Positions 1 to 64,000 of a DNA stretch of 64,000 nt are shown piece by piece (within the stretch, counting starts at the first letter, position 1; each line of letters starts with the position of its first letter). The stretch lies in assembly GCF_000422345.1 (NCBI RefSeq), contig NZ_AULP01000006.1:1-64000 (forward strand). Direction: 5' to 3'. The translations under genes were made by a program, and so were the position numbers. The DNA comes from Neomelitea salexigens DSM 19753. Its GTDB lineage: Bacteria > Pseudomonadota > Gammaproteobacteria > Pseudomonadales > Spongiibacteraceae. The notes beneath the pieces are model-generated. The model was not told the DNA's origin and did no database searches. It worked only from the letters and a program-made list of their open reading frames with translations.

Positions 1-31
1 TGAACTCTTCTGGATAACGCTGCTTGCTCAT
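1..31 (-). CDS. IS3-family transposase OrfA, N-terminus only (runs off left edge)
   Basis: Read on the minus strand, an ATG at 31 is followed by MSKQRYPEEF, the typical opening of IS3-family OrfA proteins, the small HTH-bearing half of the frameshifted OrfAB transposase. A purine-rich AGAGAGG lies just upstream as a ribosome binding site. Only ten codons are inside the window, so HTH and catalytic parts cannot be seen. The IS terminus about 60 bases upstream (see the mobile element entry) is at the spacing usual for this family. Identification rests on a short but characteristic peptide plus that terminus. Confidence 0.72.
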   Translation of the reverse strand, partial: MSKQRYPEEF

Positions 32-94
32 AAACACCTCTCTTTGTGCCATTTTCTATGGCTAAAAGGTGTCTAGCAAACTGGGGGCGATTCA
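1..94 (-). mobile_element. End of an IS3-family insertion sequence
   Basis: Read from 94 leftwards on the minus strand, the sequence starts TGAATCGCCCCCAGTTTGCT and continues with AGACACC. This resembles the terminal inverted repeats of IS3-family elements, which begin with TG. The OrfA start codon follows 63 bases in. The outer edge is therefore placed at 94. The other end and most of the element lie outside the window. The terminal TGA is also the stop codon of the neighbouring primase gene, so the element inserted at or inside the 3' end of that gene. A target duplication cannot be verified from one side. Confidence 0.68.
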
Positions 95-2074
95 CTCCAT
101 GCTCCAGAATCGACCCTCATACCGCTCCAAGATGGTCCTCACTTTGCTATTGCTAAAGTCCGACACGCTGCACACGAACTTCACAATAGTGCCTTTAGCT
201 GACTCACCGTTCACCAGGGCGGTTTTGATCTTCTCGATGATCTCAGCATCCTCTTGACGTCGTTCCGCCTCCGCAGCAGCCTGCTGTGCGACCTCAGCGT
301 CGCTACGGCTGGCGCGGCGCACGCTGTTGAACAGATCTTTATAGATGCCTGCCTTTTTCTTGATGTACTGAAACACCGCCTTGTCGGCAACAGCTCCCCG
401 TGATTTGCTGCACTCGAACGCCACGGTATGCGTTGTTTGACAAAACCCTTCCTCAGCTCCCACGTGCTCGATGGTATAAACACAATCTGCGTCGTCGCGG
501 ATATCCGCTGTCCCGGTGTAGATGCTTTTGCCATCACCATCCTTGTGCTTGTTTACATGCCCCAGGCAGATCAACGATCCACCGGCGGAGACAAACGCAC
601 GGGCAATCACACCGAAGCGGGATGAGATGCGCTTATCCATCAAATCGGTAAATTTCTTCAGGGTGTCCAGCACGATAACTACACCACGCGCTTCACCCTG
701 CTCCGCCATAGCCTCCATGGTGTTTAGCAAGGTGTCGCTTTTAAAATCCATTACGTTGGGAATGAGCATCTTGAATCCGAATTGCTCGGCGATCTCAAGC
801 TTCTCGACGCCGCCCTTGTATGTATCATCGCAGTTGGCATAGAACACTTTGCCACCGTCAATCTCACCGTTGCCGATAGCCTCCTGCAGCATCCACAGGG
901 TGAGCAGCGTTTTTCCGGTGTTCGGTCCAGCATAGAACACGGTCCATTGGCCAAGAATTGCGATGTCTTTTAGGATGAACTTGTCGTGGATCATTTGCTT
1001 TTTCATGTTGAAGGATTCCCCGTTTGCGCATTTATTTAGTAGGGCTTCCAGCGGTGAAGACGGCGCCGTTATCAAAGTCTCACCTGTCGCTGATGTAGGC
1101 TCTGCGACATCACCAAAGCTTCGCATGACCTGCCATTGCTTCAATCGCTCGCCGAAGCCCGGATCTAGCGATTCAATGACTTGCAGCAAATCCCCGCCGG
1201 TACGGCTCTCGCAGGCTCCGTGGTGACATTTGAAGCCGATGCTGGCGTCCTTGTTGGTAAATATTGCAGCGCCGTTGTCGGCGCCGCCTGTGTGCTCGTC
1301 TACCCACGGGCAGCGGACTTCGTAACGACCGTTGCTGTGGACCCTTTTTACGTGTAACCCCTCGGTGTGAAGCAAAGGATGATCAGGCATTGCTGCAGCG
1401 CCATCTACGCGCTTACCTGCGCGAGAGGCATCCAGGTCCACCCCAAAGGGCTCTGCTAATTGTTCGAGGTTGTATCGGCGATCGGGGCGCCACTCAATGA
1501 CCTCACACCTAGGGGCGGTGCCACCATTCTCCGTGATACGTTTTGACTTCGTATTAACGCCTTCTGGCAGTCGAAGAAATCGCGTCACCCCTTTTTGTCC
1601 TGGGTCTTTACCGTCGGGTGCTAAGCCGTTCGTGATCAGGCCATCGTGCAGGTTGTCGATCTTGTGGGCGTCACACTCCGGTGAGGCCAACAGATAGAGC
1701 CACTGCTCTGAGTGCAGAGAAGACTTCAGTTTTATGCTTGGCGCAGGTAGCCTCATAACTTGATCAATGGGAAGCTTCTCCTTTACGTCATCCAGAGCAA
1801 TCACATAACACGCTTTGAAATTAGCCTTCCTGCGGTTTGCCTTGCCGCTGTCGTCCGGCGTAAATAGGCTCACTGTGTAGAATTGATTAGAGTCAGCGAT
1901 CAAAGGGGTGTCTTTGTAGTATCCCCCAGCCCAACACCGCCCCGACTCACCGCTGGGGATATTAGACGGATCTTGGGTGAAGCTGGTTACGTGAGAAAAA
2001 GGATATTGCTCACCGAAGATAGCGTGCAAAAACTCAGCGTTGGACTTGAATGAAGTGATAATCGCTTCATGCAC
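92..2074 (-). CDS. Primase-helicase (RepB-like primase plus RecA-like ATPase), C-terminus cut by IS
   Basis: A 660-residue protein of the kind that starts replication of integrated plasmids and satellite prophages. Residues about 1-200 resemble RepB-type DNA primases. Residues 255-288 form a zinc-ribbon-like segment (C255, C283, H284/H285, C288). Residues about 360-570 are a RecA-like ATPase with Walker A GPNTGKT at 383-389 and a Walker B strand ending in D470. The C-terminal 60 residues look like a winged helix. The start is GTG at 2074, overlapping the stop of the 32-aa ORF upstream by 8 bases. The stop TGA at 94-92 is the first three bases of the IS end, so the original protein was probably a little longer. 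Domain assignments are by eye; element replication is inferred from family and context. Confidence 0.8.
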   Translation of the reverse strand: MHEAIITSFKSNAEFLHAIFGEQYPFSHVTSFTQDPSNIPSGESGRCWAGGYYKDTPLIADSNQFYTVSLFTPDDSGKANRRKANFKACYVIALDDVKEKLPIDQVMRLPAPSIKLKSSLHSEQWLYLLASPECDAHKIDNLHDGLITNGLAPDGKDPGQKGVTRFLRLPEGVNTKSKRITENGGTAPRCEVIEWRPDRRYNLEQLAEPFGVDLDASRAGKRVDGAAAMPDHPLLHTEGLHVKRVHSNGRYEVRCPWVDEHTGGADNGAAIFTNKDASIGFKCHHGACESRTGGDLLQVIESLDPGFGERLKQWQVMRSFGDVAEPTSATGETLITAPSSPLEALLNKCANGESFNMKKQMIHDKFILKDIAILGQWTVFYAGPNTGKTLLTLWMLQEAIGNGEIDGGKVFYANCDDTYKGGVEKLEIAEQFGFKMLIPNVMDFKSDTLLNTMEAMAEQGEARGVVIVLDTLKKFTDLMDKRISSRFGVIARAFVSAGGSLICLGHVNKHKDGDGKSIYTGTADIRDDADCVYTIEHVGAEEGFCQTTHTVAFECSKSRGAVADKAVFQYIKKKAGIYKDLFNSVRRASRSDAEVAQQAAAEAERRQEDAEIIEKIKTALVNGESAKGTIVKFVCSVSDFSNSKVRTILERYEGRFWSME

Positions 2075-2165
2075 GATCAGCCTCCTGCTCCGGCGTGCAT
2101 TCAGGACTTGCGCCGGATTCCTCCCCGTATTTTCTTGCTATTCGGGCTTCATCTTCATTGCTCAT
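2067..2165 (-). CDS. Small 32-residue ORF in the primase operon
   Basis: Short frame MSNEDEARIARKYGEESGAS..., ending in DRA. It is acidic, has no membrane segment, and carries one cysteine. Its ATG at 2165 lies inside the end of the 128-aa gene (11-base overlap) and its TGA overlaps the GTG start of the primase by 8 bases. Such tight coupling on both sides suggests a translated gene rather than chance. The family is not recognised. It could be a small regulator or partner of the primase, or merely a coupling ORF that delivers ribosomes to the GTG start. Confidence 0.5.
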   Translation of the reverse strand: MSNEDEARIARKYGEESGASPECTPEQEADRA

Positions 2166-2541
2166 TTTCAAACTCTCCTGCGTTACCGCTGGTAATGAAT
2201 GTAACGTCCTCGCCGGGCACCAAAGCCCCCACTTTAATCTTGCCCAGAATCGTCAAACAGTCCTCAGGGAATAGTGTTAAATGGAAGAAGCTTTCCAGGG
2301 CGCTCGGTAAGGGGCTGACTTGGAAGCCTGCATTGGTCAGTAAGTTCAAGAATATGGCCCGCCGGTGAGGTGACACCGCGTAGGACAGGAGTTCACTGTA
2401 GGGGTCGAATCGGATGACGTTGGTTTCACTGGTGATGCGACTGGTAAACCGGATCGTCCTAATTCCGAGAAACTGCCTTATATCCCCAGTGTTAAGTATA
2501 GTGAAGTGGTCGCAGATGGTTTGCTTTTGAAGGATGGTCAT
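2155..2541 (-). CDS. Hypothetical protein of the AlpA-primase operon
   Basis: A 128-residue soluble protein of no recognised family. No signal peptide, membrane segment or clear motif is visible. It is rich in beta-prone stretches (residues 25-60 and 95-120), with an acidic tail. Its ATG overlaps the stop of the alpA-like gene by 4 bases (ATGA) and its 3' end overlaps the following 32-aa ORF, so it is the second cistron of a four-gene operon. Given its place between a DNA-binding activator and a primase, a role in replication, copy control or phage interference is possible but unproven. Confidence 0.65.
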   Translation of the reverse strand: MTILQKQTICDHFTILNTGDIRQFLGIRTIRFTSRITSETNVIRFDPYSELLSYAVSPHRRAIFLNLLTNAGFQVSPLPSALESFFHLTLFPEDCLTILGKIKVGALVPGEDVTFITSGNAGEFENEQ

Positions 2542-2726
2542 ACTTTAGTACCTCCGTCCTCTGCAATCTTTTCAATCGCTGCATCAATGTCGATTTCACG
2601 CCACACCGTCGTGCGAGGTGTTAGCTTGGTGGGTGGGGGTAGAATGCCTTGCTGAACAGCTCTCCAGACGGTTGATTCGCTCATGTCCAGCAGTTTGGCG
2701 ACTGATTTGACTCTCAAATACTTCAT
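2538..2726 (-). CDS. AlpA-like helix-turn-helix regulator/excisionase
   Basis: A 62-residue protein with the layout of AlpA/MerR-like excisionase regulators. A helix-turn-helix at residues 8-28 (VAKLLDMSESTVWRAVQQG) is followed by a short wing with the W-R-x-x-D-I-D-A sequence (residues 42-50) usual in this family. Such proteins activate integrase or excision genes of P4-like prophages, or act as directionality factors. It is the first gene of the minus-strand operon leading to the primase-helicase, and its stop overlaps the next start by 4 bases. A perfect palindrome lies 28 bases upstream of its ATG and may be its own operator. Confidence 0.82.
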   Translation of the reverse strand: MKYLRVKSVAKLLDMSESTVWRAVQQGILPPPTKLTPRTTVWREIDIDAAIEKIAEDGGTKV

Positions 2727-2753
2727 GGCAGTAGTCCTTCCTAGGGTTAATTG

Positions 2754-2767
2754 CCCGCTTATGCGGG
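2754..2767. promoter_or_regulatory. Palindrome upstream of the alpA-like gene
   Basis: CCCGC-TTAT-GCGGG is a perfect 5-bp inverted repeat, 28 bases before the alpA-like start codon. It lies where the operon promoter should be and has no T-run on either side, so an operator is more likely than a terminator. Which protein binds it is not known. Confidence 0.35.
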
Positions 2768-2877
2768 TACCTGAAACACAATAACGCCTTGGTGGCAGAC
2801 GGAAGCGCGGTACCGTCTGAAAACTTTAAAATCATCAATACGGGCGTGATTGAGCTATGAAGTTGAGCGCGCTAGAC

Positions 2878-2904
2878 GGGTATAGGGGTGTAATGAGGGG
2901 TATA
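2878..2904 (+). repeat. Three iteron-like short repeats
   Basis: GGGTATA (2878-2884), GGGGTGTA (2885-2892) and GGGGTATA (2897-2904) follow one another in a non-coding stretch between the element operon and the host genes. Close direct repeats beside a primase gene can be origin iterons or arm-type recombinase sites. The repeats are short and imperfect, so this is only suggestive. Confidence 0.35.
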
Positions 2905-2986
2905 TTTTGCTGGGTTAATAAAATCTATTTATTTTTCAGTGCATTACGTGGAAGTGGGCGGCATGATGTAAGCCTGCGTACCCCGC

Positions 2987-3018
2987 AAAAAAAGCCCCGC
3001 AATGCGGGGCTTTTTTTT
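2987..3018. terminator. Bidirectional rho-independent terminator
   Basis: Stem GCCCCGC (2994-3000), loop AAT, stem GCGGGGC (3004-3010), followed by eight T and preceded by seven A, so it can act in both directions. It stands between the accessory operon and the host genes. No gene was recognised between it and the next terminator at 3117. Confidence 0.85.
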
Positions 3019-3116
3019 GCCTGGTCGCAGCGACAAGGGCCAGGGTAGATAGAGCCGAGTTTTGCCCTCAGCATTGGCGCCGTGTGGGCCTCAAGATTTA
3101 TACTGACTCTTCCGGG

Positions 3117-3135
3117 CCCGCTACGCGGGTTTTTT
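3117..3135 (+). terminator. Rho-independent terminator
   Basis: Stem CCCGC (3117-3121), loop TAC, stem GCGGG (3125-3129), then six T. No gene ends immediately before it on the plus strand. It may be the tail of a host transcription unit displaced by the integrated element, or of an unrecognised small RNA in 3019-3116. Confidence 0.7.
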
Positions 3136-3157
3136 ATGTTTATTCGGTGGATTATTT

Positions 3158-3862
3158 TTGGAGCTATCATCAGTAGTGCCGTGGGGGCGATCCCTGACGG
3201 AATATGCAGCGATGTTTGCGCTGCGAGACGACGATCTAGAACGCAGCATCCTTGGCTGCGGTGACGGCACGGCGAGTTTTAATGCTGAGGTAACGGCGCA
3301 GGGCGGTAAAGTGCTGTCGGTCGACCCGATCTATCAGTTCAGCGCCGACGATATCCAGCAACGTATTCGCCGTGTCTACCCCGGTATGCTCAGCCAATTT
3401 GCGCGGCAGGCGGACCAATATGTATGGCGCCATTTCCGTGATCCAGGCCACTTGGGCTCTGTGCGCATGTCGGCGATGAACCGGTTTTTGGAAGATTACC
3501 CAAGTGGTTTGCAAGCGGGTCGCTATGTTGAGGCCAGTTTGCCGGAGCTGCCGTGTTTTGATGGCGAGTACGACTTGGCCCTTTGCTCGCACTTATTGTT
3601 TCTCTACAGCGACCACATCGATCTTCAGGCGCATGTTGAGGCAGTGCTTGAACTGTGCCGCGTTGCACGTGAGGTGCGTATTTACCCGCTGGTCTCAGTG
3701 GATGGCCGCGTGTCGCAGCACCTGCCCGCTGTTGTGCGGGAGTTGGGGGAGCGGGGGTATGACGTTGGCATGGAACGCGTGGATTACCAATTTCAAAAGG
3801 GAGCTAACGATATGCTGTGGGTGAGGTCTACGGCCGCCCCCGAGGAAAATACTGATGATTGA
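3158..3862 (+). CDS. SAM-dependent methyltransferase-like protein
   Basis: A 234-residue soluble protein. A glycine-rich motif I (ILGCGDGTASF, residues 31-41) and an acidic residue after the second strand (SVDP) are features of class I methyltransferases. The C-terminal half has a strand resembling those after motif IV (YDLALCSHLLFLYS). The substrate is unknown. The start is placed at TTG 3158, preceded by GGTGGA at a fair distance; the sequence from VPWGRS onwards looks like the conserved beginning. The last 8 bases overlap the mutarotase start, so the two genes are probably cotranscribed. This family is often annotated only as methyltransferase; the enzymatic role is inferred. Confidence 0.72.
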   Translation: MELSSVVPWGRSLTEYAAMFALRDDDLERSILGCGDGTASFNAEVTAQGGKVLSVDPIYQFSADDIQQRIRRVYPGMLSQFARQADQYVWRHFRDPGHLGSVRMSAMNRFLEDYPSGLQAGRYVEASLPELPCFDGEYDLALCSHLLFLYSDHIDLQAHVEAVLELCRVAREVRIYPLVSVDGRVSQHLPAVVRELGERGYDVGMERVDYQFQKGANDMLWVRSTAAPEENTDD

Positions 3863-4730
3863 TCTTCCCCGCGGAGTGAGGGTCAGCGATAGCCGCACTG
3901 AATATGGCAGCGAGCAGGCTTTGCCGCTAATTGTTGCAGAAGCCGCACAATGTCGGGCTGTGTTTGCGCTGCAGGGCGCGCAGTTATTGTCATTTGTGCC
4001 GACGGGCGACGAAGACTGGCTGTGGCTGAGCCCCAAGGCGGTTTTTTCCGACGGTGCGGCCATTCGCGGGGGAATTCCCCTGTGTTTGCCGTGGTTTGGT
4101 GTGAATCGTCGCGACGCTACCTTGCCCAAGCACGGGTTTGCTAGGCAGCGAGAGTGGCAATTGCTTGAGGCGAGTAGCGACAAGGATGGCTTGATCCTTC
4201 GATTTGCCATCGAATCTACCCCTGAAGAGCAGGCGCGCTTTCCCTGGGCGTACAGCGCGCAGGTGGCGTACCGGTTGGGGCGCGAGCTGGAATGTGACTT
4301 AGTGATTTGCAATCGCAGCCAGCAAAGCCTGCCCTTGAGTTTTGCTATGCATAGCTACTTTGCTGCAGATACGGCTGCGGCGAGTGTTCAGGGCTTGGGC
4401 GGTGGCGATTATTTGGATAACACCCAGGGCTTGGCTAAATGCCGACTTACCGCTGCCCAGCGCTTTGATGGTGAGGTTGATCGCGTATTTGAGCAAGTGG
4501 GTGGCGTTCAGGAATTAGTAACGGGAAAAGGGCCGCTGGCTATTGCGGGGCAGGGTTGTGATACCGTCGTGGTATGGAACCCGGGCGCAATCTTGGCCGA
4601 TAAAATGGATGATGTCGCCGAGCACTACAGTGACTACATTTGCGTAGAGAGGGGTATGGCCTTCGCCGATGAATTATTATTGCCCCCTAAAGGCTGTCAT
4701 CACGCGCAAATGCGTATCTGGCGCCCTTAA
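3855..4730 (+). CDS. D-hexose-6-phosphate mutarotase (YeaD-like)
   Basis: A 291-residue aldose-1-epimerase-fold enzyme of the YeaD type, which interconverts the alpha and beta anomers of hexose 6-phosphates in the cytoplasm. Characteristic stretches are GAQLLSF (residues 41-47), AIRGGIPLCLPWFG (69-82) and KHGFAR (91-96), the last carrying a conserved active-site histidine. Other conserved stretches are MHSYF in the middle and VVVWNPG near the C-terminus. Length is normal for the family. It overlaps the methyltransferase-like gene by 8 bases and has no sugar-uptake genes beside it, so it is probably a housekeeping enzyme of glycolytic sugar phosphates. Confidence 0.88.
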   Translation: MIDLPRGVRVSDSRTEYGSEQALPLIVAEAAQCRAVFALQGAQLLSFVPTGDEDWLWLSPKAVFSDGAAIRGGIPLCLPWFGVNRRDATLPKHGFARQREWQLLEASSDKDGLILRFAIESTPEEQARFPWAYSAQVAYRLGRELECDLVICNRSQQSLPLSFAMHSYFAADTAAASVQGLGGGDYLDNTQGLAKCRLTAAQRFDGEVDRVFEQVGGVQELVTGKGPLAIAGQGCDTVVVWNPGAILADKMDDVAEHYSDYICVERGMAFADELLLPPKGCHHAQMRIWRP

Positions 4731-4853
4731 GTCTGTGGAGTTGCGGCAACTAGGTAAGGGTTTTTACTTATTCAGCTTCAGTTCAGGCGAGGCTAGTAGA
4801 GTACAGGTCGGAAAACAAAAAGCAGTTAGCTTTCACAAAAACGAGGAGATTTT

Positions 4854-5396
4854 ATGCGTACCCAGATGATGTTTGTCGCATTGCTTTCAGTGCTGATGGC
4901 TGCATGCAGCAGCAGCACTAGTTACCAGCCCGCTGAAGAGCGTGGTGCATACGGCTACACCGAGACCGCTCTGGGCAAGGACCGCTACCGCGTGACTTTC
5001 ACAGGGAATACTGTGACGGATAAGGAAACGGTTAACGATTACGCACTGCTTCGTGCGGCAGAACTGACTTTGCAGGAAGGTTATGACTGGTTCCAGCTGG
5101 TGAATCGCGATACGGAGAGCAAAAGCCGCAGCAGTAGCACTATTTCGGGTGTAAATGAGTTTGGAGGCAGTACTCAGGTATATCGTCGCTGTGGCTTGCT
5201 AAGCTGTGACACCGTTGTTGCTCAAACACCAGGGCGTTTAAGTGGTGGTGTTGCATCGACGACCACCCGTACCTCTTATCAGGCGTCTTTAGAAATTAAA
5301 ATGGGTAACGACCCGATGCCTGAAAGTGCAGAGGCCTACAATGCGCAAGAGTTGGCATCGACACTGCGCCGTTGGATGGGCACGAAAGAAAAGTAA
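4854..5396 (+). CDS. CC0125/CC1285-family lipoprotein
   Basis: A 180-residue lipoprotein. The signal peptide ends in a lipobox LMAAC with the lipidated cysteine at 18, followed by serines, so outer-membrane sorting is expected. The mature domain (YRVTFTGN, then a DYALLRAAELTLQ helix and a YDWFQLVNRD strand) is typical of small lipoproteins annotated as the CC0125/CC1285 family, of unknown function. Start ATG 4854 has a strong GAGGAG ribosome site. The gene stands alone: 123 bases separate it from the mutarotase and a strong terminator follows directly. Confidence 0.82.
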   Translation: MRTQMMFVALLSVLMAACSSSTSYQPAEERGAYGYTETALGKDRYRVTFTGNTVTDKETVNDYALLRAAELTLQEGYDWFQLVNRDTESKSRSSSTISGVNEFGGSTQVYRRCGLLSCDTVVAQTPGRLSGGVASTTTRTSYQASLEIKMGNDPMPESAEAYNAQELASTLRRWMGTKEK

Positions 5397-5413
5397 GCGT
5401 AGTTCGCTATGAT

Positions 5414-5440
5414 AGCCGGGGCTTGCGCCCCGGCTTTTTT
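5414..5440 (+). terminator. Rho-independent terminator after the lipoprotein gene
   Basis: Perfect stem AGCCGGGGC / GCCCCGGCT (5414-5435) with a small TTGC-region loop and a T-run to 5440. Confidence 0.9.
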
Positions 5441-5486
5441 ATGCCCGAACTAATTGGGTTGGCGAGTGCGGGCTTGGAGGGAAGAC

Positions 5487-5849
5487 ATGTCTGAACGGGT
5501 TGTGGTACTTGGGGCAAGCCCTAAACCGGAGCGATATTCAAACAAGGCAGCACGAATGCTCATCGAATACGGGCATACGGTCGTGCCGGTGAACCCCTAT
5601 CACCGCTCGGTTGCGGGAATTCACTGCCAGCCTGATATTGCCAGTGTTGCCGGACCTGTCGATACCGTCACCGTGTATATGCGTGGCGAGCTACTGGCCC
5701 CTCACATGGATGCCCTGTTGAGCTTGGCTCCCAAGCGGGTCATTTTCAACCCGGGGAGTGAGGACGAGGGCTTGGCCAGTGAGTTAAGGGTTAAGGGCGC
5801 GCGGCATTGTTTGCGAGGATGCCTGTACCTTGGTGCTGTTGCGCAGTAA
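5487..5849 (+). CDS. CoA-binding domain protein (YccU-like)
   Basis: A 120-residue single Rossmann-like CoA-binding domain. The N-terminus VVVLGASPKPERYSNKA is the nucleotide-binding loop typical of this family, and VVPVNPYH and VIFNPGSED are its other conserved strands. The start is ATG 5487, preceded by GGAGGGA; an in-frame ATG at 5454 has no good ribosome site and adds an untypical leader. Proteins of this kind resemble the CoA-binding half of succinyl-CoA synthetase, but their role is unknown. It is a lone gene with terminators on both sides. Confidence 0.85.
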   Translation: MSERVVVLGASPKPERYSNKAARMLIEYGHTVVPVNPYHRSVAGIHCQPDIASVAGPVDTVTVYMRGELLAPHMDALLSLAPKRVIFNPGSEDEGLASELRVKGARHCLRGCLYLGAVAQ

Positions 5850-5893
5850 GCAGTTCTAGTGTGACAAGCCTTGCTAGAGGGGCTTAGCCTGGC

Positions 5894-5925
5894 GAAAAAA
5901 AGGGGGCGAAAGCCCCCTTTTTATA
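5894..5925. terminator. Bidirectional terminator between convergent genes
   Basis: GGGGGC-GAAA-GCCCCC with a flanking A-run and T-run. It serves the CoA-binding gene on the plus strand and the PuuD-like gene arriving on the minus strand. Confidence 0.9.
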
Positions 5926-5954
5926 TTGAGCCACGTGCTGTGGCCTCTTCGGTA

Positions 5955-6614
5955 TTACACGTACTGAAGCAGTGCCACCATGGCCAGAGCCAGCGCGATG
6001 CTGCAATGGACAACGCCTTTGACCGTGGTCATTGGGCCAGTCTTGCCGAACAGGGCGTTCAGCTCGAGGAGCGCGATTAAGCCCAGGCAAATCCACAGAC
6101 CGAGGCTAAGGTCGCCGCTTGCCGTTTTACCTACTTGGGCGAGAGCGGCATTGCCGCTGCCGTGGAAAGAGCCCAGCATGCCGATCAGCATTGGCGCTGA
6201 GAACAGGGTGTTGGTGCGAGAAGCCAGGCCAGCTTTTGGCGCGGCTTTAGCGGCGTCGCCCGGGGTAATGCCGCAGACAATCTTCTGGTTGGGCCAGATA
6301 ATCAGCCAGACGTTCAAAAACATCAGGGTGCCCATCAGTGCACCGATGATGATGTAGCCATTCAACCCGCCGCGGCTCATTGTGAAGTGCAGCAAGCCCA
6401 GACCAGTCAGGAAGGTGAACATCGCTCCCCAGCGGAACCACCACAGCGCGCGAGGCGCCAGCTTTTGTACGGCGTCTGCCTTGGCAGAGGGCTCTGCCTC
6501 CTTGAAGTATTCAGTTTGTACAAAGTTGAAATAGTACAGCAGGCCAATCCAAACGATGCCGAACAGTACGTGCAGCCAGCGCAAGGCCAGATCCGCAGAA
6601 ATGAACGCGTCCAT
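5955..6614 (-). CDS. PuuD-like (urate hydroxylase N-terminal domain) membrane protein
   Basis: A 219-residue inner-membrane protein with about six membrane segments (near residues 9-30, 59-78, 84-107, 135-150, 170-192 and 198-219). The first helix carries the LRWLHVLFGIVWIGLLYYFN pattern, with a conserved histidine, that marks the PF06181 family. In true PuuD urate hydroxylases this domain is fused to a cytochrome c. Here no CxxCH domain is present and no purine-degradation gene is adjacent, so urate oxidation should not be assumed. A haem-linked membrane redox role is possible. Start ATG 6614. Confidence 0.8.
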   Translation of the reverse strand: MDAFISADLALRWLHVLFGIVWIGLLYYFNFVQTEYFKEAEPSAKADAVQKLAPRALWWFRWGAMFTFLTGLGLLHFTMSRGGLNGYIIIGALMGTLMFLNVWLIIWPNQKIVCGITPGDAAKAAPKAGLASRTNTLFSAPMLIGMLGSFHGSGNAALAQVGKTASGDLSLGLWICLGLIALLELNALFGKTGPMTTVKGVVHCSIALALAMVALLQYV

Positions 6615-6832
6615 AAAACCCCTCTCTCATCTTGTTGTCTGTTTTTTTGTTGGGACTCGCAGACTCCGAGGCCCAGGCTGCGCAAGTATAGCAAAGCCGC
6701 CGAGGCTGAACAGCGAAACTGCATGCTGGGGCTGGAGGCGAACGAGACAGACGTTCATAATGCGCTGAATTACCACGCTGATGCGCGAGTGTAGAGTGGC
6801 GCTTTAACTACAATTAATTGGAATACTGAATT

Positions 6833-7591
6833 GTGAGTACTGATAAACAAGAACCACGATTTTCAATTGCTGTTGACGAGGAAGATGTCGCACAGCGGGC
6901 GGCAGCAAGCTCGAAGGAACTACCCCCTGCCGCTGCTGCGAGTGGCGGAGGCGGTTTCGTCCTGTTTATGTTAACGCTGTTAATTGTTGCGCTGGCGGCC
7001 GCCGCTTACTACCTGTTTGATCAACTCACTATTGCTCAGGGTGACTTAAAGCAGGCTCAGCAGCGCCTGGAAGTGCTGGAGCAGCGCTTATCGTCCGCGG
7101 ATGAGAGCCTGGAAGAGAACAGTGTGACCACGGCGGTGAAATTAAAAGAGCTGGATTTTGAAATCCGCAAGCTGTGGGACAACGTGTGGAAAAAACAAAA
7201 ACAAGAATTGGCTGAGCACGATGCGCAGTTGGCGAAAAATGAAAAGCGACTGGCTGCCATCGAAAGCAGCCACCGCTCTCTAGACGCAAAGCTCAAGAAT
7301 GCATTGCAGGGTTACGATGCCGACCGCGAGGCAATGGCTTCTATGTCTGGCAAGCTCGATCGAGTCATTGCCCAGTCTGAGGTGAACCGCAAGACGCTTC
7401 TGGAGGTGAATAAGCAGCTCACCGCGGGCGGCAGTCTGGATGCCCGGGTGAAGGCGGTTGAGCGCCGCGTACAGCAGAGTGAAGAATGGCTTGATTCGGT
7501 GAACGCCTTCCGCAAACAGGTTAATCGCGATATCGAAGCGCTACGCCAAACGGTTACGCAATACCACAGCGGTAGTCCCCAGGCCCGCTGA
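6833..7591 (+). CDS. Membrane-anchored coiled-coil protein, unknown function
   Basis: A 252-residue protein with an acidic, Ala/Pro-rich cytoplasmic N-terminus, one transmembrane helix at about residues 42-62, and a long coiled-coil region covering roughly residues 68-240 (heptads rich in L, E, K and Q). The topology is probably N-in, with a periplasmic rod. The start is GTG 6833 with only a weak GGAA upstream. The family is not recognised; such proteins can scaffold cell-envelope machines. It precedes the fumarase gene by 139 bases and is probably transcribed separately. Confidence 0.7.
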   Translation: MSTDKQEPRFSIAVDEEDVAQRAAASSKELPPAAAASGGGGFVLFMLTLLIVALAAAAYYLFDQLTIAQGDLKQAQQRLEVLEQRLSSADESLEENSVTTAVKLKELDFEIRKLWDNVWKKQKQELAEHDAQLAKNEKRLAAIESSHRSLDAKLKNALQGYDADREAMASMSGKLDRVIAQSEVNRKTLLEVNKQLTAGGSLDARVKAVERRVQQSEEWLDSVNAFRKQVNRDIEALRQTVTQYHSGSPQAR

Positions 7592-7617
7592 CGGCGAGGC
7601 CGCAGCTGGTGTATACT
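7588..7617 (+). promoter_or_regulatory. Candidate sigma-70 promoter of the fumarase gene
   Basis: CTGACG (7588-7593) and TATACT (7612-7617) are spaced by 18 bases, 114 bases before the fumarase start codon. The -10 matches 5 of 6 consensus bases and the -35 matches 4 of 6. By-eye prediction only. Confidence 0.4.
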
Positions 7618-7730
7618 TCTGCGCCGATTCCAGCTGTTGCGGCACATGGCTGCAACAGCACAGTGTGATCAGGTGCGGCAACCGTCGCACTTTGGCACCG
7701 ACACCACAACGTTATCAAGGACCTCGCCCA

Positions 7731-9248
7731 ATGACTGTTATCCGCCAAGATGACCTGATTCAGAGTGTTGCAGATGCGCTGCAATACATCTCTTACTACC
7801 ACCCGGTTGATTTCATCAAGGCGGTAGACGAAGCCTATCAGCGCGAGCAAAACCCTGCCGCCAAAGACGCGATGGCGCAGATTCTGATCAACTCGCGGAT
7901 GTGTGCAGAGGGGCATCGTCCCATTTGTCAGGACACGGGTATTGTGACGGTGTTTTTGACCGTGGGCATGAATGTCCAGTGGGACGCTGAGATGTCGGTT
8001 ACCGGCATGGTTAATGAAGGCGTTCGCCGTGCCTACAACCTGCCTGATAATGTACTGCGCGCCTCAATTCTTGCCGATCCCGACGGTGCCCGCAGTAACA
8101 CTAAAGACAACACGCCCGCGGTGATCCACTACGAAATTGTTCCCGGTGACACCGTTGAAGTGCACGTTGCGGCAAAAGGCGGCGGCTCAGAGGCCAAGTC
8201 TAAATTTGCCATGCTCAATCCCTCTGATTCTGTGGTGGACTGGGTATTGAAAATGGTGCCGACAATGGGCGCTGGCTGGTGCCCACCGGGTATGCTGGGT
8301 ATTGGTATTGGCGGTACTGCCGAGAAGGCGATGCTGTTGGCAAAAGAGGCGCTGCTCGACCCTATCGATATTCACGATCTGCAAAAACGCGGCGCGGCAA
8401 ACCGCTCGGAAGAGCTGCGTCTGGAGCTGCATGAAAAGGTCAATCAGCTCGGTATTGGTGCCCAGGGCTTGGGCGGCTTGACCACCGTCTTGGATGTTAA
8501 GGTTAAAGATTATCCGACCCACGCCGCTAACAAGGCGATTGCCTTGATCCCCAACTGCGCGGCAACCCGCCACGCCCACTTCACTTTGGATGGCAGCGGC
8601 GCCGTCGCCCTGACCCCGCCAAAGCTCGAAGAGTGGCCAGAGGTAACGCGCCAGTCTGGTGGCGACGTCAAGCGAGTGAACCTGGATACCGTGACGGCCG
8701 ATGAGATCAAAACCTGGAAGCCCGGCGACACGCTCTTGCTCAACGGTAAGATGCTGACCGGTCGCGACGCTGCGCATAAGAAAATGGTCGATATGCTGAG
8801 CAAAGGCGAAACTCTGCCTGTCGACCTCAAGGGCCGATTCATCTACTACGTTGGCCCCGTTGACCCAGTGCGTGACGAAGTCGTTGGCCCCGCAGGCCCA
8901 ACCACGGCAACGCGAATGGATAAGTTTACCCGCACCATGCTCGCCGAAACCGGATTAATGGGCATGATCGGTAAGTCCGAGCGCGGCGACGGTGCGATCG
9001 AGGCCATCAAAGAGTTTGAGGCGGTGTACCTGATGGCCACCGGTGGCGCGGCCTACTTGGTTGCCCAGGCGATCAAAAAGTCTGAAGTGGTGGCCTTCCC
9101 TGAATTGGGTATGGAAGCCATTTACGAGTTTACAGTTGAAGATATGCCCGTGACGGTCGCGGTAGATACCGCTGGCGACTCAGTGCATAAGTCAGGCCCG
9201 CAAATTTGGAAGGCGAAGATCGAAGCGGAAAATATCAACGTTAGCTAA
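7731..9248 (+). CDS. fumA: Fumarate hydratase, class I (4Fe-4S)
   Basis: A 505-residue iron-sulfur fumarase, converting fumarate to malate in the TCA cycle. Three cysteines expected to hold the oxygen-sensitive [4Fe-4S] cluster are at C66 (ICQDTG), C184 (AGWCPPG) and C276 (IPNCAATRH). The N-terminal alpha-type and C-terminal beta-type domains (from about residue 330, including GPVDPVRDEVVGPAGPTTATRM) are fused in one chain, as in FumA/FumB. The start is ATG 7731; an in-frame ATG at 7665 would add 22 untypical residues. A long hairpin terminator follows. The fumA symbol is by similarity; fumB would be equally close. Confidence 0.93.
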   Translation: MTVIRQDDLIQSVADALQYISYYHPVDFIKAVDEAYQREQNPAAKDAMAQILINSRMCAEGHRPICQDTGIVTVFLTVGMNVQWDAEMSVTGMVNEGVRRAYNLPDNVLRASILADPDGARSNTKDNTPAVIHYEIVPGDTVEVHVAAKGGGSEAKSKFAMLNPSDSVVDWVLKMVPTMGAGWCPPGMLGIGIGGTAEKAMLLAKEALLDPIDIHDLQKRGAANRSEELRLELHEKVNQLGIGAQGLGGLTTVLDVKVKDYPTHAANKAIALIPNCAATRHAHFTLDGSGAVALTPPKLEEWPEVTRQSGGDVKRVNLDTVTADEIKTWKPGDTLLLNGKMLTGRDAAHKKMVDMLSKGETLPVDLKGRFIYYVGPVDPVRDEVVGPAGPTTATRMDKFTRTMLAETGLMGMIGKSERGDGAIEAIKEFEAVYLMATGGAAYLVAQAIKKSEVVAFPELGMEAIYEFTVEDMPVTVAVDTAGDSVHKSGPQIWKAKIEAENINVS

Positions 9249-9253
9249 GTAGG

Positions 9254-9313
9254 CGGCAGCGCCGTGCTGGCTTTGGGTGACGCCCCGGCCGGTGCATTGG
9301 CGCTGCCGTTTTT
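9254..9313 (+). terminator. Long-loop rho-independent terminator after fumarase
   Basis: CGGCAGCGCC (9254-9263) pairs perfectly with GGCGCTGCCG (9299-9308), followed by TTTTT. The loop is about 35 bases, unusually long. Confidence 0.65.
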
Positions 9314-9343
9314 GTATCTGCTTCACAGGTGGCGAACTGAGCG

Positions 9344-10780
9344 ATGAGTGAGACCTTTTACTGGCACGATTACGAAACCTGGGGAACTCGCCCCGCCCTG
9401 GATCGCCCCTCGCAGTTTGCTGGTGTGCGCACCGATGCTGAGCTGAACATTATCGGCGAACCGCTGGTGCAGTTTTGCCGCCCAACTCCCGATTACCTGC
9501 CCAACCCAGAGGCCTGCCTGGTCACTGGGATTACCCCGCAACAAGCTCTGGAAGAAGGCCTGAGTGAGGCCGAGTTTGTCGCCAATATCCACGCGGAATT
9601 GTCTCAGCCTGGCACCTGCACGGTGGGTTATAACAGCATCCGCTTCGATGATGAGGTGACTCGCTTTGCCTTGTATCGCAATTTCTACGACCCCTATGCC
9701 AGGGAGTGGCAAAACGGTAACTCTCGCTGGGACCTGATCGATGTGGTTCGGCTGTGCTACGCGCTGCGCCCCGACGGCATTGAGTGGCCCCGGCGCGAGG
9801 ATGGCTCGCCGAGCTTCCGGTTGGAAGAGCTGACCGCGGCCAATGGCCTGAGTCACGAATCGGCGCACGACGCACTCTCAGATGTACTGGCAACGATCGA
9901 CTTGGCTCGCTTGATCCGTCAAACCCAGCCGAAGCTCTACGACTATGCCTTGAGCCTGCGGAACAAGCGCACGGTGGCGGCTATGCTCAACACCGACAGC
10001 CAAGTACCGGTACTGCATGTTTCCGGGCGCCTGCCCGCGGCGCGAGGCTGTTCTGCATTGATGATGCCGCTGGCACCGCACCCGGTTAACAAGAACAGCG
10101 TGATCGTCTATGACTTAAGTGTTGACCCGAGCCCGCTGATTAACCTGGATAGTGACGAGGTGGCACGGCGAATCTTCAGCTCCAGTGACGAGCTGGGGGA
10201 GGACACGCCGCGCATTCCGCTCAAGGAAATTCACCTCAATCGCGCACCGATTGTTGCCACGCCTAAGTTATTGGACGATGCCAGTGCACAGCGTTTGCAG
10301 ATCGACTTAGACCAATGCCGGCGGCACTGGTCGATGCTGCGTAAGGCCGAGGGGGTTAATGAAACCCTGGCATCGGTGTATGCCCAGCGCGAATTCAGCG
10401 AAAACTCTGACCCGGATACGCAGCTTTATGGCGGCGGCTTTTTTAGTGACGGCGATCGTCAGCAGATGGAACGCCTGCGAAAAATGTCGCCGGAGGAAAT
10501 TGCCGGGCATTCCTTTAATTTTAGCGATCGTCGCCTCCCCGAGCTGCTGTGGCGCTATCGGGCGCGTAACTTCCCCGAAACCTTATCTGTAAGCGAGCGG
10601 CAGCGCTGGCTGGAGTTCTGTCGGCAGCGACTGCGTCAGCCCGGAGAACATCTGCACGGGTTCGACAGCTTTCGCCAGCGCTTAGTGGAGTTGGCCGATA
10701 CCACCGATAATGACTTTCAGCAATTTGTGCTGCAGGAACTCAATGACTACGCCGATGCACTGGAGCAGGAGGGACTTTGA
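9344..10780 (+). CDS. sbcB: Exodeoxyribonuclease I
   Basis: A 478-residue 3'-to-5' single-strand DNA exonuclease of the DEDDh type, used in mismatch repair and recombination. The first acidic pair lies in HDYETWG (D9, E11). Further conserved blocks are GYNSIRFDDEV, RWDLIDVVRLCYALRPDGI, and SHESAHDALSDVLATI with the catalytic His and Asp. The C-terminal SH3-like and helical region (RYRARNFPETL) is intact and length is standard. Start ATG 9344. It overlaps the next gene by 4 bases, so it probably leads an operon. Confidence 0.95.
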   Translation: MSETFYWHDYETWGTRPALDRPSQFAGVRTDAELNIIGEPLVQFCRPTPDYLPNPEACLVTGITPQQALEEGLSEAEFVANIHAELSQPGTCTVGYNSIRFDDEVTRFALYRNFYDPYAREWQNGNSRWDLIDVVRLCYALRPDGIEWPRREDGSPSFRLEELTAANGLSHESAHDALSDVLATIDLARLIRQTQPKLYDYALSLRNKRTVAAMLNTDSQVPVLHVSGRLPAARGCSALMMPLAPHPVNKNSVIVYDLSVDPSPLINLDSDEVARRIFSSSDELGEDTPRIPLKEIHLNRAPIVATPKLLDDASAQRLQIDLDQCRRHWSMLRKAEGVNETLASVYAQREFSENSDPDTQLYGGGFFSDGDRQQMERLRKMSPEEIAGHSFNFSDRRLPELLWRYRARNFPETLSVSERQRWLEFCRQRLRQPGEHLHGFDSFRQRLVELADTTDNDFQQFVLQELNDYADALEQEGL

Positions 10781-11088
10781 GCCAGTGGTGGGTGTATATG
10801 GTGCGCTGCCGCAGTGGCCGCTTGTATACCGGGATCACCACGGATACCGCGCGGCGTTTTCGCGAGCACTGTGGCGAAGGCGGTAAGGGCGCGAGATTCT
10901 TTCGCAGTGACCCCGCCGAGGCCATTGTCTACACCGAGCCAGCGGAAAACCGTTCAGTGGCATCGCGCCGTGAAGCGGCGATAAAAAAATTACCACGTAA
11001 ACAAAAGTTAGCGTTGATCGATGCGGCGCTTTTACCTGCCGGGAATACGGGCAATAATGCGCGGCCAGAAGGAGAGGCAAATGGCTGA
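10777..11088 (+). CDS. GIY-YIG nuclease-domain protein (UPF0213/YhbQ-like)
   Basis: A 103-residue protein consisting of one GIY-YIG domain. The paired strands VYMVRC and LYTGIT (residues 6-21) form the motif; R27 (TARRFREH) and E80-region residues fit the family core. Small proteins of this group may nick branched or damaged DNA, but the biological role is uncertain. It starts with TTG inside the sbcB stop (TTGA) and its last codons overlap the ABC transporter start by 8 bases, so translation is coupled on both sides. Confidence 0.85.
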   Translation: MSQWWVYMVRCRSGRLYTGITTDTARRFREHCGEGGKGARFFRSDPAEAIVYTEPAENRSVASRREAAIKKLPRKQKLALIDAALLPAGNTGNNARPEGEANG

Positions 11089-12889
11089 GCAACAACACAG
11101 TGAGCGCGGCACCGCAAAGCTAGGCGTATTAAGGGCGATGCTTGGGTTTTTGAAGCCCTATCGCTGGCAGGTTATCGGCGCCAGCGTGGCGCTGATCTGC
11201 ACGGCGGGGATCACGCTGTCGATTGGTCAGGGGCTGCGTTTGCTGGTGGATAATGGCTTCTCCAGCAATGCCAGTGAGGCGGCGCTAAATCAGGCCTTGA
11301 TGCTGTTTTTCGCGCTGGTATTACTGTTGGCGACCGGCACCTTTGTGCGTTTTTACTTGGTATCCTGGATAGGCGAACGCGTTAGTGCAGACCTGCGTAA
11401 AGCCGTGTTTGCCCATGTTGTCACCCTGCATCCCGGCTTTTTTGAAAGCCAGTTAAGTGGCGACATTCAATCCCGGATCACCACCGATACCAGCCTGCTG
11501 CAAACCGTCATTGGTTCCTCGGTATCGATCGCCCTGCGTAACGCGCTGATGTTCATCGGCGGTTTGATTTGGCTATTTGTCAGTAACCCGAAGTTAACGG
11601 CAATGGTAATGCTCAGTGTGCCGCTGGTGATTGTGCCCATTTTGGTATTTGGTCGCCGCGTGCGGCGGCTGTCGCGCAGCAGTCAGGACAAGATTGCCAG
11701 TGTTGGCAGCTTTGTGGGTGAGGCAGTTAAAAATATCAAGCTGCTGCAGGCGTTTAACCATCAAACGCTTGATCGCAAAGCCTTTGATGGCCATGTAGAG
11801 GTGGCCTTCGATGTTGCCATCGTGCGCATTAAGCAGCGCGCATGGCTGTCGACGGTGGTGATTGTATTGGTGTTAGGCGCCGTTACCGGCATGCTATGGG
11901 TGGGTGGGCACGATGTCTTGGCCGGCCGAATCAGTGGCGGTGAACTGGCGGCGTTTATTTTCTACGCGGTGATGGTGGCCGCCTCTGTCGGTGCAATTTC
12001 GGAAGTCTATGGTGACTTACAGCGTGCGGCGGGAGCGACCGAGCGGCTGCTGGAATTGTTGGCGGCAGAGAATCGTATATTGCCACCTGCAGCCCCGGCA
12101 CATTTGCCGGTGCCAGTGCGTGGCGATATCGATTTTACATCGGTGAGTTTTGCCTATGCCTCGCGGCCGGAACACCCGGCGATAAGCAATTTTAGTTTGA
12201 GTGTGCCGGCGGGTAGCAGCTTGGCGTTGGTGGGCAGCTCCGGGGCCGGTAAGTCGACCTTGATTGATTTGTTGCTGCGCTTCTACGATGTGAGTGGCGG
12301 GTCGATTTGCTTTGATGGCGTGGATATTCGCAATCTGGACCCAGACGAATTACGTGCAAATATCGCGATGGTTCCTCAGCAGCCGGTGCTGTTCACTGGC
12401 TCGGTGGCTGACAATATTCGCTACGGTCGCCCCGATGCCAGCGATGCGGAGATAGTGTCTGCGGCTAAGGCAGCCTTCGCTCACGAATTTATTGAGCGTT
12501 TGCCTGAGGGCTATCAAAGTTTTGTGGGCGAGGGCGGCGTGCGGTTGTCGGGGGGGCAGCGTCAACGCGTCGCGATTGCCAGAGCAATATTGGCGGACCC
12601 TAAACTGCTGCTGCTCGACGAGGCGACCAGTGCCCTGGACGCAGAAAGTGAATACCAAGTGCAGCAGGCGCTGGAAAGGTTGATGGAAGGCCGCACGACG
12701 GTAGTGATTGCCCATCGCTTGGCAACCGTGATCAATGTAGACCGCATTGCGGTACTCGAGAATGGTGAGCTGGTCGCCAGTGGGCGTCACAGTGAGCTTT
12801 TGGTGCAGTCACCCCTCTACGCCCGTTGGGCAAGCTTGCAATTTGACGACGCCAATAATCAGGCGGCTTTGGCTGCCAGTGAATCATAG
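11081..12889 (+). CDS. ABC exporter, fused membrane and ATPase domains (MsbA-like)
   Basis: A 602-residue half-transporter that should act as a homodimer in the inner membrane. Residues about 25-320 form six transmembrane helices. The nucleotide-binding domain has Walker A GSSGAGKST at 385-393, the signature LSGGQRQ near 490, Walker B LLLLDEAT after it, and the H-loop IAHRLAT. It resembles lipid A/multidrug exporters of the ABCB type; the substrate cannot be read from sequence. The start is ATG 11081 with GGAGAGG upstream rather than the earlier in-frame ATG at 11021, which lies within the GIY-YIG gene. Confidence 0.88.
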   Translation: MAEQQHSERGTAKLGVLRAMLGFLKPYRWQVIGASVALICTAGITLSIGQGLRLLVDNGFSSNASEAALNQALMLFFALVLLLATGTFVRFYLVSWIGERVSADLRKAVFAHVVTLHPGFFESQLSGDIQSRITTDTSLLQTVIGSSVSIALRNALMFIGGLIWLFVSNPKLTAMVMLSVPLVIVPILVFGRRVRRLSRSSQDKIASVGSFVGEAVKNIKLLQAFNHQTLDRKAFDGHVEVAFDVAIVRIKQRAWLSTVVIVLVLGAVTGMLWVGGHDVLAGRISGGELAAFIFYAVMVAASVGAISEVYGDLQRAAGATERLLELLAAENRILPPAAPAHLPVPVRGDIDFTSVSFAYASRPEHPAISNFSLSVPAGSSLALVGSSGAGKSTLIDLLLRFYDVSGGSICFDGVDIRNLDPDELRANIAMVPQQPVLFTGSVADNIRYGRPDASDAEIVSAAKAAFAHEFIERLPEGYQSFVGEGGVRLSGGQRQRVAIARAILADPKLLLLDEATSALDAESEYQVQQALERLMEGRTTVVIAHRLATVINVDRIAVLENGELVASGRHSELLVQSPLYARWASLQFDDANNQAALAASES

Positions 12890-12918
12890 CGGCCGGGCCG
12901 CAGTATAAAGGGAGAGCA

Positions 12919-13938
12919 GTGTTGAAATTTGCCGGTAGTCATATTCTCTCTATCAGTCAGTTTGAGCGCGAAGATATCGAGCGCGTGTTTGCGGTGGCTG
13001 ATCGCATGGCGCCCTATGCGCACCGCGAGCGTATTACCAAGGTGCTCGATGGGGCAATTCTGGGAAATATGTTCTTTGAACCCTCCACACGAACGCGGGT
13101 GAGCTTTGGCTGCGCCTTTAACTTACTCGGTGGCGAGGTGCGTGAAACCACGGGCTTTGAAAGCTCGGCCATTGCCAAAGGCGAATCGCTATACGATACC
13201 GCGCGGGTGCTCAGTGGTTACAGCGACGTGATCGTCATGCGCCACCCAGCGTCGGGCTCGGTGTCTGAGTTTGCAGCGGCCAGCCGCGTGCCGGTGATCA
13301 ATGGCGGCGATGGCGCCAATGAGCACCCCAGCCAGGCGCTATTGGACCTTTACACTATCCGTAAAGAGTTGCTGCACCAAGGGCGCAGTGATCTGGATGG
13401 CCTGCGGATCGCGATGATTGGCGATCTGAAATACGGCCGAACGGTACACTCACTCTGCAAATTGCTGGGCTTGTATAACAATATCCACATTGTGTTGATT
13501 TCGCCGGATGAGCTGAAGATGCCCGGTGAAATTGTTGACGCCCTGCGCAGTGCCGGCCACACGGTGATTGAATCCGATGTGATGGAGGGCAGCCTTGCCA
13601 AGGTGGATATTGCCTATTCCACTCGCATTCAGGAAGAGCGCTTTGCAAGCAAGGCCGAAGCCGATATGTATCGCGGCCGCTATCGTTTGAATCAGGCTAT
13701 CTATACTCGCTATTGCGAACCCAATACGGTGATTATGCACCCGCTGCCCCGCGATTCGCGTCAAGAAGCCAACGAGCTGGACAACGACCTGAATGACAAC
13801 CCCAACCTGGCAATTTTTCGTCAAGCGGACAATGGCGTGCTGGTGCGCATGGCGTTGTTTGCCATGATCTTGGATGTCGTCGATCAAGTGGATAAATCGG
13901 CGCGGGATGTGAATTGGTACACCGAAAGGCGCTTCTGA
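12919..13938 (+). CDS. pyrB: Aspartate carbamoyltransferase catalytic subunit
   Basis: A 339-residue enzyme that makes carbamoyl-aspartate in the second step of pyrimidine synthesis. The carbamoyl-phosphate loop STRTR is at residues 56-60 and HPLPR, which binds carbamoyl phosphate and aspartate, at 274-278. It is somewhat longer than E. coli PyrB (about 310). No pyrI regulatory subunit or pyrC-like partner gene is adjacent. GTG 12919 was chosen because GGAGAG precedes it; TTG at 12922 is the alternative. The stop overlaps the nudF start (TGATG). Confidence 0.92.
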   Translation: MLKFAGSHILSISQFEREDIERVFAVADRMAPYAHRERITKVLDGAILGNMFFEPSTRTRVSFGCAFNLLGGEVRETTGFESSAIAKGESLYDTARVLSGYSDVIVMRHPASGSVSEFAAASRVPVINGGDGANEHPSQALLDLYTIRKELLHQGRSDLDGLRIAMIGDLKYGRTVHSLCKLLGLYNNIHIVLISPDELKMPGEIVDALRSAGHTVIESDVMEGSLAKVDIAYSTRIQEERFASKAEADMYRGRYRLNQAIYTRYCEPNTVIMHPLPRDSRQEANELDNDLNDNPNLAIFRQADNGVLVRMALFAMILDVVDQVDKSARDVNWYTERRF

Positions 13939-14546
13939 TGAGCCGCTTTGGTCGCGACGATGTCGAGGTGCTGGAAAAACGAAGCGCCTGGAAGGGTTTC
14001 TTTGAAATTCGCCAATTGCGCCTGCGCCACCGGTTGTTTGCCGGTGGCTGGGGCAATCCGCTAAATCGCGAGCTCTTTGTGCGCGGCGCGGCGGTTGGCA
14101 TGCTCCCCTATGACCCCGAGCGCGATGAGGTGCTGTTTGTCGAGCAATTCCGTGTTGGTGCCCTCGACAGCGGCGACTCGCCCTGGTTGCAGGAGCTTGT
14201 GGCGGGAATTATCGATACCGATGAAGCGCCCGAGCAGGTCGCGCTGCGCGAAGCGCACGAGGAAGCCGGGTTAACAGTATCTGAGCTGGAACCGATAGCG
14301 GAGTATTTTTCCTCTCCCGGCGGCAGCGATGAATATTTTTACCTGTATTGCGGCCGCTGCAATCTGGCGGAGGCCGGTGGCCTTCACGGCTTGCCGGGCG
14401 AAGGCGAAGACATTCGCGCCAAGGTCTACGGTTTTGACCAGGCGATGCAAATGCTCGTCGACGGTGAGATTAATAACGCCCACAGCCTGATTGCCCTGCT
14501 GTGGCTGCAGCGCCACCGCCAGCGCCTTCGTGAGGCCTGGCAATGA
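13938..14546 (+). CDS. nudF: ADP-ribose pyrophosphatase (NudF-type Nudix hydrolase)
   Basis: A 202-residue Nudix enzyme that splits ADP-ribose into AMP and ribose 5-phosphate. The Nudix box fits GX5EX7REUXEEXGU exactly at residues 90-112 (G90, E96, R104, E105, E108, E109, G111). The preceding RGAAVGMLPYD and FVEQFRVGA strands and the later SPGGSDEYFYLYCG segment are typical of NudF. Start ATG 13938 overlaps the pyrB stop; the earlier in-frame start at 13914 lies within pyrB. The end overlaps murJ by 4 bases. Confidence 0.9.
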   Translation: MSRFGRDDVEVLEKRSAWKGFFEIRQLRLRHRLFAGGWGNPLNRELFVRGAAVGMLPYDPERDEVLFVEQFRVGALDSGDSPWLQELVAGIIDTDEAPEQVALREAHEEAGLTVSELEPIAEYFSSPGGSDEYFYLYCGRCNLAEAGGLHGLPGEGEDIRAKVYGFDQAMQMLVDGEINNAHSLIALLWLQRHRQRLREAWQ

Positions 14547-16132
14547 GTGAGGCAGAGGCTTCTCGCGGCGGCGGACTATTGCGCTCCAGCCTGGTGGTGG
14601 GCGCCATGACGATGTTGTCGCGGGTGTTGGGTTTGGCGCGCGACGTGGTGATTGCGGTGGTGCTGGGCGCCAGCGCAAACGCCGATGCTTTTTTTGTCGC
14701 CTTTAAGATCCCCAATTTTCTGCGCCGCCTATTTGCCGAGGGCGCTTTTGCCCAGGCCTTTGTACCTGTACTTTCGGAATATCGAGAGCAGCGTGACCAC
14801 GCTGCTGTGCGAGACCTGCTTAATCGCGTGGTGGGCGCACTGGGTGGGGTGCTGTTGTGTCTAACGATTCTCGCCGTGGTTGCCGCGCCGATGGTGGCGA
14901 CGATCTTTGCGCCAGGGTTTCGCGACGACCCGCTGAAGTTTCAGCTGACCACCGAGATGATTCGCATCACCTTTCCGTATTTGATGCTGATTTCACTGAC
15001 CGGTTTTGCCGGGGCTGTTCTCAACAGTTACGGGCGCTTTGCGGTGCCCGCGTTTACGCCGGTGTTGCTCAATGTCTGTTTGATTACCGCTGCCGTGGTG
15101 GCCGCGCCATATTTTGCCGAGCCTGCGATGGCGCTGGCCTGGGGTGTGCTGATGGCCGGTTGTGTGCAGTTGTTGTTCCAGCTGCCGTTTTTGCAGCGCC
15201 TGCACCTGCTGCCAACACCGCAGTGGCGATGGGGCGATGAGGGCGTACAGCGCATTGTGCAGCTTATGGTGCCGGCGATGTTCGGTGTATCGGTCAGCCA
15301 GATAAACCTGTTGCTCGATACCGTGCTGGCCTCTTTCTTACCCACGGGCAGTATCTCGTGGCTGTATTACTCGGATCGCTTGGTAGAGCTGCCGCTTGGT
15401 GTGTTCGCTATTGCCATCGCGACGGTGATCTTGCCCAAATTGTCTCGCCAGCGAGCCGGCGGCGACGAGCAGGCATTCTCGCAGACCCTGGATTGGGCAC
15501 TGCGTGGCGTGCTGCTAATGGCATTGCCTGCGGCGGCGGCGCTGTTGATTCTCGCCGAGCCAATACTGATTACGCTGTTTCAGTACGGCGAGCTGCAAAG
15601 CCGCGATGTTGCCATGGCCGCGCTGAGCCTGCGCGCCTACACATTGGGGCTGATCGCCTTTATGTTGATCAAAGTATTAGCGCCTGGATTTTTTGCCTGC
15701 CAAGATACCAAGACACCGGTAAAAATCGGCATATACGCGATGGTGGCGAATATGGTGTTTAATATCGCCTTAGTCGTTCCCTTGCATTATTACCTTCAGA
15801 TTGGCCACGTAGGGCTGGCTTTGGCCACCGCCATGTCGGCGTGGCTCAATGCCATGTTGCTGCTGCGTGGCTTGCTGGCGCGCCAGGTGTATCGCCCCGC
15901 GGCAGGCTGGCTGCGATACACCCTACAGCTCTGTGTTCCCGTGGTGCTAATGTCCGCGTTGTTGCTGCTGTGCCGCGCGCAAATCAGCGATTGGTCGCTG
16001 TGGCCTGCCTGGCAGCGGGCGGCGGTGCTTGGCGGCGTTTGTGCAGCAGGCGGCGTGACCTACCTGCTGGGTTTGCTGATTATGGGGCTGCGGCCCGCAC
16101 ACTTGCGCGGCGGCGCTAACCTGCCGACTTAA
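14543..16132 (+). CDS. murJ: Lipid II flippase MurJ
   Basis: A 529-residue polytopic membrane protein of the MOP superfamily with about 14 helices, which flips lipid II across the inner membrane for peptidoglycan synthesis. The N-terminal LSRVLGLARDVVIAVVLGAS and the loop FFVAFKIPNFLRRLFAEGAF, with essential arginines, are diagnostic. Its ATG overlaps the nudF stop (ATGA). It lies directly upstream of ribF-ileS-lspA, as in Pseudomonas; the rpsT gene often found between them is absent here. Confidence 0.95.
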   Translation: MSEAEASRGGGLLRSSLVVGAMTMLSRVLGLARDVVIAVVLGASANADAFFVAFKIPNFLRRLFAEGAFAQAFVPVLSEYREQRDHAAVRDLLNRVVGALGGVLLCLTILAVVAAPMVATIFAPGFRDDPLKFQLTTEMIRITFPYLMLISLTGFAGAVLNSYGRFAVPAFTPVLLNVCLITAAVVAAPYFAEPAMALAWGVLMAGCVQLLFQLPFLQRLHLLPTPQWRWGDEGVQRIVQLMVPAMFGVSVSQINLLLDTVLASFLPTGSISWLYYSDRLVELPLGVFAIAIATVILPKLSRQRAGGDEQAFSQTLDWALRGVLLMALPAAAALLILAEPILITLFQYGELQSRDVAMAALSLRAYTLGLIAFMLIKVLAPGFFACQDTKTPVKIGIYAMVANMVFNIALVVPLHYYLQIGHVGLALATAMSAWLNAMLLLRGLLARQVYRPAAGWLRYTLQLCVPVVLMSALLLLCRAQISDWSLWPAWQRAAVLGGVCAAGGVTYLLGLLIMGLRPAHLRGGANLPT

Positions 16133-16138
16133 GCGTTT

Positions 16139-16165
16139 TTGTCACGTGGCTGAGTAAGTTATAAT
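16139..16165 (+). promoter_or_regulatory. Candidate sigma-70 promoter of the ribF-ileS operon
   Basis: A perfect TATAAT (16160-16165) lies in the short gap after murJ. TTGTCA (16139-16144) is upstream at 15 bases, shorter than the ideal 17. It would give ribF-ileS-lspA-fkpB-ispH its own transcription start. Confidence 0.55.
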
Positions 16166-16252
16166 CAGCCGCTTTATTAATGCTCGGCGCATTCACTGGC
16201 GACTTTGTCGCGGTGCTGACAGCGGGGCGTGCATATGGGGTCGGCCACAGGC

Positions 16253-17182
16253 ATGGAGTTAATCCGCGGATTTCACAATTTCCGCCCGCGTCATCGCGGC
16301 TGCGTTGCTACGATTGGCGCTTTTGACGGCGTTCATCGCGGCCACCAAGCGGTGCTGCGGCAGCTGATTGATAAGAGTCGGGAGTACGGCCTGCCCTCAA
16401 CAGTGGTATTGTTCGAACCCCTGCCGCGAGAATTCCTGGCGCCCGATGCCGCGCCGCCACGGCTGATGTCATTTCGTGAAAAGTTTGAGGCGATTCGCGA
16501 CCTGGGTATCGACCGGGTGGTTCGCATTCGTTTTAACGATGCGCTGCGCAATATGAGCGCCGACGAGTTTATAACCAGTCTGTTTGTTAAAAATCTGGGT
16601 GCGAAATACATCGTTGTTGGCGACGACCTGCGCTTTGGCCGCGACCGCAGCGGTGACTTCGATCTATTGCGCAAGTACGGCGCACGCGATGGCTTTGATG
16701 TGATGGACACCGCGACCTTGCTTCACGAAGGTGAGCGAGTAAGCAGTACGCGGATTCGCGAAGTGCTGGGGCAGGGCGACTTCGCCCTTGCTGAGCATCT
16801 GTTGGGCCGCCCTTACAGTATTGCCGGACGTGTCATTGTCGGTCAGCAGCTTGGCCGCACTATTGGTGCGCCGACGGCGAATATCCAGTTGCGCCGCCTG
16901 CGCTCGCCGCTGTCAGGTGTATTTGCCGTGCAAGTCGCGGGCGTGTCTGATTCTCTGCTGCCGGCGGTTGCTAACGTCGGGGTTCGCCCAACAGTGGGCG
17001 ATTTGAGCAAGGCCATACTCGAAGTGCATTTATTGGATTTTGAAGGCGATCTGTATCGCCGCAATATCCGCGTGTTGTTTAGAGAAAAACTGCGCAACGA
17101 AATTAAATTTGATGGTATCGACGCGTTGAGCGAGCAAATTTCTCGTGACATCGCACAGGCGCGACGATTCTTCTCCCTTTAA
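16253..17182 (+). CDS. ribF: Bifunctional riboflavin kinase/FAD synthetase
   Basis: A 309-residue two-domain enzyme making FMN and then FAD from riboflavin. The N-terminal adenylyltransferase domain has GAFDGVHRGH and a later VSSTRIRE motif. The C-terminal flavokinase domain begins near residue 185 with GRVIVGQQLGRTIGAPTANI and includes GVFAVQV. The start is taken at ATG 16253 (MELIRGFHNF), which matches the usual beginning; a GTG at 16229 would add eight untypical residues. It is the first gene of a housekeeping run, 36 bases before ileS. Confidence 0.93.
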   Translation: MELIRGFHNFRPRHRGCVATIGAFDGVHRGHQAVLRQLIDKSREYGLPSTVVLFEPLPREFLAPDAAPPRLMSFREKFEAIRDLGIDRVVRIRFNDALRNMSADEFITSLFVKNLGAKYIVVGDDLRFGRDRSGDFDLLRKYGARDGFDVMDTATLLHEGERVSSTRIREVLGQGDFALAEHLLGRPYSIAGRVIVGQQLGRTIGAPTANIQLRRLRSPLSGVFAVQVAGVSDSLLPAVANVGVRPTVGDLSKAILEVHLLDFEGDLYRRNIRVLFREKLRNEIKFDGIDALSEQISRDIAQARRFFSL

Positions 17183-17218
17183 CTGTTCCCTATTGCCGGG
17201 CCTTTAAGACTAGCTTTT

Positions 17219-20038
17219 ATGAGTGATTACAAGCACACCCTGAACCTGCCAAAAACGGATTTTGCCATGAAGGCAAATTTGGCGAATCGTGAGCCGCAGG
17301 CGTTAAAGCGCTGGTACGACGAGGACTACTATGGCCAGATTCGCCGTGCGCGCGCCGGGCGGGAAAAGTTTGTCCTGCACGACGGCCCTCCGTATGCCAA
17401 TGGCGATATCCATATCGGCCATGCGGTCAATAAAATCCTGAAAGATATGATCGTTAAGTCTCGTACGTTAAGCGGCTTCGATGCCCCCTATGTGCCGGGC
17501 TGGGACTGTCACGGCTTGCCGATCGAGCTCAATGTCGAGAAAAAAGTGGGTAAGGTCGGGCGCAAGGTTGACGCTGCTACCTTCCGGCAGAAGTGCCGTG
17601 ACTATGCCTACAAGCAGGTCGACGGCCAGCGAGAAGGGTTTAAGCGCCTAGGTGTGCTGGGTGACTGGGAAAACCCCTACCTGACAATGAGCTTCGACTT
17701 TGAAGCCAATATCATTCGCGCCCTGGGCAAAATTGTTGAAAACGGCCACCTGCACAAGGGCTTCAAGCCCGTGCATTGGTGTATGGATTGCGGCTCGGCG
17801 CTGGCCGAAGCCGAGGTGGAGTACAAAGACAAGACATCGCCGGCGATTGATGTGCTGTTTCCGGTGATGGATGCCGCGGATGCTCGCCAGCGCTGCGGGC
17901 TTGCCGATAGCGTTGACGGCGCAATGAACCTGGTAATCTGGACCACAACGCCGTGGACGATACCGGCGAATATGGCTGTGTGCCTGCATGCCGAGCTGGA
18001 CTACGTTTGGTTGTCCTATCAACGAGACGGCAAAGCAGAGTTACTGCTTGTTGCTGAGGCCCTGCAGGAGTCCGTCACGAAGCGTGCCGGTATTACCGAT
18101 TACGCGGTGGTCGGCCAGTGTAAAGGGGCGGCGCTGGAGAACCTCGCTCTTCAGCACCCCTTGTATGCACGCCAAGTCCCGGTGATTTTGGGTGAGCACG
18201 TCACCACTGATGCGGGTACCGGCGCAGTGCACACCGCGCCAGCCCACGGCCAGGATGACTTTGTTGTCGGCCAGAAATATGGTTTGGATGTGTACAACCC
18301 TGTTGCGGCCAATGGTACCTACATTGAAGGCACGGAGTTATTTGCCGGTCAGCATGTGTTTAAAGCTAATGAGCAGGTGATCGCGGCACTGCAAGAGCGC
18401 GGTAGTTTGTTGCACAACGAGTCCTACGAGCACAGCTATCCGCATTGTTGGCGGCATAAATCGCCAATCATTTTTCGCGCGACTCCGCAGTGGTTTATCA
18501 GCATGAAGCAGGGCGGTCTGCTCGACAAAGCCATGGCCGAAGTGGATGCGGTGAACTGGATGCCAGGCTGGGGCCGGGCGCGTATTGAGTCGATGATGGG
18601 TGAGCGGCCCGACTGGTGTATCTCGCGCCAGCGTACCTGGGGCGCGCCAATTGCCCTGTTTGTTCATAAAGAAAGCGCTGAACTGCATCCGCGAACGCCG
18701 GCACTGATAGAGCAGATTGCTGAGCGGGTGGAGCAGGGCGGCATTCAGGCCTGGTTTGACCTGGACGCTGCCGAGCTGCTGGGAGACGAGGCGCAAAGCT
18801 ACGACAAGGTCGCGGATACCCTCGATGTATGGTTTGACTCCGGTGTCACGCACTACGCCGTATTGGCGCAGCGTGAGGAGCTGGCCTTCCCCGCAGATTT
18901 GTACCTTGAAGGCTCCGACCAGCACCGCGGCTGGTTCCAGTCCTCGATGCTCACTTCGGTGGCGGCGCAGGGCTGCGCGCCTTATAAGTCAGTGCTGACA
19001 CACGGCTTCACGGTGGATGCCAACGGTAGAAAAATGTCCAAGTCCCTGGGCAATGTGGTGGCGCCACAAGAAGTGATGAATAAGCTGGGCGCAGATATTC
19101 TCCGTCTTTGGGTGGCGGCGACCGACTACCGCAATGAGATGACGGTATCGGATGAGATATTTAAACGCACCGCCGACTCCTACCGCCGTATCCGCAATAC
19201 CGCGCGCTTCCTGCTTGCCAATATGGCAGGTTTTGAGCCGAGTGAGCATGCGCTGGCCAGCGACGAAATGCTCGCACTGGATAAGTGGATCGTCCATCGC
19301 GCTGCGGTTTTGCAAGATGAACTGCTGGCGGCCTACGATGCTTATCAATTCCACGTGGTATACCAGAAGTTGCACAACTTCTGTGTGCTGGAGCTGGGCG
19401 GCTTTTATTTGGATATTATCAAAGACCGCCAGTACACCACTCCGGAAAACAGCCAGTCGCGGCGTTCGGCGCAAACGGCTCTGTACCACATTGCCGAGGC
19501 GCTAACGCGCTGGATCGCGCCGATTCTCAGCTTTACCGCCGACGAGTTGTGGCAGGTTCTGCCCGGCGAGCATCAAGGGCCGGTATTTGCCGCTGAATGG
19601 TACCAGGGCCTGCAAAAACTCTCGGACGATGACGAGATGGGCGACGCCTTTTGGCAGCGTGTGCAGAGCGTGAAAACGGCGGTTAATAAAGTGCTGGAAA
19701 ACGCCCGTAACGAGGGCATTGTGGGCGGCTCCCTGCAGGCTGAAGTGACGCTGTTTTGTGATGATGAATTGATCGAGACGCTGTCTGCGCTGGGTGATGA
19801 GCTGCGTTTTGTGTTGATCACCTCATCTGCCATGCTCGCACCGATTTCCGCGGCGAATGAAGCTGAGACGACAGAGCTGGAGGGCTTACAGGTACGCGTT
19901 GGCGCCAGTGAAGGCATGAAATGTACGCGCTGTTGGCACTATCGCGAAGACGTTGGTCAATCAACGACGCATCCAGAACTGTGTTTCCGCTGTATAGATA
20001 ACGTCGATGGTGATGGTGAGGTTCGCCACTATGCCTAA
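17219..20038 (+). CDS. ileS: Isoleucyl-tRNA synthetase
   Basis: A 939-residue class I aminoacyl-tRNA synthetase. The HIGH motif is at residues 65-68 and KMSKS at 605-609. The editing (CP1) domain in the middle carries TTPWTIPAN. The C-terminal zinc finger has C902, C905, C922 and C925. It belongs to the bacterial, mupirocin-sensitive-like architecture by layout. No T-box is expected or seen. The end overlaps lspA by 8 bases, the conserved arrangement in gammaproteobacteria. Confidence 0.97.
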
Positions 20039-20537
20039 TAGCGGCGCTGCGCAGCAGCGGCGGGGGCGATTACTGTGGGTGATATTTGCCGCCGTTATTG
20101 TTTTAGTCGATCAAATTACCAAGGTTTGGGCCGACGCCAGTTTGGTTTATGGGCAGCCAAACCCCATTTTGCCGGTGCTGGATATTACGCTGCACTACAA
20201 CCCTGGGGCCGCTTTTAGCTTTTTGAGCGATGCCGGGGGATGGCAGCGTTGGTTTTTTACCGTTATCTCCGCCGCGGTAAGCGTTTACTTACTTGTGTGG
20301 CTAATGAAGCTGGGCCGAGAGCAGTGGCTGTTGTCGATGGCACTGGCTTTAGTGCTGGGGGGGGCGCTGGGAAACCTGTGGGACAGGGTTCGCCTCGGCC
20401 ATGTTATTGATTTTATTTCGGTGCACTGGGGTAACGCGTATTTCCCCACGTTCAATATTGCCGATGCGGCGATATCGGTGGGTGCCGTGCTGTTAATCAT
20501 CGACACTTTTAATCATTCAGATGCCGGCGACCAGTAA
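20031..20537 (+). CDS. lspA: Lipoprotein signal peptidase (signal peptidase II)
   Basis: A 168-residue inner-membrane aspartyl protease with four transmembrane helices that removes signal peptides from prolipoproteins. Catalytic aspartates are D127 (GHVIDFI) and D145 (FNIADAAIS); VDQITK near residue 26 and NPGAAFSFL are the other signature blocks. Start ATG 20031 lies within the end of ileS; an ATG at 20007 is in frame but gives an untypical leader. It would process the several lipoproteins in this window, including BamD. Confidence 0.95.
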
Positions 20538-20567
20538 GGTCGGCATAGCGCTAACAGAGAAGCGATT

Positions 20568-21029
20568 ATGACTATTGCGATTGGTCCGGGAACCGCCGTC
20601 ACCCTGCATTTTGCTCTGCTGATGGAGGATGGTAGCGAGGTGGACTCCACCTTCGAGCGCAGCCCGGCGAGTTTCGTATTCGGTGACGGTAATTTGCTCC
20701 CCGGTGTGGAGGCGAAGCTGCAGGGGTTAACGGCAGGTCAGCAAGCGACGCTGACACTTGCCCCCGAAGATGCATTCGGCCAGCGCAACCCTGCAAATAT
20801 TCAGCGTATGCCACGCAGCCAGTTTGCTGATATTGAACTCAGTGAAGGCCTGGTGCTCAATTTTGCTGACGCAGCGAATACCGAGCTCCCCGGCGTAGTA
20901 AGCGCGATTGATGGTGAGCAGGTCGAGATTGACTTTAATCACCCCCTGGCGGGACAGCGGCTCGGTTTCCGCGTTGAGATTCTCGACGTGCAGGTCCATG
21001 CTGACGATGAAGAGGCCGGCGCGGAGTAA
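20568..21029 (+). CDS. fkpB: FKBP-type peptidyl-prolyl isomerase (SlpA)
   Basis: A 153-residue SlyD-like FKBP isomerase. The FKBP core has two parts, residues 1-70 and 120-150, interrupted by an IF (insert-in-flap) chaperone domain around 70-120. Typical sequences are LLPGVEAKLQGLTAGQ, LAPEDAFGQRNP and FNHPLAGQRLGFRVEIL. Unlike SlyD it has no histidine-rich tail. Start ATG 20568 with AGAGAAG upstream. It sits between lspA and ispH, the conserved place for fkpB, and 3 bases separate it from ispH. Confidence 0.93.
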   Translation: MTIAIGPGTAVTLHFALLMEDGSEVDSTFERSPASFVFGDGNLLPGVEAKLQGLTAGQQATLTLAPEDAFGQRNPANIQRMPRSQFADIELSEGLVLNFADAANTELPGVVSAIDGEQVEIDFNHPLAGQRLGFRVEILDVQVHADDEEAGAE

Positions 21030-21032
21030 ACT

Positions 21033-21986
21033 ATGAAAATTGTTCTCGCTAACCCCCGTGGGTTCTGTGCTGGTGTGGATCGCGCTATCGAGATCGTGAA
21101 TCGCGCCTTGGATGTGTTTGGCTCACCAATCTACGTGCGCCACGAAGTTGTTCACAACAAGTTCGTTGTTGAGAACCTGCGGCAGCGAGGTGCCATATTT
21201 GTCGATGAGCTCGATGAAGTGCCCGACGACAAAATCGTGATTTTCAGCGCTCATGGTGTTTCCAAAGCGGTTAGGAACGAGGCGGCGCGCCGGGGCTTAA
21301 AGGTATTTGATGCGACGTGTCCGCTGGTGACCAAGGTTCATATGGAAGTGGTCAACTACAGCAACGCCGGGCGCGAATGTGTACTGATCGGCCACAAGGG
21401 CCACCCGGAAGTTGAAGGAACGATGGGGCAATACGACGTTAGCCAAGGCGGAAATATCTACCTTGTTGAGGATGTTGAGCAAGCGCTCAAGCTCGAGGTT
21501 AAACAGCCGGAAAAATTGTCATTTGTCACGCAAACGACGCTATCCATGGACGATACGGCGGCGGTCATCGATGCGCTGCGGCAGCGCTTCCCTGCTATAG
21601 AGGGGCCGCGCAAAGATGACATTTGCTACGCCACTCAAAACCGACAGGATGCGGTGAAAACACTCGCCCAGCAAGCCGACCTAGTGCTTGTTGTGGGGTC
21701 ACCGAACAGCTCTAATTCGAATCGCTTACGCGAATTAGCCGAGCGCTTTGGCTGTCAGGCACAGCTGATCGACAATGAGAAAGACATACAGCCCCAGTGG
21801 CTCAAAGAGGGCTTGCGAATCGGCATTACGGCCGGGGCCTCGGCGCCGGAAATACTGGTGAAAGCCGTGATCGACAGGCTCTGTGAGCTGGGCGCGTCAG
21901 CCCCTGAGGAGCTTGAGGGGCGCGCAGAAAATATTACTTTTTCCCTGCCTCGCGAACTGCGCTGGGTTGACGGGGCGTCGCATTAA
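21033..21986 (+). CDS. ispH: 4-hydroxy-3-methylbut-2-enyl diphosphate reductase
   Basis: A 317-residue [4Fe-4S] enzyme, the last step of the MEP isoprenoid pathway, giving IPP and DMAPP. Cluster cysteines are C12 ([10 protein letters not shown]), C96 (DATCPLV) and C198 ([10 protein letters not shown]). The catalytic glutamate lies in [10 protein letters not shown], and [12 protein letters not shown] is the substrate-binding loop. The last gene of the ribF operon. Its stop overlaps by 4 bases the stop of the convergent fimT-like gene, with no terminator between. Confidence 0.96.
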
Positions 21987-22501
21987 TCAGCGCGAGGCTG
22001 GCAGTCTGTGCTCGCTGCCGTCTCTCGGCGCAGGCGCCCGCCGATGCTTAAAATGAGTTTACGGCCTTCTCCGCCGGTTATTGGGCAGAGAGTGAGTGTA
22101 CCCACTTGAAAGGCATTGCTTTTTAGGTGGGCACTACCATCTGAGCGGTAGCTCAAATAGTGTTGAACGTGCCGGTTCCCCGAGGCACTGACTCCCTTCA
22201 GTCTCGGAATCTTCCGCAATACTTCTTCATCGGGGTCATGTTTGCCGTTGTGGTTATGGTCGGTGAATATGATAGCGCCGGTTTCCCACGAGTCTCCCAT
22301 GTTGCGTATGCTGACAGTCTCATTGAAGTAGGCGGCTTGCTGGCGGGCAAACAGCGCGGCGGCGTAAAGCGTGTTGGTGGCTGCGACTAGCTGCTGTTTC
22401 TGCTTTAAGCGTTGAAATGACGGGATTGCGCCCGCACTCATCAGCACGGCAATGCTGATCGCCACCAACAGTTCTATCAGCGTCTTCCCCTGGTCGTTCA
22501 T
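21983..22501 (-). CDS. fimT: FimT/GspH-like minor pseudopilin, divergent
   Basis: A 172-residue type IV prepilin-like protein. After a five-residue leader ending in Gly, the mature part begins K-T-L-I-E followed by a hydrophobic helix. The glutamate at mature position 5 is kept, but the first residue is Lys instead of the usual Phe or Met. The rest is a GspH-type domain with a [14 protein letters not shown] calcium-like loop and two C-terminal cysteines. It is divergent from the main minor-pilin operon and ends 4 bases inside ispH. Probably initiates or caps pili with the other minor pilins; a different assignment within FimT/FimU/GspH is possible. Confidence 0.82.
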
Positions 22502-22670
22502 CGTGGAATCCTTTCCATTCTGATGCTATATCTATAGTGGAGAAGTGCCTATTAATCAACCGGATTGTCCGAATATTACGACACGATGTAGCGGCATTTG
22601 CGTATTAATTTTGAGACCTAGTCGGCGTAATTTGCATAGAAACAATATTCGTGCAAAGTGTGAGACATCC

Positions 22671-23177
22671 ATGTTTACTCTGTCAGAAAAGGGCTTCACT
22701 CTCATAGAGCTGATGGTAACTATTTCGGTAGTCGCCATTCTGGCTTCTGTGGCGGTTCCCAGCTTCAGCAATTTTATCGTTGACTCTCGGGTGCGTGCTG
22801 ATATGCAGAACTTAGTTCGGTCTAGCGCCACGGCCCGGGCCGAAGCTGTGAGCCGTGCAGAAGATGTCTTGATTACTGCGACGGCTGAAGATTGGAGCCA
22901 AGGTTGGCGTGTCTGGGTTGATAGAAATAGCGACGGCAAGGTGGATAAGGGTGAGACGGTCAAGCTGGTACCACCTCTTTCCGAAGGGGCGTCGTTAGTA
23001 GTAAAGAGAAGTGGCACCGTGTTGACCGAGTTCAGTTTTAACCGCCAGGGCTTTTTAAATGATCCCGAGTCCATTGCGATGGCGTATGAGCTAGAAAAGG
23101 AAGGCTGTGCTCATTCAAGAGATATCAACATCAGCGCTAGCGGTCAGCTTTCTCTCGCTGAAGGGGGCTGCAAATGA
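22671..23177 (+). CDS. fimU: Minor pilin FimT/FimU (GspH family), cluster 1
   Basis: A 168-residue prepilin: short leader ending MFTLSEKG, then FTLIELMVTISVVAILASV, the N-methylated helix. The GspH domain includes DWSQGWRVWVD and a DRNSDGKVDKGE loop. It opens the first minor-pilin operon (fimU-pilV-pilW-pilX-pilY1-pilE) and overlaps pilV by 4 bases. The start is ATG 22671; an upstream in-frame extension from 22545 puts a long untypical leader before the prepilin. These proteins form the priming complex at the pilus tip. Whether it is FimT or FimU cannot be settled by eye. Confidence 0.88.
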   Translation: MFTLSEKGFTLIELMVTISVVAILASVAVPSFSNFIVDSRVRADMQNLVRSSATARAEAVSRAEDVLITATAEDWSQGWRVWVDRNSDGKVDKGETVKLVPPLSEGASLVVKRSGTVLTEFSFNRQGFLNDPESIAMAYELEKEGCAHSRDINISASGQLSLAEGGCK

Positions 23178-23620
23178 ATGCTTTGAAAAACACACAGCGC
23201 GGTACCACGCTGATAGAAGTCCTTGTTGCGATCCTTGTTACTGCGACAGGGGTAATGGGTGCCGCGTCAATGCAAATTAACTCTTTGAAATTTAACCAAA
23301 CTGCCAAGTTTCGTTCGTCAGCGGTCTTCCTCGCCAATGATATTGCCGACAGGTTGCGCGCTAACCGCGGTCAGGCGCTAGGGGGAAGCTACGATATCGC
23401 CGTGGATGACGAGGCGCCCTCGGGTGATACCACGGCGCAGGTAGATTTGCGCGACTGGCTGGCCGAGCTCTCCCGCCGGATGCCGGCCGGGGACGGGGAA
23501 ATTGTCCGCGACGGCAACCGTTTCGTGATTTCAGTGAGCTGGTCTGAAAGCCGGGTGAGCAAAACCCGTGAAAAGAGCGCTGATAACGCGCAAGTTTTTG
23601 AGTTCGTAACGGAGTTGTGA
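23174..23620 (+). CDS. pilV: Minor pilin PilV, cluster 1
   Basis: A 148-residue type IV prepilin. The leader MNALKNTQRG is followed by TTLIEVLVAILVTATGVMG, the pattern of PilV/GspI, and the body contains RSSAVFLANDIADRLRANR. It overlaps fimU by 4 bases (ATGA) and lies one base before pilW. PilV belongs to the minor-pilin core that primes pilus assembly and carries PilY1. Confidence 0.9.
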   Translation: MNALKNTQRGTTLIEVLVAILVTATGVMGAASMQINSLKFNQTAKFRSSAVFLANDIADRLRANRGQALGGSYDIAVDDEAPSGDTTAQVDLRDWLAELSRRMPAGDGEIVRDGNRFVISVSWSESRVSKTREKSADNAQVFEFVTEL

Positions 23621-23621
23621 G

Positions 23622-24644
23622 TTGAGACGTCGCCAAACAGGATTTGGGCTCGTTGAGCTGATGATCGCAATTACTTTGGGCCTAGCGCTAAGTGCGGCTG
23701 TAATACAGGTATTTGTGGCTACACGGACCAGTAATCGGATGCAGGACTCGCTGTCGATGATCCAGGAAAATGCGCGTTTTGCGATGGCGTTCTTGGGGAA
23801 GGAAATTCGCATGGCGGGATATATGGGGTGCAGCTCGGTGGGCAATATTGAGCCGAATGTTATTGCTAAGCCCGCGAGTGATGTTGATTTTATCCCGGTT
23901 GTGGGTCAAGACAATGTTGCCGCGGGGCATGAAAGAGACGCCGTACCGGGCACTGACGTGATACGGATCAAGCGCGGCTCTGATGAAACCATAAAGATTA
24001 CCGGCAACCTGTCGCCGAACAATGCAAACGTGCAGATCGAAAATAACAGCATTGATATTAAGCAAAATGATTATGTGCTAATAGCTGACTGTTCGACGGC
24101 AGATATTTTTCGCGTGACGAACTCGCCAAAGGGCGAAGGCAAGGGCAAGACAACATTGGCTCATGCTTCATCGAATAACAGCAACAATCGCTTGAGCAAA
24201 ATTTATAGTGGCGATGCTGAAATTTTCGGATTTGAAACAACACACTTTTTTGTTCGGGATACTGGGCGGAAGACGGCCGGTGGCTCGCCAGTTTATGCGC
24301 TCTATAGTCAGCATAGGGGGCTTTCATCTGGAGGTGCGGAGGAGCCTGCGATAGAGCTGGTGGAGGGAATAGAGAACCTTCAGTTGAGCTATGGCCTTGA
24401 TACTTCAGGTGACCGCGCCGTCGATGAGTACAAAGCCGCCGATGCCGTTGCCGACTGGCTGGATGTAGTAAGTGTGCGAGTGGAGTTAACGCTAGTCGGT
24501 AATGACGAAAATATTGTTGGCGAAGATGGTGATGCCGATGCCCAAACTGTAACGGACCGGGACGGAAACACCATTGCCAACGGAGATGGCCGCATGCGCC
24601 AGGTTTTTACCTCGGTGTTTGCTCTACGTAATAGGTTGCCATGA
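23622..24644 (+). CDS. pilW: Minor pilin PilW, cluster 1
   Basis: A 340-residue prepilin: leader MRRRQTG, then FGLVELMIAITLGLALSAAV. The large beta domain follows, with IQENARFAMAFLGKEIRMAGYMGC near residue 47, as in PilW. The predicted start is TTG 23622, one base after the pilV stop; no better start exists before the leader. The C-terminus FTSVFALRNRLP is typical. The stop overlaps pilX by 4 bases. Confidence 0.9.
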   Translation: MRRRQTGFGLVELMIAITLGLALSAAVIQVFVATRTSNRMQDSLSMIQENARFAMAFLGKEIRMAGYMGCSSVGNIEPNVIAKPASDVDFIPVVGQDNVAAGHERDAVPGTDVIRIKRGSDETIKITGNLSPNNANVQIENNSIDIKQNDYVLIADCSTADIFRVTNSPKGEGKGKTTLAHASSNNSNNRLSKIYSGDAEIFGFETTHFFVRDTGRKTAGGSPVYALYSQHRGLSSGGAEEPAIELVEGIENLQLSYGLDTSGDRAVDEYKAADAVADWLDVVSVRVELTLVGNDENIVGEDGDADAQTVTDRDGNTIANGDGRMRQVFTSVFALRNRLP

Positions 24645-25171
24645 TGAGTCAATTAGAAAACAGCCAGCGCGGAGCGGTATTAATTGTTGCCCTGGTCTTT
24701 ATGCTAATTCTCACCATTGTAGGTGTGGCGGCGATGAGTAACGCCACTTTGCAGGAGCGGATGGCGGGGAATAGCAAAGATGTAAATATCGCCTTCCAGG
24801 CGGCCGAGGCGGCGATTAGAGAGGCTGAGGATTCACTGGGGGCGATTTCTGCGGCAGGTTTTATTGGCAAAGACGGCCTTTATCTTTCTTGTCCCGATCC
24901 GGACGATGATCGTCAAGAGTGTAATGTCCCAGACTGGCAGGACGAAAAGTCATCAGGCTGGATCGTTATGAACGATGCAGTGCCGGATGTTAGCCGGCAG
25001 CCAGAATATGTAATTGAACAGATCAGCGCGATCGATGACCCAGATGCTCCGCTTGACGCGGATAAGAAGGTGACTCTGAAAGGTTATTACAGAGTCATCG
25101 CAAGGGGGTTTGGCTTGAATGATCGCAGTATGGTGGTGTTGGTAACAACCTACAAACGCGTAGAGAGCTAA
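24641..25171 (+). CDS. pilX: Minor pilin PilX, cluster 1
   Basis: A 176-residue PilX. The leader ends NSQRG, followed by AVLIVALVFMLILTIVGVAAM. The usual Glu at mature position 5 is replaced by a hydrophobic residue, as in other PilX/GspK-like proteins. NATLQERMAGNSKDVNIAFQAAEAAIREAE is the conserved block after the helix, split here only for reading. Start ATG 24641 overlaps pilW; ATG 24644 is equally possible. pilY1 follows after a few bases. Confidence 0.9.
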   Translation: MMSQLENSQRGAVLIVALVFMLILTIVGVAAMSNATLQERMAGNSKDVNIAFQAAEAAIREAEDSLGAISAAGFIGKDGLYLSCPDPDDDRQECNVPDWQDEKSSGWIVMNDAVPDVSRQPEYVIEQISAIDDPDAPLDADKKVTLKGYYRVIARGFGLNDRSMVVLVTTYKRVES

Positions 25172-25185
25172 GCAAGGTGAAAATT

Positions 25186-28100
25186 ATGGCCAATTTGGTT
25201 GGTAGGCAGCGTGTAACGAGCATGCTCGTGGGGTGCAAAGCTTTAGCCTTAGTGGCCGCCTTGCTGGTTTTGTTCATTCCTTCAGTAATGGCAGATGAAT
25301 GCACTATTCAAGTCACTACTCCTGGGTTTCTAGGCAAAAATAAAACAAATCAAACCTACACATTTGACGAGCTCGATCGAATCAACCGTGTGGTCAGTTT
25401 TACACTGAAAAAGCCGACACACGTCTGTGGGGCAGATTCGTATTCGTACAATGCGAACCGGCTTACGGTAAAGAACAATAAGCTCAATCCGCTGAAATGC
25501 AAGGCGCAATTTACCGTTGAGGGCCAACAAGCGGGTTGCACCAGCTCTACGCCCGATAGTGAAATTGCCCAAATACCACTATTTCTTACGCAGCAGGCGC
25601 GCCCCAATATTTTGTACATATTGGACGACTCGGGTTCAATGCAATTTGAGTTGATGCCCACTGAGATTATTGGCGGAAGTTCGCGCTATATCTTCCCGCG
25701 CAGTAACGGTGTCCACGGAAGCTCGGACTATTCCAACTATGTCCCTACCGTTGATAGTAACAACCCCTACAATGCGCGCAGTCGTTCGCCGCAGGTGAAC
25801 ACTGTTTACTACAATCCTTCGACCACGTATGAGCCGTGGATCAAAGCAGATGGTAGCAGCTATCCCAATGCCAACATTCTTTGTGCACCCCATGCCCCGC
25901 TGAAAAGCTTTACCCTACAAACGCTTACCAATTGTCGTAACTTGACGATCAACAATAGCAACTTCAACGGTAACTCTTGGGTAAGCTGTGATAAGTCGGG
26001 TAGTTGCAGTAGGACGAGTAGTACGAAGACCTTCTGGCCCGCCGCGTACTTTTGGTACAAGGGCAGTGGCGATATGTGGCAGTGGGCCAACTATGAAAAA
26101 GTGGAGATCCGGCCTGGTCTAGATTACGTTGGACACGGGCGAGAAAGCCGTGACGACTGTTTGAACGCTAACACTGGCTCGTGCACTTACTTAGAAGAGA
26201 TCCAAAACTTCGCAAATTGGTATACCTATTACCGCTCTCGGGTGGGCACGGCGAGGGCTGGCTCGGGCTTTGCGTTTGCCGAGCAAGGCAAAAACATCAG
26301 AATGGGCTTTGGCAGCTTGAATTCAAGTAAGCGAAACCTTGATGGGGTTGAAACTGCGGTGATTCGTCGAGGTGTGCGAACTTTTGAGGGCGTCGATCGC
26401 GATGATTTTTTTGACGAGCTGTATGGTTTGACTATTCCCGCGAAAGGCACCCCGCTGCGAAAATCCCTCGATGCTGCAGGCGAGTATTATCAGCGCCGAG
26501 ACAACAAGGGGCCCTGGGGAGGTACGCCGGGCACTGATGATGGCAAAGAACAAACTGCATGCCGGCGAAACTATACGGTGATGGTGACCGATGGATACTG
26601 GTCTGGTGGGAAAGTCGGAGGCGATCCCGGCGATAACAACGATGGGGAAGACAATCCGAGCCACTCATCTCCAGCGGGTATGAGCTATACCTACAAAGCA
26701 ACTCCTCCCTTTAGTGATTCGCGCGACGACACCTTAGCAGACGTGGCGATGTACTATTGGAAGAATGATCTCCGCAGTGACTTAGAAAATGTTGTCTCTG
26801 TGAACAAAAGAAATCCGGCGTTCTGGCAGCATATGGTCACCTTTGGTGTGGGGCTGGGCGTCACAGGGACGATCAATCCAGATTCGGCTTTTTCTGCTAT
26901 CGAAACTGGCGCGACCATTAACTGGCCAGACCCCGAATCGGTGCAGGCCCACAAAATAGATGATCTGTTGCACGCGTCGGTGAACAGCCGTGGCGGCTTT
27001 TTTAGTGCTGCAAACCCTGAGGACTTTGCAACGGAGCTTTCCGATGCCCTTCAGGCCATCGTAAATGAGGGGAAGTCGTCTGCTTCAGCAGTCGCGGCGA
27101 ACTCAACGCGCTTAGATTCGGGAAGTTTGGTTTACCAAGCCAGCTTTAACAGTTTGGAATGGAGTGGTCGCTTACTCGCCTACGAGTTGAATGACGATGG
27201 CTCGATAGGTGATGTTAAGTGGGACAGTAATCGCGACAGCTTCCCTGCTGAGTCGTCAAGGAACCTCTTTACCAGTGTTGGTGGGCTCGGCGACATTATC
27301 ACAACAGCAACTTCTTTTACTTTGGCTAACTGGCTAAGCTTGGATCTTGCCCAGCGCACGCTGCTCAATAACGGTGCCTCTGAGCTGCTGGGTAAGGGGC
27401 TTTTGTCTTGGGTACGGGGGGATCGCAGTGGTGAGGGAACTACCTTTCGTCGTCGGTCGGGCGTGTTGGGCGACATCATTAACTCTGACCCAGCGTTTGT
27501 TGGCAATGAAGACGACTATGGGTTCCAAGTACTTAGTGGTAGTGAAGGGGATCGCTACCAAGACTTCATGAAGGCCAAAAAGTCGTGGCCCTCTATATTA
27601 CTGGTGGGTGCTAATGATGGCATGCTGCACGGCTTCGATGCGCAGACGGGGAAAGAGTACTTTGGTTATATTCCAGTGGCTGTCTACCCGAACCTGCCAA
27701 ACCTAGCTAGCGTAGACTACCAGCATCAATATTATGTAGATGGCTCGCCGCGAGTCAGCGACGCCTATTTAAATGGCGCGTGGAAGACGGTTGCGGTGGC
27801 GAGTACGGGAGCGGGGGGGCGCTCTGTGTTTGCCATTGATGTCAGTAACCCCAGCACCATCACCGCACAGAATTTTCTCTGGGAGTTCTCAACGGCAGCG
27901 GATGCAGATCACAAGCTAGGTGTGGCGATGAGTGAGCCGACCGTGGCGAGAGTGGATGCGGATAACAAATGGATTGCGGTATTCGGTAATGGCTATGAAT
28001 CAGGCGATACCGTTAAATTAATGATTGTTGACTTAGAGACTGGGGAGCTGATTCGTGCGATTGATACCGAAGTTTCTGGTGTTAATAATGGCCTAGCCAC

Positions 28101-28995
28101 ACCCGTGCCGGTCGATGTAGATAGTGACCGGATTACCGATTTTGTCTATGCGGGCGACCTGCAGGGCAATCTTTGGAAATTTGATGTTCGGGGTAGTGAC
28201 GCGGCTGACTGGCATGTGGCATACAAGTCTGGAAACAGTCCCGCGCCCCTATTTGTTGCTGTTGATGATGGAGGAGAGCGCCAACCGATTACCATGCGGC
28301 CTACTGTGGGTAACCACGATGATGGGGGCTACTACGTATATTTCGGTACGGGGCAGTTCTTCAAAACCAATGACTCAGTCGTCGGACCGTCGCCACAAGT
28401 ACAGGAATTTTACGGCATTCATGATGACGACAAGGTGGTTAATAGGGGGGATCTGTTAGCCCAAGACGTGATTTACGAAGAGATTGGTACGCTGAAAGAA
28501 GGAGGCAACACCAAATTTCAGGTTCGTTTAGTCACCGCTAATGGCGCCGACAGTGTGCCTGCGGCTGGTTGGCGGTTGCCGCTCCAGCCACCCAATGACG
28601 CAAAAGAAGGGGAGCGCTCCGTGTCGCAGCCCATCCTGCGCAATGGTCGAATCATCTTTACCACGTTAATCCCGACTCAGGATGTTTGTGGTTTCGGTGG
28701 CAGAAGTTGGTTGATGGAGGTCGACGCTCAAACTGGTGGGCGCTACAAAGACCCGGTGCTCGACACCAACAGTGATGGCATGGTGGATGAATTGGATGTC
28801 ATTCTCTATAACGGTGAATACCTGCCGATCAGTGGACGGGGTAGCGATGAGATCATCAAGACACCAGGCATTGTCAGTAAGGGAGAAATTGAGTACAAAT
28901 ACACCTCGGGCAGCAGTGGTACGGTAGGCGTTGTTGTGGAGAAAGGCGACGATGGTGGCATAGTGGGTCGCCAGTCTTGGAGGCAAATGCAATAA
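25186..28995 (+). CDS. pilY1: PilY1-like tip adhesin, cluster 1 (intact MIDAS)
   Basis: About 1270 residues, exported. The signal peptide ends near PSVMA. A von Willebrand A domain begins near residue 140 with an intact MIDAS motif DDSGSM (bases 25624-25641). The C-terminal part is a beta-propeller with two calcium-like loops: DVDSDRITD (coded near 28114) followed by YAGDLQGNLWKFD, and DTNSDGMVD (near 28762). PilY1 proteins sit at the pilus tip and control extension, adhesion and surface sensing. ATG 25186 is preferred since AAGGTG precedes it; a GTG at 25177 is in frame. The stop overlaps the pilE start (TAATG). Confidence 0.93.
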   Translation: MANLVGRQRVTSMLVGCKALALVAALLVLFIPSVMADECTIQVTTPGFLGKNKTNQTYTFDELDRINRVVSFTLKKPTHVCGADSYSYNANRLTVKNNKLNPLKCKAQFTVEGQQAGCTSSTPDSEIAQIPLFLTQQARPNILYILDDSGSMQFELMPTEIIGGSSRYIFPRSNGVHGSSDYSNYVPTVDSNNPYNARSRSPQVNTVYYNPSTTYEPWIKADGSSYPNANILCAPHAPLKSFTLQTLTNCRNLTINNSNFNGNSWVSCDKSGSCSRTSSTKTFWPAAYFWYKGSGDMWQWANYEKVEIRPGLDYVGHGRESRDDCLNANTGSCTYLEEIQNFANWYTYYRSRVGTARAGSGFAFAEQGKNIRMGFGSLNSSKRNLDGVETAVIRRGVRTFEGVDRDDFFDELYGLTIPAKGTPLRKSLDAAGEYYQRRDNKGPWGGTPGTDDGKEQTACRRNYTVMVTDGYWSGGKVGGDPGDNNDGEDNPSHSSPAGMSYTYKATPPFSDSRDDTLADVAMYYWKNDLRSDLENVVSVNKRNPAFWQHMVTFGVGLGVTGTINPDSAFSAIETGATINWPDPESVQAHKIDDLLHASVNSRGGFFSAANPEDFATELSDALQAIVNEGKSSASAVAANSTRLDSGSLVYQASFNSLEWSGRLLAYELNDDGSIGDVKWDSNRDSFPAESSRNLFTSVGGLGDIITTATSFTLANWLSLDLAQRTLLNNGASELLGKGLLSWVRGDRSGEGTTFRRRSGVLGDIINSDPAFVGNEDDYGFQVLSGSEGDRYQDFMKAKKSWPSILLVGANDGMLHGFDAQTGKEYFGYIPVAVYPNLPNLASVDYQHQYYVDGSPRVSDAYLNGAWKTVAVASTGAGGRSVFAIDVSNPSTITAQNFLWEFSTAADADHKLGVAMSEPTVARVDADNKWIAVFGNGYESGDTVKLMIVDLETGELIRAIDTEVSGVNNGLATPVPVDVDSDRITDFVYAGDLQGNLWKFDVRGSDAADWHVAYKSGNSPAPLFVAVDDGGERQPITMRPTVGNHDDGGYYVYFGTGQFFKTNDSVVGPSPQVQEFYGIHDDDKVVNRGDLLAQDVIYEEIGTLKEGGNTKFQVRLVTANGADSVPAAGWRLPLQPPNDAKEGERSVSQPILRNGRIIFTTLIPTQDVCGFGGRSWLMEVDAQTGGRYKDPVLDTNSDGMVDELDVILYNGEYLPISGRGSDEIIKTPGIVSKGEIEYKYTSGSSGTVGVVVEKGDDGGIVGRQSWRQMQ

Positions 28996-29444
28996 TGAAT
29001 AACGGTAGCGTGGAAAAAGGTTTTACCCTGCTAGAGCTGATGATCACCGTGGCAATCGTGGCGATTCTCGCCTCGATTGCTTATCCAAGCTACCAGGAGC
29101 AAGTGGCCAAATCTCGGCGCAATGAAGCAACAAATGCCTTGATGGTTGGCGCGCAGGCCTTAGAGCGTTATTACTCTGCTAATGGTCGTTTCACGACGAC
29201 AGGTGGTGGTAGCGAATTACCCGCGGTTTTTCCTGTCCGAGTACCGGAAAATGGCTCAACGTATTATTCTATTTCTGCTGACGGAACGCCTACGGCAAAT
29301 ACGTTCACACTGATCGCCAAGCGCAGCGGCGTTATGGTCGGTGATAGCTGCGGTGATTTCACCTTGGATGATGCGGGTGAGATGGCGTTGAAAAATAAAC
29401 CCTCTGGTTCAAAGAAGTCCTTGGCCGATTGTTGGCGTCGATAG
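28995..29444 (+). CDS. pilE: Minor pilin PilE, cluster 1
   Basis: A 149-residue prepilin: leader MNNGSVEKG, then [35 protein letters not shown] follows, and the C-terminus has two cysteines (GDSC...ADCW), the disulfide loop typical of PilE-like minor pilins. Its start overlaps the pilY1 stop. It closes the first operon; 283 bases without a gene follow before the second cluster. Confidence 0.88.
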   Translation: MNNGSVEKGFTLLELMITVAIVAILASIAYPSYQEQVAKSRRNEATNALMVGAQALERYYSANGRFTTTGGGSELPAVFPVRVPENGSTYYSISADGTPTANTFTLIAKRSGVMVGDSCGDFTLDDAGEMALKNKPSGSKKSLADCWRR

Positions 29445-29727
29445 TTATTAGGCCGGTCGCTTTTTGCGGTCTATACGCGTTTTTCTCTTATGTCGAATAG
29501 TCCGCGAATTTGTATTATTGCTTTGTACATGCTCGTTAAATCTGCGTATTCTCCCTCCTTGCCGTCAAAGAATTATAACTAAGTGTTGGCATAGCACGGT
29601 TGGCTAATTAGTCGTTTCGCCTTGAAATCTGACTGCGGAAGTCGCCGCGTCCTCTGCCTGACAATAACTTAGTAGTGTATTCGCTCAGTCGGCTGTAGCC
29701 ATTTTCACGTCCAGGAGAAGAGGTTAA

Positions 29728-30141
29728 GTGCGAGGTAAATACATTTCAGGTTTTACGCTGATTGAATTGATGATTACTGTTGCAATCATCGGTATTTTGG
29801 CAGCCATTGCCCTGCCTTCTTATCAAGAGTACGTAGTACGAACGAACCGGTCCGCTGCGCAAAATTTCGCGATGGAAGTTGCGAATATGCAAGAGCGCTA
29901 TTATCTCGATAACCGTGCATATGCGGCGGATTTGACTGCTCTGGGGGCTTCCCTGCCCTCTGAAATCAGTAGTTCCTATACCGTTAGTGTGACAGCCGAC
30001 AACACAGCCAGCCCCCCTAGTTATATTATTAGCGCTGCGCCAAAGGGTGCGCAGGCAAGTCGTGATGATTGTGGCACGCTTACCCTGAACAACAAGGGAG
30101 AAAAAGGTTATGCCTCGGGGGCAACGCGATGCTGGGAATAA
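29728..30141 (+). CDS. pilE: Minor pilin PilE, cluster 2
   Basis: A 137-residue prepilin: leader MRGKYISG, then [34 protein letters not shown] follows and a DDC...RCW disulfide pair closes the chain. The start is GTG 29728 with a strong GGAGAAGAGG upstream. It opens the second minor-pilin operon, whereas pilE closes the first one. It overlaps the next gene by 13 bases. Similar in type to the first pilE but clearly diverged, so not a recent copy. Confidence 0.88.
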
Positions 30142-30584
30142 CTAGGTTTAGAGGCTTTACGTTACTTGAACTGTTAGTAACCTTGGCGGTAGTGGCCATC
30201 GTGACCGCCATTGCGGCGCCGTCGTTCAACGACGTTATTGAGCGCCAGCGCGTTCGTAGCGCCTCCGACACCTTGCGGTCTACCATTGACCTGGCGCGCA
30301 GTGAGGCGGTTAAGCGCAACGCGGTGGTTAGTGTCAGTCGAATTGGCGATAACTGGAACAAGGGATGGCAGGTGCTCGATGGTGCAACTGTACTACAGGT
30401 CGCACCGTCTCAGCCGAACCTGACCATTACCAGCGCGGTCAATACGGTGCAGTTTAACGGCTCAGGGCGAAGCAATGCCGCGGCAGAGTTCAGTCTAGTG
30501 CCCGAGTCCGGGAATACCGCAAACGCCTACTGTGTGGATATAAGCCTCAGCGGCCGGCCGCGCAGCCGGAAGGGAGGCTGCTAA
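30129..30584 (+). CDS. fimT: Minor pilin FimT/FimU (GspH family), cluster 2
   Basis: A 151-residue prepilin: leader MLGITRFRG, then [20 protein letters not shown]. The GspH body holds [18 protein letters not shown] and [10 protein letters not shown], and the chain ends in a cysteine (RKGGC). It starts at ATG 30129 within the end of pilE and overlaps the pilV start by one base (TAATG). Together with its two counterparts it gives the region three GspH-type pilins. Confidence 0.87.
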
Positions 30585-31147
30585 TGCCAAAACGGGAAGC
30601 CGGATTTACCTTAGTGGAGATTCTTGTTGCCCTGCTTATTGTTCTGGTCGGCTTAATGGGCGGAGCGGGTTTGATAGCACGCTCTGTCCAACAGGAAGTG
30701 GAAGCTTATCAGCGCTTGCAAGCGCTAAATTTACTCCAGGATATGGTGAGCCGAATTAATGCAAATCGGCTTGTAGTGACTTGTTATTCTGCAGGTGCCA
30801 CAGGTATGGTCTTAGGGCATGGTGCCTCCACTCCGCCCGCTTGTGCTCAAGGTTCTGCCGAGCAGCGCGAGACCGCAGACGAAGATCTTTCGCAGTGGAA
30901 TGCCGCGTTGATTGGCTCGGCCCAACAAAATAAAAGTGACGAGAGTATCGGTGCGATGATTGGCGCCCGTGGCTGTATACAGCAACTAGACGCCGCCACG
31001 CGTCAATACCGCGTGAGTGTCGCCTGGCAAGGCCTGAATGAAACCTCTGCGCCCTCTGATAACTTGACCTGTGGGAAGAACCAATACGGTGACGAAAAGC
31101 AGCGGAGAATTGTTACCGCAATCGTGCGAATTGGAGATTTAACGTGA
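30584..31147 (+). CDS. pilV: Minor pilin PilV, cluster 2
   Basis: A 187-residue prepilin: leader MPKREAG, then FTLVEILVALLIVLVGLMGG. The block RLQALNLLQDMVSRINANR corresponds to the similar segment in the first PilV. It is about 40 residues longer than that protein because of a cysteine-containing loop in the middle. It overlaps pilW by 4 bases. Same inferred tip-complex role. Confidence 0.88.
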   Translation: MPKREAGFTLVEILVALLIVLVGLMGGAGLIARSVQQEVEAYQRLQALNLLQDMVSRINANRLVVTCYSAGATGMVLGHGASTPPACAQGSAEQRETADEDLSQWNAALIGSAQQNKSDESIGAMIGARGCIQQLDAATRQYRVSVAWQGLNETSAPSDNLTCGKNQYGDEKQRRIVTAIVRIGDLT

Positions 31148-32184
31148 ATCTGTCTAGGCGGCAGCAACGGGGCCTTTCCTTGGTCGAGCTAATGATTGCT
31201 CTGGGATTGGGCGCCTTTATCCTATTGGGAATTATTTCCCTAGTGGCCTCCGTCAGTCAGACCCGTACTAAGCTATCTTTGGTATCGGATCAAGCAGAGA
31301 GCGGGCGTTATGCCTTGCATGCATTGAATGAAGAGTTGGCACTGGCGGGTTTTCTCGGCACTTATCATCCGGGTGTTGGTGTGGCCGACTACCAGCTCGT
31401 TGACCCCTGCGTAAATAGTGGCAATGCGAGTGACCTAGGTTTTGACCCGAGTACGCTTGCGCTGCCGCTGGCGGTGTCTGGTGTTGTCAGCGGCGCGACA
31501 ATGCCGGCATGTGTCAGCGCAGATAGTCCGGTGGCGAACTCGCCGATGCTGAACATTTATCGTGTGGACGTTGCAGAGGTGGACGTTGCCAGCATCGCGA
31601 CGGGAAATACGACGCCCTACTTGCAGGTTTCCAACTGCGAGCTCGATGCTCTGCCTTATATACTGAATACAGACCCAGCGGCGCTTACCTTGCGGGCAAA
31701 GGGCTGCACGTCACTAGCCCGTGCTCGTCCTTATCTCGTTCGCAGCTATTTTATAAGCGATTGTGAAGATTGTGCCGATGGTGGTGATGGTCGCCCCACA
31801 CTTAAAATGCTTGAGTACAGCAGTGGGGTTCGGCGCATACTTCCACTGGTCTCTGGAGTTGAAGATCTACATATCGAATACGGCTTGGATTTAGATGTCG
31901 ATGGTGGGCCCGATTGCTATGTGAGTGACCCCGGTGCCGCCGTCGCACCCAGTGGCTGCCCGGCCGCGGAGTGGTCTGGTACGGCAACGGAAAACTGGCG
32001 GGACACCGTAGCTGTGCGCGTACATTTATTGATTCGCTCTGAAGAACCGATTTTAGCAGAGCCAGTTGACGACACCTTTGATCTTGGCCGTGCTGACAGG
32101 GTGGGGCCTTTCGACGACCGTTTTAAACGGCAAGTAGTGTCGACCGTTGTGTTAATACCTAATGTTGCGGGGCCGAGAGAATGA
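31144..32184 (+). CDS. pilW: Minor pilin PilW, cluster 2
   Basis: A 346-residue prepilin: leader MNLSRRQQRG, then LSLVELMIALGLGAFILLG. The conserved GRYALHALNEELALAGFLG follows, as in PilW. Many cysteines in the body (DPC, PAC, SNC, KGC, DCEDC) suggest disulfides in the periplasm. GTG 31144 overlaps the pilV stop, and its own stop overlaps pilX (ATGA). Confidence 0.88.
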   Translation: MNLSRRQQRGLSLVELMIALGLGAFILLGIISLVASVSQTRTKLSLVSDQAESGRYALHALNEELALAGFLGTYHPGVGVADYQLVDPCVNSGNASDLGFDPSTLALPLAVSGVVSGATMPACVSADSPVANSPMLNIYRVDVAEVDVASIATGNTTPYLQVSNCELDALPYILNTDPAALTLRAKGCTSLARARPYLVRSYFISDCEDCADGGDGRPTLKMLEYSSGVRRILPLVSGVEDLHIEYGLDLDVDGGPDCYVSDPGAAVAPSGCPAAEWSGTATENWRDTVAVRVHLLIRSEEPILAEPVDDTFDLGRADRVGPFDDRFKRQVVSTVVLIPNVAGPRE

Positions 32185-32732
32185 TAAGTGTAAAGCGACA
32201 GTCAGGTTTGGTATTGATCGTAGTTCTCGTCATGCTGGGGATATTCAGCATTATTATTGTCAGCATGCTTAGCGGCAGCAATATTAATTTTAAAATAGCC
32301 GGCAATCAGCAGTATCACATCGAATCAAAAAATGCGGCGAGTAACGCCATAGAATCTTTTGTCAGTAACCCGGCTAATTTCGCAATTCCATTGCCAGACG
32401 AGAATACAGAGTTTGGCAGCGACTTCAATGGTGATGGCAGTGATGACATGGTTGCTGTGGTCGCTCCGCCAACCTGCTTGAGTACAGACCCAATAAAACA
32501 AGTTGAGCTTGATGTCGCCGACCCAGCAGATGCTCAGTGTCTGGGAACGGGCAAAAGTAATACCGGCGGTGTGCTGACGGATGACGATGTTGCCCTCCGA
32601 GGCAACTCCTGGTGTACCAAAATGCGCTGGGATATCGCTGCAACAGTGGGTGACGCTAAGACTGAAAGTCGTCTGGAAATGCACCAAGGGGTGTATTTGC
32701 GCGAAGTCATTGGGACGCCCTGTTTGAATTAA
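32181..32732 (+). CDS. pilX: Minor pilin PilX, cluster 2
   Basis: A 183-residue PilX-like prepilin: leader MISVKRQSG, then LVLIVVLVMLGIFSIIIVSM. The Glu at mature position 5 is missing, as usual for PilX. The block NFKIAGNQQYHIESKNAASNAI replaces the QERMAGN...AAEAA pattern of the first cluster. Overlaps pilW by 4 bases; the second pilY1 follows after a short gap. Confidence 0.83.
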   Translation: MISVKRQSGLVLIVVLVMLGIFSIIIVSMLSGSNINFKIAGNQQYHIESKNAASNAIESFVSNPANFAIPLPDENTEFGSDFNGDGSDDMVAVVAPPTCLSTDPIKQVELDVADPADAQCLGTGKSNTGGVLTDDDVALRGNSWCTKMRWDIAATVGDAKTESRLEMHQGVYLREVIGTPCLN

Positions 32733-32769
32733 TTTCCCGGTTTAGCCGGCGTTAGAAAGAGTGAAGGCC

Positions 32770-35700
32770 ATGAAAACACTGATTAGTTGGATCTGTCTGT
32801 CGCTTATTTTTATAGCGGTACCTACGCTGGTACATGCCGAAGACATTGATTTGTTTGCCGGGATTACCCCTGGCGGGGCCAACCCGCCGACGGTTTTGCT
32901 TGGTTGGCACAGCAGCGCCAATTCTAATGCTAATGTCACTCATGGTTGCACCTATGCCGATGATGGTGCCGCGCCAAATTTAGGCGACACTGTTGGGGGC
33001 ATGGAACAATGCGCGGTGGTGAATACCATGTTGTCATTGCTCGAACCAGAGTATGACTACCTTTTGGGGGCGATTAAGGTCGGGCTGATGGTGTTCAACG
33101 CCAACCGATTCAGTAACTTTGATAATGGCACCGGTCTTGGTAACGGTGATGATCGTTGTGGTTTTCTGCTATCGCCGCCAGCTTTGATGGATCGCGATGG
33201 TATTAGTGGCTTTATCAGCCGATTGAAGAGTATTGGTAAAAATCATTTGGCTAACCAGTCTCGTTTGGGGGATTTGATAGCTGAGAGCTGGGCTATGCTC
33301 AATGGTTTAAGTTCGTCATGTTCGGGGGTCGACTATTCCGGTTTGGCGGACATCGCAACTCAGTGTCGCGATGCTGTGTTGGTATATATCGGAAATGCGA
33401 CAAAGCAGAACGCTAACGTTGCGGATGGTACCGGTAACCCTGACGTTCTGCTGAAAAGCCAGTTGACGGATGTTTTCTCTTACGCAACAAGTTCTTCGCA
33501 ATACCAGTTCTTTGCTACCCCTCGAGCAGTGACACAGCTTACCAATTCAGACTCGCCCAATAATAAATACTGGGGGGATGAATGGACGCAATTTATGAAT
33601 CTCGTGGATACCAGCGATAGCACCCAGTCTGACCGCAATGTCACTACGTACTCAATCGCGGTTTACGACCCTAACTTAGAAACAAAGTTGGCTGGCGAGA
33701 TCAACTTCCTCGCAGACTTGGCGAATGTTGGCGGCGGCAAGGCCTTCAAGGTGACTGCCGATAATCATGCGGGTCTGGCAGAGGTGCTCCTCCAAATATT
33801 TAATGAAGTGCAGGATATTAACAGTGCATTTTCATCAGCGACGCTGCCCGTTAGTGCTAACACGCAAGGTACCTTTCTTAACCAAGTGTATATCGCCAGT
33901 TTTCGACCCGACAGCGATGCGGCACCTCGCTGGAACGGCAACGTTAAACAGTATCAGCTTGGGTTTGATGCGGGCGGGAATATTGTCCTCACGGACTCGA
34001 CGCAGGATATTTCGGCTGCGGTGACATCGGTCACTAATCCCATCACGGGGTCGATCGTTGATGACGCGATAAGTTTTTGGACCACAAACACGCCCAAGGA
34101 TGCGTCGGGTGCTGCGGTGGCGGACTGGCCACTGGATGGTTTTTGGCGCAATAGCCCGGAAGGTGAGGGCTTTGCCTTTGACCACCCTGACGGCGATTTA
34201 GTGGAAAAAGGCGGTGCGGGTCAGTTATTGCGCGTGAACAACCTGACCACATCATCAGGCCGCAAAGTCTATACCTGTAACAGTGTCGGAGGTTGTCCGA
34301 GCACGTCGGCTCTGCCCGAGTTTAAAACGACGAATACCACTCTGGTGTCTCAGCTAAATGCGGAGTTGGGCGCTGCTGAAGAGGGCGGCAATGCATCGAT
34401 AAGTGTTGGCCGTTATGACGATGGCGAAACGATATCAACAAGCTGTTCGGGTAAAGGGAATAATATTACTTGTACTATCACTCACGATGGCAGTGGCGGT
34501 ACGCAGTTAGATGCGGCAACAGACAAGGTGGTGATGCTGAACGCCTGGAATGAGTCCCTTCAGGCGAATAAACAAACTTGCACTTTTGCAACGCCATGTA
34601 GCATTAGTAATGTCACGGCCACCAGCTTTGATGTTAATTCAAAAAACATCCCTAGTGGCCAAACTTACAATGGCGCCGTTATTGTAGAAGTAAGCCGTGC
34701 CGCTCGCGTTGCGCAAACTGCCCATGGTTTGGGGTTGGGCGACCAGGTTGAGCTGGAAGGCTGCAGTGTTGGCTCTACTGATAATACCTATAACAGCCAA
34801 CTGCTCAGTGGCACGGTACTTGGGAGTGTGATCGCGGTTACGGATGCCGACAACTATGTGCTAAGGCTTGGCGACTACGTGCTTGCGGAAAACAACAATG
34901 TAAGTTGTGGCAGCAGTGCGGTGTCACTTACTGCAGAAACCCTCATTGATTGGGTGCGTGGAGAAGACATCATCGGCAACGAAACCCGCCGCGGCCCATG
35001 CCCGCCGGAGCAGCGTGGTAGTGATTGCCCGATCACGGCGCGCGGTTCGATCCACGCCGATGTCCTGCACTCGCGCCCCGCGGTTATCAACTACGGGGGC
35101 ACTACTGGGGTCGTTGTGTTCTACGGCTCCAACGATGGGCACTTCCACGCCATCAATGGTAATCAAACCGGTAATATAGCTGGTGTGCAACCGGGTGGAG
35201 AGTTGTGGAGCTTTGTTGCACCGGAGTTCTTTGGCAAGTTTAAACGGCAGTTTAATAACGACCCATTGGTGAAGTACCCCAATGTGCTCGACAGTCGCGC
35301 GCAGCCGCGCGATTACTTCTTCGACGGTAACACCACCATTTTGCAGGACAAGCGCACCGGTGAGCCAACGTCAGGGAAGTCCTTAATCTTTATGTCAGCG
35401 CGCCGTGGTGGACGGTTGCTCTACGCGCTAGATGTCAGCAATGTCGCTGAGCCCCGTTACTTGTGGTCGTTGTCAAATAGCCAAGTGCCTGAATTGGGGC
35501 AGACGTGGTCTCAAGCTCAATTAACGTTGATTAAGGGGCACAGTAACCCGGTGTTGGTACTGGGCGCCGGTTACGACCCTGCCGAGGACCAAGAGCCCGC
35601 ACCGGCGACAAACAGCCAAGGGCGTGGGGTACTTATCCTAGACGCATTCACCGGCGGAGTACTGTGGGCCGCACTTGCTGATTGCACCGGTGTCACGCTG

Positions 35701-36597
35701 GCATCAGGTGGGCACTGTGAAACCGTTTCCGCGATGACAAAATCTTTCCCCGCTGATGTAACGGTTCTGGATAAGGACTTAGATGGGTTCACCGACCGCC
35801 TCTATGCGGCGGATGTGGGCGGGAATATATGGCGCATTGACCTTGAGGCAGCCAGCCCAGCGACAACCGCCTTTAGCGACATTGAAGTGAATAAGTTCGC
35901 AAGTCTGGGGGGCAGCGGCAACAGTGCTCGCAAATTCCTATTTGCCCCGGATGTCGTGCCGACGAATAACTTCGACGCTGTGGTGGCGGTCTCTGGTGAC
36001 CGTGAGCACCCGCTTTATACCAGCAGTACCACTGCCGGACTTGCCTACAATGTTGAAAATAAATTTTTCATGATTATGGACAAAAATACCGGCAAATCGA
36101 TGCCATCGACTCACTCCGCGGTGACCGTAAGTGACCTGGTTGACCAAAGCACGTTGCAGTGTAGTGACGGCAGTGGTGGCATTGTTTCCTGTGGCAGCGA
36201 AGGTGCGACCGAGTTGTATTTTAGTGGTTTGGATAGCGGTGTCGCAGGGTATTACTTTGACCTGCTAGTGGGTGAAAAAGGCGTTAACGCACCATTGGCT
36301 GTTGCCGGGAAAGTCTATTTTGGTACCAACCAGCCGGATGTGCCCGATGCTGAAAGTTGCAGTGCAAATTTAGGTAACGCTGGGGCCTATGTTGTGAATC
36401 TTGTGACAGGTGAGCGGCAGAGAAATGAATTTTCTGGTGGTGGACTTCCACCGTCACCTATTGCCGGGCTCGTGACGATTGATGGGAAAACCGTGCCCTT
36501 TGTGATTGGTGGGGCGGGGCCATCACCCTTTGACCCCAGCACCCCTGCGCTCGACTTGTCCGGTGGGCGAAAACGGACCTACTGGTATTACGAATAA
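32770..36597 (+). CDS. pilY1: PilY1-like tip protein, cluster 2 (MIDAS lost)
   Basis: About 1275 residues, with a signal peptide ending at VHA. The N-terminal region is laid out like a von Willebrand A domain, but where D-x-S-x-S should stand, after the PTVLL strand, it reads GWHSSANSN; the acidic metal ligand is absent. The C-terminal beta-propeller keeps a calcium-like loop (DKDLDGFTD, coded near 35770) followed by YAADVGGNIWRID. The function is probably pilus-tip, but without MIDAS-type metal-dependent adhesion. ATG 32770 is chosen over GTG 32761. A bidirectional terminator follows. Confidence 0.9.
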   Translation: MKTLISWICLSLIFIAVPTLVHAEDIDLFAGITPGGANPPTVLLGWHSSANSNANVTHGCTYADDGAAPNLGDTVGGMEQCAVVNTMLSLLEPEYDYLLGAIKVGLMVFNANRFSNFDNGTGLGNGDDRCGFLLSPPALMDRDGISGFISRLKSIGKNHLANQSRLGDLIAESWAMLNGLSSSCSGVDYSGLADIATQCRDAVLVYIGNATKQNANVADGTGNPDVLLKSQLTDVFSYATSSSQYQFFATPRAVTQLTNSDSPNNKYWGDEWTQFMNLVDTSDSTQSDRNVTTYSIAVYDPNLETKLAGEINFLADLANVGGGKAFKVTADNHAGLAEVLLQIFNEVQDINSAFSSATLPVSANTQGTFLNQVYIASFRPDSDAAPRWNGNVKQYQLGFDAGGNIVLTDSTQDISAAVTSVTNPITGSIVDDAISFWTTNTPKDASGAAVADWPLDGFWRNSPEGEGFAFDHPDGDLVEKGGAGQLLRVNNLTTSSGRKVYTCNSVGGCPSTSALPEFKTTNTTLVSQLNAELGAAEEGGNASISVGRYDDGETISTSCSGKGNNITCTITHDGSGGTQLDAATDKVVMLNAWNESLQANKQTCTFATPCSISNVTATSFDVNSKNIPSGQTYNGAVIVEVSRAARVAQTAHGLGLGDQVELEGCSVGSTDNTYNSQLLSGTVLGSVIAVTDADNYVLRLGDYVLAENNNVSCGSSAVSLTAETLIDWVRGEDIIGNETRRGPCPPEQRGSDCPITARGSIHADVLHSRPAVINYGGTTGVVVFYGSNDGHFHAINGNQTGNIAGVQPGGELWSFVAPEFFGKFKRQFNNDPLVKYPNVLDSRAQPRDYFFDGNTTILQDKRTGEPTSGKSLIFMSARRGGRLLYALDVSNVAEPRYLWSLSNSQVPELGQTWSQAQLTLIKGHSNPVLVLGAGYDPAEDQEPAPATNSQGRGVLILDAFTGGVLWAALADCTGVTLASGGHCETVSAMTKSFPADVTVLDKDLDGFTDRLYAADVGGNIWRIDLEAASPATTAFSDIEVNKFASLGGSGNSARKFLFAPDVVPTNNFDAVVAVSGDREHPLYTSSTTAGLAYNVENKFFMIMDKNTGKSMPSTHSAVTVSDLVDQSTLQCSDGSGGIVSCGSEGATELYFSGLDSGVAGYYFDLLVGEKGVNAPLAVAGKVYFGTNQPDVPDAESCSANLGNAGAYVVNLVTGERQRNEFSGGGLPPSPIAGLVTIDGKTVPFVIGGAGPSPFDPSTPALDLSGGRKRTYWYYE

Positions 36598-36600
36598 CTA

Positions 36601-36625
36601 AAAAGGCGGCCTCGGCCGCCTTTTT
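36601..36625. terminator. Bidirectional terminator between pilY1 and pilR
   Basis: AAAAGGCGGC-CTC-GGCCGCCTTTTT hairpin; it ends the second pilin operon on the plus strand and the pilS-pilR operon on the minus strand. Confidence 0.92.
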
Positions 36626-36640
36626 AGTTTTGTGAGCTCA

Positions 36641-37993
36641 CTAGTCGAGGTTGTACTTCTTTAGTTTGTAGCGAAATTGCCGGAAGGTGAGCCCCAGCAA
36701 CTTCGCTGACTCCGTCTTATTGCCCTGTTGGGCTTTTAGGGCAGCATTGATTATGTTTTGCTCAATACTGGCAAGATACCCTTCCACGTCTCCGATAGCG
36801 GCCGATAGGTGGTCGGTGTGTTTATCCGGGTTCACGCTGCTATTTGATGCCGGGAGCGATAGGTCCTTGGCAGTGATGGTCTCGTCGTCGCAAAGTGTTG
36901 CGGCGCGTTCAATAATGTTTTCCAACTCGCGAACGTTGCCGGGAAAGGGGTAACTGCTCAGCGCATTGAGAGCATCTTCACTGAGACGAGGGGCCGGTAT
37001 ACCCCACTCGCTAGCGATTTTCTCAAGCATAAAATTGGCCAATAACGGGATGTCGCTGACCCGTTGCCGCAGGCTGGGTACTGCGACCTCGATAACATTA
37101 ATTCGGTAGAACAGGTCACTGCGGAAGTGTTCTGAGGCGACTTCGCGGGAAAGGTCTCTATGGGTAGCGCTGAGTATGCGAACGTCGACGGAAATTTCTT
37201 CATTTGAACCGATGCGCCGCACCGCCTTTTCCTGAATAGCGCGAAGCAGTTTAACCTGCATATTCAGCGGCAGGTCGGCGACTTCGTCCAGGAAGAGAGT
37301 GCCGCCATTGGCTGCTTCAAACAAGCCTTCCTTATCGCCATAAGCGCCAGTAAAGCTGCCCTTAACATGACCAAAGAATTCACTTTCGACAAGCTCGTCG
37401 GGGATGGCGCCACAGTTCACTGGGACAAAGGGAGCATTGCGGCGCGGCCCATTGGCGTGGATCATGCGCGCTACGACTTCCTTGCCACTGCCCGACTCGC
37501 CACTGATGTAGACGGGGGCCTGGCTGCGGGCAAGCTTGGTGATTTGCTGGCGCAGTCGGCTGATAACGTCGGTTTCGCCGAGTAAGCGGGTGTTGCGGCT
37601 ACTGTCGATAGCGGTGGCGCTGCTACTCTCCAGCTGCAGGGCGGTTTTGATCAGGTTGCGCAACTGATCTATAGACACCGGCTTGTTGATAAAGTCGAAT
37701 GCCCCCGCCTTTAGCGCCTCAACTGCTAGCTCTGTGCTGCCATAGGCAGTTAACACCGCAACGGCAGTTTCACTGCAGTGCTGTTGGATGTGGTGAACGA
37801 CGTCCAAGCCCGAGCCATCTGGCAATTTGATATCGGTAAGACAAAGCTGAATGGTGTTTTGCTGCAGGAGTGCGATAGCGTCACTGACACAGCCGACCGA
37901 TTCGGTATGAAGGCCCATGCGACTGATAGTAATTTCCAGAAGTTCGCGAATATCCGGTTCGTCGTCAATGATGAGTACGGTTTTCTGTGTCAT
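36641..37993 (-). CDS. pilR: Sigma-54 response regulator PilR
   Basis: A 450-residue NtrC-family activator. The receiver domain (1-120) has the phosphorylated D54 (CLTDIKLPDG). The AAA+ domain has Walker A GESGSGKE near 170, the sigma-54 contact loop GSFTGA, and GGTLFLDEVADLP. The C-terminal Fis-type helix-turn-helix ends TFRQFRYKLKKYNLD. In Pseudomonas PilR turns on pilA transcription when PilS signals low pilin; here it sits next to both minor-pilin clusters. The end of pilS lies 15 bases upstream. Confidence 0.93.
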   Translation of the reverse strand: MTQKTVLIIDDEPDIRELLEITISRMGLHTESVGCVSDAIALLQQNTIQLCLTDIKLPDGSGLDVVHHIQQHCSETAVAVLTAYGSTELAVEALKAGAFDFINKPVSIDQLRNLIKTALQLESSSATAIDSSRNTRLLGETDVISRLRQQITKLARSQAPVYISGESGSGKEVVARMIHANGPRRNAPFVPVNCGAIPDELVESEFFGHVKGSFTGAYGDKEGLFEAANGGTLFLDEVADLPLNMQVKLLRAIQEKAVRRIGSNEEISVDVRILSATHRDLSREVASEHFRSDLFYRINVIEVAVPSLRQRVSDIPLLANFMLEKIASEWGIPAPRLSEDALNALSSYPFPGNVRELENIIERAATLCDDETITAKDLSLPASNSSVNPDKHTDHLSAAIGDVEGYLASIEQNIINAALKAQQGNKTESAKLLGLTFRQFRYKLKKYNLD

Positions 37994-38008
37994 ATCGGCT
38001 TGTCAGTA

Positions 38009-39601
38009 TCAATCGGGGAGCGCGCTGCGCTGCGGGTGGGCGAATTGTAATCGAAAACAGCTGTCGCCGCTGGGTTCCCGCCGGTAGCTAATGGCGATTT
38101 GGTTCGCCAGGCAAAGCTCGCGGCAGAGGTACAAGCCGAGTCCATTGCCCTGAGATTCCGTGGTGAAAAAGGGCTCAAAGATTTTGTCTTTATTGTCCTG
38201 AGAAATGCCGGGGCCATTATCCATGATATCCAGTGTTACGCCGCCGCTAATACCGTTGCTCAAACGGTAGCGGATAACGGCTGTGTCGGCCTCTGCCAAG
38301 CTATGACGAATACCGTTTTCCGTAATATTACTCAGTATCTGGTTTAGCTGGCTTTGGTCGACGTTAACCGTGTCATTACTGCATTGTGAGTCGTCAGGTA
38401 GCAGCTGTATCTTCCCCTGGTGAATGCTGTGCCAATCCCGGCAAAAGTGCTGCAGCCACGGCATTAGCGCGAAGGCTTCGGGTTTCGGTAGGCGGCCGCG
38501 AGACAGCTCGAGAACATTTTTTACAATATCGTCCATGCGTTTTGCATGGTTTTGGATAATGCCGACAAAGCGCGCATCCCCGTCGTCGAGGTGAGGGCTT
38601 TCGGCGAGCAATTGCGCCGCATGGCTGATTGCCGAAAGAGGGTTGCGTATTTCATGCGCGATGCTGGCGGTGAAGCGCCCAAGCGAGGCAAGCTTTAAGT
38701 TCTGAGCGCGCTGATTGATCTTGCTGATATTTTCAATATACAGCAGGAAATCTTCGTCGTTGTCTTGGTCCAGCTGGGCGATGTTGACATGTAACTCGAC
38801 CCCAGAGGGCTGCAGCTGGATAATTTTCGACAAGCTGCTACCCGGTGCGGTAAGGGCGGTGATTTGCGGGGGGGCATAGAGTGAATCGGGGCGGCGTTGG
38901 TAGGGGACTTGCAAAAGTTCTGCGGCAGCGGCGTTGCAGAGCTTGATGCGGCCACTGCGTGACATGACCACAATGCCCGTCTGCATTCGCTGCACAATGC
39001 TTTGGTTGATTTGCGATAGCCGCTCTAAGTCACTGCGGCGACGCTCTGCCAACTGCTGAGCGGAAATAATTCGTTGGCTGAGGTAGCGAATGGCAATGGC
39101 TGTTGAAAAATAGGCCATCCCCATCATGCCCGCGACGATAAATTGCTGGGTTTCTACGCGCTCGTAAAGGGTATTGGCCGCGACCTCGGCAATGGCACTG
39201 ATGGTCGCCAGCGAGGCTAGAGACAGGCACAAGCGGGCGGGTAAGGTCATGCTTGCTGCGCTGATGCTAACCATCAACAGTGAGGCAAGGCCAGAGTCGG
39301 CACTTGCAGAGCAGTAGCTCATCAGCATGATGCAGCCAATGTCGATGAAAAACTCGAAGAACAGCCCCGTGTCGTGATAGTGGCGACTGGCCAGCAAATG
39401 CTGGAACAAGGCGAGCAGTGAAAAAGCCAAGTAGGCAAAGGAAATCAGCGAATAGATGCCGGGGGCGGTGCTTCCCAGCACCGATTGACTGAACCCATAA
39501 ATGAAGATGAAAAACAGCGCGCTGGCTAGCAGCAGGCGGTACGCTGCATATACCCGCATGACGGCGCGGCGTTGGCTGTGGTCGATGCTGGCGCTATGCA
39601 T
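38009..39601 (-). CDS. pilS: Membrane sensor kinase PilS
   Basis: A 530-residue histidine kinase with six N-terminal membrane helices (to about residue 180), a PAS domain (about 190-290), a HisKA domain with H-box ASIAHEIRNPLSAISH, and a HATPase with NGPGISQDNKD and GNGLGLYLC. PilS senses pilin in the membrane and phosphorylates or dephosphorylates PilR. Start ATG 39601; pilR follows in the same transcript. The opposite-strand nadE starts 126 bases away. Confidence 0.92.
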   Translation of the reverse strand: MHSASIDHSQRRAVMRVYAAYRLLLASALFFIFIYGFSQSVLGSTAPGIYSLISFAYLAFSLLALFQHLLASRHYHDTGLFFEFFIDIGCIMLMSYCSASADSGLASLLMVSISAASMTLPARLCLSLASLATISAIAEVAANTLYERVETQQFIVAGMMGMAYFSTAIAIRYLSQRIISAQQLAERRRSDLERLSQINQSIVQRMQTGIVVMSRSGRIKLCNAAAAELLQVPYQRRPDSLYAPPQITALTAPGSSLSKIIQLQPSGVELHVNIAQLDQDNDEDFLLYIENISKINQRAQNLKLASLGRFTASIAHEIRNPLSAISHAAQLLAESPHLDDGDARFVGIIQNHAKRMDDIVKNVLELSRGRLPKPEAFALMPWLQHFCRDWHSIHQGKIQLLPDDSQCSNDTVNVDQSQLNQILSNITENGIRHSLAEADTAVIRYRLSNGISGGVTLDIMDNGPGISQDNKDKIFEPFFTTESQGNGLGLYLCRELCLANQIAISYRREPSGDSCFRLQFAHPQRSALPD

Positions 39602-39668
39602 GATGCTCTCGTTCGGCTAATGCCAATAAGTGTATCTGGCAATTCCTGCGGATGCACATCGCGAGTTT

Positions 39669-39677
39669 TGATAGAAT
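39669..39677 (+). promoter_or_regulatory. Candidate extended -10 promoter of nadE
   Basis: TG-A-TAGAAT (39669-39677) fits an extended -10 element, 50 bases before the nadE start. No convincing -35 is present, which is acceptable for the extended type. Confidence 0.42.
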
Positions 39678-39727
39678 GCCAGCGCACTGCGGTAAGCCAA
39701 CGCCTATTAACGGGGATACACAGATTC

Positions 39728-41356
39728 ATGACCACGCTTCGTATTGTTACTGCTCAGATCAACCCGGTAGTAGGGGACATCGAAGGCAACACCGACAAAA
39801 TTCTCAACGCCGTTGAAGAGGCAGTGCGGGCGCACAACCCCCAGCTTATATTGTTCCCAGAGCTTGTTGTGACGGGGTATCCGCCCGAAGACTTGCTCTT
39901 GCGCAGTAGCATTAGCCATCGGGTAGAGCGCGCTTTGGCGCGCATTGCCAAAGCGGCGAAAGAGACCTATATCGTTGTCGGTTATCCGCGCAGCCGAGAT
40001 CAAGGTTTGTATAACACGGCTGGGGTGTTCTTCCGCGGCCGTTTGCTCCACGAATACCACAAGCAATGTTTGCCGAACTACCGCGTATTTGATGAAAAGC
40101 GCTATTTCAAAGAAGGCCGTGAAAGCGTCGTCTTTGACCTGTTTGGTGTGCCCACCGCGCTGAGTATTTGCGAAGACATCTGGCAGGATGGCCCCACCGC
40201 GGCTGCCAGAGCCGCCGGTGCACAGCTGATGTTGAATATGAGCGCCTCGCCCTTTCATGCAGGTAAGCAGATAGAGCGCGAAGCCCTGCTGGCGCAACGG
40301 GCCTGGCAAGGCGGAATGCCCATCGTCTACTGCAATTTGGTGGGTGGTCAGGACGAGTTAGTGTTTGATGGCGCGTCGATGGTGGTTTCCAAAGAGGGGG
40401 AGTTACTGGCGCGAAGCCCCGCCTATGTCGAGCATTTAGCCTGTGTTACGGCACATTGGCAGGACGGCTCGCTGAGCATTGATGAAGGGGCGGTGACCGA
40501 CCTTAAACCGGTGCTGGACGATGTCTACGAAACGCTGGTGCTGGGGGTGCGCGACTACGTTGAGAAAAATGGCTTTAAGGGCGTGGTATTGGGTTTGTCA
40601 GGCGGTATTGATTCCGGTTTGACGCTGGCGATTGCCGTTGACGCACTGGGCCCTGAGCGCGTGGAGGCGGTGATGATGCCCTTTCGCTACACGGCGTCCA
40701 TGAGCGTTGAAGATGCCGAGGAACAGGCGAATATGTTGGGTGTGCGCTACTCCTGTCTGTCGATCGAGCCGATGTACGACGCCTTCATGGCGACGTTGGC
40801 CGACGAGTTTGCCGGCACCCAGGTCGATACCACGGAGCAGAACCTGCAGGCTCGCTGTCGCGGTGTTCTGTTGATGGCGATCTCCAACAAAAAGGGCTAC
40901 CTGGTCCTCACCACGGGCAACAAAAGCGAAGTGGCGGTCGGCTACTCGACGCTATACGGCGATATGGCCGGTGGCTTTGACGTACTGAAAGATGTCGCCA
41001 AAACCCGGGTGTTTGAACTGGCTCGCTATCGCAATACCCGCTCTCCAGCGATCCCGCAGCGCGTTATCGACAGGCCGCCCTCGGCCGAGTTGGCGCCAGA
41101 TCAGAAAGATGAAGACAACCTGCCGCCCTACGATACGCTGGATGAAATCCTGGAGCGCTATATCGAGCGCGATGAAAGCGCTGAAGCGATTATCGCCGAT
41201 GGCTTTGACCGCGACACCGTGTACCGGGTACTGCGCCTTGTCGATTTAAACGAGTACAAGCGCCGGCAAGCGCCGATCGGTACGCGCATCACCGAGAGAG
41301 GCTTCGGGCGTGACCGTCGCTACCCCATCACTCAGAAATGGCCGATTGGCGATTGA
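39728..41356 (+). CDS. nadE: Glutamine-dependent NAD+ synthetase
   Basis: A 542-residue two-domain enzyme making NAD+ from deamido-NAD+. The N-terminal nitrilase-type glutaminase has the triad E45, K112 and C148 (LSICEDIW). The C-terminal synthetase has the ATP-pyrophosphatase loop SGGIDS at 291-296 and LTTGNKSEVAVGYSTLYGDMAGG. The start is ATG 39728; an upstream in-frame ATG at 39572 overlaps pilS and adds 52 untypical residues. It stands alone between pilS and bamD, a place where Pseudomonas has no nadE. Confidence 0.95.
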   Translation: MTTLRIVTAQINPVVGDIEGNTDKILNAVEEAVRAHNPQLILFPELVVTGYPPEDLLLRSSISHRVERALARIAKAAKETYIVVGYPRSRDQGLYNTAGVFFRGRLLHEYHKQCLPNYRVFDEKRYFKEGRESVVFDLFGVPTALSICEDIWQDGPTAAARAAGAQLMLNMSASPFHAGKQIEREALLAQRAWQGGMPIVYCNLVGGQDELVFDGASMVVSKEGELLARSPAYVEHLACVTAHWQDGSLSIDEGAVTDLKPVLDDVYETLVLGVRDYVEKNGFKGVVLGLSGGIDSGLTLAIAVDALGPERVEAVMMPFRYTASMSVEDAEEQANMLGVRYSCLSIEPMYDAFMATLADEFAGTQVDTTEQNLQARCRGVLLMAISNKKGYLVLTTGNKSEVAVGYSTLYGDMAGGFDVLKDVAKTRVFELARYRNTRSPAIPQRVIDRPPSAELAPDQKDEDNLPPYDTLDEILERYIERDESAEAIIADGFDRDTVYRVLRLVDLNEYKRRQAPIGTRITERGFGRDRRYPITQKWPIGD

Positions 41357-41367
41357 TAGACCGGAAA

Positions 41368-41398
41368 TAAAAAAGGGCGCCTATGGCGCCCTTTTTTT
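41368..41398. terminator. Bidirectional terminator between nadE and bamD
   Basis: GGGCGCC-TAT-GGCGCCC with flanking A- and T-runs, between two convergent genes. Confidence 0.92.
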
Positions 41399-41419
41399 GT
41401 ACCCCGCTGTCGCGACGAC

Positions 41420-42289
41420 CTATTCTTCACTCTTGCTGCGGTTGTCAAAACGCGGCGGCTCATAGCGGTCAAACAGGCCGAAGGTGGCTTTATTGATAAA
41501 TGAGCCTTCCTGTTCGATACCGACTTCGCTGATGAAGTTACCGTTCTTGTCCAGGTTGGGATGGTCGGGATAGTTCTTGCGCAACACGGCAAGTGACTGC
41601 TCCGCCAGATCATCCATACCTAACAGCAGATAAGCCTGTACCATTACCGCCAGCGCATCGGGAACAGCCGGCGTTTGAGGCAAATTTTCTATAACATAGC
41701 GCCCGCGATTGGCCGCGGCCAAATAGGCTTTGCGCTTAAAGTAGTAATTCGCCACATTGATCTCGTAGCGCGCGAGACGGTTTCGCAGGTAGATCATCCG
41801 GGCGCGCGCATCATCGGCATACACGCTGTTTGGGAAGCGCTGCAACAGCTGACGAAAATCTTCAAAGGATTGGATCGCCGACCCCGGGTCGCGCTGCGTC
41901 ATGTCAGTGGGGATGAAGCGCTCCAGCAGGCCCTCGCCCTCGGTGTAGTTCGAGAGACCGCGCATGTAGTAGGCGTAATCCACTTTCTCGTGCTGTGGGT
42001 GCAGGCGAATAAAGCGATCGGCAGCGGCGATTGCTGCCTCGTTGTCACCGCCGCGATAGTAGGCGTAGATAATCTCCAGCTGCGCTTGTTCGGCATAGGG
42101 GCCAAAGGGGTAGCGGCTTTCCAAGAGCTGCAGGTTCTGAATAGCCAGTGAAAAGTTCTTGCTGTTCAGGTAGCCTTGCGCGGTTTCGTATATCTCCCGC
42201 TCCGACAGTTCCTGTCGTTCAGGTTCGCTGGCGCAACCCGCGAGGGTGGCGATGAGAAGGAGTGCTAGGAGCTTGTTAAACGCTTTCAT
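41420..42289 (-). CDS. bamD: Outer-membrane assembly lipoprotein BamD
   Basis: A 289-residue lipoprotein with lipobox LAGC (C19) and about five tetratricopeptide repeats, part of the Bam complex that inserts outer-membrane proteins. Recognisable blocks are [27 protein letters not shown], with [22 protein letters not shown] after it. It is longer than E. coli BamD (about 245), with an extra C-terminal tail. Divergent from rluD with a 97-base gap, the same arrangement as in Pseudomonas. Start ATG 42289, preceded by GGAACGGG. Confidence 0.93.
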
Positions 42290-42386
42290 TTACCCGTTCC
42301 AAATGGCGGAAGAACCCCGCATTTGCGAGGGCCTGCTATTTAACCACAGCGTGTCAGTGGTATAAAGAAGGCCTCGGAGAATCACT

Positions 42387-43343
42387 ATGACAGAAACCAT
42401 CAATCGCCAGGAAATCGTTCCCGCCGACCTCAACTATGCGCGTTTCGACCAGGCCGCCAGCGCCTTGTTCCCTGAATATTCGCGATCGCGCCTGCAAAGC
42501 TGGATAAAAGGCGGTCAATTAACGGCCAATCACAGCAGCTGCCGCCCCCGGGACAAAGTTCACGAAGGCGACGTGCTGACCTTGCAAGCGGAGCTGCAAC
42601 CCGAGGGGCGCTTTGAGGCCGAGGCGATAGCGCTGGATATCGTCTATGAAGACGACGATATTATCGTGATCAATAAGCCCGCTGGCCTGGTTGTTCACCC
42701 GGGTGCCGGTAATCCCAGTGGCACCCTGCTGAATGCCCTGCTCAGTCACTGCCCGAGTATTGATAGTGTGCCGCGCGCGGGTATCGTGCACCGTCTTGAC
42801 CGCGATACCACCGGACTCATGGTGGTTGCCAAAACGCTGCAAGCCCACGCCGACTTGGTGGCGCAGCTGCAAGCGCGCGATGTTCACCGCGAATACGACG
42901 CCGTTGTGATGGGCAGCATGACCGGTGGGGGTAAGGTTGAGGAGCCAATGGGGCGTCACCCCCAGCAGCGCACAAAAATGGCGGTGGTGCAGTTTGGCGG
43001 CAAGGAGGCGATTACGCATTATCGCCTGCAAAAGCGTTATCGCGACCACTGCCATGTGCGTTGTTTTCTTGAAACGGGCCGCACCCACCAGATTCGTGTG
43101 CATATGGCCCATATTCGCCACCCTTTGGTGGGCGACGCGACTTATGCCGGTCGGCCGCGCTTGCCCAAAGGCGCGAGCGATGAGCTGGTGAATATGCTGC
43201 GCAGCTTTCCCAGGCAGGCGCTGCATGCCCGTAAACTTGAACTCGAGCACCCCATAAGTGGCGATACCATGAGCTGGGAAGTGCCCTTGCCCGACGACAT
43301 GCAAGCTCTACTAGCCGTATTGGATGCTGAGGAAAAGTTGTGA
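42387..43343 (+). CDS. rluD: 23S rRNA pseudouridine synthase RluD
   Basis: A 318-residue enzyme that makes pseudouridines in helix 69 of 23S rRNA. An S4 RNA-binding domain (about 17-75) precedes the catalytic domain with HRLDRDTTG, catalytic D138. INKPAGLVVHPG and GRTHQIRVHM are conserved. Start ATG 42387. It overlaps pgeF by 4 bases, giving the rluD-pgeF-clpB order common in gammaproteobacteria. Confidence 0.95.
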   Translation: MTETINRQEIVPADLNYARFDQAASALFPEYSRSRLQSWIKGGQLTANHSSCRPRDKVHEGDVLTLQAELQPEGRFEAEAIALDIVYEDDDIIVINKPAGLVVHPGAGNPSGTLLNALLSHCPSIDSVPRAGIVHRLDRDTTGLMVVAKTLQAHADLVAQLQARDVHREYDAVVMGSMTGGGKVEEPMGRHPQQRTKMAVVQFGGKEAITHYRLQKRYRDHCHVRCFLETGRTHQIRVHMAHIRHPLVGDATYAGRPRLPKGASDELVNMLRSFPRQALHARKLELEHPISGDTMSWEVPLPDDMQALLAVLDAEEKL

Positions 43344-44113
43344 TTCACGCCGCCTGGCCAGCGCCCGATAATGTGATCGCGCTGACCACAACGCGGCACG
43401 CGCCAGCGGGCACCATCGGTGCCAGTGAAGGGGCGTATGCGGATTTTAATCTTGCCCAGCATGTTAACGACAAGCCGCTGGCGGTCGCCGCAAACCGCGC
43501 GGCGCTTTTCCACCAATTACAGCCGCAGGGCTTGCGTCGTATCCAATGGCTGAACCAAACCCACGGCACCGTAGTGTATCGATCTCGGGCCGATGTGCAG
43601 GCGCTGCCCGATGCTGATGCGGCCATCACAACTGACATCGGCCAGGCGCTGGCCGTATTAACTGCCGACTGTCTCCCGGTATTGCTCTGCGACCGGCTGG
43701 GGCGCCAGGTGGCCGCTGTTCACGCGGGTTGGCGTGGCCTGTGTAGCGGTGTGGTCGCCAATGCCGTTGCCGCGTTTGATCGCCCCGCTCAGCAATTAAT
43801 GGCGTGGTTGGGGCCGGCGATTTCCCCTCAGCATTTTGAAGTTGGCGAAGAGGTGCTGCAGGCGTTTGAAAGCCAATTTACCGGCCCAGATAGCGCGGCC
43901 ATTCGCGCCGCCTTTGCGCCGATAGCCGGCCACTCTGGAAAATACCTCGCCGATTTGTATCAATTAGCGCGGCTGCAGTTGAAATCGCTGGGCGTCGACG
44001 CCATCTATGGAGGAGAGTATTGCACGGTGGCCGACGACGACCTGTTCTACTCCTATCGACGACAGCCCCAGTGTGGGCGCCAGGCCAGCATTATTCTGTT
44101 GCGGGATAACTAA
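43340..44113 (+). CDS. pgeF: Peptidoglycan-editing/purine nucleoside phosphorylase-like protein (YfiH)
   Basis: A 257-residue member of the YfiH/LACC1 family. Metal ligands H75 (NQTHG), C111 (TADCLPVLL) and H128 (AVHAGWRG) are in place. Members have been described as laccase-like oxidases, as purine-nucleoside enzymes and as PgeF, which corrects peptidoglycan precursors; sequence alone does not decide. Start GTG 43340 overlaps the rluD stop. The heat-shock promoter of clpB follows. Confidence 0.9.
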   Translation: MIHAAWPAPDNVIALTTTRHAPAGTIGASEGAYADFNLAQHVNDKPLAVAANRAALFHQLQPQGLRRIQWLNQTHGTVVYRSRADVQALPDADAAITTDIGQALAVLTADCLPVLLCDRLGRQVAAVHAGWRGLCSGVVANAVAAFDRPAQQLMAWLGPAISPQHFEVGEEVLQAFESQFTGPDSAAIRAAFAPIAGHSGKYLADLYQLARLQLKSLGVDAIYGGEYCTVADDDLFYSYRRQPQCGRQASIILLRDN

Positions 44114-44130
44114 AAATCTCTCCCGCCGGG

Positions 44131-44159
44131 CTTGAAAGCCAGCGGAGCACCCCCATCTA
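44131..44159 (+). promoter_or_regulatory. Heat-shock (sigma-32) promoter of clpB
   Basis: CTTGAAA (44131-44137), 13-base spacer, CCCCATCTA (44151-44159). This matches the RpoH consensus CTTGAAA-N13-CCCCAT-T closely and lies 75 bases before the clpB start codon. ClpB is a known member of the RpoH regulon. Confidence 0.88.
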
Positions 44160-44233
44160 GTAAATAGAAAGACCTTATTAATAGTGCGGTTATCGCTCTG
44201 CGTGAGCTGGGCCGCATGGATGGAGAGCCGCGA

Positions 44234-46822
44234 ATGCGTATAGATCGATTTACCAACTCACTGCAAACCGCGCTGCAAGATGCCCAATCCTTGGCGCTGG
44301 GACGCGACCACCAATATATTGAAGCCGAGCACCTGTTGGCGGCGATGCTAAAACAATCCGGCGGCGCGGTTAAACCCATGCTCAGCCAGGCTGGGGCGAA
44401 TGCCGCTGCGCTGGACGCTGCGGTCAATGACGCCCTGGACAAGCTACCCCGTGTCGAGGGCAACCCTGGCGATGTTCATGTGTCGCAGGGCCTGGCACGG
44501 GTATTTAATATCAGCGACAAACTTTCCCAGCAGCGCGGCGATGCCTACATTTCCAGCGAGCTGGTGGTGTTGGCGATGCTGGAGTCGGCGACGTCGATTA
44601 GCAAAGTGATGAAAGAGGCTGGCATAGAGAAAAGCCGCCTTGAATCCGTGATAGAACAATTGCGAGGGGGGCAGTCGGTGAACGACGCATCGGCCGAGGA
44701 AAATCGTCAGGCCTTGGATAAATACACCATTGATCTGACCGAGCGCGCTGAGTCGGGCAAGCTGGATCCGGTGATCGGCCGCGACGATGAAATACGCCGC
44801 ACAATTCAAGTGTTGCAGCGCCGTACCAAGAACAATCCGGTGCTGATCGGCGAGCCGGGCGTGGGTAAAACCGCCATCGTTGAGGGCTTGGCGCAGCGCA
44901 TTATTAACGGTGAGGTGCCCGAGGGCTTAAAAGACAAGCGCGTGCTGTCTCTGGATTTGGGTGCACTGCTTGCCGGCGCAAAGTTTCGCGGTGACTTTGA
45001 AGAGCGCCTGAAGTCGGTGCTCAACGAACTCGCCAAGGAAGAGGGGCGGGTCATCCTGTTTATTGATGAACTGCACACCATGGTCGGTGCCGGTAAAGCT
45101 GACGGCGCCATGGACGCAGGCAATATGCTCAAACCTGCGCTGGCGCGCGGTGAACTGCACTGTGTGGGCGCCACAACGCTGGACGAATACCGCCAATACA
45201 TCGAAAAAGATGCGGCGCTTGAACGTCGTTTCCAGAAAGTCTTGGTGGACGAACCCTCTGAAGAGGACACCATCGCGATTCTGCGTGGCCTGAAAGAGCG
45301 CTACGAGGTGCACCACGGCGTCGATATTACTGACTCCGCCATTATTGCGGCGACCAAACTGTCGCAGCGATACATCACCGACCGCCAGTTGCCGGATAAA
45401 GCCATCGACCTGATCGACGAAGCGGCCAGCCGTATTCGCATGGAGATCGACTCCAAGCCCGAGGTGATGGACAAGCTCGAGCGCCGCTTGATTCAACTGA
45501 AAATTCAGCGTGAAGCGGTGAAGAAAGACGACGATGAGGCGGCTAAGAAGCAACTCGCCTTGCTCAATGCCGATATCGATAAAGTGGAGAAGGAATTCGC
45601 CGATCTCGACGAAGTTTGGAAGGCCGAGAAGGCGACCCTGCACGGCAGCGCGCAGATTAAGAGTGAGCTCGAGCAAGCTAAGCTGGATCTGGAAGCTGCG
45701 CGTCGCAGTGGCGACCTAACCAAGATGTCGGAGCTGCAGTACGGCGTGATCCCCGATATGGAAAAGCGTCTTGCATCGGCAGATGCCGCAGAGCACGGCG
45801 AAATGCAGCTGCTGCGTAACAAGGTCTCGGACGAGGAAGTCGCCGAGGTGGTATCGCGCTGGACGGGTATTCCCATCAGCAAGATGCTGGAGGGCGAAAA
45901 AGACAAGCTGCTGCGCATGGAAGAGGCGCTGCACAAACGCGTTGTCGGGCAGGGCGAAGCGGTGGACGCGGTTTCCAATGCGGTGCGCCGCAGTCGCGCG
46001 GGCCTGAGTGATCCGAATCGCCCCAATGGCTCGTTCCTGTTCCTTGGGCCAACCGGTGTGGGTAAAACCGAGCTGTGCAAGGCGCTTGCAACCTTCCTGT
46101 ATGACAGCGAAGAGGCGATGGTCCGTATCGATATGTCGGAGTTTATGGAGAAGCACTCGGTCGCTCGCTTAATTGGTGCGCCTCCGGGCTACGTCGGCTA
46201 TGAAGAGGGCGGCTACCTTACTGAGGCGGTGCGTCGTCGCCCCTATTCGCTGTTGTTGCTGGATGAGGTTGAAAAGGCCCACCCCGATGTGTTCAACATC
46301 CTGCTGCAGGTGCTCGACGATGGCCGCCTGACCGATGGTCAGGGTCGCACGGTGGATTTTCGCAACACGGTGATTGTGATGACCTCGAACTTGGGTTCTG
46401 ACGTGATTCAGGAAATGACGCGCGGCGGTAGCGACTACCCGGCGATTCGTTCCGCGGTGCTCGACGTGGTGTCCGGCCACTTCCGTCCAGAGTTTGTTAA
46501 CCGCGTCGATGAGCTGGTGGTATTCGAGCCGCTGGACAGAGAGCAAGTGCGTGAAATCGCGCATATCCAGCTGGAGATACTCAATAAGCGGCTGGCCGAA
46601 AGGGAGTTGTCACTGGTGCTCAGCGATGCGGTGATGGATCGTCTGGCGGATGTGGGCTTTGACCCCGTATTTGGTGCTCGCCCGCTCAAGCGCGCGATAC
46701 AACAGCAGCTGGAAAACCCCTTGGCGCAGCGCCTGCTGCAGGGCGAATTTACCCCGGGGCAGCAAATTTGCGCAGAAATTGATGGAGATCAATTGGCATT
46801 TAAAGCGGCTACGCTACAGTAG
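44234..46822 (+). CDS. clpB: Disaggregase ClpB
   Basis: An 862-residue AAA+ protein that, with DnaK, pulls apart protein aggregates. The N-domain is residues 1-145. NBD1 has Walker A GEPGVGKT at 206-213, the coiled-coil middle domain is about 400-520, and NBD2 has Walker A GPTGVGKT at 605-612 plus the pore loop GYVGYEEGG. Start ATG 44234 ([10 protein letters not shown], the usual beginning) has GGAGAG upstream; an in-frame ATG at 44216 is less likely. It is driven by the sigma-32 promoter at 44131 and ended by the hairpin at 46860. Confidence 0.97.
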
Positions 46823-46859
46823 GCCTGCGACAAAACATACCCACCCACCCTTATCAATT

Positions 46860-46885
46860 GCCCGGCATTCACCGGGCTTTTTTTT
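46860..46885 (+). terminator. Rho-independent terminator after clpB
   Basis: GCCCGG-CATTCA-CCGGGC followed by eight T. Confidence 0.9.
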
Positions 46886-46981
46886 GCCCTGTCCATTCAG
46901 CTGGTGATCGAAACGCTCGTTCATATCGTACGCGTTGACGGTAAACAATTATAAAACCGTGTACGTAATCGAGGTGATATT

Positions 46982-48523
46982 ATGGGTTCCCCTGTCAAAA
47001 GTAGCCTGGCACTAGCTGTGCTCGGGACTATATTTAGTTCCCAAGTCCTAGCGTCAAGCCACCGAGAAGCGCCGTTCATAGCGTCTTCTCCCAAGGTTGA
47101 CGGTACTGACTTCTACATGTTCCGCAGCTACGAGGCTGGGCGTGACGGGTTCGTGACGTTGATCGCCAATTATCAGCCACTTCAAGACGCCTACGGCGGC
47201 CCTAATTACTTCACTATGGACCCACAAGCGCTCTATGAAATTCACATAGACAATAATGGCGACGCTGTTGAGGATCTGACGTTTCAGTTCCAGTTCAGTA
47301 ATGCCTACGGCCAAGCATCAGCGGCAGGGCTGATTGATGCGGGTAAGGTTAAAACCGGTGAGGACGATCAGGGCAATGACATTTTGGTACAGGTCCCGTT
47401 AGCCGCAGTTGGAGGTGGCAGCGGCACGAGTACGGGATTGCTGAATGTCGTAGAGACTTTCTCTGTGGAGCTGGTTGCCGGACCACGCCGCAGTGGTAAC
47501 GCGACGCCGGTTTCGAACCTGGCTGACGGGTCTACAAGCTTCGCAAAGCCGGTAGACAATATCGGCAACAAGACCATTCCTGACTACGAAGGCTACGCCT
47601 CGCAATTCGTATACGATATTAATATTCCCGGGTGCATGTCTCCGGGCAAGATGTTTGTCGGCCAGCGCCAAGAAGGGTTTGTTGTAAACCTAGGGCAAGT
47701 CTTTGACCAAGTGAATCTTAACCCTCTGGGTGCTAGAGACAGTGCTTCAAATACTATTGGCGATAAAAACGTAACGTCGCTGGCGCTCGAACTGCCGATC
47801 AGTTGTGTGACCGCTGGCAGCGAAGCCGTTATTGGTGCCTGGACAACGGCAAGTAAGCCGCAGGCGCGACTGCTGAACTCCAAGCCCGTCGGGCCGACAG
47901 CCTCGGCCAATGGGCAGGGACCCAGTGTGGAAGGTGGTGCCTGGACTCAGGTGTCTCGCCTGGGTAGCCCGCTAGTCAATGAGGTGGTCATCGGGATCAC
48001 GGATAAAGACAAGTTTAACGCCAGCCATCCAAAAGATGACGTTGAAAACTTCGGCGCTTATGTTTTGTATCCCACGCTACCAGTCCTGGTAGATGTTCTG
48101 TTCCCCGGAGCTACTGTCGTACCCGACACACCGCGAAGCGATTTGCTAGCGGCATTCGTGACCGGTGTTAATGGCTTGAATCAAGCAGATTCCGCACAGC
48201 CAGGCGAGATGCTTCGCTTGAATACCGCGATCGCGCCTACGGCGTTAGTGAGTCAGGGGGAGTTGGGCTTTTTGGATTGTGACTTAGCGGGTTTCCCGAA
48301 TGGGCGCCGCCCGGTAGATGATGTCGTTGACATTGCTTTAAGTGTTGCCGAGGGCGCGATTACCGGGGCCAACCCCAATGGTTTGCAGACTTGCGACTTG
48401 TCAGGGGCGGCACCGGTGGTCGTGAATGCTGGCGCCGTTGTCAATGACGGGGCGAAGCCTGACCGCTTTGATTATCTCGGCGGTTTCCCCTATCTCGCTA
48501 CGCCCATTGCGGGTTCACCCTGA
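46982..48523 (+). CDS. DUF4331 domain exported protein
   Basis: A 513-residue protein with a signal peptide ending QVLA, so that the mature chain begins SSHREAP. This beginning, followed by KVDGTDFYMFRSYE and YGGPNYFTMDP, is the signature of DUF4331 (PF14224), predicted beta-rich, of unknown function. A calcium-like loop HIDNNGDAVED is near residue 88. It is the first of four genes that appear to form a cassette with a lipoprotein, a repeat protein and a HupE-like membrane protein. The start ATG 46982 has GAGGTG upstream. Periplasmic or extracellular location is inferred from the signal peptide. Confidence 0.85.
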   Translation: MGSPVKSSLALAVLGTIFSSQVLASSHREAPFIASSPKVDGTDFYMFRSYEAGRDGFVTLIANYQPLQDAYGGPNYFTMDPQALYEIHIDNNGDAVEDLTFQFQFSNAYGQASAAGLIDAGKVKTGEDDQGNDILVQVPLAAVGGGSGTSTGLLNVVETFSVELVAGPRRSGNATPVSNLADGSTSFAKPVDNIGNKTIPDYEGYASQFVYDINIPGCMSPGKMFVGQRQEGFVVNLGQVFDQVNLNPLGARDSASNTIGDKNVTSLALELPISCVTAGSEAVIGAWTTASKPQARLLNSKPVGPTASANGQGPSVEGGAWTQVSRLGSPLVNEVVIGITDKDKFNASHPKDDVENFGAYVLYPTLPVLVDVLFPGATVVPDTPRSDLLAAFVTGVNGLNQADSAQPGEMLRLNTAIAPTALVSQGELGFLDCDLAGFPNGRRPVDDVVDIALSVAEGAITGANPNGLQTCDLSGAAPVVVNAGAVVNDGAKPDRFDYLGGFPYLATPIAGSP

Positions 48524-48543
48524 ATAATACGAGGACTTTACCT

Positions 48544-48762
48544 ATGAAAAAGCGACTCGTAATAGCAATTATGGCGGCAGCGGTGTCGGCGTGCTCACTT
48601 GACGACGACGGTGATGGACCCGCGCAAGCCAAGCGCGATGGCGTCTTTGCTGTCACTTTTGCACAGGCCTTTTCTCAGGAGCCGAATGACGCGCCTGTGG
48701 AGGTCAACGATATTAAGCCTGAAACACTGGATAAGCAGTCTTTCGACGGCTTTATTCGCTAG
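48544..48762 (+). CDS. Small lipoprotein of the DUF4331 cassette
   Basis: 72 residues: a signal peptide with lipobox VSAC (C17), then an acidic Asp-rich stretch SLDDDGDG and a short polar tail. Ser at +2 suggests outer-membrane sorting. No family is recognised. It begins 20 bases after the DUF4331 gene and is followed at once by a terminator, so these two genes may be transcribed more strongly than the next two. Confidence 0.72.
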   Translation: MKKRLVIAIMAAAVSACSLDDDGDGPAQAKRDGVFAVTFAQAFSQEPNDAPVEVNDIKPETLDKQSFDGFIR

Positions 48763-48781
48763 CCAGTCTACGGGCAGGCAT

Positions 48782-48804
48782 GGGCAGCTAGGCTGCCCTT
48801 TTTT
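48782..48804 (+). terminator. Terminator inside the DUF4331-HupE cassette
   Basis: GGGCAGC-TAG-GCTGCCC followed by six T, 20 bases after the lipoprotein stop and 18 before the repeat-protein start. Either the end of a two-gene unit, or a partial stop lowering expression of the downstream pair. Confidence 0.88.
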
Positions 48805-48821
48805 ATTATTGAGTAAATAAT

Positions 48822-49928
48822 ATGAAAGGACTCATCCTTACCGTTTTTATTGGGGTTTTTAGCGCGAGTCTTTACGCCTTTCCAGAGGTGTCCTGGCCCG
48901 CGCCGAGTACTGAATTAATTAAAGTTGAGGCTAAGCCTGAGTCTGTGGTCAGTGCGGATAGGTCGCCCGCAGAGCTGCTGGCCTTAGTGGAAAATTATCT
49001 CCAAGAATACCGACGAGAGGGTAATCCTCGGCGCCTGGGCGAGGCCAGCGCAGTATTAGCCAAGCTAGACACTTCGACTGGTCTTTCCCCTCTTCTAAAA
49101 TGGCGATTTCACTTTTTAAAGGCTCAAATCGCCGAGAGTCTTCATAAGTTCAACGAGGCTCAGAAAGGTCTCGATAGGGCCGTGCAAGCGCTTCGCGACG
49201 TCAGTGAACTTGAGGTCAGCGCCCAGTATGAGCAAACGTTGCTTGCCCTCATGAACCTGGCCGTTGTGAGAGGCGAATACGATGGCGCGAAAGCGCATTG
49301 TAAGCAACTGGGCGTCGTCAGCCCGTCGTTGTATTCCCAAGCATGCCGCGAATACTTGCGTGGACTTACCAGTGATATTGAACAAGCTTTCGAGGCGCTG
49401 CAGGGGCTCGTAAGAGCAAAAATGCTGCAAGGCACAGGCCCCCAATTACACTGGTCATTGGTCAGCCTAGCTGACTTGGCTGACCGAGGCCGTCGAGCAG
49501 ATGCGCTCGCGCTCTGGCGCTCCGCCGCTGCGCTGTTGCCGGATGATCAATACGCGCGTGGTCGTTTTTGCCTTGCGGCATTGCAGCAGCGCGAGTACGC
49601 GTTGGTACTGGATATCAGCGAGGGAGCGCTCTCAGATGGCGTACTCACTTGTCGGGCGGTCGCGCTAAAGAGTCTGGCAGCAACCAATGAAGCGGATTAT
49701 ACAAAGCAGTATTTACAGTTGAAGGCGGAACTCCTCGAAAAATTTGAGGATGCTCAGTGGCGTGGGGAGCGGCTCCACAAGCGCGCTTACGCGCATTTTT
49801 TGCTCGATGTTGTAGAGAAGCCGGACATGGCTTTGCGTGTTGCTAGCAGCAATTGGCAAGAGCAGCGTGAGTGGCCGGGCGAGCAGTTACTGGCGCGCAG
49901 TCGGTCGGCAGTGGGAGCACAACAATGA
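48822..49928 (+). CDS. Exported helical-repeat (TPR-like) protein
   Basis: A 368-residue protein with a signal peptide cleaved after SLYA, then alternating helices suggestive of TPR or Sel1-like repeats (for example ARSVLAKLDTS-type helices near 80-110 and LVENYLQEYRREGNPRRLG at 54-72). The repeats are too diverged to assign individually by eye. It starts just after the internal terminator and overlaps the hupE-like gene by 4 bases. It is probably a periplasmic partner of the membrane protein. No known family was recognised beyond the repeat character. Confidence 0.7.
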   Translation: MKGLILTVFIGVFSASLYAFPEVSWPAPSTELIKVEAKPESVVSADRSPAELLALVENYLQEYRREGNPRRLGEASAVLAKLDTSTGLSPLLKWRFHFLKAQIAESLHKFNEAQKGLDRAVQALRDVSELEVSAQYEQTLLALMNLAVVRGEYDGAKAHCKQLGVVSPSLYSQACREYLRGLTSDIEQAFEALQGLVRAKMLQGTGPQLHWSLVSLADLADRGRRADALALWRSAAALLPDDQYARGRFCLAALQQREYALVLDISEGALSDGVLTCRAVALKSLAATNEADYTKQYLQLKAELLEKFEDAQWRGERLHKRAYAHFLLDVVEKPDMALRVASSNWQEQREWPGEQLLARSRSAVGAQQ

Positions 49929-50992
49929 GTCGATGGCTTGTTCTCTTTCTTTGCTTTGCCAGTACCAGCTTATTTGCGCATAAAAATAGTGACAGTTATC
50001 TGTATATCGCTTCGGAGCAATGGCGGCTCGATATTGCCGTGGAAGATTTGCAGCGGATTTACAATCTAGATACAAATCCGGTGGATGGGCGGGTGACGGC
50101 CAAGGAGCTTCGCGGTGCGGAGGCGGGGCTTGAGGCGTCTATTCTGAAAGGCATCCGCGTGACGCGAGAAGGCGGGGGTTGCCCCCTCGACTTGCAACGC
50201 CTGGGTGTGGCGAGCCACAGCGGCGAGTATTATGCCGTGTGGGAGCTTAAGTCACCTTGCTTCTCTGAACCGGAAAGGCTGACGCTGAATTACGACTTAC
50301 TCTTTGATGTCGACCCACTTCACAGGCTGCTCTACCGAAATGATGTGGCAGAGCAGCCGCAACTCGGTGTACTGACACCTTCTGAAAGAGCCCTGGGTAT
50401 ACAGTCTCATGGGCCCTGGGCGACCGTAACGGCCTTCTTCAAGGAAGGCGTTCTGCACATGGTGTTGGGCTACGACCACCTTCTCTTTTTGTTGGCCTTG
50501 CTATTGCCTTTGGTAAAGGCATCCTCCGGAGATGAGTCGCTTAGACCGTTGCTATGGCGCTGCGCAGGCGTCGTGACGGCTTTTACGGTGTCTCACAGTA
50601 TTACGTTATCTGCAGCAACCCTCGGGTGGTGGCAGTTGCCTATCCAGCCTGTTGAAATAGTCATCGCGTTATCAATAAGCGTCGCGGCGTTGGCCGCTTT
50701 GGTCGGCGAACACCATCGCTATCAATGGCAGCTGGCGGGGGCGTTTGGGCTCATTCACGGATTTGGTTTTGCCAGTATGTTGGCCGGGTTAATGGATGAG
50801 GGCAGCAGTGCTGTTCTGGCATTAGCCAGTTTCAATATTGGTGTGGAGGCTGCGCAATTAGCTGTAACGGTGGCTCTGGTGCCTCTTCTCATGTACTGCC
50901 AGAAAAAGCCCCTTTATAGCCGCTGGGTGTATCCCGCTGTATTACTTGCGGTTGCCGCCATAGGTTTGTGGTGGGCGTGGCAACGTGTTTAA
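49925..50992 (+). CDS. HupE/UreJ-family (HupE_UreJ_2) membrane protein
   Basis: A 355-residue protein. The signal peptide ends SLFA, so the mature chain begins with His (HKNSDSYLYI). The periplasmic domain (to about 160) has an EF-hand-like loop LDTNPVDGRVTAKE (D49, N51, D54, E61). Then come about six transmembrane helices with the family histidines in GYDHLLFLLALLLPLV, VSHSITL and LIHGFGFASM. HupE and UreJ proteins are thought to import nickel or cobalt, but the metal here is unknown and no urease or hydrogenase gene is nearby. Start ATG 49925, not the in-frame upstream ATG at 49871. Confidence 0.85.
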   Translation: MSRWLVLFLCFASTSLFAHKNSDSYLYIASEQWRLDIAVEDLQRIYNLDTNPVDGRVTAKELRGAEAGLEASILKGIRVTREGGGCPLDLQRLGVASHSGEYYAVWELKSPCFSEPERLTLNYDLLFDVDPLHRLLYRNDVAEQPQLGVLTPSERALGIQSHGPWATVTAFFKEGVLHMVLGYDHLLFLLALLLPLVKASSGDESLRPLLWRCAGVVTAFTVSHSITLSAATLGWWQLPIQPVEIVIALSISVAALAALVGEHHRYQWQLAGAFGLIHGFGFASMLAGLMDEGSSAVLALASFNIGVEAAQLAVTVALVPLLMYCQKKPLYSRWVYPAVLLAVAAIGLWWAWQRV

Positions 50993-51001
50993 CAGAGGGC
51001 G

Positions 51002-51448
51002 TTATTCGCAGTGCACGTTAATCGCGTCTTGGGCACGCAGCTTTTGCACCTCAATCTCTTCCGGCGTCAGATAGCGAACTTCGCCATTCTTCCCGGTTGC
51101 GCGAATTCGTGCCCCGGCGGCATTCAGTGATTGCATATTGCTTTTCGCCTGCTGGCAAATTGCCGGGTCCTTGGGCGGAAGCACTTCCATTTTTGCGTCC
51201 TGGGGTAAGTCTTGCTCGGACTCGGGTGGGTTCGTTGTTGAGTCGTTAGCGCTTTCAGTCGCGGCTGAGCGCTTTCCGGTTTGCGACTCGATAAACTCGT
51301 AGGCTTTCCCTACCGGAGGTTTTTGGCTGAAGTGCACCTCGCCCTCTGCATCGGTCCAGCGGTAGTAACCGGACTTGGCCGCAAGGGCGGCGTGGCTGGT
51401 CAATAAGCTCACACTTATCAGGGATAAAAACAGCAAATTTTTGCGCAT
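51002..51448 (-). CDS. DUF4124 domain protein
   Basis: A 148-residue exported protein. The signal peptide MRKNLLFLSLISVSLLTSHA precedes the DUF4124 motif YYRWTDAEGEVHFSQKPP near residue 27. The remainder is a polar, Ser/Pro-rich linker and a charged helix ending CE. The start is ATG 51448; a frame to 51559 exists but adds an untypical second hydrophobic stretch. Function unknown. It converges with the HupE-like gene, with only 9 bases between their stops and no terminator. Confidence 0.8.
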   Translation of the reverse strand: MRKNLLFLSLISVSLLTSHAALAAKSGYYRWTDAEGEVHFSQKPPVGKAYEFIESQTGKRSAATESANDSTTNPPESEQDLPQDAKMEVLPPKDPAICQQAKSNMQSLNAAGARIRATGKNGEVRYLTPEEIEVQKLRAQDAINVHCE

Positions 51449-51579
51449 ACTCAGCGGCCACAACAACATAATTGATGGGCTGATTATGGCAGATTCTCCC
51501 TGGGTCGCAAAAAGCGCTGTCACAAAACCACAAAACAGCCAGATTGCCAGAAAAAACACGGTCTTGGCGACGCATTACC

Positions 51580-51608
51580 TTGACAAAAAACGGGCGAGGT
51601 TAAAAAAT
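51580..51608 (+). promoter_or_regulatory. Candidate promoter of the ilvI-ilvH operon
   Basis: A perfect -35 TTGACA (51580-51585), 17-base spacer, weak -10 AAAAAT (51603-51608). A start here would give a leader of about 330 bases before ilvI. Weak on its own. Confidence 0.3.
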
Positions 51609-51757
51609 ATACCGTCCTCCCAATTAGGGTGGCGATGGCTGTTTTCCGCGCTGCTTACCTGCGGCCAATATACAGAGTGTGACTAAAGCTGTTGCACTGC
51701 TACTCAAGGTAGTTCCATTCACTCTGCAGACACATGACCTGTGTTGCGAGATTGCCC

Positions 51758-51838
51758 GCTTTGCGTACCCCGCAAAGCAAAGATAGCCGCTAGCAGCGGC
51801 ATTAGGCGATTCGCCCGAGCACCAGCAAATGTGCTCGG
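51758..51838 (+). promoter_or_regulatory. Three-hairpin structured leader before ilvI
   Basis: Three perfect hairpins follow one another: GCTTTGCG/CGCAAAGC (51758-51778), GCCGCT/AGCGGC (51786-51800) and CCGAGCAC/GTGCTCGG (51815-51838). None ends in a T-run and no branched-chain-rich leader peptide was seen, so this is not a classical ilv attenuator. It could be a cis-acting RNA, a protein-binding leader or DNA operators. Confidence 0.45.
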
Positions 51839-51943
51839 AAGGTATGTGTTTCGGCATCTAGGCGTTCACATTGAGCGTTTCCGGTGGGCAGCCGGAGGCG
51901 TGGCGACGGAATTTAAGTTTCAAACTGAAGCGAGGGTCTTTCA

Positions 51944-53692
51944 GTGGAGTTGTTATCTGGCGGCGAAATGATCGCACGTGCTTTGGAAGACGAAGGTGTT
52001 GAATTCATCTTCGGCTATCCCGGCGGTGCGGTGTTACATATTTACGATGCGCTTTTCAAAAGTTGTAAGGTGCCGCATATTCTGGTGCGTCATGAGCAGG
52101 CGGCCACCCATGCGGCAGACGGTTATGCCCGTGCCACGGGTAAGCCCGGTGTGGTGCTGGTGACATCCGGCCCCGGAGCCACCAATGCCATTACCGGTAT
52201 TGCCACAGCTTATATGGATTCTATTCCCATGGTGGTACTTTCCGGGCAGGTGATGAGTCACCTGATCGGTGAGGACGCTTTCCAGGAAACCGACATGCTC
52301 GGTATTTCTCGGCCGATTGTGAAGCACAGCTTCCAGGTGACGAAAACCGAAGAGATCCCCGAGATGATCAAGAAGGCGTTTTATATCGCCTCCAGTGGTC
52401 GCCCCGGGCCGGTTGTTGTGGATCTGCCGAAGGATCTCACCAACCCCCACGACAAGTACGAGTACAACTACCCGAAGAAGGTGAAGCTGCGTTCCTACAC
52501 GCCAGCGAGCCGTGGCCACAGTGGGCAAATTAAAAAGGCGGCGAGCTTGCTGCTGGCTGCCAAGCGTCCGGTTATTTACGCCGGTGGTGGTGTGGTGCAA
52601 GGCAATGCCTCGCCGCAGCTGCGCGAGTTGGCCCAGGAGTTGAATTTCCCTGTTACTAACACGTTGATGGGATTGGGTGCTTACCCCGGTAGTGATCGCC
52701 AGTTCCTGGGGATGCTCGGCATGCACGGCTTCTACGAAGCCAACAACGCCATGCACCACAGCGATGTGATTCTGGCGGTGGGCGCGCGCTTTGATGACCG
52801 GGTGACCAATACCACGAGCAAGTTCTGCCCGGGTGCCAAGATCATTCACATCGATATTGACCCGGCGGCGATCTCTAAAACGGTCAACGCCGATGTTCCC
52901 ATCGTTGGCCCCGTCGATTCGGTATTAACTGAATTGATTGCGCTGGTGCGTGAGCTGCGTGCCGAGGAACCTACGCTGCCGGATCAAGACGCGCTGGGCC
53001 ACTGGTGGAAACAGATCGATGAATGGCGTGACCACCACGGCCTGTGGACGGCGCCGCGCTACGATACGACAACGCCCTACATCAAACCTCAGCAGGTTAT
53101 CGAAACGCTTTGCAAGGTAACCGGTGGCAAGGCCTTTGTGACCTCGGACGTAGGTCAGCACCAAATGTTTGCCGCGCAGTACTACAAGTTCGACGAACCG
53201 CGCCGCTGGATCAACTCCGGTGGTTTGGGAACCATGGGCTTCGGTCTGCCAGCCGCGATGGGCGTTAAGTTGGCCTTCCCGGATGCGGACGTTGCCTGCG
53301 TTACCGGCGAAGGCAGTATTCAGATGAATATCCAGGAACTGTCTACCTGTGCGCAGTACAAGATTCCCGTGAAAATCTTGAACTTGTACAACGGCTACTT
53401 GGGCATGGTTAAGCAGTGGCAGGACATGCAGTACGACGGCCGTTACTCAGAAAGTGTCTATGAAGACTCATTGCCAGACTTTATCAAGCTGGCCGAGGCC
53501 TACCAGCACTCGGGGGTTAAGGTCACGCAGCTGAGTGATCTGGAAGAGGCGATGAAAGAAGTCTTCGCCCGCAAGAATGAGTTGGTATTCATGGACATTC
53601 ATGTTGACCCGCACGAGCACGTGTACCCCATGCACGTGGCCCCGAATGGCTCGATGCGCGACATGTGGTTGAACAAAACGGAGCGAACCTAA
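51944..53692 (+). CDS. ilvI: Acetolactate synthase large subunit
   Basis: A 582-residue thiamine-diphosphate enzyme for the first common step of valine, leucine and isoleucine synthesis. The N-terminal [14 protein letters not shown] and [20 protein letters not shown], with the catalytic Glu, are typical. The thiamine motif starts [12 protein letters not shown] and [16 protein letters not shown] follows. The start is GTG 51944 after GAGGG. It overlaps ilvH by one base (TAATG), forming an ilvI-ilvH operon. The 250-base upstream stretch holds three hairpins. Confidence 0.95.
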
Positions 53693-54183
53693 TGCGGCGG
53701 ATTATTTCAGTACTTATGGAAAATGAGCCCGGCGCACTGTCGCGTGTTGTCGGGCTGTTCTCTCAGCGCGGCTACAACATCGAAACGCTCAATGTGGCGC
53801 CGACTGAAGACCCAACGATGTCGCGGCTGACGCTGACAACGGTTGGCGACGATCACAAGATCGAGCAGATCACCAAGCACCTCAATCGCTTGGTCGATGT
53901 GGTGAAGTTGGTCGATTTGTCAGAGGGCGCACACATCGAGCGTGAGCTGATGTTGGTGAAAGTGCGGGCGACAGGTGCGCAGCGCGCCGAGATCAAGCGC
54001 TGCACTGACATCTTCCGCGGCCAGATCGTCGACGTCGGCCCCAGTGTCTACACCATTCAAGTGACCGGCGCGGCGGATAAGCTGGACTCCTTCCTGGAGG
54101 CCGTTGGCGAAGCTGCCATTATGGAAGTAGTGCGCAGTGGTGTGTCGGGTATTGCCCGTGGCGAGAAAGTGCTGAGTTTGTAG
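53692..54183 (+). CDS. ilvH: Acetolactate synthase regulatory subunit
   Basis: A 163-residue small subunit with an N-terminal ACT domain (RRIISVLMENEPGALSRVVG, with LFSQRGYNIETLNVAPTED after it), where valine binds for feedback inhibition, and the usual C-terminal domain. Start ATG 53692 overlaps the ilvI stop. A strong terminator follows. Confidence 0.96.
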   Translation: MRRIISVLMENEPGALSRVVGLFSQRGYNIETLNVAPTEDPTMSRLTLTTVGDDHKIEQITKHLNRLVDVVKLVDLSEGAHIERELMLVKVRATGAQRAEIKRCTDIFRGQIVDVGPSVYTIQVTGAADKLDSFLEAVGEAAIMEVVRSGVSGIARGEKVLSL

Positions 54184-54200
54184 TTGCGACTTGGCCAGTA

Positions 54201-54230
54201 AAAAAAGGCGCCCTTGGGCGCCTTTTTTTT
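54201..54230. terminator. Bidirectional terminator after ilvH
   Basis: GGCGCCC-TT-GGGCGCC with A- and T-runs, between ilvH and the convergent isomerase gene. Confidence 0.93.
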
Positions 54231-54242
54231 CGGCTGGAATGA

Positions 54243-54599
54243 TTAGCTGGCCATATTTTCCGGGCCCCAAAAGGCGCGCATAGACACTACTTTGCCTTCG
54301 GCGTTGAATTTGAAGACATCAATCACATCGATACTCATGCCTGGCCCTTTCACTTGAAAAGGGAAAGCCACTTCGCTACCTGCACAGCGCGGCGTGCCGC
54401 TCAGTTGCAACTTAATCCCCGCGCTTAGTGCGCCCTCATAAAATGCCACAATCGCGTCGATGCCATTGTGAATATCGCTTCCCACAGGGTCTTCGACTGT
54501 CGCATCGGCGGCGTAGAGTTCTTTAATAATGTTGATGTCCGCCGTTTCAAAGGCATCGACATAGCGCTGCACGGCATTCAGTTTATCTTGGACTTCCAT
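54243..54599 (-). CDS. Steroid delta-isomerase (ketosteroid isomerase) family protein
   Basis: A 118-residue SnoaL/NTF2-fold protein close in sequence pattern to bacterial 3-oxo-steroid delta5-delta4 isomerases. The catalytic residues of the Pseudomonas enzyme (Y16, D40, D103) correspond to Y13 (RYVDAF), D37 (TVEDPVG) and D94 (DVIDVFKF) here, all kept. A real steroid or related double-bond isomerase is therefore likely, but no steroid-degradation genes are adjacent. It stands alone between a terminator and the broken LysR gene. Start ATG 54599. Confidence 0.82.
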   Translation of the reverse strand: MEVQDKLNAVQRYVDAFETADINIIKELYAADATVEDPVGSDIHNGIDAIVAFYEGALSAGIKLQLSGTPRCAGSEVAFPFQVKGPGMSIDVIDVFKFNAEGKVVSMRAFWGPENMAS

Positions 54600-54697
54600 A
54601 GTGGGCTCCTGTCAGTGATTCGCCCAGTATAATCACCGCCACTCGGCACCGTAATGGCGAATACGGTCAAGGCATTGCCGATGGGGTGCAGTGTGTT

Positions 54698-55540
54698 TCA
54701 GGACAAGTGGCGCGCGATATATTCAGCCATATAGTCACGCAGGCACTTCGCCTTGGCGCTCAATAGGCGGCCGCTTGGCCACACCGCAAAGAGCTCACGC
54801 GGCTCCCCCTGCCATTGGCGCAACACCTGCACCAGCTGCCCGGAGTCGAGCTCGGGTTTCACCTCGCTGAGCGGCAGCAATGTGATCCCCTGCGCGTCGA
54901 CGGCCATGTATTTGGCGAAAGTGGTGTCGTTAAACTGTGCGACAAAACGCGGGAGGATTTCCTGCAGGTTCCCTGTCTCAACGTGGCGCAGTGTCCATTT
55001 GCTGGAAATGGTGGTGCCGACTAAGCGGTGGTCTTTCAATTCGCTGGGGTGCTGCGGCTCGCCGGCCTTGTTCAGGTAGCTGGCTGCCGCCACTACCACC
55101 TTATCGATCTGCCTCAGCTTTTTTTGATACAGCGACGAGTCGGCTTGAGGGCCAATGCGCAGGGCGATATCAGCCTTGGTTTTGATCATATCCTGCAGCT
55201 GGTTGCTCAGTTGCAGCTCGAGTTGAATGTCGGGGTGGTCGCGGGTAAAGCCCAGCCACATGGGGCGCAGTGTGCCGTGAGAAATGTTGCTTGGCGCGAG
55301 GACCCGCAACTTTCCGCGCAGCTGTTGCATGTCACTGCGCAGCTGCTGCCGTGTTTGGTCAAATTGTTCGATTAATTCAGCGTAGGCTTGGTATAGCGCC
55401 TCGCCGTCGACGGTGAGCACACATTGGCGGGCTGAGCGCTGCAGCAGTTTATACCCCAGCTGGTATTCCAATTTTTGCAGCCGGCGGGTCACCGTGGCTG
55501 GCGGCAGCCCCAGATGCTTGGCCGCATTGCTGTCGAGGAG
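54698..55540 (-). pseudogene. LysR-type regulator, 5' end deleted
   Basis: About 280 codons of a LysR regulator remain. Reading upstream of the longest start-bearing frame (GTG 55492) the homology continues as SNAAKHLGLPPATVTRRLQKLE and then meets an in-frame TAA at 55543-55541. The first helix and half of the helix-turn-helix are therefore missing, and the remaining GTG start would give a protein without a complete DNA-binding domain. The effector domain (ISHGTLRPMW onward) and C-terminus look intact. The break is shared with the truncated methyltransferase on the other strand. Confidence 0.85.
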
Positions 55541-55954
55541 TTATTCAGTGAGCTAGGTGAAACCCAAGTGATCTCCGAGCTCGGCAAACTGAGCGTCTAT
55601 GCTGCTCCACGCCTGGATATCTACTTGGGTGACATCATTGCGTTAACAGCGCCTTTACTCGGGGCGGTTGATGCCATCTATGATCGCGCCGCACTGGTCG
55701 CTCTGCCGGCAGAAATGCGCGAGAACTATACACAACACCTCATTCAAATGACCGATGCGGCCCCGCAGTTATTGGTGAATTATGACTACCAGCAAAGCGC
55801 GATGCCCGGGCCGCCATTCGCCATTAGTGACGACGAGCTAAATAGGCACTACGCGCAGCGCTATACCCTTAAGCCATTGCATTGTGAGTTGGTGCCTGGG
55901 GGACTCAAGGGTCAGTGCCCCGCACAGGAGAAAGTCTGGCTGTTGACTCCCTGA
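55526..55954 (+). pseudogene. tpm: Thiopurine S-methyltransferase, N-terminal part deleted
   Basis: The C-terminal 142 codons of a TPMT. Homology starts at IAVEELFSELGETQ and includes DIYLGDIIALTAPLLGAVDAIYDRAAL (read as two overlapping parts), LPAEMRENYTQHL and SAMPGPPFAI. In complete enzymes about 80 residues come before, including the SAM-binding GCGxS motif; these are gone. A frame from 55475 gives an artificial N-terminus coded by the antisense of the LysR gene. The remaining protein cannot bind SAM normally, so it is a pseudogene by structure. Confidence 0.85.
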
Positions 55955-55996
55955 GGTTGGGGCGGATGTTACGCGCCGCAACCAGAGGATGAGGTC

Positions 55997-57064
55997 ATGG
56001 CCGGCATGCGCCAGCAAAGGGTCGAGGTTAACGGGATCCACCTACACGTACGGTGTCAGGGGGAGGGCCCCTGGGTCGTGCTTTGCCATGGTTATCCCGG
56101 TCATTGGTCAAACTGGCGCAGCCAAATGCAGGTTCTGGCCGATGCGGGTTATACCGCTGTGGTGCCCGATATGCGCGGCTACGGTCAGAGTAGCCGCCCA
56201 GCGGATGTCTCGGCCTATAACATGAACCAGCAAATTGGCGATATGTGCGGTTTGCTGGATGCGTTTGGTATTCAACAAGCTGTGTTTATCGGGCAGGATT
56301 TTGGCGCATCACTGGTGTGGAGCCTCGCCCTGAGGCACCCCGAGCGCGTGCGGGCTGTGGTCGGTATTAGCGTGCCCTTTGATCACGATTACTACGGCCG
56401 CAGCTGTATGGGACATTTGCCTGCTGAACAACTGCAGGTGCTCAATGCCGACTCCCTGCTGGTGGCATCGCCACTACATCCACCCAGTGTGGGCTTTGCT
56501 GCGATTGCAGAGCAGCAATTTTTACACGCGCAGTATTTTCAGCGCCCCGGCGTGGCCGATCGCGAGCTCGGCCACAATGCCAGCGAATTTTTACGCCGCA
56601 TATACTGGGCGTTAAGTGCCGAGGGCAGCCTCGGCGATTGGGCGAGCTTTCCCTGCCAGGGCACCGCGTATCTGGACGTGCTGCCACCGGCGCCGAGCTT
56701 GCCGTGGCCGTGGATGAGTGAGGGCGATATGGCGGTCATTGTCGACGATTATCTGCGCGCCGGTGCCGGTAATGCCTTCAGTGGTGCCTTGGCCAGCTAC
56801 CGGGTCGCCGACGAAAACTGGCACATCGGCGCGGCCTACGCTGGGCAGAATATTACCGTGCCTGCACTTTTTATTGCCGGTGAAGCCGACCCTGTAGTGG
56901 CCTCGTTAGATGATGAGATGGTCGCGAGAATGCGTCAGCGTATTCCCGGGTTGCAGCCACTCGTTCTGGTGCCAGATGCCGGTCACTTTGTGCAGTTGGA
57001 AAAGCCAGAGCCAGTAAACGGCGCCATTAGCGCATTTTTAACCTTGCTACCGTCAGGGGCGTGA
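55997..57064 (+). CDS. Alpha/beta hydrolase, epoxide-hydrolase-like
   Basis: A 355-residue alpha/beta hydrolase. The HGYPG oxyanion motif is at 31-35, the nucleophile D101 is in GQDFGAS, and the histidine is in DAGHFVQLEKPEP near 333. An aspartate rather than serine nucleophile, and the layout with a cap domain between about 135 and 265, point to soluble epoxide hydrolases. The substrate is unknown; dehalogenase activity is a less likely alternative. Start ATG 55997 with AGAGG upstream; ATG 56006 is possible. It lies 42 bases after the tpm remnant. Confidence 0.85.
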   Translation: MAGMRQQRVEVNGIHLHVRCQGEGPWVVLCHGYPGHWSNWRSQMQVLADAGYTAVVPDMRGYGQSSRPADVSAYNMNQQIGDMCGLLDAFGIQQAVFIGQDFGASLVWSLALRHPERVRAVVGISVPFDHDYYGRSCMGHLPAEQLQVLNADSLLVASPLHPPSVGFAAIAEQQFLHAQYFQRPGVADRELGHNASEFLRRIYWALSAEGSLGDWASFPCQGTAYLDVLPPAPSLPWPWMSEGDMAVIVDDYLRAGAGNAFSGALASYRVADENWHIGAAYAGQNITVPALFIAGEADPVVASLDDEMVARMRQRIPGLQPLVLVPDAGHFVQLEKPEPVNGAISAFLTLLPSGA

Positions 57065-57125
57065 GCCGCTTGAAATCCGGTTTTTCGTCCCGATAACTAC
57101 CGTTGTGGATGAAAGAGGAATTGTC

Positions 57126-57569
57126 GTGACGGCGAGCCAACAACTGCCATGCCCTGCGTGCGGGGCGATCAATCGTATACCCGATAGCCGTTTAGATGAC
57201 GGCCCGGTATGTGGGAAATGCCGGGCGCCATTATTAGATGGACAGGTCGTCACGGCAGACGGTGCAACCCTTCAGCGCTTTCGACAGCACAGTAGCCAGC
57301 CGGTAGTTGTGGATTTTTGGGCGCCGTGGTGCGGGCCCTGCAAAAGTTTCGCGCCGGTGTACAGCAGCGTTGCCGCAGAAGAAGCGACGCGTGCGCGCTT
57401 TCTGAAGGTGGATACACAGGCCCAGCCGCAGGCAGCGGCGGCCTATCAAATTCGCTCCATTCCCACGTTGATTGTGCTTCACCAGGGGCGAGAGATCGCT
57501 CGCCTGTCAGGCGCTTTGCCGAAGGCGCAATTTCAGCAGTGGCTGCGCCAGCATGTGCCCACGGCGTAG
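57126..57569 (+). CDS. trxC: Thioredoxin 2
   Basis: A 147-residue thioredoxin with an N-terminal zinc domain (C9, C12, C29, C32) and the active site WCGPC at 68-72. It reduces disulfides and is often under oxidative-stress control, though no OxyR site was recognised here. GTG 57126 is chosen because MTASQQLPCPACG is the usual beginning and AGAGGA precedes it. Confidence 0.93.
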   Translation: MTASQQLPCPACGAINRIPDSRLDDGPVCGKCRAPLLDGQVVTADGATLQRFRQHSSQPVVVDFWAPWCGPCKSFAPVYSSVAAEEATRARFLKVDTQAQPQAAAAYQIRSIPTLIVLHQGREIARLSGALPKAQFQQWLRQHVPTA

Positions 57570-57596
57570 CGTGAGCGACGATTTTTTCGCGGTAGA

Positions 57597-57866
57597 TCAG
57601 TGGGCGCTGAAGGCCTGTACGCAATAGCCCTTGTTAATCGCCTCTTGAACTTGCGGGTCCTTCTCCAAGGCGGCGTCGACCTTAATCTGCCTGCGCTTAA
57701 GTACCTTTACATCGCGAAAGCCCTCGCGCATCACAAATAGGGTTGCGAGCTGCTCTGCGCCAAACAGGTCTTTAAAGTCGATGTAGACAATAAAGGGCAC
57801 TTCCTCGTCTTTTTTAAACTCACCTTGGTCTTTGCGTGAGCTGGCGTTCATGGAAAAAAGAAACAT
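57597..57866 (-). CDS. Hypothetical protein downstream of rapA
   Basis: An 89-residue protein, basic and charged, with a likely beta-strand PFIVYIDFKDLFG and a helix EQLATLFVMREGF. No motif or family is recognised. It starts 24 bases after the rapA stop on the same strand, so it is probably cotranscribed. A link to RNA polymerase recycling is only a guess from position. Confidence 0.6.
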   Translation of the reverse strand: MFLFSMNASSRKDQGEFKKDEEVPFIVYIDFKDLFGAEQLATLFVMREGFRDVKVLKRRQIKVDAALEKDPQVQEAINKGYCVQAFSAH

Positions 57867-57890
57867 CGGCGCTCTCCTGTCGGTGGCAAC

Positions 57891-60809
57891 TTAGCTGATA
57901 ATAGCCAGTCGCAGCGCGTGGGTATTTAGCCGCAAGGCCCCGAGATGAGTACGGCCCTGTTCGGTTTCACTATCGAAGCGTTGCACGGCCTGCTCGTCAA
58001 TGTCTGGATTGCGCTCGGCAAGTGCCAGTAGCCTCGCGCGCTCACTGCTGCGCGCCTGCTCATAGGCGGTTAAGGCCTGCTCTCGCCACTGACTTTCCAG
58101 CTGTTTGGCAATGGCCTCCACGTTGTTTAGCAAAGTGGTTAAGGGCTCGCGGATTTGCCGCATCAACGCCGGCACCAGGCCTTTCTTAACGTGTTGGCAG
58201 AGGCCGTTGAGTTGGGCGTGGCTGACTTTGTCACTGAGTTGTCGGCCCTGAGTATCCAGCAGAATCCGCTCACTCTGGGCGGGCAGGAAGCGATCGAGTG
58301 CCAACGCTGCAGGGGCTTGCAGCGAAGGGTTAAAGAAGGTTTCCAGCAGCATACTGCCGGCGGGCAAGCCCTTCACCGCGAGTGTGCACATTGTGGCGCT
58401 GCCGAAATCGCCGTTGGCGATCAGCTCCATGGCATCGCGCAGTAGCGGGTGCTCCCAGGTGAGAAATGCCATGTCCTCGCGGCTCAGCGCGCGACGCCGG
58501 TCGAAAGTGCCGGTCAGGCCCTCCTCGGGTAACTGTGGAAAAACATCGCTGAGCATATGATCGCCGGGGCGAAGGATAATAGCCTGGTCACTGTGGTCTT
58601 CGTGCTCAAGGCCAAACTGGTCAGCCAGTTGCTCCAAATAGGCGGCCAGTTCCTCGCTGCGTTGCTCTTCAGCCACTTGTGCTACCAGCGCGTCAGCCTG
58701 ATCGCGGCGGCAGGAATTTAATTCCAGCAGCTGATTGCGACCAGAGTGCAGCTCAGCGCGCAGGCTTGCTGCGGTGCTTGCCGCTTCTGACAGCAGGGCA
58801 TCGACGGCTTCGGTGGACGCTTCCAGCGCCGCGACCAGCTGGCTTTCATAGCGCTGCATCATGGCGCTACCGATGGTGCACGGTTCGGTAAATATGGCCA
58901 TGGCGTCGCGATACCAATTCAGCAGCGCTTGCTGCGCACTGCCGCTGTAGTAGGGCACATGAATATTGACATCCCCTTGACGGCCAATGCGATCCAAGCG
59001 ACCAATACGCTGTTCCAGCAGGTCCGGGTTCAGGGGAAGGTCGAATAGAACGAGGTGTTCGGCAAACTGGAAGTTGCGGCCCTCGCTGCCGATTTCACTG
59101 CATACCAAAAGCTGAGCGCCGTCGTCGGGATCGGCGAAGTAGGCCGCCGCGCGGTCGCGCTCCATCAGGCTCATTTCTTCGTGGAATACCGCACTGGCAA
59201 TGCCGCGTCGCAAACGCATGTAGAGCTCGAGCTCGCGGGCAGTATTGGTATCGGCGCAAATCAGCAAGCAGCGAGCGTCGGGCTGGCCGAGGAGAAATTT
59301 CTCCAGCCACTGCACGCGAGGGTCGATGTCCGGCCAGTCATCACCGAGCAGGGGCTCAGGGTGCAGACGGTCTTGGAGCGGCAGCTCATCCGCCGCAGCG
59401 GTGTAGAGTGCAGGGGCCGATAATGGGTGCTCGTGCAGGGCCCGGGCGGGGAAACCACCCACTGAGGCGCGGCTGTTGCGAAACAAACTGCGGCCGGTGC
59501 CGAATCGATCGAGCAGTGCATCGACGACCGCCTGGCGATGGCTCTGCGGGTCATTAGCAAAAGCGGTGAGCAAGTCGCTATCCAGGTAGGCGCGCAACGC
59601 GTCTTGTAAGCCGCTGTCGACACCGTTAGTGCGCACTCGGTTAATCAGCTCGCTAATGTCTGTGTAGTCGCGCTGCTCGTCGCGAAACGCCTGCAGGTCA
59701 TTGTAGCGCTCGGGGTCAAGCAGACGCAGGCGAGCGAAATGGCCGTCGATACCGGCGTTCTCTGGGGTTGCTGTCAGCAGCAACACAGAAGGAGTGGCGC
59801 TGCAGAGGGTTTCCAGCATGGCGTAGCCCGGCGTTTGTTCGCCGTTCTCTTGCCATTGCAGGTGGTGGGCCTCGTCGACTATCAGCGTATCCCAGCCAGC
59901 GGCTTCAAGCTGGCTGACGCGGCGAGGGTGGCTGCCCAGCCAGTCGATTGATGCGATCAGCAGCTGCTCGCTTTCAAAGGGGTTTTGCTCGCGGGCTTTT
60001 TCTTCTTCCTCGTCGAAGAACACGCTGTCGGCGTCGTCGCGATACGGGTCGATTTCCCGGCAGCGGGCTTCGTCAAAAATACTGAAGTTCAGATTAAAGC
60101 GGCGGCGCATTTCTACCAGCCACTGGTGAACCAAACTGTCGGGCACCAAAATCAATACCCGCTGGATGCGTTCTTCCAGCAGCTGTTGGTGAAGGATAAG
60201 GCCAGCTTCAATGGTTTTTCCCAGGCCGACTTCATCTGCCAGCAGCACGCGTGGCTGGTGTCGCTGGGCGATGTTGCGGGCAATATAAAACTGGTGGGGC
60301 AGCAACTCGACGCGCGGGCCGAGCAGTCCGCGGCTGTGATTGGCGCGGGCGCGGTTGCGTTGTTCAAGCGTGCTTACGCGTAACTCGTAGCGTTTGGTGT
60401 GGTCGAGCTGGCCCGCTAGCAGGCGATCCCGCGCACTGTGAAGTTGAATTTGTGCGCTGAGGATTTGTTCTGGAATGGGCTGCAGTTCGCCGTTGCTGTC
60501 GGCGGCAAAATATACCAGGCAGCCATTGTGTTCCTGAACGTCCTCAACCGTCATTGGCGGCAGGTCGGGCACATTGATTTCATCGCCGGGCTGAAACTGC
60601 ACGCGCGACAGCGGCGCGCGATCCGCAGCGTAGGTACGCTCTTCCTCGGCGGCGGGGAAGGCGATCACCACCCGACGGTTAGCTGCTTCAAGAATGATGC
60701 CGAGGCCAAGGTCTGGCTCGGGGGTACTAATCCAGCGTTGGCCGGGATAAAAAGTCTCTGGCATAACGGGCTTTGGTCTAGTCTCGTCGGGCGATTTTCG
60801 GGCAGGCAT
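57891..60809 (-). CDS. rapA: RNA polymerase-associated ATPase RapA (HepA)
   Basis: A 972-residue SWI2/SNF2-type ATPase that recycles stalled RNA polymerase. N-terminal KOW/tudor-like domains (to about 110) precede the helicase core with ADEVGLGKTI at 191-200 and DEAHHL at 312-317. The second lobe contains SEIGSEGRNFQFAEHLVLFDLP and QRIGRLDRIGR. Length is normal (E. coli 968). Start ATG 60809. It is divergent from the sensor kinase gene. Confidence 0.95.
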   Translation of the reverse strand: MPARKSPDETRPKPVMPETFYPGQRWISTPEPDLGLGIILEAANRRVVIAFPAAEEERTYAADRAPLSRVQFQPGDEINVPDLPPMTVEDVQEHNGCLVYFAADSNGELQPIPEQILSAQIQLHSARDRLLAGQLDHTKRYELRVSTLEQRNRARANHSRGLLGPRVELLPHQFYIARNIAQRHQPRVLLADEVGLGKTIEAGLILHQQLLEERIQRVLILVPDSLVHQWLVEMRRRFNLNFSIFDEARCREIDPYRDDADSVFFDEEEEKAREQNPFESEQLLIASIDWLGSHPRRVSQLEAAGWDTLIVDEAHHLQWQENGEQTPGYAMLETLCSATPSVLLLTATPENAGIDGHFARLRLLDPERYNDLQAFRDEQRDYTDISELINRVRTNGVDSGLQDALRAYLDSDLLTAFANDPQSHRQAVVDALLDRFGTGRSLFRNSRASVGGFPARALHEHPLSAPALYTAAADELPLQDRLHPEPLLGDDWPDIDPRVQWLEKFLLGQPDARCLLICADTNTARELELYMRLRRGIASAVFHEEMSLMERDRAAAYFADPDDGAQLLVCSEIGSEGRNFQFAEHLVLFDLPLNPDLLEQRIGRLDRIGRQGDVNIHVPYYSGSAQQALLNWYRDAMAIFTEPCTIGSAMMQRYESQLVAALEASTEAVDALLSEAASTAASLRAELHSGRNQLLELNSCRRDQADALVAQVAEEQRSEELAAYLEQLADQFGLEHEDHSDQAIILRPGDHMLSDVFPQLPEEGLTGTFDRRRALSREDMAFLTWEHPLLRDAMELIANGDFGSATMCTLAVKGLPAGSMLLETFFNPSLQAPAALALDRFLPAQSERILLDTQGRQLSDKVSHAQLNGLCQHVKKGLVPALMRQIREPLTTLLNNVEAIAKQLESQWREQALTAYEQARSSERARLLALAERNPDIDEQAVQRFDSETEQGRTHLGALRLNTHALRLAIIS

Positions 60810-60961
60810 CTTACGCGTCGCAGCCGCTCAGGGGAAGGCTTGGCGCGCCTAGGAAGTCGGGAATAGGGCCACTTTTCGGCCATAGACTTTAGTCGCATGC
60901 ACAGCCGTAAACGCTGGGGTAGACTGGGCCGTCGATAGCAATAACGAATAAGAGGCATACA

Positions 60962-63900
60962 GTGCCAGCAAATCAGTGGGTCATGCTACTGGCCTTTCTC
61001 TATTTTGGGGTGTTGTTTTTCATCGCCTGGTGGGCTGACCGTCGCGCTGAGTGGCCGCGCCGTTTTCGGCCGTTAATTTACAGTTTGTCTCTTGCGGTGT
61101 ATTGCAGCTCCTGGACCTTTTTCGGCGCGGTGGGCGAGGCCGTGGAGAGTGGCTGGGGTTTTCTGCCAATTTACCTTGGGCCAATTTTGCTGTTTGTGGT
61201 TGGCTGGCCGTTTTTGCGCCGCCTGTCGGTGATGAGTACCCGCAATCGGGTAACGTCGATAGCCGACTTCATGGGCTCACGCTACGGCAAGAACCAACTG
61301 TTGGCCGCGCTGGTGACCTTTCTGGCGGTATTGGGGAGCCTGCCTTACATCGCCTTGCAATTGAAGGCGATTACTCAGGCGTGGACCAGTGTAAAGCACC
61401 TCTGGGATCAGCGCGCTGAGGATGTGGGCTCGCAGAGCTTTACCGGCGAGATGTTCGGTACGGTGTCATTTGTTGACCCCGGTAGTACCAGCTTTATTGC
61501 GGCGTTAATACTCGTGCTGTTCACCGTTGCATTTGGCACCCGCGTTGTCGAGAAGCGGCAGCGACATCGCGGCTTAATGGCGGCGGTAGCCATTGAGTCC
61601 ATCGTTAAGCTGGCGGCATTTGTCATGGTAGGGGTATTTGCGCTGGGTTTGCTGTGGAGCAGTGACTCGGCCCCACTAAGCTGGGGACATTTCTCGCAAT
61701 TACCGGATCTGACCAATTTTTTCACGCAGACGCTGTTGGCAGTTGCCGCAATTGTTTGCCTGCCCCGTCAGTTTCACGTGATGGTTGTCGAGCACCACAG
61801 TCGCCGTGATATGCGCCTAGCGCGGTGGATTTTTCCGCTGTATTTGCTGGCCTTTTGCGCAATGATCGCACCCATTGCGATCGCGGGAATGAGCTTGCTG
61901 CCCAGTGTGGGTACCGCCGACATGTTGGTGGTTTCGCTGCCATTGCATATGGGCAATAACCAGCTGGCGGTTATCGCCCTGCTAGGCGGGATGTCAGCCG
62001 CTACCGGCATGGTGATTGTCGCCTGTGTGACCTTGTCGGTAATGGTGTGTAATGAATGGCTGGTGCCACTCTGGCAGCGCTTTCGTCAGGGGCACGAGAT
62101 CAACGCCCGGTGGTTGCAGCAAGTGCGGCGTATTGCCATCGCCGCAGTACTGTTTGCCGCCTGGCTGCTGGAGCAACAGCTCAGTGCATACGGCGGCCTT
62201 GCTTCACTTGGCTTGTTATCGTTCGCCGCCGCAGCGCAGCTGTTGCCCGGTATTATCGGCGCCTTGTACTGGAGTCGGGGGCATGCCAAGGGAGTAGTAG
62301 TCGGCCTGCTAGCCGGTGGCTTTTTATGGGCCTACACGCTGCTACTGCCGGCGGTGCTGGGACAGGGCCACAGTGTGGTGAGCAGCGGCCCAATGGGCTG
62401 GCAATGGCTGCGTCCGGAAGCACTGATGGGCTTTGATTTTGGTGACGCACTGAGTCACGGCGTGTTTTGGAGTCTGGCCGTTAACAGTTTGCTAATGGTG
62501 CTGATTTCCAGGCGCTGCCGTTTTAGCAGCATCGATATGCGTCAGGCGCGCAGTTTTACCGAGGTGCGGGTCGAGCGCCGCCAATTACAAGCGGAGTTGG
62601 AACTCACTGACATTGATGCCTGGCAGCTTCACCGCCTGTTAGTGCCGCTACTCGGAGACGGGCGCAGCGAGCGAATGTGGCAGCGCTTTGAGCAGCGACT
62701 GGGCCATCGCCTATTGCCTAGTGACCGAGTGCCGCGCTTTGTTATTAAAGATGTCGAAGAGTCGCTAGCTTCGATTGTTGGGGCGGTGTCGGCGCACCGA
62801 ACACTGGAACTGCTGGCCAAGCGCAAGCCGCTGGATATCGATGAATTTGTGTCGCTGATCGGTACGACCTCACGGCAAATTCAGTTTGGCCAGGATCTAC
62901 TGCAAATCACGCTAGAGACTATCCCGCAAGGGGTTAGCGTGGTGGATGGGAACCTCAACCTGGTCGCCTGGAACCAGCGCTATGTCGATCTGTTTAATTT
63001 CCCTGAGCGCCTGCTCTATGTCGGTTGCCCAATTGCCAAGATCTACCAATACAATGCCGAGCGCGGTTATTTGCACGATGCCGATAGCGATGTTGATGCG
63101 GCGATTCGGCGGCGCCTGGGGCTGTTGCAGGGGGCAAAACCCTATCGCCTGGAGCGCCTGCTACCCAATGGCTTGGTCATTGAAATTTGCGGCACACCGA
63201 TGGCCAATGGTGGTTATGTAACCACCTATACCGATATTAGCGAGTACCGGCGAATCTTTAATGAGCTGGAAGCCGCCAAGTCGCAATTGGAGGAAAGGGT
63301 GGCTGCTCGAACCTCAGAGCTAGAGGCCGTGAATCAGTCCCTGGAAGAGGAAAATGCCACGCGAGCGCGCATTGAGCGGGAGTTGAATACTGTCTACGCC
63401 AGTAAAAATCGCTTTTTGGCATCGGCCAGTCACGACCTATTGCAACCCATCAATGCTGCCAGGCTCTTCACCGCCGCGCTGTCGGGAAAAGTGGAAGAGC
63501 AGGCGGCCGGGGCCAGTTCGCTAAGCAGCGATGTGAAACACATTGACGAAGCACTGGCCGGCGCGGAAACCCTGATCACCTCCCTGCGCGAAATTGCGCG
63601 CCTGGACTCCGGGAGAATGCAGCCCCAGCTCGAAAGCTTTGCCATACAGTCATTGCTCGACACGATGGGGCGTGAGTTTTCGGTGATAGCTCAGCGCAGC
63701 GGCCTGACATTGCGCGTTGCACCCTGTTCGCTTTGGGCCCGCAGTGACCGCCACTTACTGCGCCGGGTAGTGCAAAACCTGCTTAGTAACGCCCTGCGAT
63801 ACACCCCGCAGGGCACGGTGTTGTTGGGTTGCCGACGACAGGGAGAGCAACTGAGTATCCAGGTGCTCGATACCGGGCCGGGTATTGCCGAGCAGGACCA

Positions 63901-64000
63901 GCAACGTATCTTTGACGAGTTTGAGCGCGCAAACGACGCGGCTCACCGTGAAACGGAGGCCGGCCTGGGCCTTGGGCTATCGATTGTTCGCCGTATCAGT
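60962..64000 (+). CDS. Transporter-like sensor kinase (SLC5-PAS-histidine kinase), runs off right edge
   Basis: An open frame of 1013 codons from GTG 60962 (after AAGAGG) to the edge. Residues 1-510 form a multi-helix region like sodium/solute symporters. A PAS domain (about 655-760: GVSVVDGNLNLVAWNQRYVD), a coiled coil, then a HisKA domain with FLASASHDLLQPINAARLF (His near 824) and a HATPase with LLSNALRYTPQG and GPGIAEQDQQRIF follow. This matches the CbrA/NahK kind of sensor, where the transporter part may sense or carry a nutrient. In NahK-like proteins a receiver domain can follow; here the end is not visible. No stop is present inside the window. Confidence 0.9.
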   Translation, partial: MPANQWVMLLAFLYFGVLFFIAWWADRRAEWPRRFRPLIYSLSLAVYCSSWTFFGAVGEAVESGWGFLPIYLGPILLFVVGWPFLRRLSVMSTRNRVTSIADFMGSRYGKNQLLAALVTFLAVLGSLPYIALQLKAITQAWTSVKHLWDQRAEDVGSQSFTGEMFGTVSFVDPGSTSFIAALILVLFTVAFGTRVVEKRQRHRGLMAAVAIESIVKLAAFVMVGVFALGLLWSSDSAPLSWGHFSQLPDLTNFFTQTLLAVAAIVCLPRQFHVMVVEHHSRRDMRLARWIFPLYLLAFCAMIAPIAIAGMSLLPSVGTADMLVVSLPLHMGNNQLAVIALLGGMSAATGMVIVACVTLSVMVCNEWLVPLWQRFRQGHEINARWLQQVRRIAIAAVLFAAWLLEQQLSAYGGLASLGLLSFAAAAQLLPGIIGALYWSRGHAKGVVVGLLAGGFLWAYTLLLPAVLGQGHSVVSSGPMGWQWLRPEALMGFDFGDALSHGVFWSLAVNSLLMVLISRRCRFSSIDMRQARSFTEVRVERRQLQAELELTDIDAWQLHRLLVPLLGDGRSERMWQRFEQRLGHRLLPSDRVPRFVIKDVEESLASIVGAVSAHRTLELLAKRKPLDIDEFVSLIGTTSRQIQFGQDLLQITLETIPQGVSVVDGNLNLVAWNQRYVDLFNFPERLLYVGCPIAKIYQYNAERGYLHDADSDVDAAIRRRLGLLQGAKPYRLERLLPNGLVIEICGTPMANGGYVTTYTDISEYRRIFNELEAAKSQLEERVAARTSELEAVNQSLEEENATRARIERELNTVYASKNRFLASASHDLLQPINAARLFTAALSGKVEEQAAGASSLSSDVKHIDEALAGAETLITSLREIARLDSGRMQPQLESFAIQSLLDTMGREFSVIAQRSGLTLRVAPCSLWARSDRHLLRRVVQNLLSNALRYTPQGTVLLGCRRQGEQLSIQVLDTGPGIAEQDQQRIFDEFERANDAAHRETEAGLGLGLSIVRRIS

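Follow-up and report, generated by a model that had tools for sequence, protein, structure and literature searches.

A DUF4331-lipoprotein-TPR-HupE gene cassette with a predicted Ang-like domain in its permease and a possible role in copper or nickel handling in the bacterial envelope

Copper and nickel binding via an N-terminal histidine has been established experimentally for two protein families, HupE_UreJ_2/Ang and DUF4198 (PMC12537917). The Ang-1 domain of the anglerases binds copper with a Kd of 74 nM and nickel with a Kd of 220 nM, and the secreted nickel-binding protein DUF4198 (IsDUF4198, 9GCB) has a Kd of 18 nM for nickel (PMC12537917). In RbAng-1a (9GCE; PMC12537917), a signal peptide is followed by a mature His1 and by a beta-rich periplasmic domain that is fused to a HupE_UreJ_2 permease. 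The passage of PMC12537917 that refers to Brito 2010 describes the HupE_UreJ family as nickel permeases, and the Rhizobium HupE-type permease (PF04955) as hydrogenase-linked. The neighbours of the Ang HupE proteins were mostly given as proteins of unknown function in that 2025 study, and the string "DUF4331" is absent from its main text (Nat Commun 2025; PMC12537917). For DUF4331 (PF14224) itself, we found no paper among 5.39 million papers of the open-licence literature, and a literature search with IPR025566 did not return any papers either.

The locus described here is part of the window, i.e. the whole stretch of 64,000 nucleotides that was analysed, in the Spongiibacter genome of a marine bacterium. 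As stated in the original prediction, four consecutive genes at 46982-50992 encode exported proteins; all are on the + strand, and predicted signal peptides can be read from the sequence in all four of them. The identities proposed for the genes hold as well: the DUF4331 gene (46982-48523; 513 aa) matches PF14224 with an E-value of 2.1e-132 (442.8 bits at a cut-off of 27) over profile positions 1-421 of 421, the small lipoprotein gene (48544-48762; 72 aa) encodes a lipobox with a predicted lipidated Cys17, the exported TPR-like protein (48822-49928; 368 aa) has profile relatives at other DUF4331 loci, and the permease gene (49925-50992) matches PF13795 (HupE_UreJ_2) with an E-value of 2.9e-42. 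The permease frame already opens with a GTG at 49871; this start was discarded in favour of the ATG at 49925 because the latter agrees with signal cleavage at A|H and overlaps the stop codon of the TPR-like gene (ATGA).

Of the described systems, the anglerase is the one that this HupE resembles most closely. The AF2 model of HupE (pLDDT 92) has as its top Foldseek match the copper-bound Ang-1 domain 9GCE, with an E-value of 4.1e-4, a probability of 1.00 and a TM-score of 0.49 by target for the beta-sandwich, and a sequence-profile search of the PDB with HupE did not detect 9GCE. The next-best matches are the periplasmic zinc-binding proteins ZrgA and PA4063, which differ in being encoded in other operons and in lacking a permease fusion. 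The N-terminal domain is accordingly predicted to have an Ang-like fold, and its His1 would be a candidate copper ligand. As in RbAng-1a, this domain follows a signal peptide and precedes the permease: the presumptive mature His1 (H19, codon 49979-49981) is invariant in 44/44 sequences, the preceding A18 at the inferred cleavage site is present in 42/44, and the further invariant residues are H178, D184, H185, H224, E244, H278 and E308, with the transmembrane HupE/UreJ permease domain and its invariant His, Asp and Glu residues being encoded at 50435-50905 (+ strand). Unlike RbAng-1a, the protein adds two invariant cysteines, a fixed DUF4331-lipoprotein-TPR context and an EF-hand-like loop in the periplasmic domain, DTNPVDGRVTAKE (50069-50107, + strand), in which D49 and E61 are invariant among the 44 sequences and which carries a one-residue insertion as compared to 43/44 of them. 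The idea that the cassette is undescribed must be given up for this part, a 2025 paper having described its type of N-terminal domain under the name of Ang-1 anglerase. The Rhizobium HupE-type permease has a related membrane domain, but no Ang domain. The absence of urease genes near HupE, which had been noted before, extends to the whole genome, as no urease alpha subunit was found in a genome-wide search; a urease accessory operon was therefore discarded.

The DUF4331 protein has a predicted signal peptide (residues 1-24) and a predicted mature N-terminus, SSHREAP (47054-47074, + strand), that is invariant in 101/101 homologues. Judged from the sequence, its histidine at mature position 3 would form an ATCUN-type Cu(II)/Ni(II) motif. 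The underlying cleavage A-x-A|SSH satisfies the -3/-1 rule in 97% of the 101 homologues, and the alternative site ASS|H, which would expose a His1, does so in 99%. Divergent family members retain SHH or SDH at this place (L095, L099, L096), and the SDH of L096 favours the histidine at position 3. DUF4331 also contains an EF-hand-like acidic loop, DNNGDAVED (residues 90-98; 47249-47275, + strand), five of whose nine residues (D90, N91, G93, E97, D98) are conserved at the level of at least 90% in an alignment of 65 homologues. Both the N-terminal histidines and the EF-hand-like loops are hence found at the two ends of the cassette, as had been proposed.

The lipoprotein was identified by its signal peptide and lipobox (...AAVSA|C17), the LPAM_1 model giving just 11.7 bits, which is under its cut-off. 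Its C-terminus carries a linear motif (...PVEVND...SFDGFIR), and the relatives share the pattern F.sFv..l....T.EPv.iN...F.d.d..aFddLL. An open reading frame with a lipobox follows DUF4331 at 91/102 loci as compared to 21/300 control genes (7%), and on these sequence grounds the DUF4331-lipoprotein gene pair is the conserved core of the cassette. In the Alteromonadales, members of the lipoprotein family have an inserted Ig-like domain. Between the lipoprotein and the TPR-like gene, there is an intrinsic terminator or attenuator, GGGCAGCTAGGCTGCCC-TTTTTTATT (48782-48798, + strand); comparable terminators were seen in this gap at 37/90 loci but in only 7/450 shuffled gaps. The TPR-like protein itself reaches only sub-threshold TPR matches in a single-sequence Pfam search, and its relatives in Bacteroidota and Streptomyces are clear TPR proteins by Pfam (L109/L110). 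It has two invariant cysteines (160, 175), and profile relatives are encoded at 81/101 DUF4331 loci, including those of Actinomycetota and Bacteroidota.

Our survey of the four families revealed a conserved gene order in distant bacteria, in support of the original prediction. In the less biased sample, 398 genomes of Pseudomonadota only, HupE is located on the same strand within about 4 kb of 12 of the 16 full-length DUF4331 genes, the TPR family co-occurs with DUF4331 in 13/14 genomes (Fisher p 9e-21), and the TPR and HupE genes are adjacent in 14/14. For other phyla, the sample consisted of plasmid records plus the 80 best-scoring genome loci, and these counts are biased towards near relatives. 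From these sequences, the cassette is a true conserved unit, far beyond chance, and its variants support the proposed link to metals: the partners that alternate beside DUF4331 come from the copper- and nickel-binding families HupE_UreJ_2/Ang and DUF4198. Thus, Planctomycetota have the order DUF4331-lipoprotein-DUF4198, in Streptomyces (Actinomycetota) the order is DUF4331-TPR-NicO with the nickel-type transporter NicO in the HupE slot, in Bacteroidota a TonB receptor accompanies DUF4331-TPR, and in the divergent locus L095 DUF4331 and DUF4198 are followed by a HupE_UreJ protein of the classical nickel-permease family (PF04955). DUF4198 is found beside DUF4331 at 8/101 loci, which lack TPR-HupE at that place. 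The two proteins are alike in that DUF4198 also has a mature N-terminal histidine and TonB receptors as neighbours (PMC12537917); they differ in family and size, and DUF4198 is missing from the window operon. At some DUF4331 loci (Rhodobacterales; G015, G309, G323), both TPR and HupE are missing.

A second described system to which the locus can be compared is the RpoE(RpoE2)-ChrR/ECF11 singlet-oxygen regulon. An ECF-type promoter, GTGATCGAAACGCTCGTTCATATCGTA (46904-46930, + strand), precedes the start codon of DUF4331 by 51 bp; at 46905-46930 it reads TGATCg-N16-CGTA and matches the consensus TGATC.-N16-CGTA given in the sections consulted of PMC5507510 and PMC4336711, where the DUF4331 operon is not named as a member of the regulon. 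The promoter is present in 9/9 Spongiibacter/Zhongshania sequences (L001, L004-L009, L011, L012), and the strict pattern occurs in 11/101 regions upstream of DUF4331, where Markov-shuffled sequences gave 0.34 on average. The genome encodes an ECF sigma factor and ChrR (L128, 3188-3742 and 3742-4416; Cupin_7 1.9e-11 for ChrR), and this operon is preceded by the same element, TGATCC-N16-CGTA (L128:3135). The other intergenic matches include genes of the ECF11 regulon type (ybgA-like, FAD oxidoreductase), the ybgA-like gene being preceded by the same element. A scan for sigma-70 promoters yielded nothing above chance. The DUF4331 operon is thus probably under ECF sigma control. The cassette can no longer be regarded as self-contained: in addition to this likely control, the loci of many relatives come with their own sigma/anti-sigma pair (ECF/RskA) and with a TonB receptor (a search of the genome studied here found neither RskA nor this receptor), and DUF4331 is embedded in type II secretion loci on five plasmids, a linkage seen in Rhodobacterales only. 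The genome studied here has secretins and a type II secretion operon, with pseudopilin, GspE/GspF-like and secretin genes lying together in L131.

We tentatively suggest, at somewhat less than even confidence, that the operon encodes an ECF-sigma-controlled envelope system for the capture of transition-metal ions, copper and/or nickel, the identity of the metal and the biochemistry of DUF4331 being what we infer. In Spongiibacter, the operon would be induced through RpoE-ChrR, the sigma factor that responds to singlet oxygen and oxidative stress. DUF4331 would be exported, the type II secretion system probably serving to release or display it, and bind the ion partly via its free N-terminus (NH2-Ser-Ser-His). 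With its conserved C-terminal peptide, the co-transcribed lipoprotein may tether DUF4331 to the membrane or dock it there, and the periplasmic TPR-like protein may pass on the ion or organise the components. Finally, the Ang-like His1 domain of HupE would accept the ion and deliver it inward through the His/Asp/Glu channel in the membrane. Import via HupE cannot be the whole function because some loci lack TPR and HupE, and because in L044 and L046 the permease part has been lost. A bolder extension, which we regard as doubtful, is that DUF4331 serves widely as a protein "metallophore" that leaves the cell by type II secretion. Under ECF control, it would bind copper or nickel outside the cell in photo-oxidative stress, its N-terminus being of the ATCUN or His type. 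It would have its own peptide partner, held by a lipid anchor, and the way into the cell would differ between families, be it a TonB receptor, the TPR protein, an anglerase or a NicO permease. We came across no published account of a pathway of this kind.

The components might also serve protection rather than nutrition. They would then bind copper or nickel that is freed in the envelope during photo-oxidative damage, with HupE or NicO removing or redistributing the metal. This possibility, unlikely but deserving attention, agrees with the stress-type promoter (ChrR here, ECF/RskA in relatives), with the resemblance of the Streptomyces NicO to the efflux protein RcnA, the model of which it matches under the curated cut-off, and with the Ang domain being kept alone on one membrane helix in L044/L046. 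On the other hand, the TonB-dependent receptors, belonging to one family, at 20/101 loci suggest uptake, the HupE_UreJ family has been described as nickel permeases (PMC12537917), and the genes that flank the operon in the window include no recognisable heavy-metal efflux gene or metal repressor.

It is rather improbable, in our estimate, that DUF4331 works outside the cell as a metalloenzyme or redox protein, for which TPR and HupE (or DUF4198, or NicO) act as metal-loading or maturation factors and the lipoprotein as a membrane anchor. Enzymes are the typical cargo of type II secretion systems, the alignment of the 65 homologues contains numerous invariant columns, including the clusters DGTDFYMF and PNGRR, and many charged residues, which could signal an enzyme, and there are DUF4331 loci without TPR/HupE. 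Moreover, the terminator is consistent with DUF4331 and the lipoprotein forming a transcription unit of their own, as would fit an expression above that of the accessory genes. However, the AF2 model of DUF4331 (pTM 0.86; disordered N-terminus with pLDDT <50) matched no solved fold in the PDB at E<=1e-3, a PDB sequence search gave spurious matches only, and Pfam and NCBIfam contain no known catalytic family for the protein besides the DUF. That four unrelated exported genes are adjacent by chance, as the lack of any link between the families in single-sequence Pfam might suggest, is extremely improbable and was discarded, being contradicted by the co-occurrence survey with its gene order conserved across classes and phyla, the association of TPR with DUF4331 and the constant TPR-HupE adjacency.

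DUF4331 is an uncharacterised family that is present in many bacterial groups. Its links to the Ang-type permease, DUF4198, NicO, the lipoprotein, type II secretion and two kinds of ECF stress regulators provide a testable function both for this family and for the Ang HupE proteins. Such a function would tie singlet-oxygen stress to the handling of copper and nickel in the cell envelope.

The four genes at 46982-50992, all on the forward strand, form a conserved unit. They encode the exported protein DUF4331 (PF14224; 46982-48523), a lipoprotein of 72 amino acids (48544-48762), an exported TPR-like protein (48822-49928) and a protein of the HupE_UreJ_2 family (49925-50992). Since the start codon of the HupE gene overlaps the TPR stop codon as ATGA, these two genes are probably translationally coupled. 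A clpB-like gene lies upstream, and a convergent DUF4124-like gene followed by an acetolactate synthase-like gene lies downstream, all named by reading the sequences. In the closest named genome, Spongiibacter marinus, DUF4331 is 95% identical. The original prediction had taken the four families for a possible envelope metal system, and a survey of their co-occurrence bears out that they belong together: Among 101 DUF4331 loci, a set biased to near relatives, the TPR family is found within 6 kb in 81 and the HupE family in 73, and 64 have the same-strand downstream order TPR, HupE. Across 398 Pseudomonadota genomes, a sample with less bias, full-length DUF4331 is present in 16, with HupE_UreJ_2 on the same strand at about 4 kb or less in 12 of these cases. 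The TPR family (E below 1e-30) occurs in 14 genomes of this sample, 13 of which have DUF4331 (Fisher p 9e-21), and its distance to HupE is 0.5-0.7 kb in all 14; one genome (G019) has the pair without DUF4331, and in another (G246) the pair stands apart from DUF4331.

The lipoprotein is a core partner of DUF4331: At 91 of 102 loci, DUF4331 is followed by an ORF for a small lipoprotein, as compared to 21 of 300 control genes, and the Rhodobacterales retain it in the absence of TPR and HupE. The mature lipoproteins vary in length and composition and have the C-terminal pattern F.sFv..l....T.EPv.iN...F.d.d...aFddLL in common, which is kept in Alteromonadales despite an inserted Ig/cadherin-like domain. 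A terminator-like hairpin follows the lipoprotein gene at 37 of 90 loci, in the window at 48782-48798, but only 7 shuffled gaps out of 450 contain one; thus, DUF4331 and the lipoprotein are probably a higher-expressed unit with read-through to TPR-HupE.

The sequence SSHREAP directly follows the DUF4331 signal peptide in all 101 homologues. The -3/-1 pattern (A/V/S/T-x-A) predicts cleavage before SSH, leaving NH2-Ser-Ser-His, which we take to be an ATCUN-type Cu(II)/Ni(II) motif; an alternative predicted cut between ASS and H would give His1. Divergent members carry SHH and SDH instead. The EF-hand-like loops described earlier are indeed conserved in both end genes, DUF4331 and HupE. The first 33 residues of the DUF4331 model are of low confidence, and no solved relative of the fold was found in the PDB by sequence or by fold. 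DUF4331 is embedded in a cluster of type II secretion genes on five plasmids of Rhodobacterales (Jannaschia, two Sulfitobacter, Paracoccus, Marinovum); four of them have an annotation for the small gene downstream of it, which an ORF search recovered on the fifth. A type II secretion operon is also present in the window's genome (locus L131), and we infer that DUF4331 is a substrate of this system.

Among PDB folds, the HupE model (pLDDT 92) best matches 9GCE, a HupE/UreJ-2 Ang-1 domain with bound Cu, and next the zinc-binding ZrgA/PA4063. The defining feature of Ang, a histidine immediately after the signal peptide, is present in 44 of 44 proteins, and H178, D184, H185, H224, E244, H278 and E308 are invariant in the membrane part. 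Ang-1 binds Cu at 74 nM and Ni at 220 nM, and DUF4198 binds Ni at 18 nM (PMC12537917); the main text of that paper does not mention DUF4331. In Litorivivens and a Spongiibacteraceae MAG (L044:12179-12859, L046:12667-13338), the HupE slot is occupied by a protein that has lost the permease part and consists of an Ang-like domain and one membrane helix at its C-terminus. The window's genome encodes a second HupE_UreJ_2 with a mature N-terminal histidine (WAHKLAPS; G000:C3:228706-229164, L003/L084:8185-9288), downstream of a 327-aa exported/membrane-type gene amid acyl-CoA metabolism genes and without DUF4331 or TPR.

The unit extends to other phyla with exchanged partners, and every swapped-in partner belongs to a Cu/Ni-type protein or transporter family. 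In three Streptomyces loci (L109, L121, L124), a NicO 'nickel transporter' stands in for HupE alongside DUF4331 and TPR, Bacteroidota (two Adhaeribacter plasmids) have a divergent TonB receptor, DUF4331 and TPR, and Planctomycetota and some Proteobacteria have DUF4331, the lipoprotein and DUF4198. At L095:6674-9198, a divergent DUF4331 forms a compact operon with DUF4198 and the classical nickel permease HupE_UreJ, with a small cupin after them; this operon is possibly a nickel version of the system. One Adhaeribacter TonB receptor (L122:5139-7402) is annotated as two pieces and is probably a broken copy. Class F sortase genes adjoin DUF4331 in the Streptomyces loci, suggesting that cell-wall anchoring replaces the lipoprotein; fasciclin and DUF4394 are nearby.

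An unbiased count of 6-mers upstream of DUF4331 (101 sequences) revealed TGCATC in 52 sequences versus 11 expected, where it opens the element TGCATC[C/T]-N15-17-CGT[A/T], located some 60-80 nt ahead of the gene start. An ECF sigma gene accompanies DUF4331 at 51 loci in all and an RskA-type anti-sigma gene at 46, and adjacent pairs are common in relatives with this element. Spongiibacter and Zhongshania instead have GTGATC-N17-CGTA (9 of 9, one with N18), which corresponds to the RpoE-ChrR promoter TGATCC-N16-CGTA, as given in PMC5507510, and likewise to the Shewanella RpoE2 promoter in PMC4336711. RskA is absent from the window's genome, which encodes an ECF sigma factor and ChrR in an operon with a perfect TGATCC-N16-CGTA. 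Genome-wide, the pattern matches 19 times, versus 5 for the reversed control; intergenic matches include a ybgA-like gene and a FAD oxidoreductase (named by reading the sequence), both of RpoE-ChrR-regulon type. Because of the ChrR-type promoter, the genome's own ECF-ChrR pair and these co-matched genes, the operon can, from sequence, be placed probably in the photo-oxidative stress regulon. In a planctomycete, a ChrR-type cupin anti-sigma gene (L062:8607-9587; Cupin_7, 2.9e-21) is directly divergent from DUF4331. In the window's genome, a TGATC-N17-CGTA element (G000:C4:231044-231069, L151) lies 44 bp before the start of a TonB-dependent receptor gene, a candidate for co-regulation.

TonB receptors at 20 of the 101 loci and the permease family favour import as the direction of transport, whereas the probable stress control of the operon, the RcnA-like NicO of Streptomyces and the retention of the Ang domain alone on one helix in L044 and L046 favour export or buffering. 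Alternatively, DUF4331 may be an enzyme with its partners as metal-loading helpers. Ang-1 HupE, DUF4198 and ECF11 are already known; neither the assembled system nor any role of DUF4331 was found in the open-licence papers searched. Most likely, the operon is a stress-controlled secreted Cu/Ni-binder system: DUF4331 would be the secreted binder, the lipoprotein would tether it, and TPR and the Ang-type permease would serve it.
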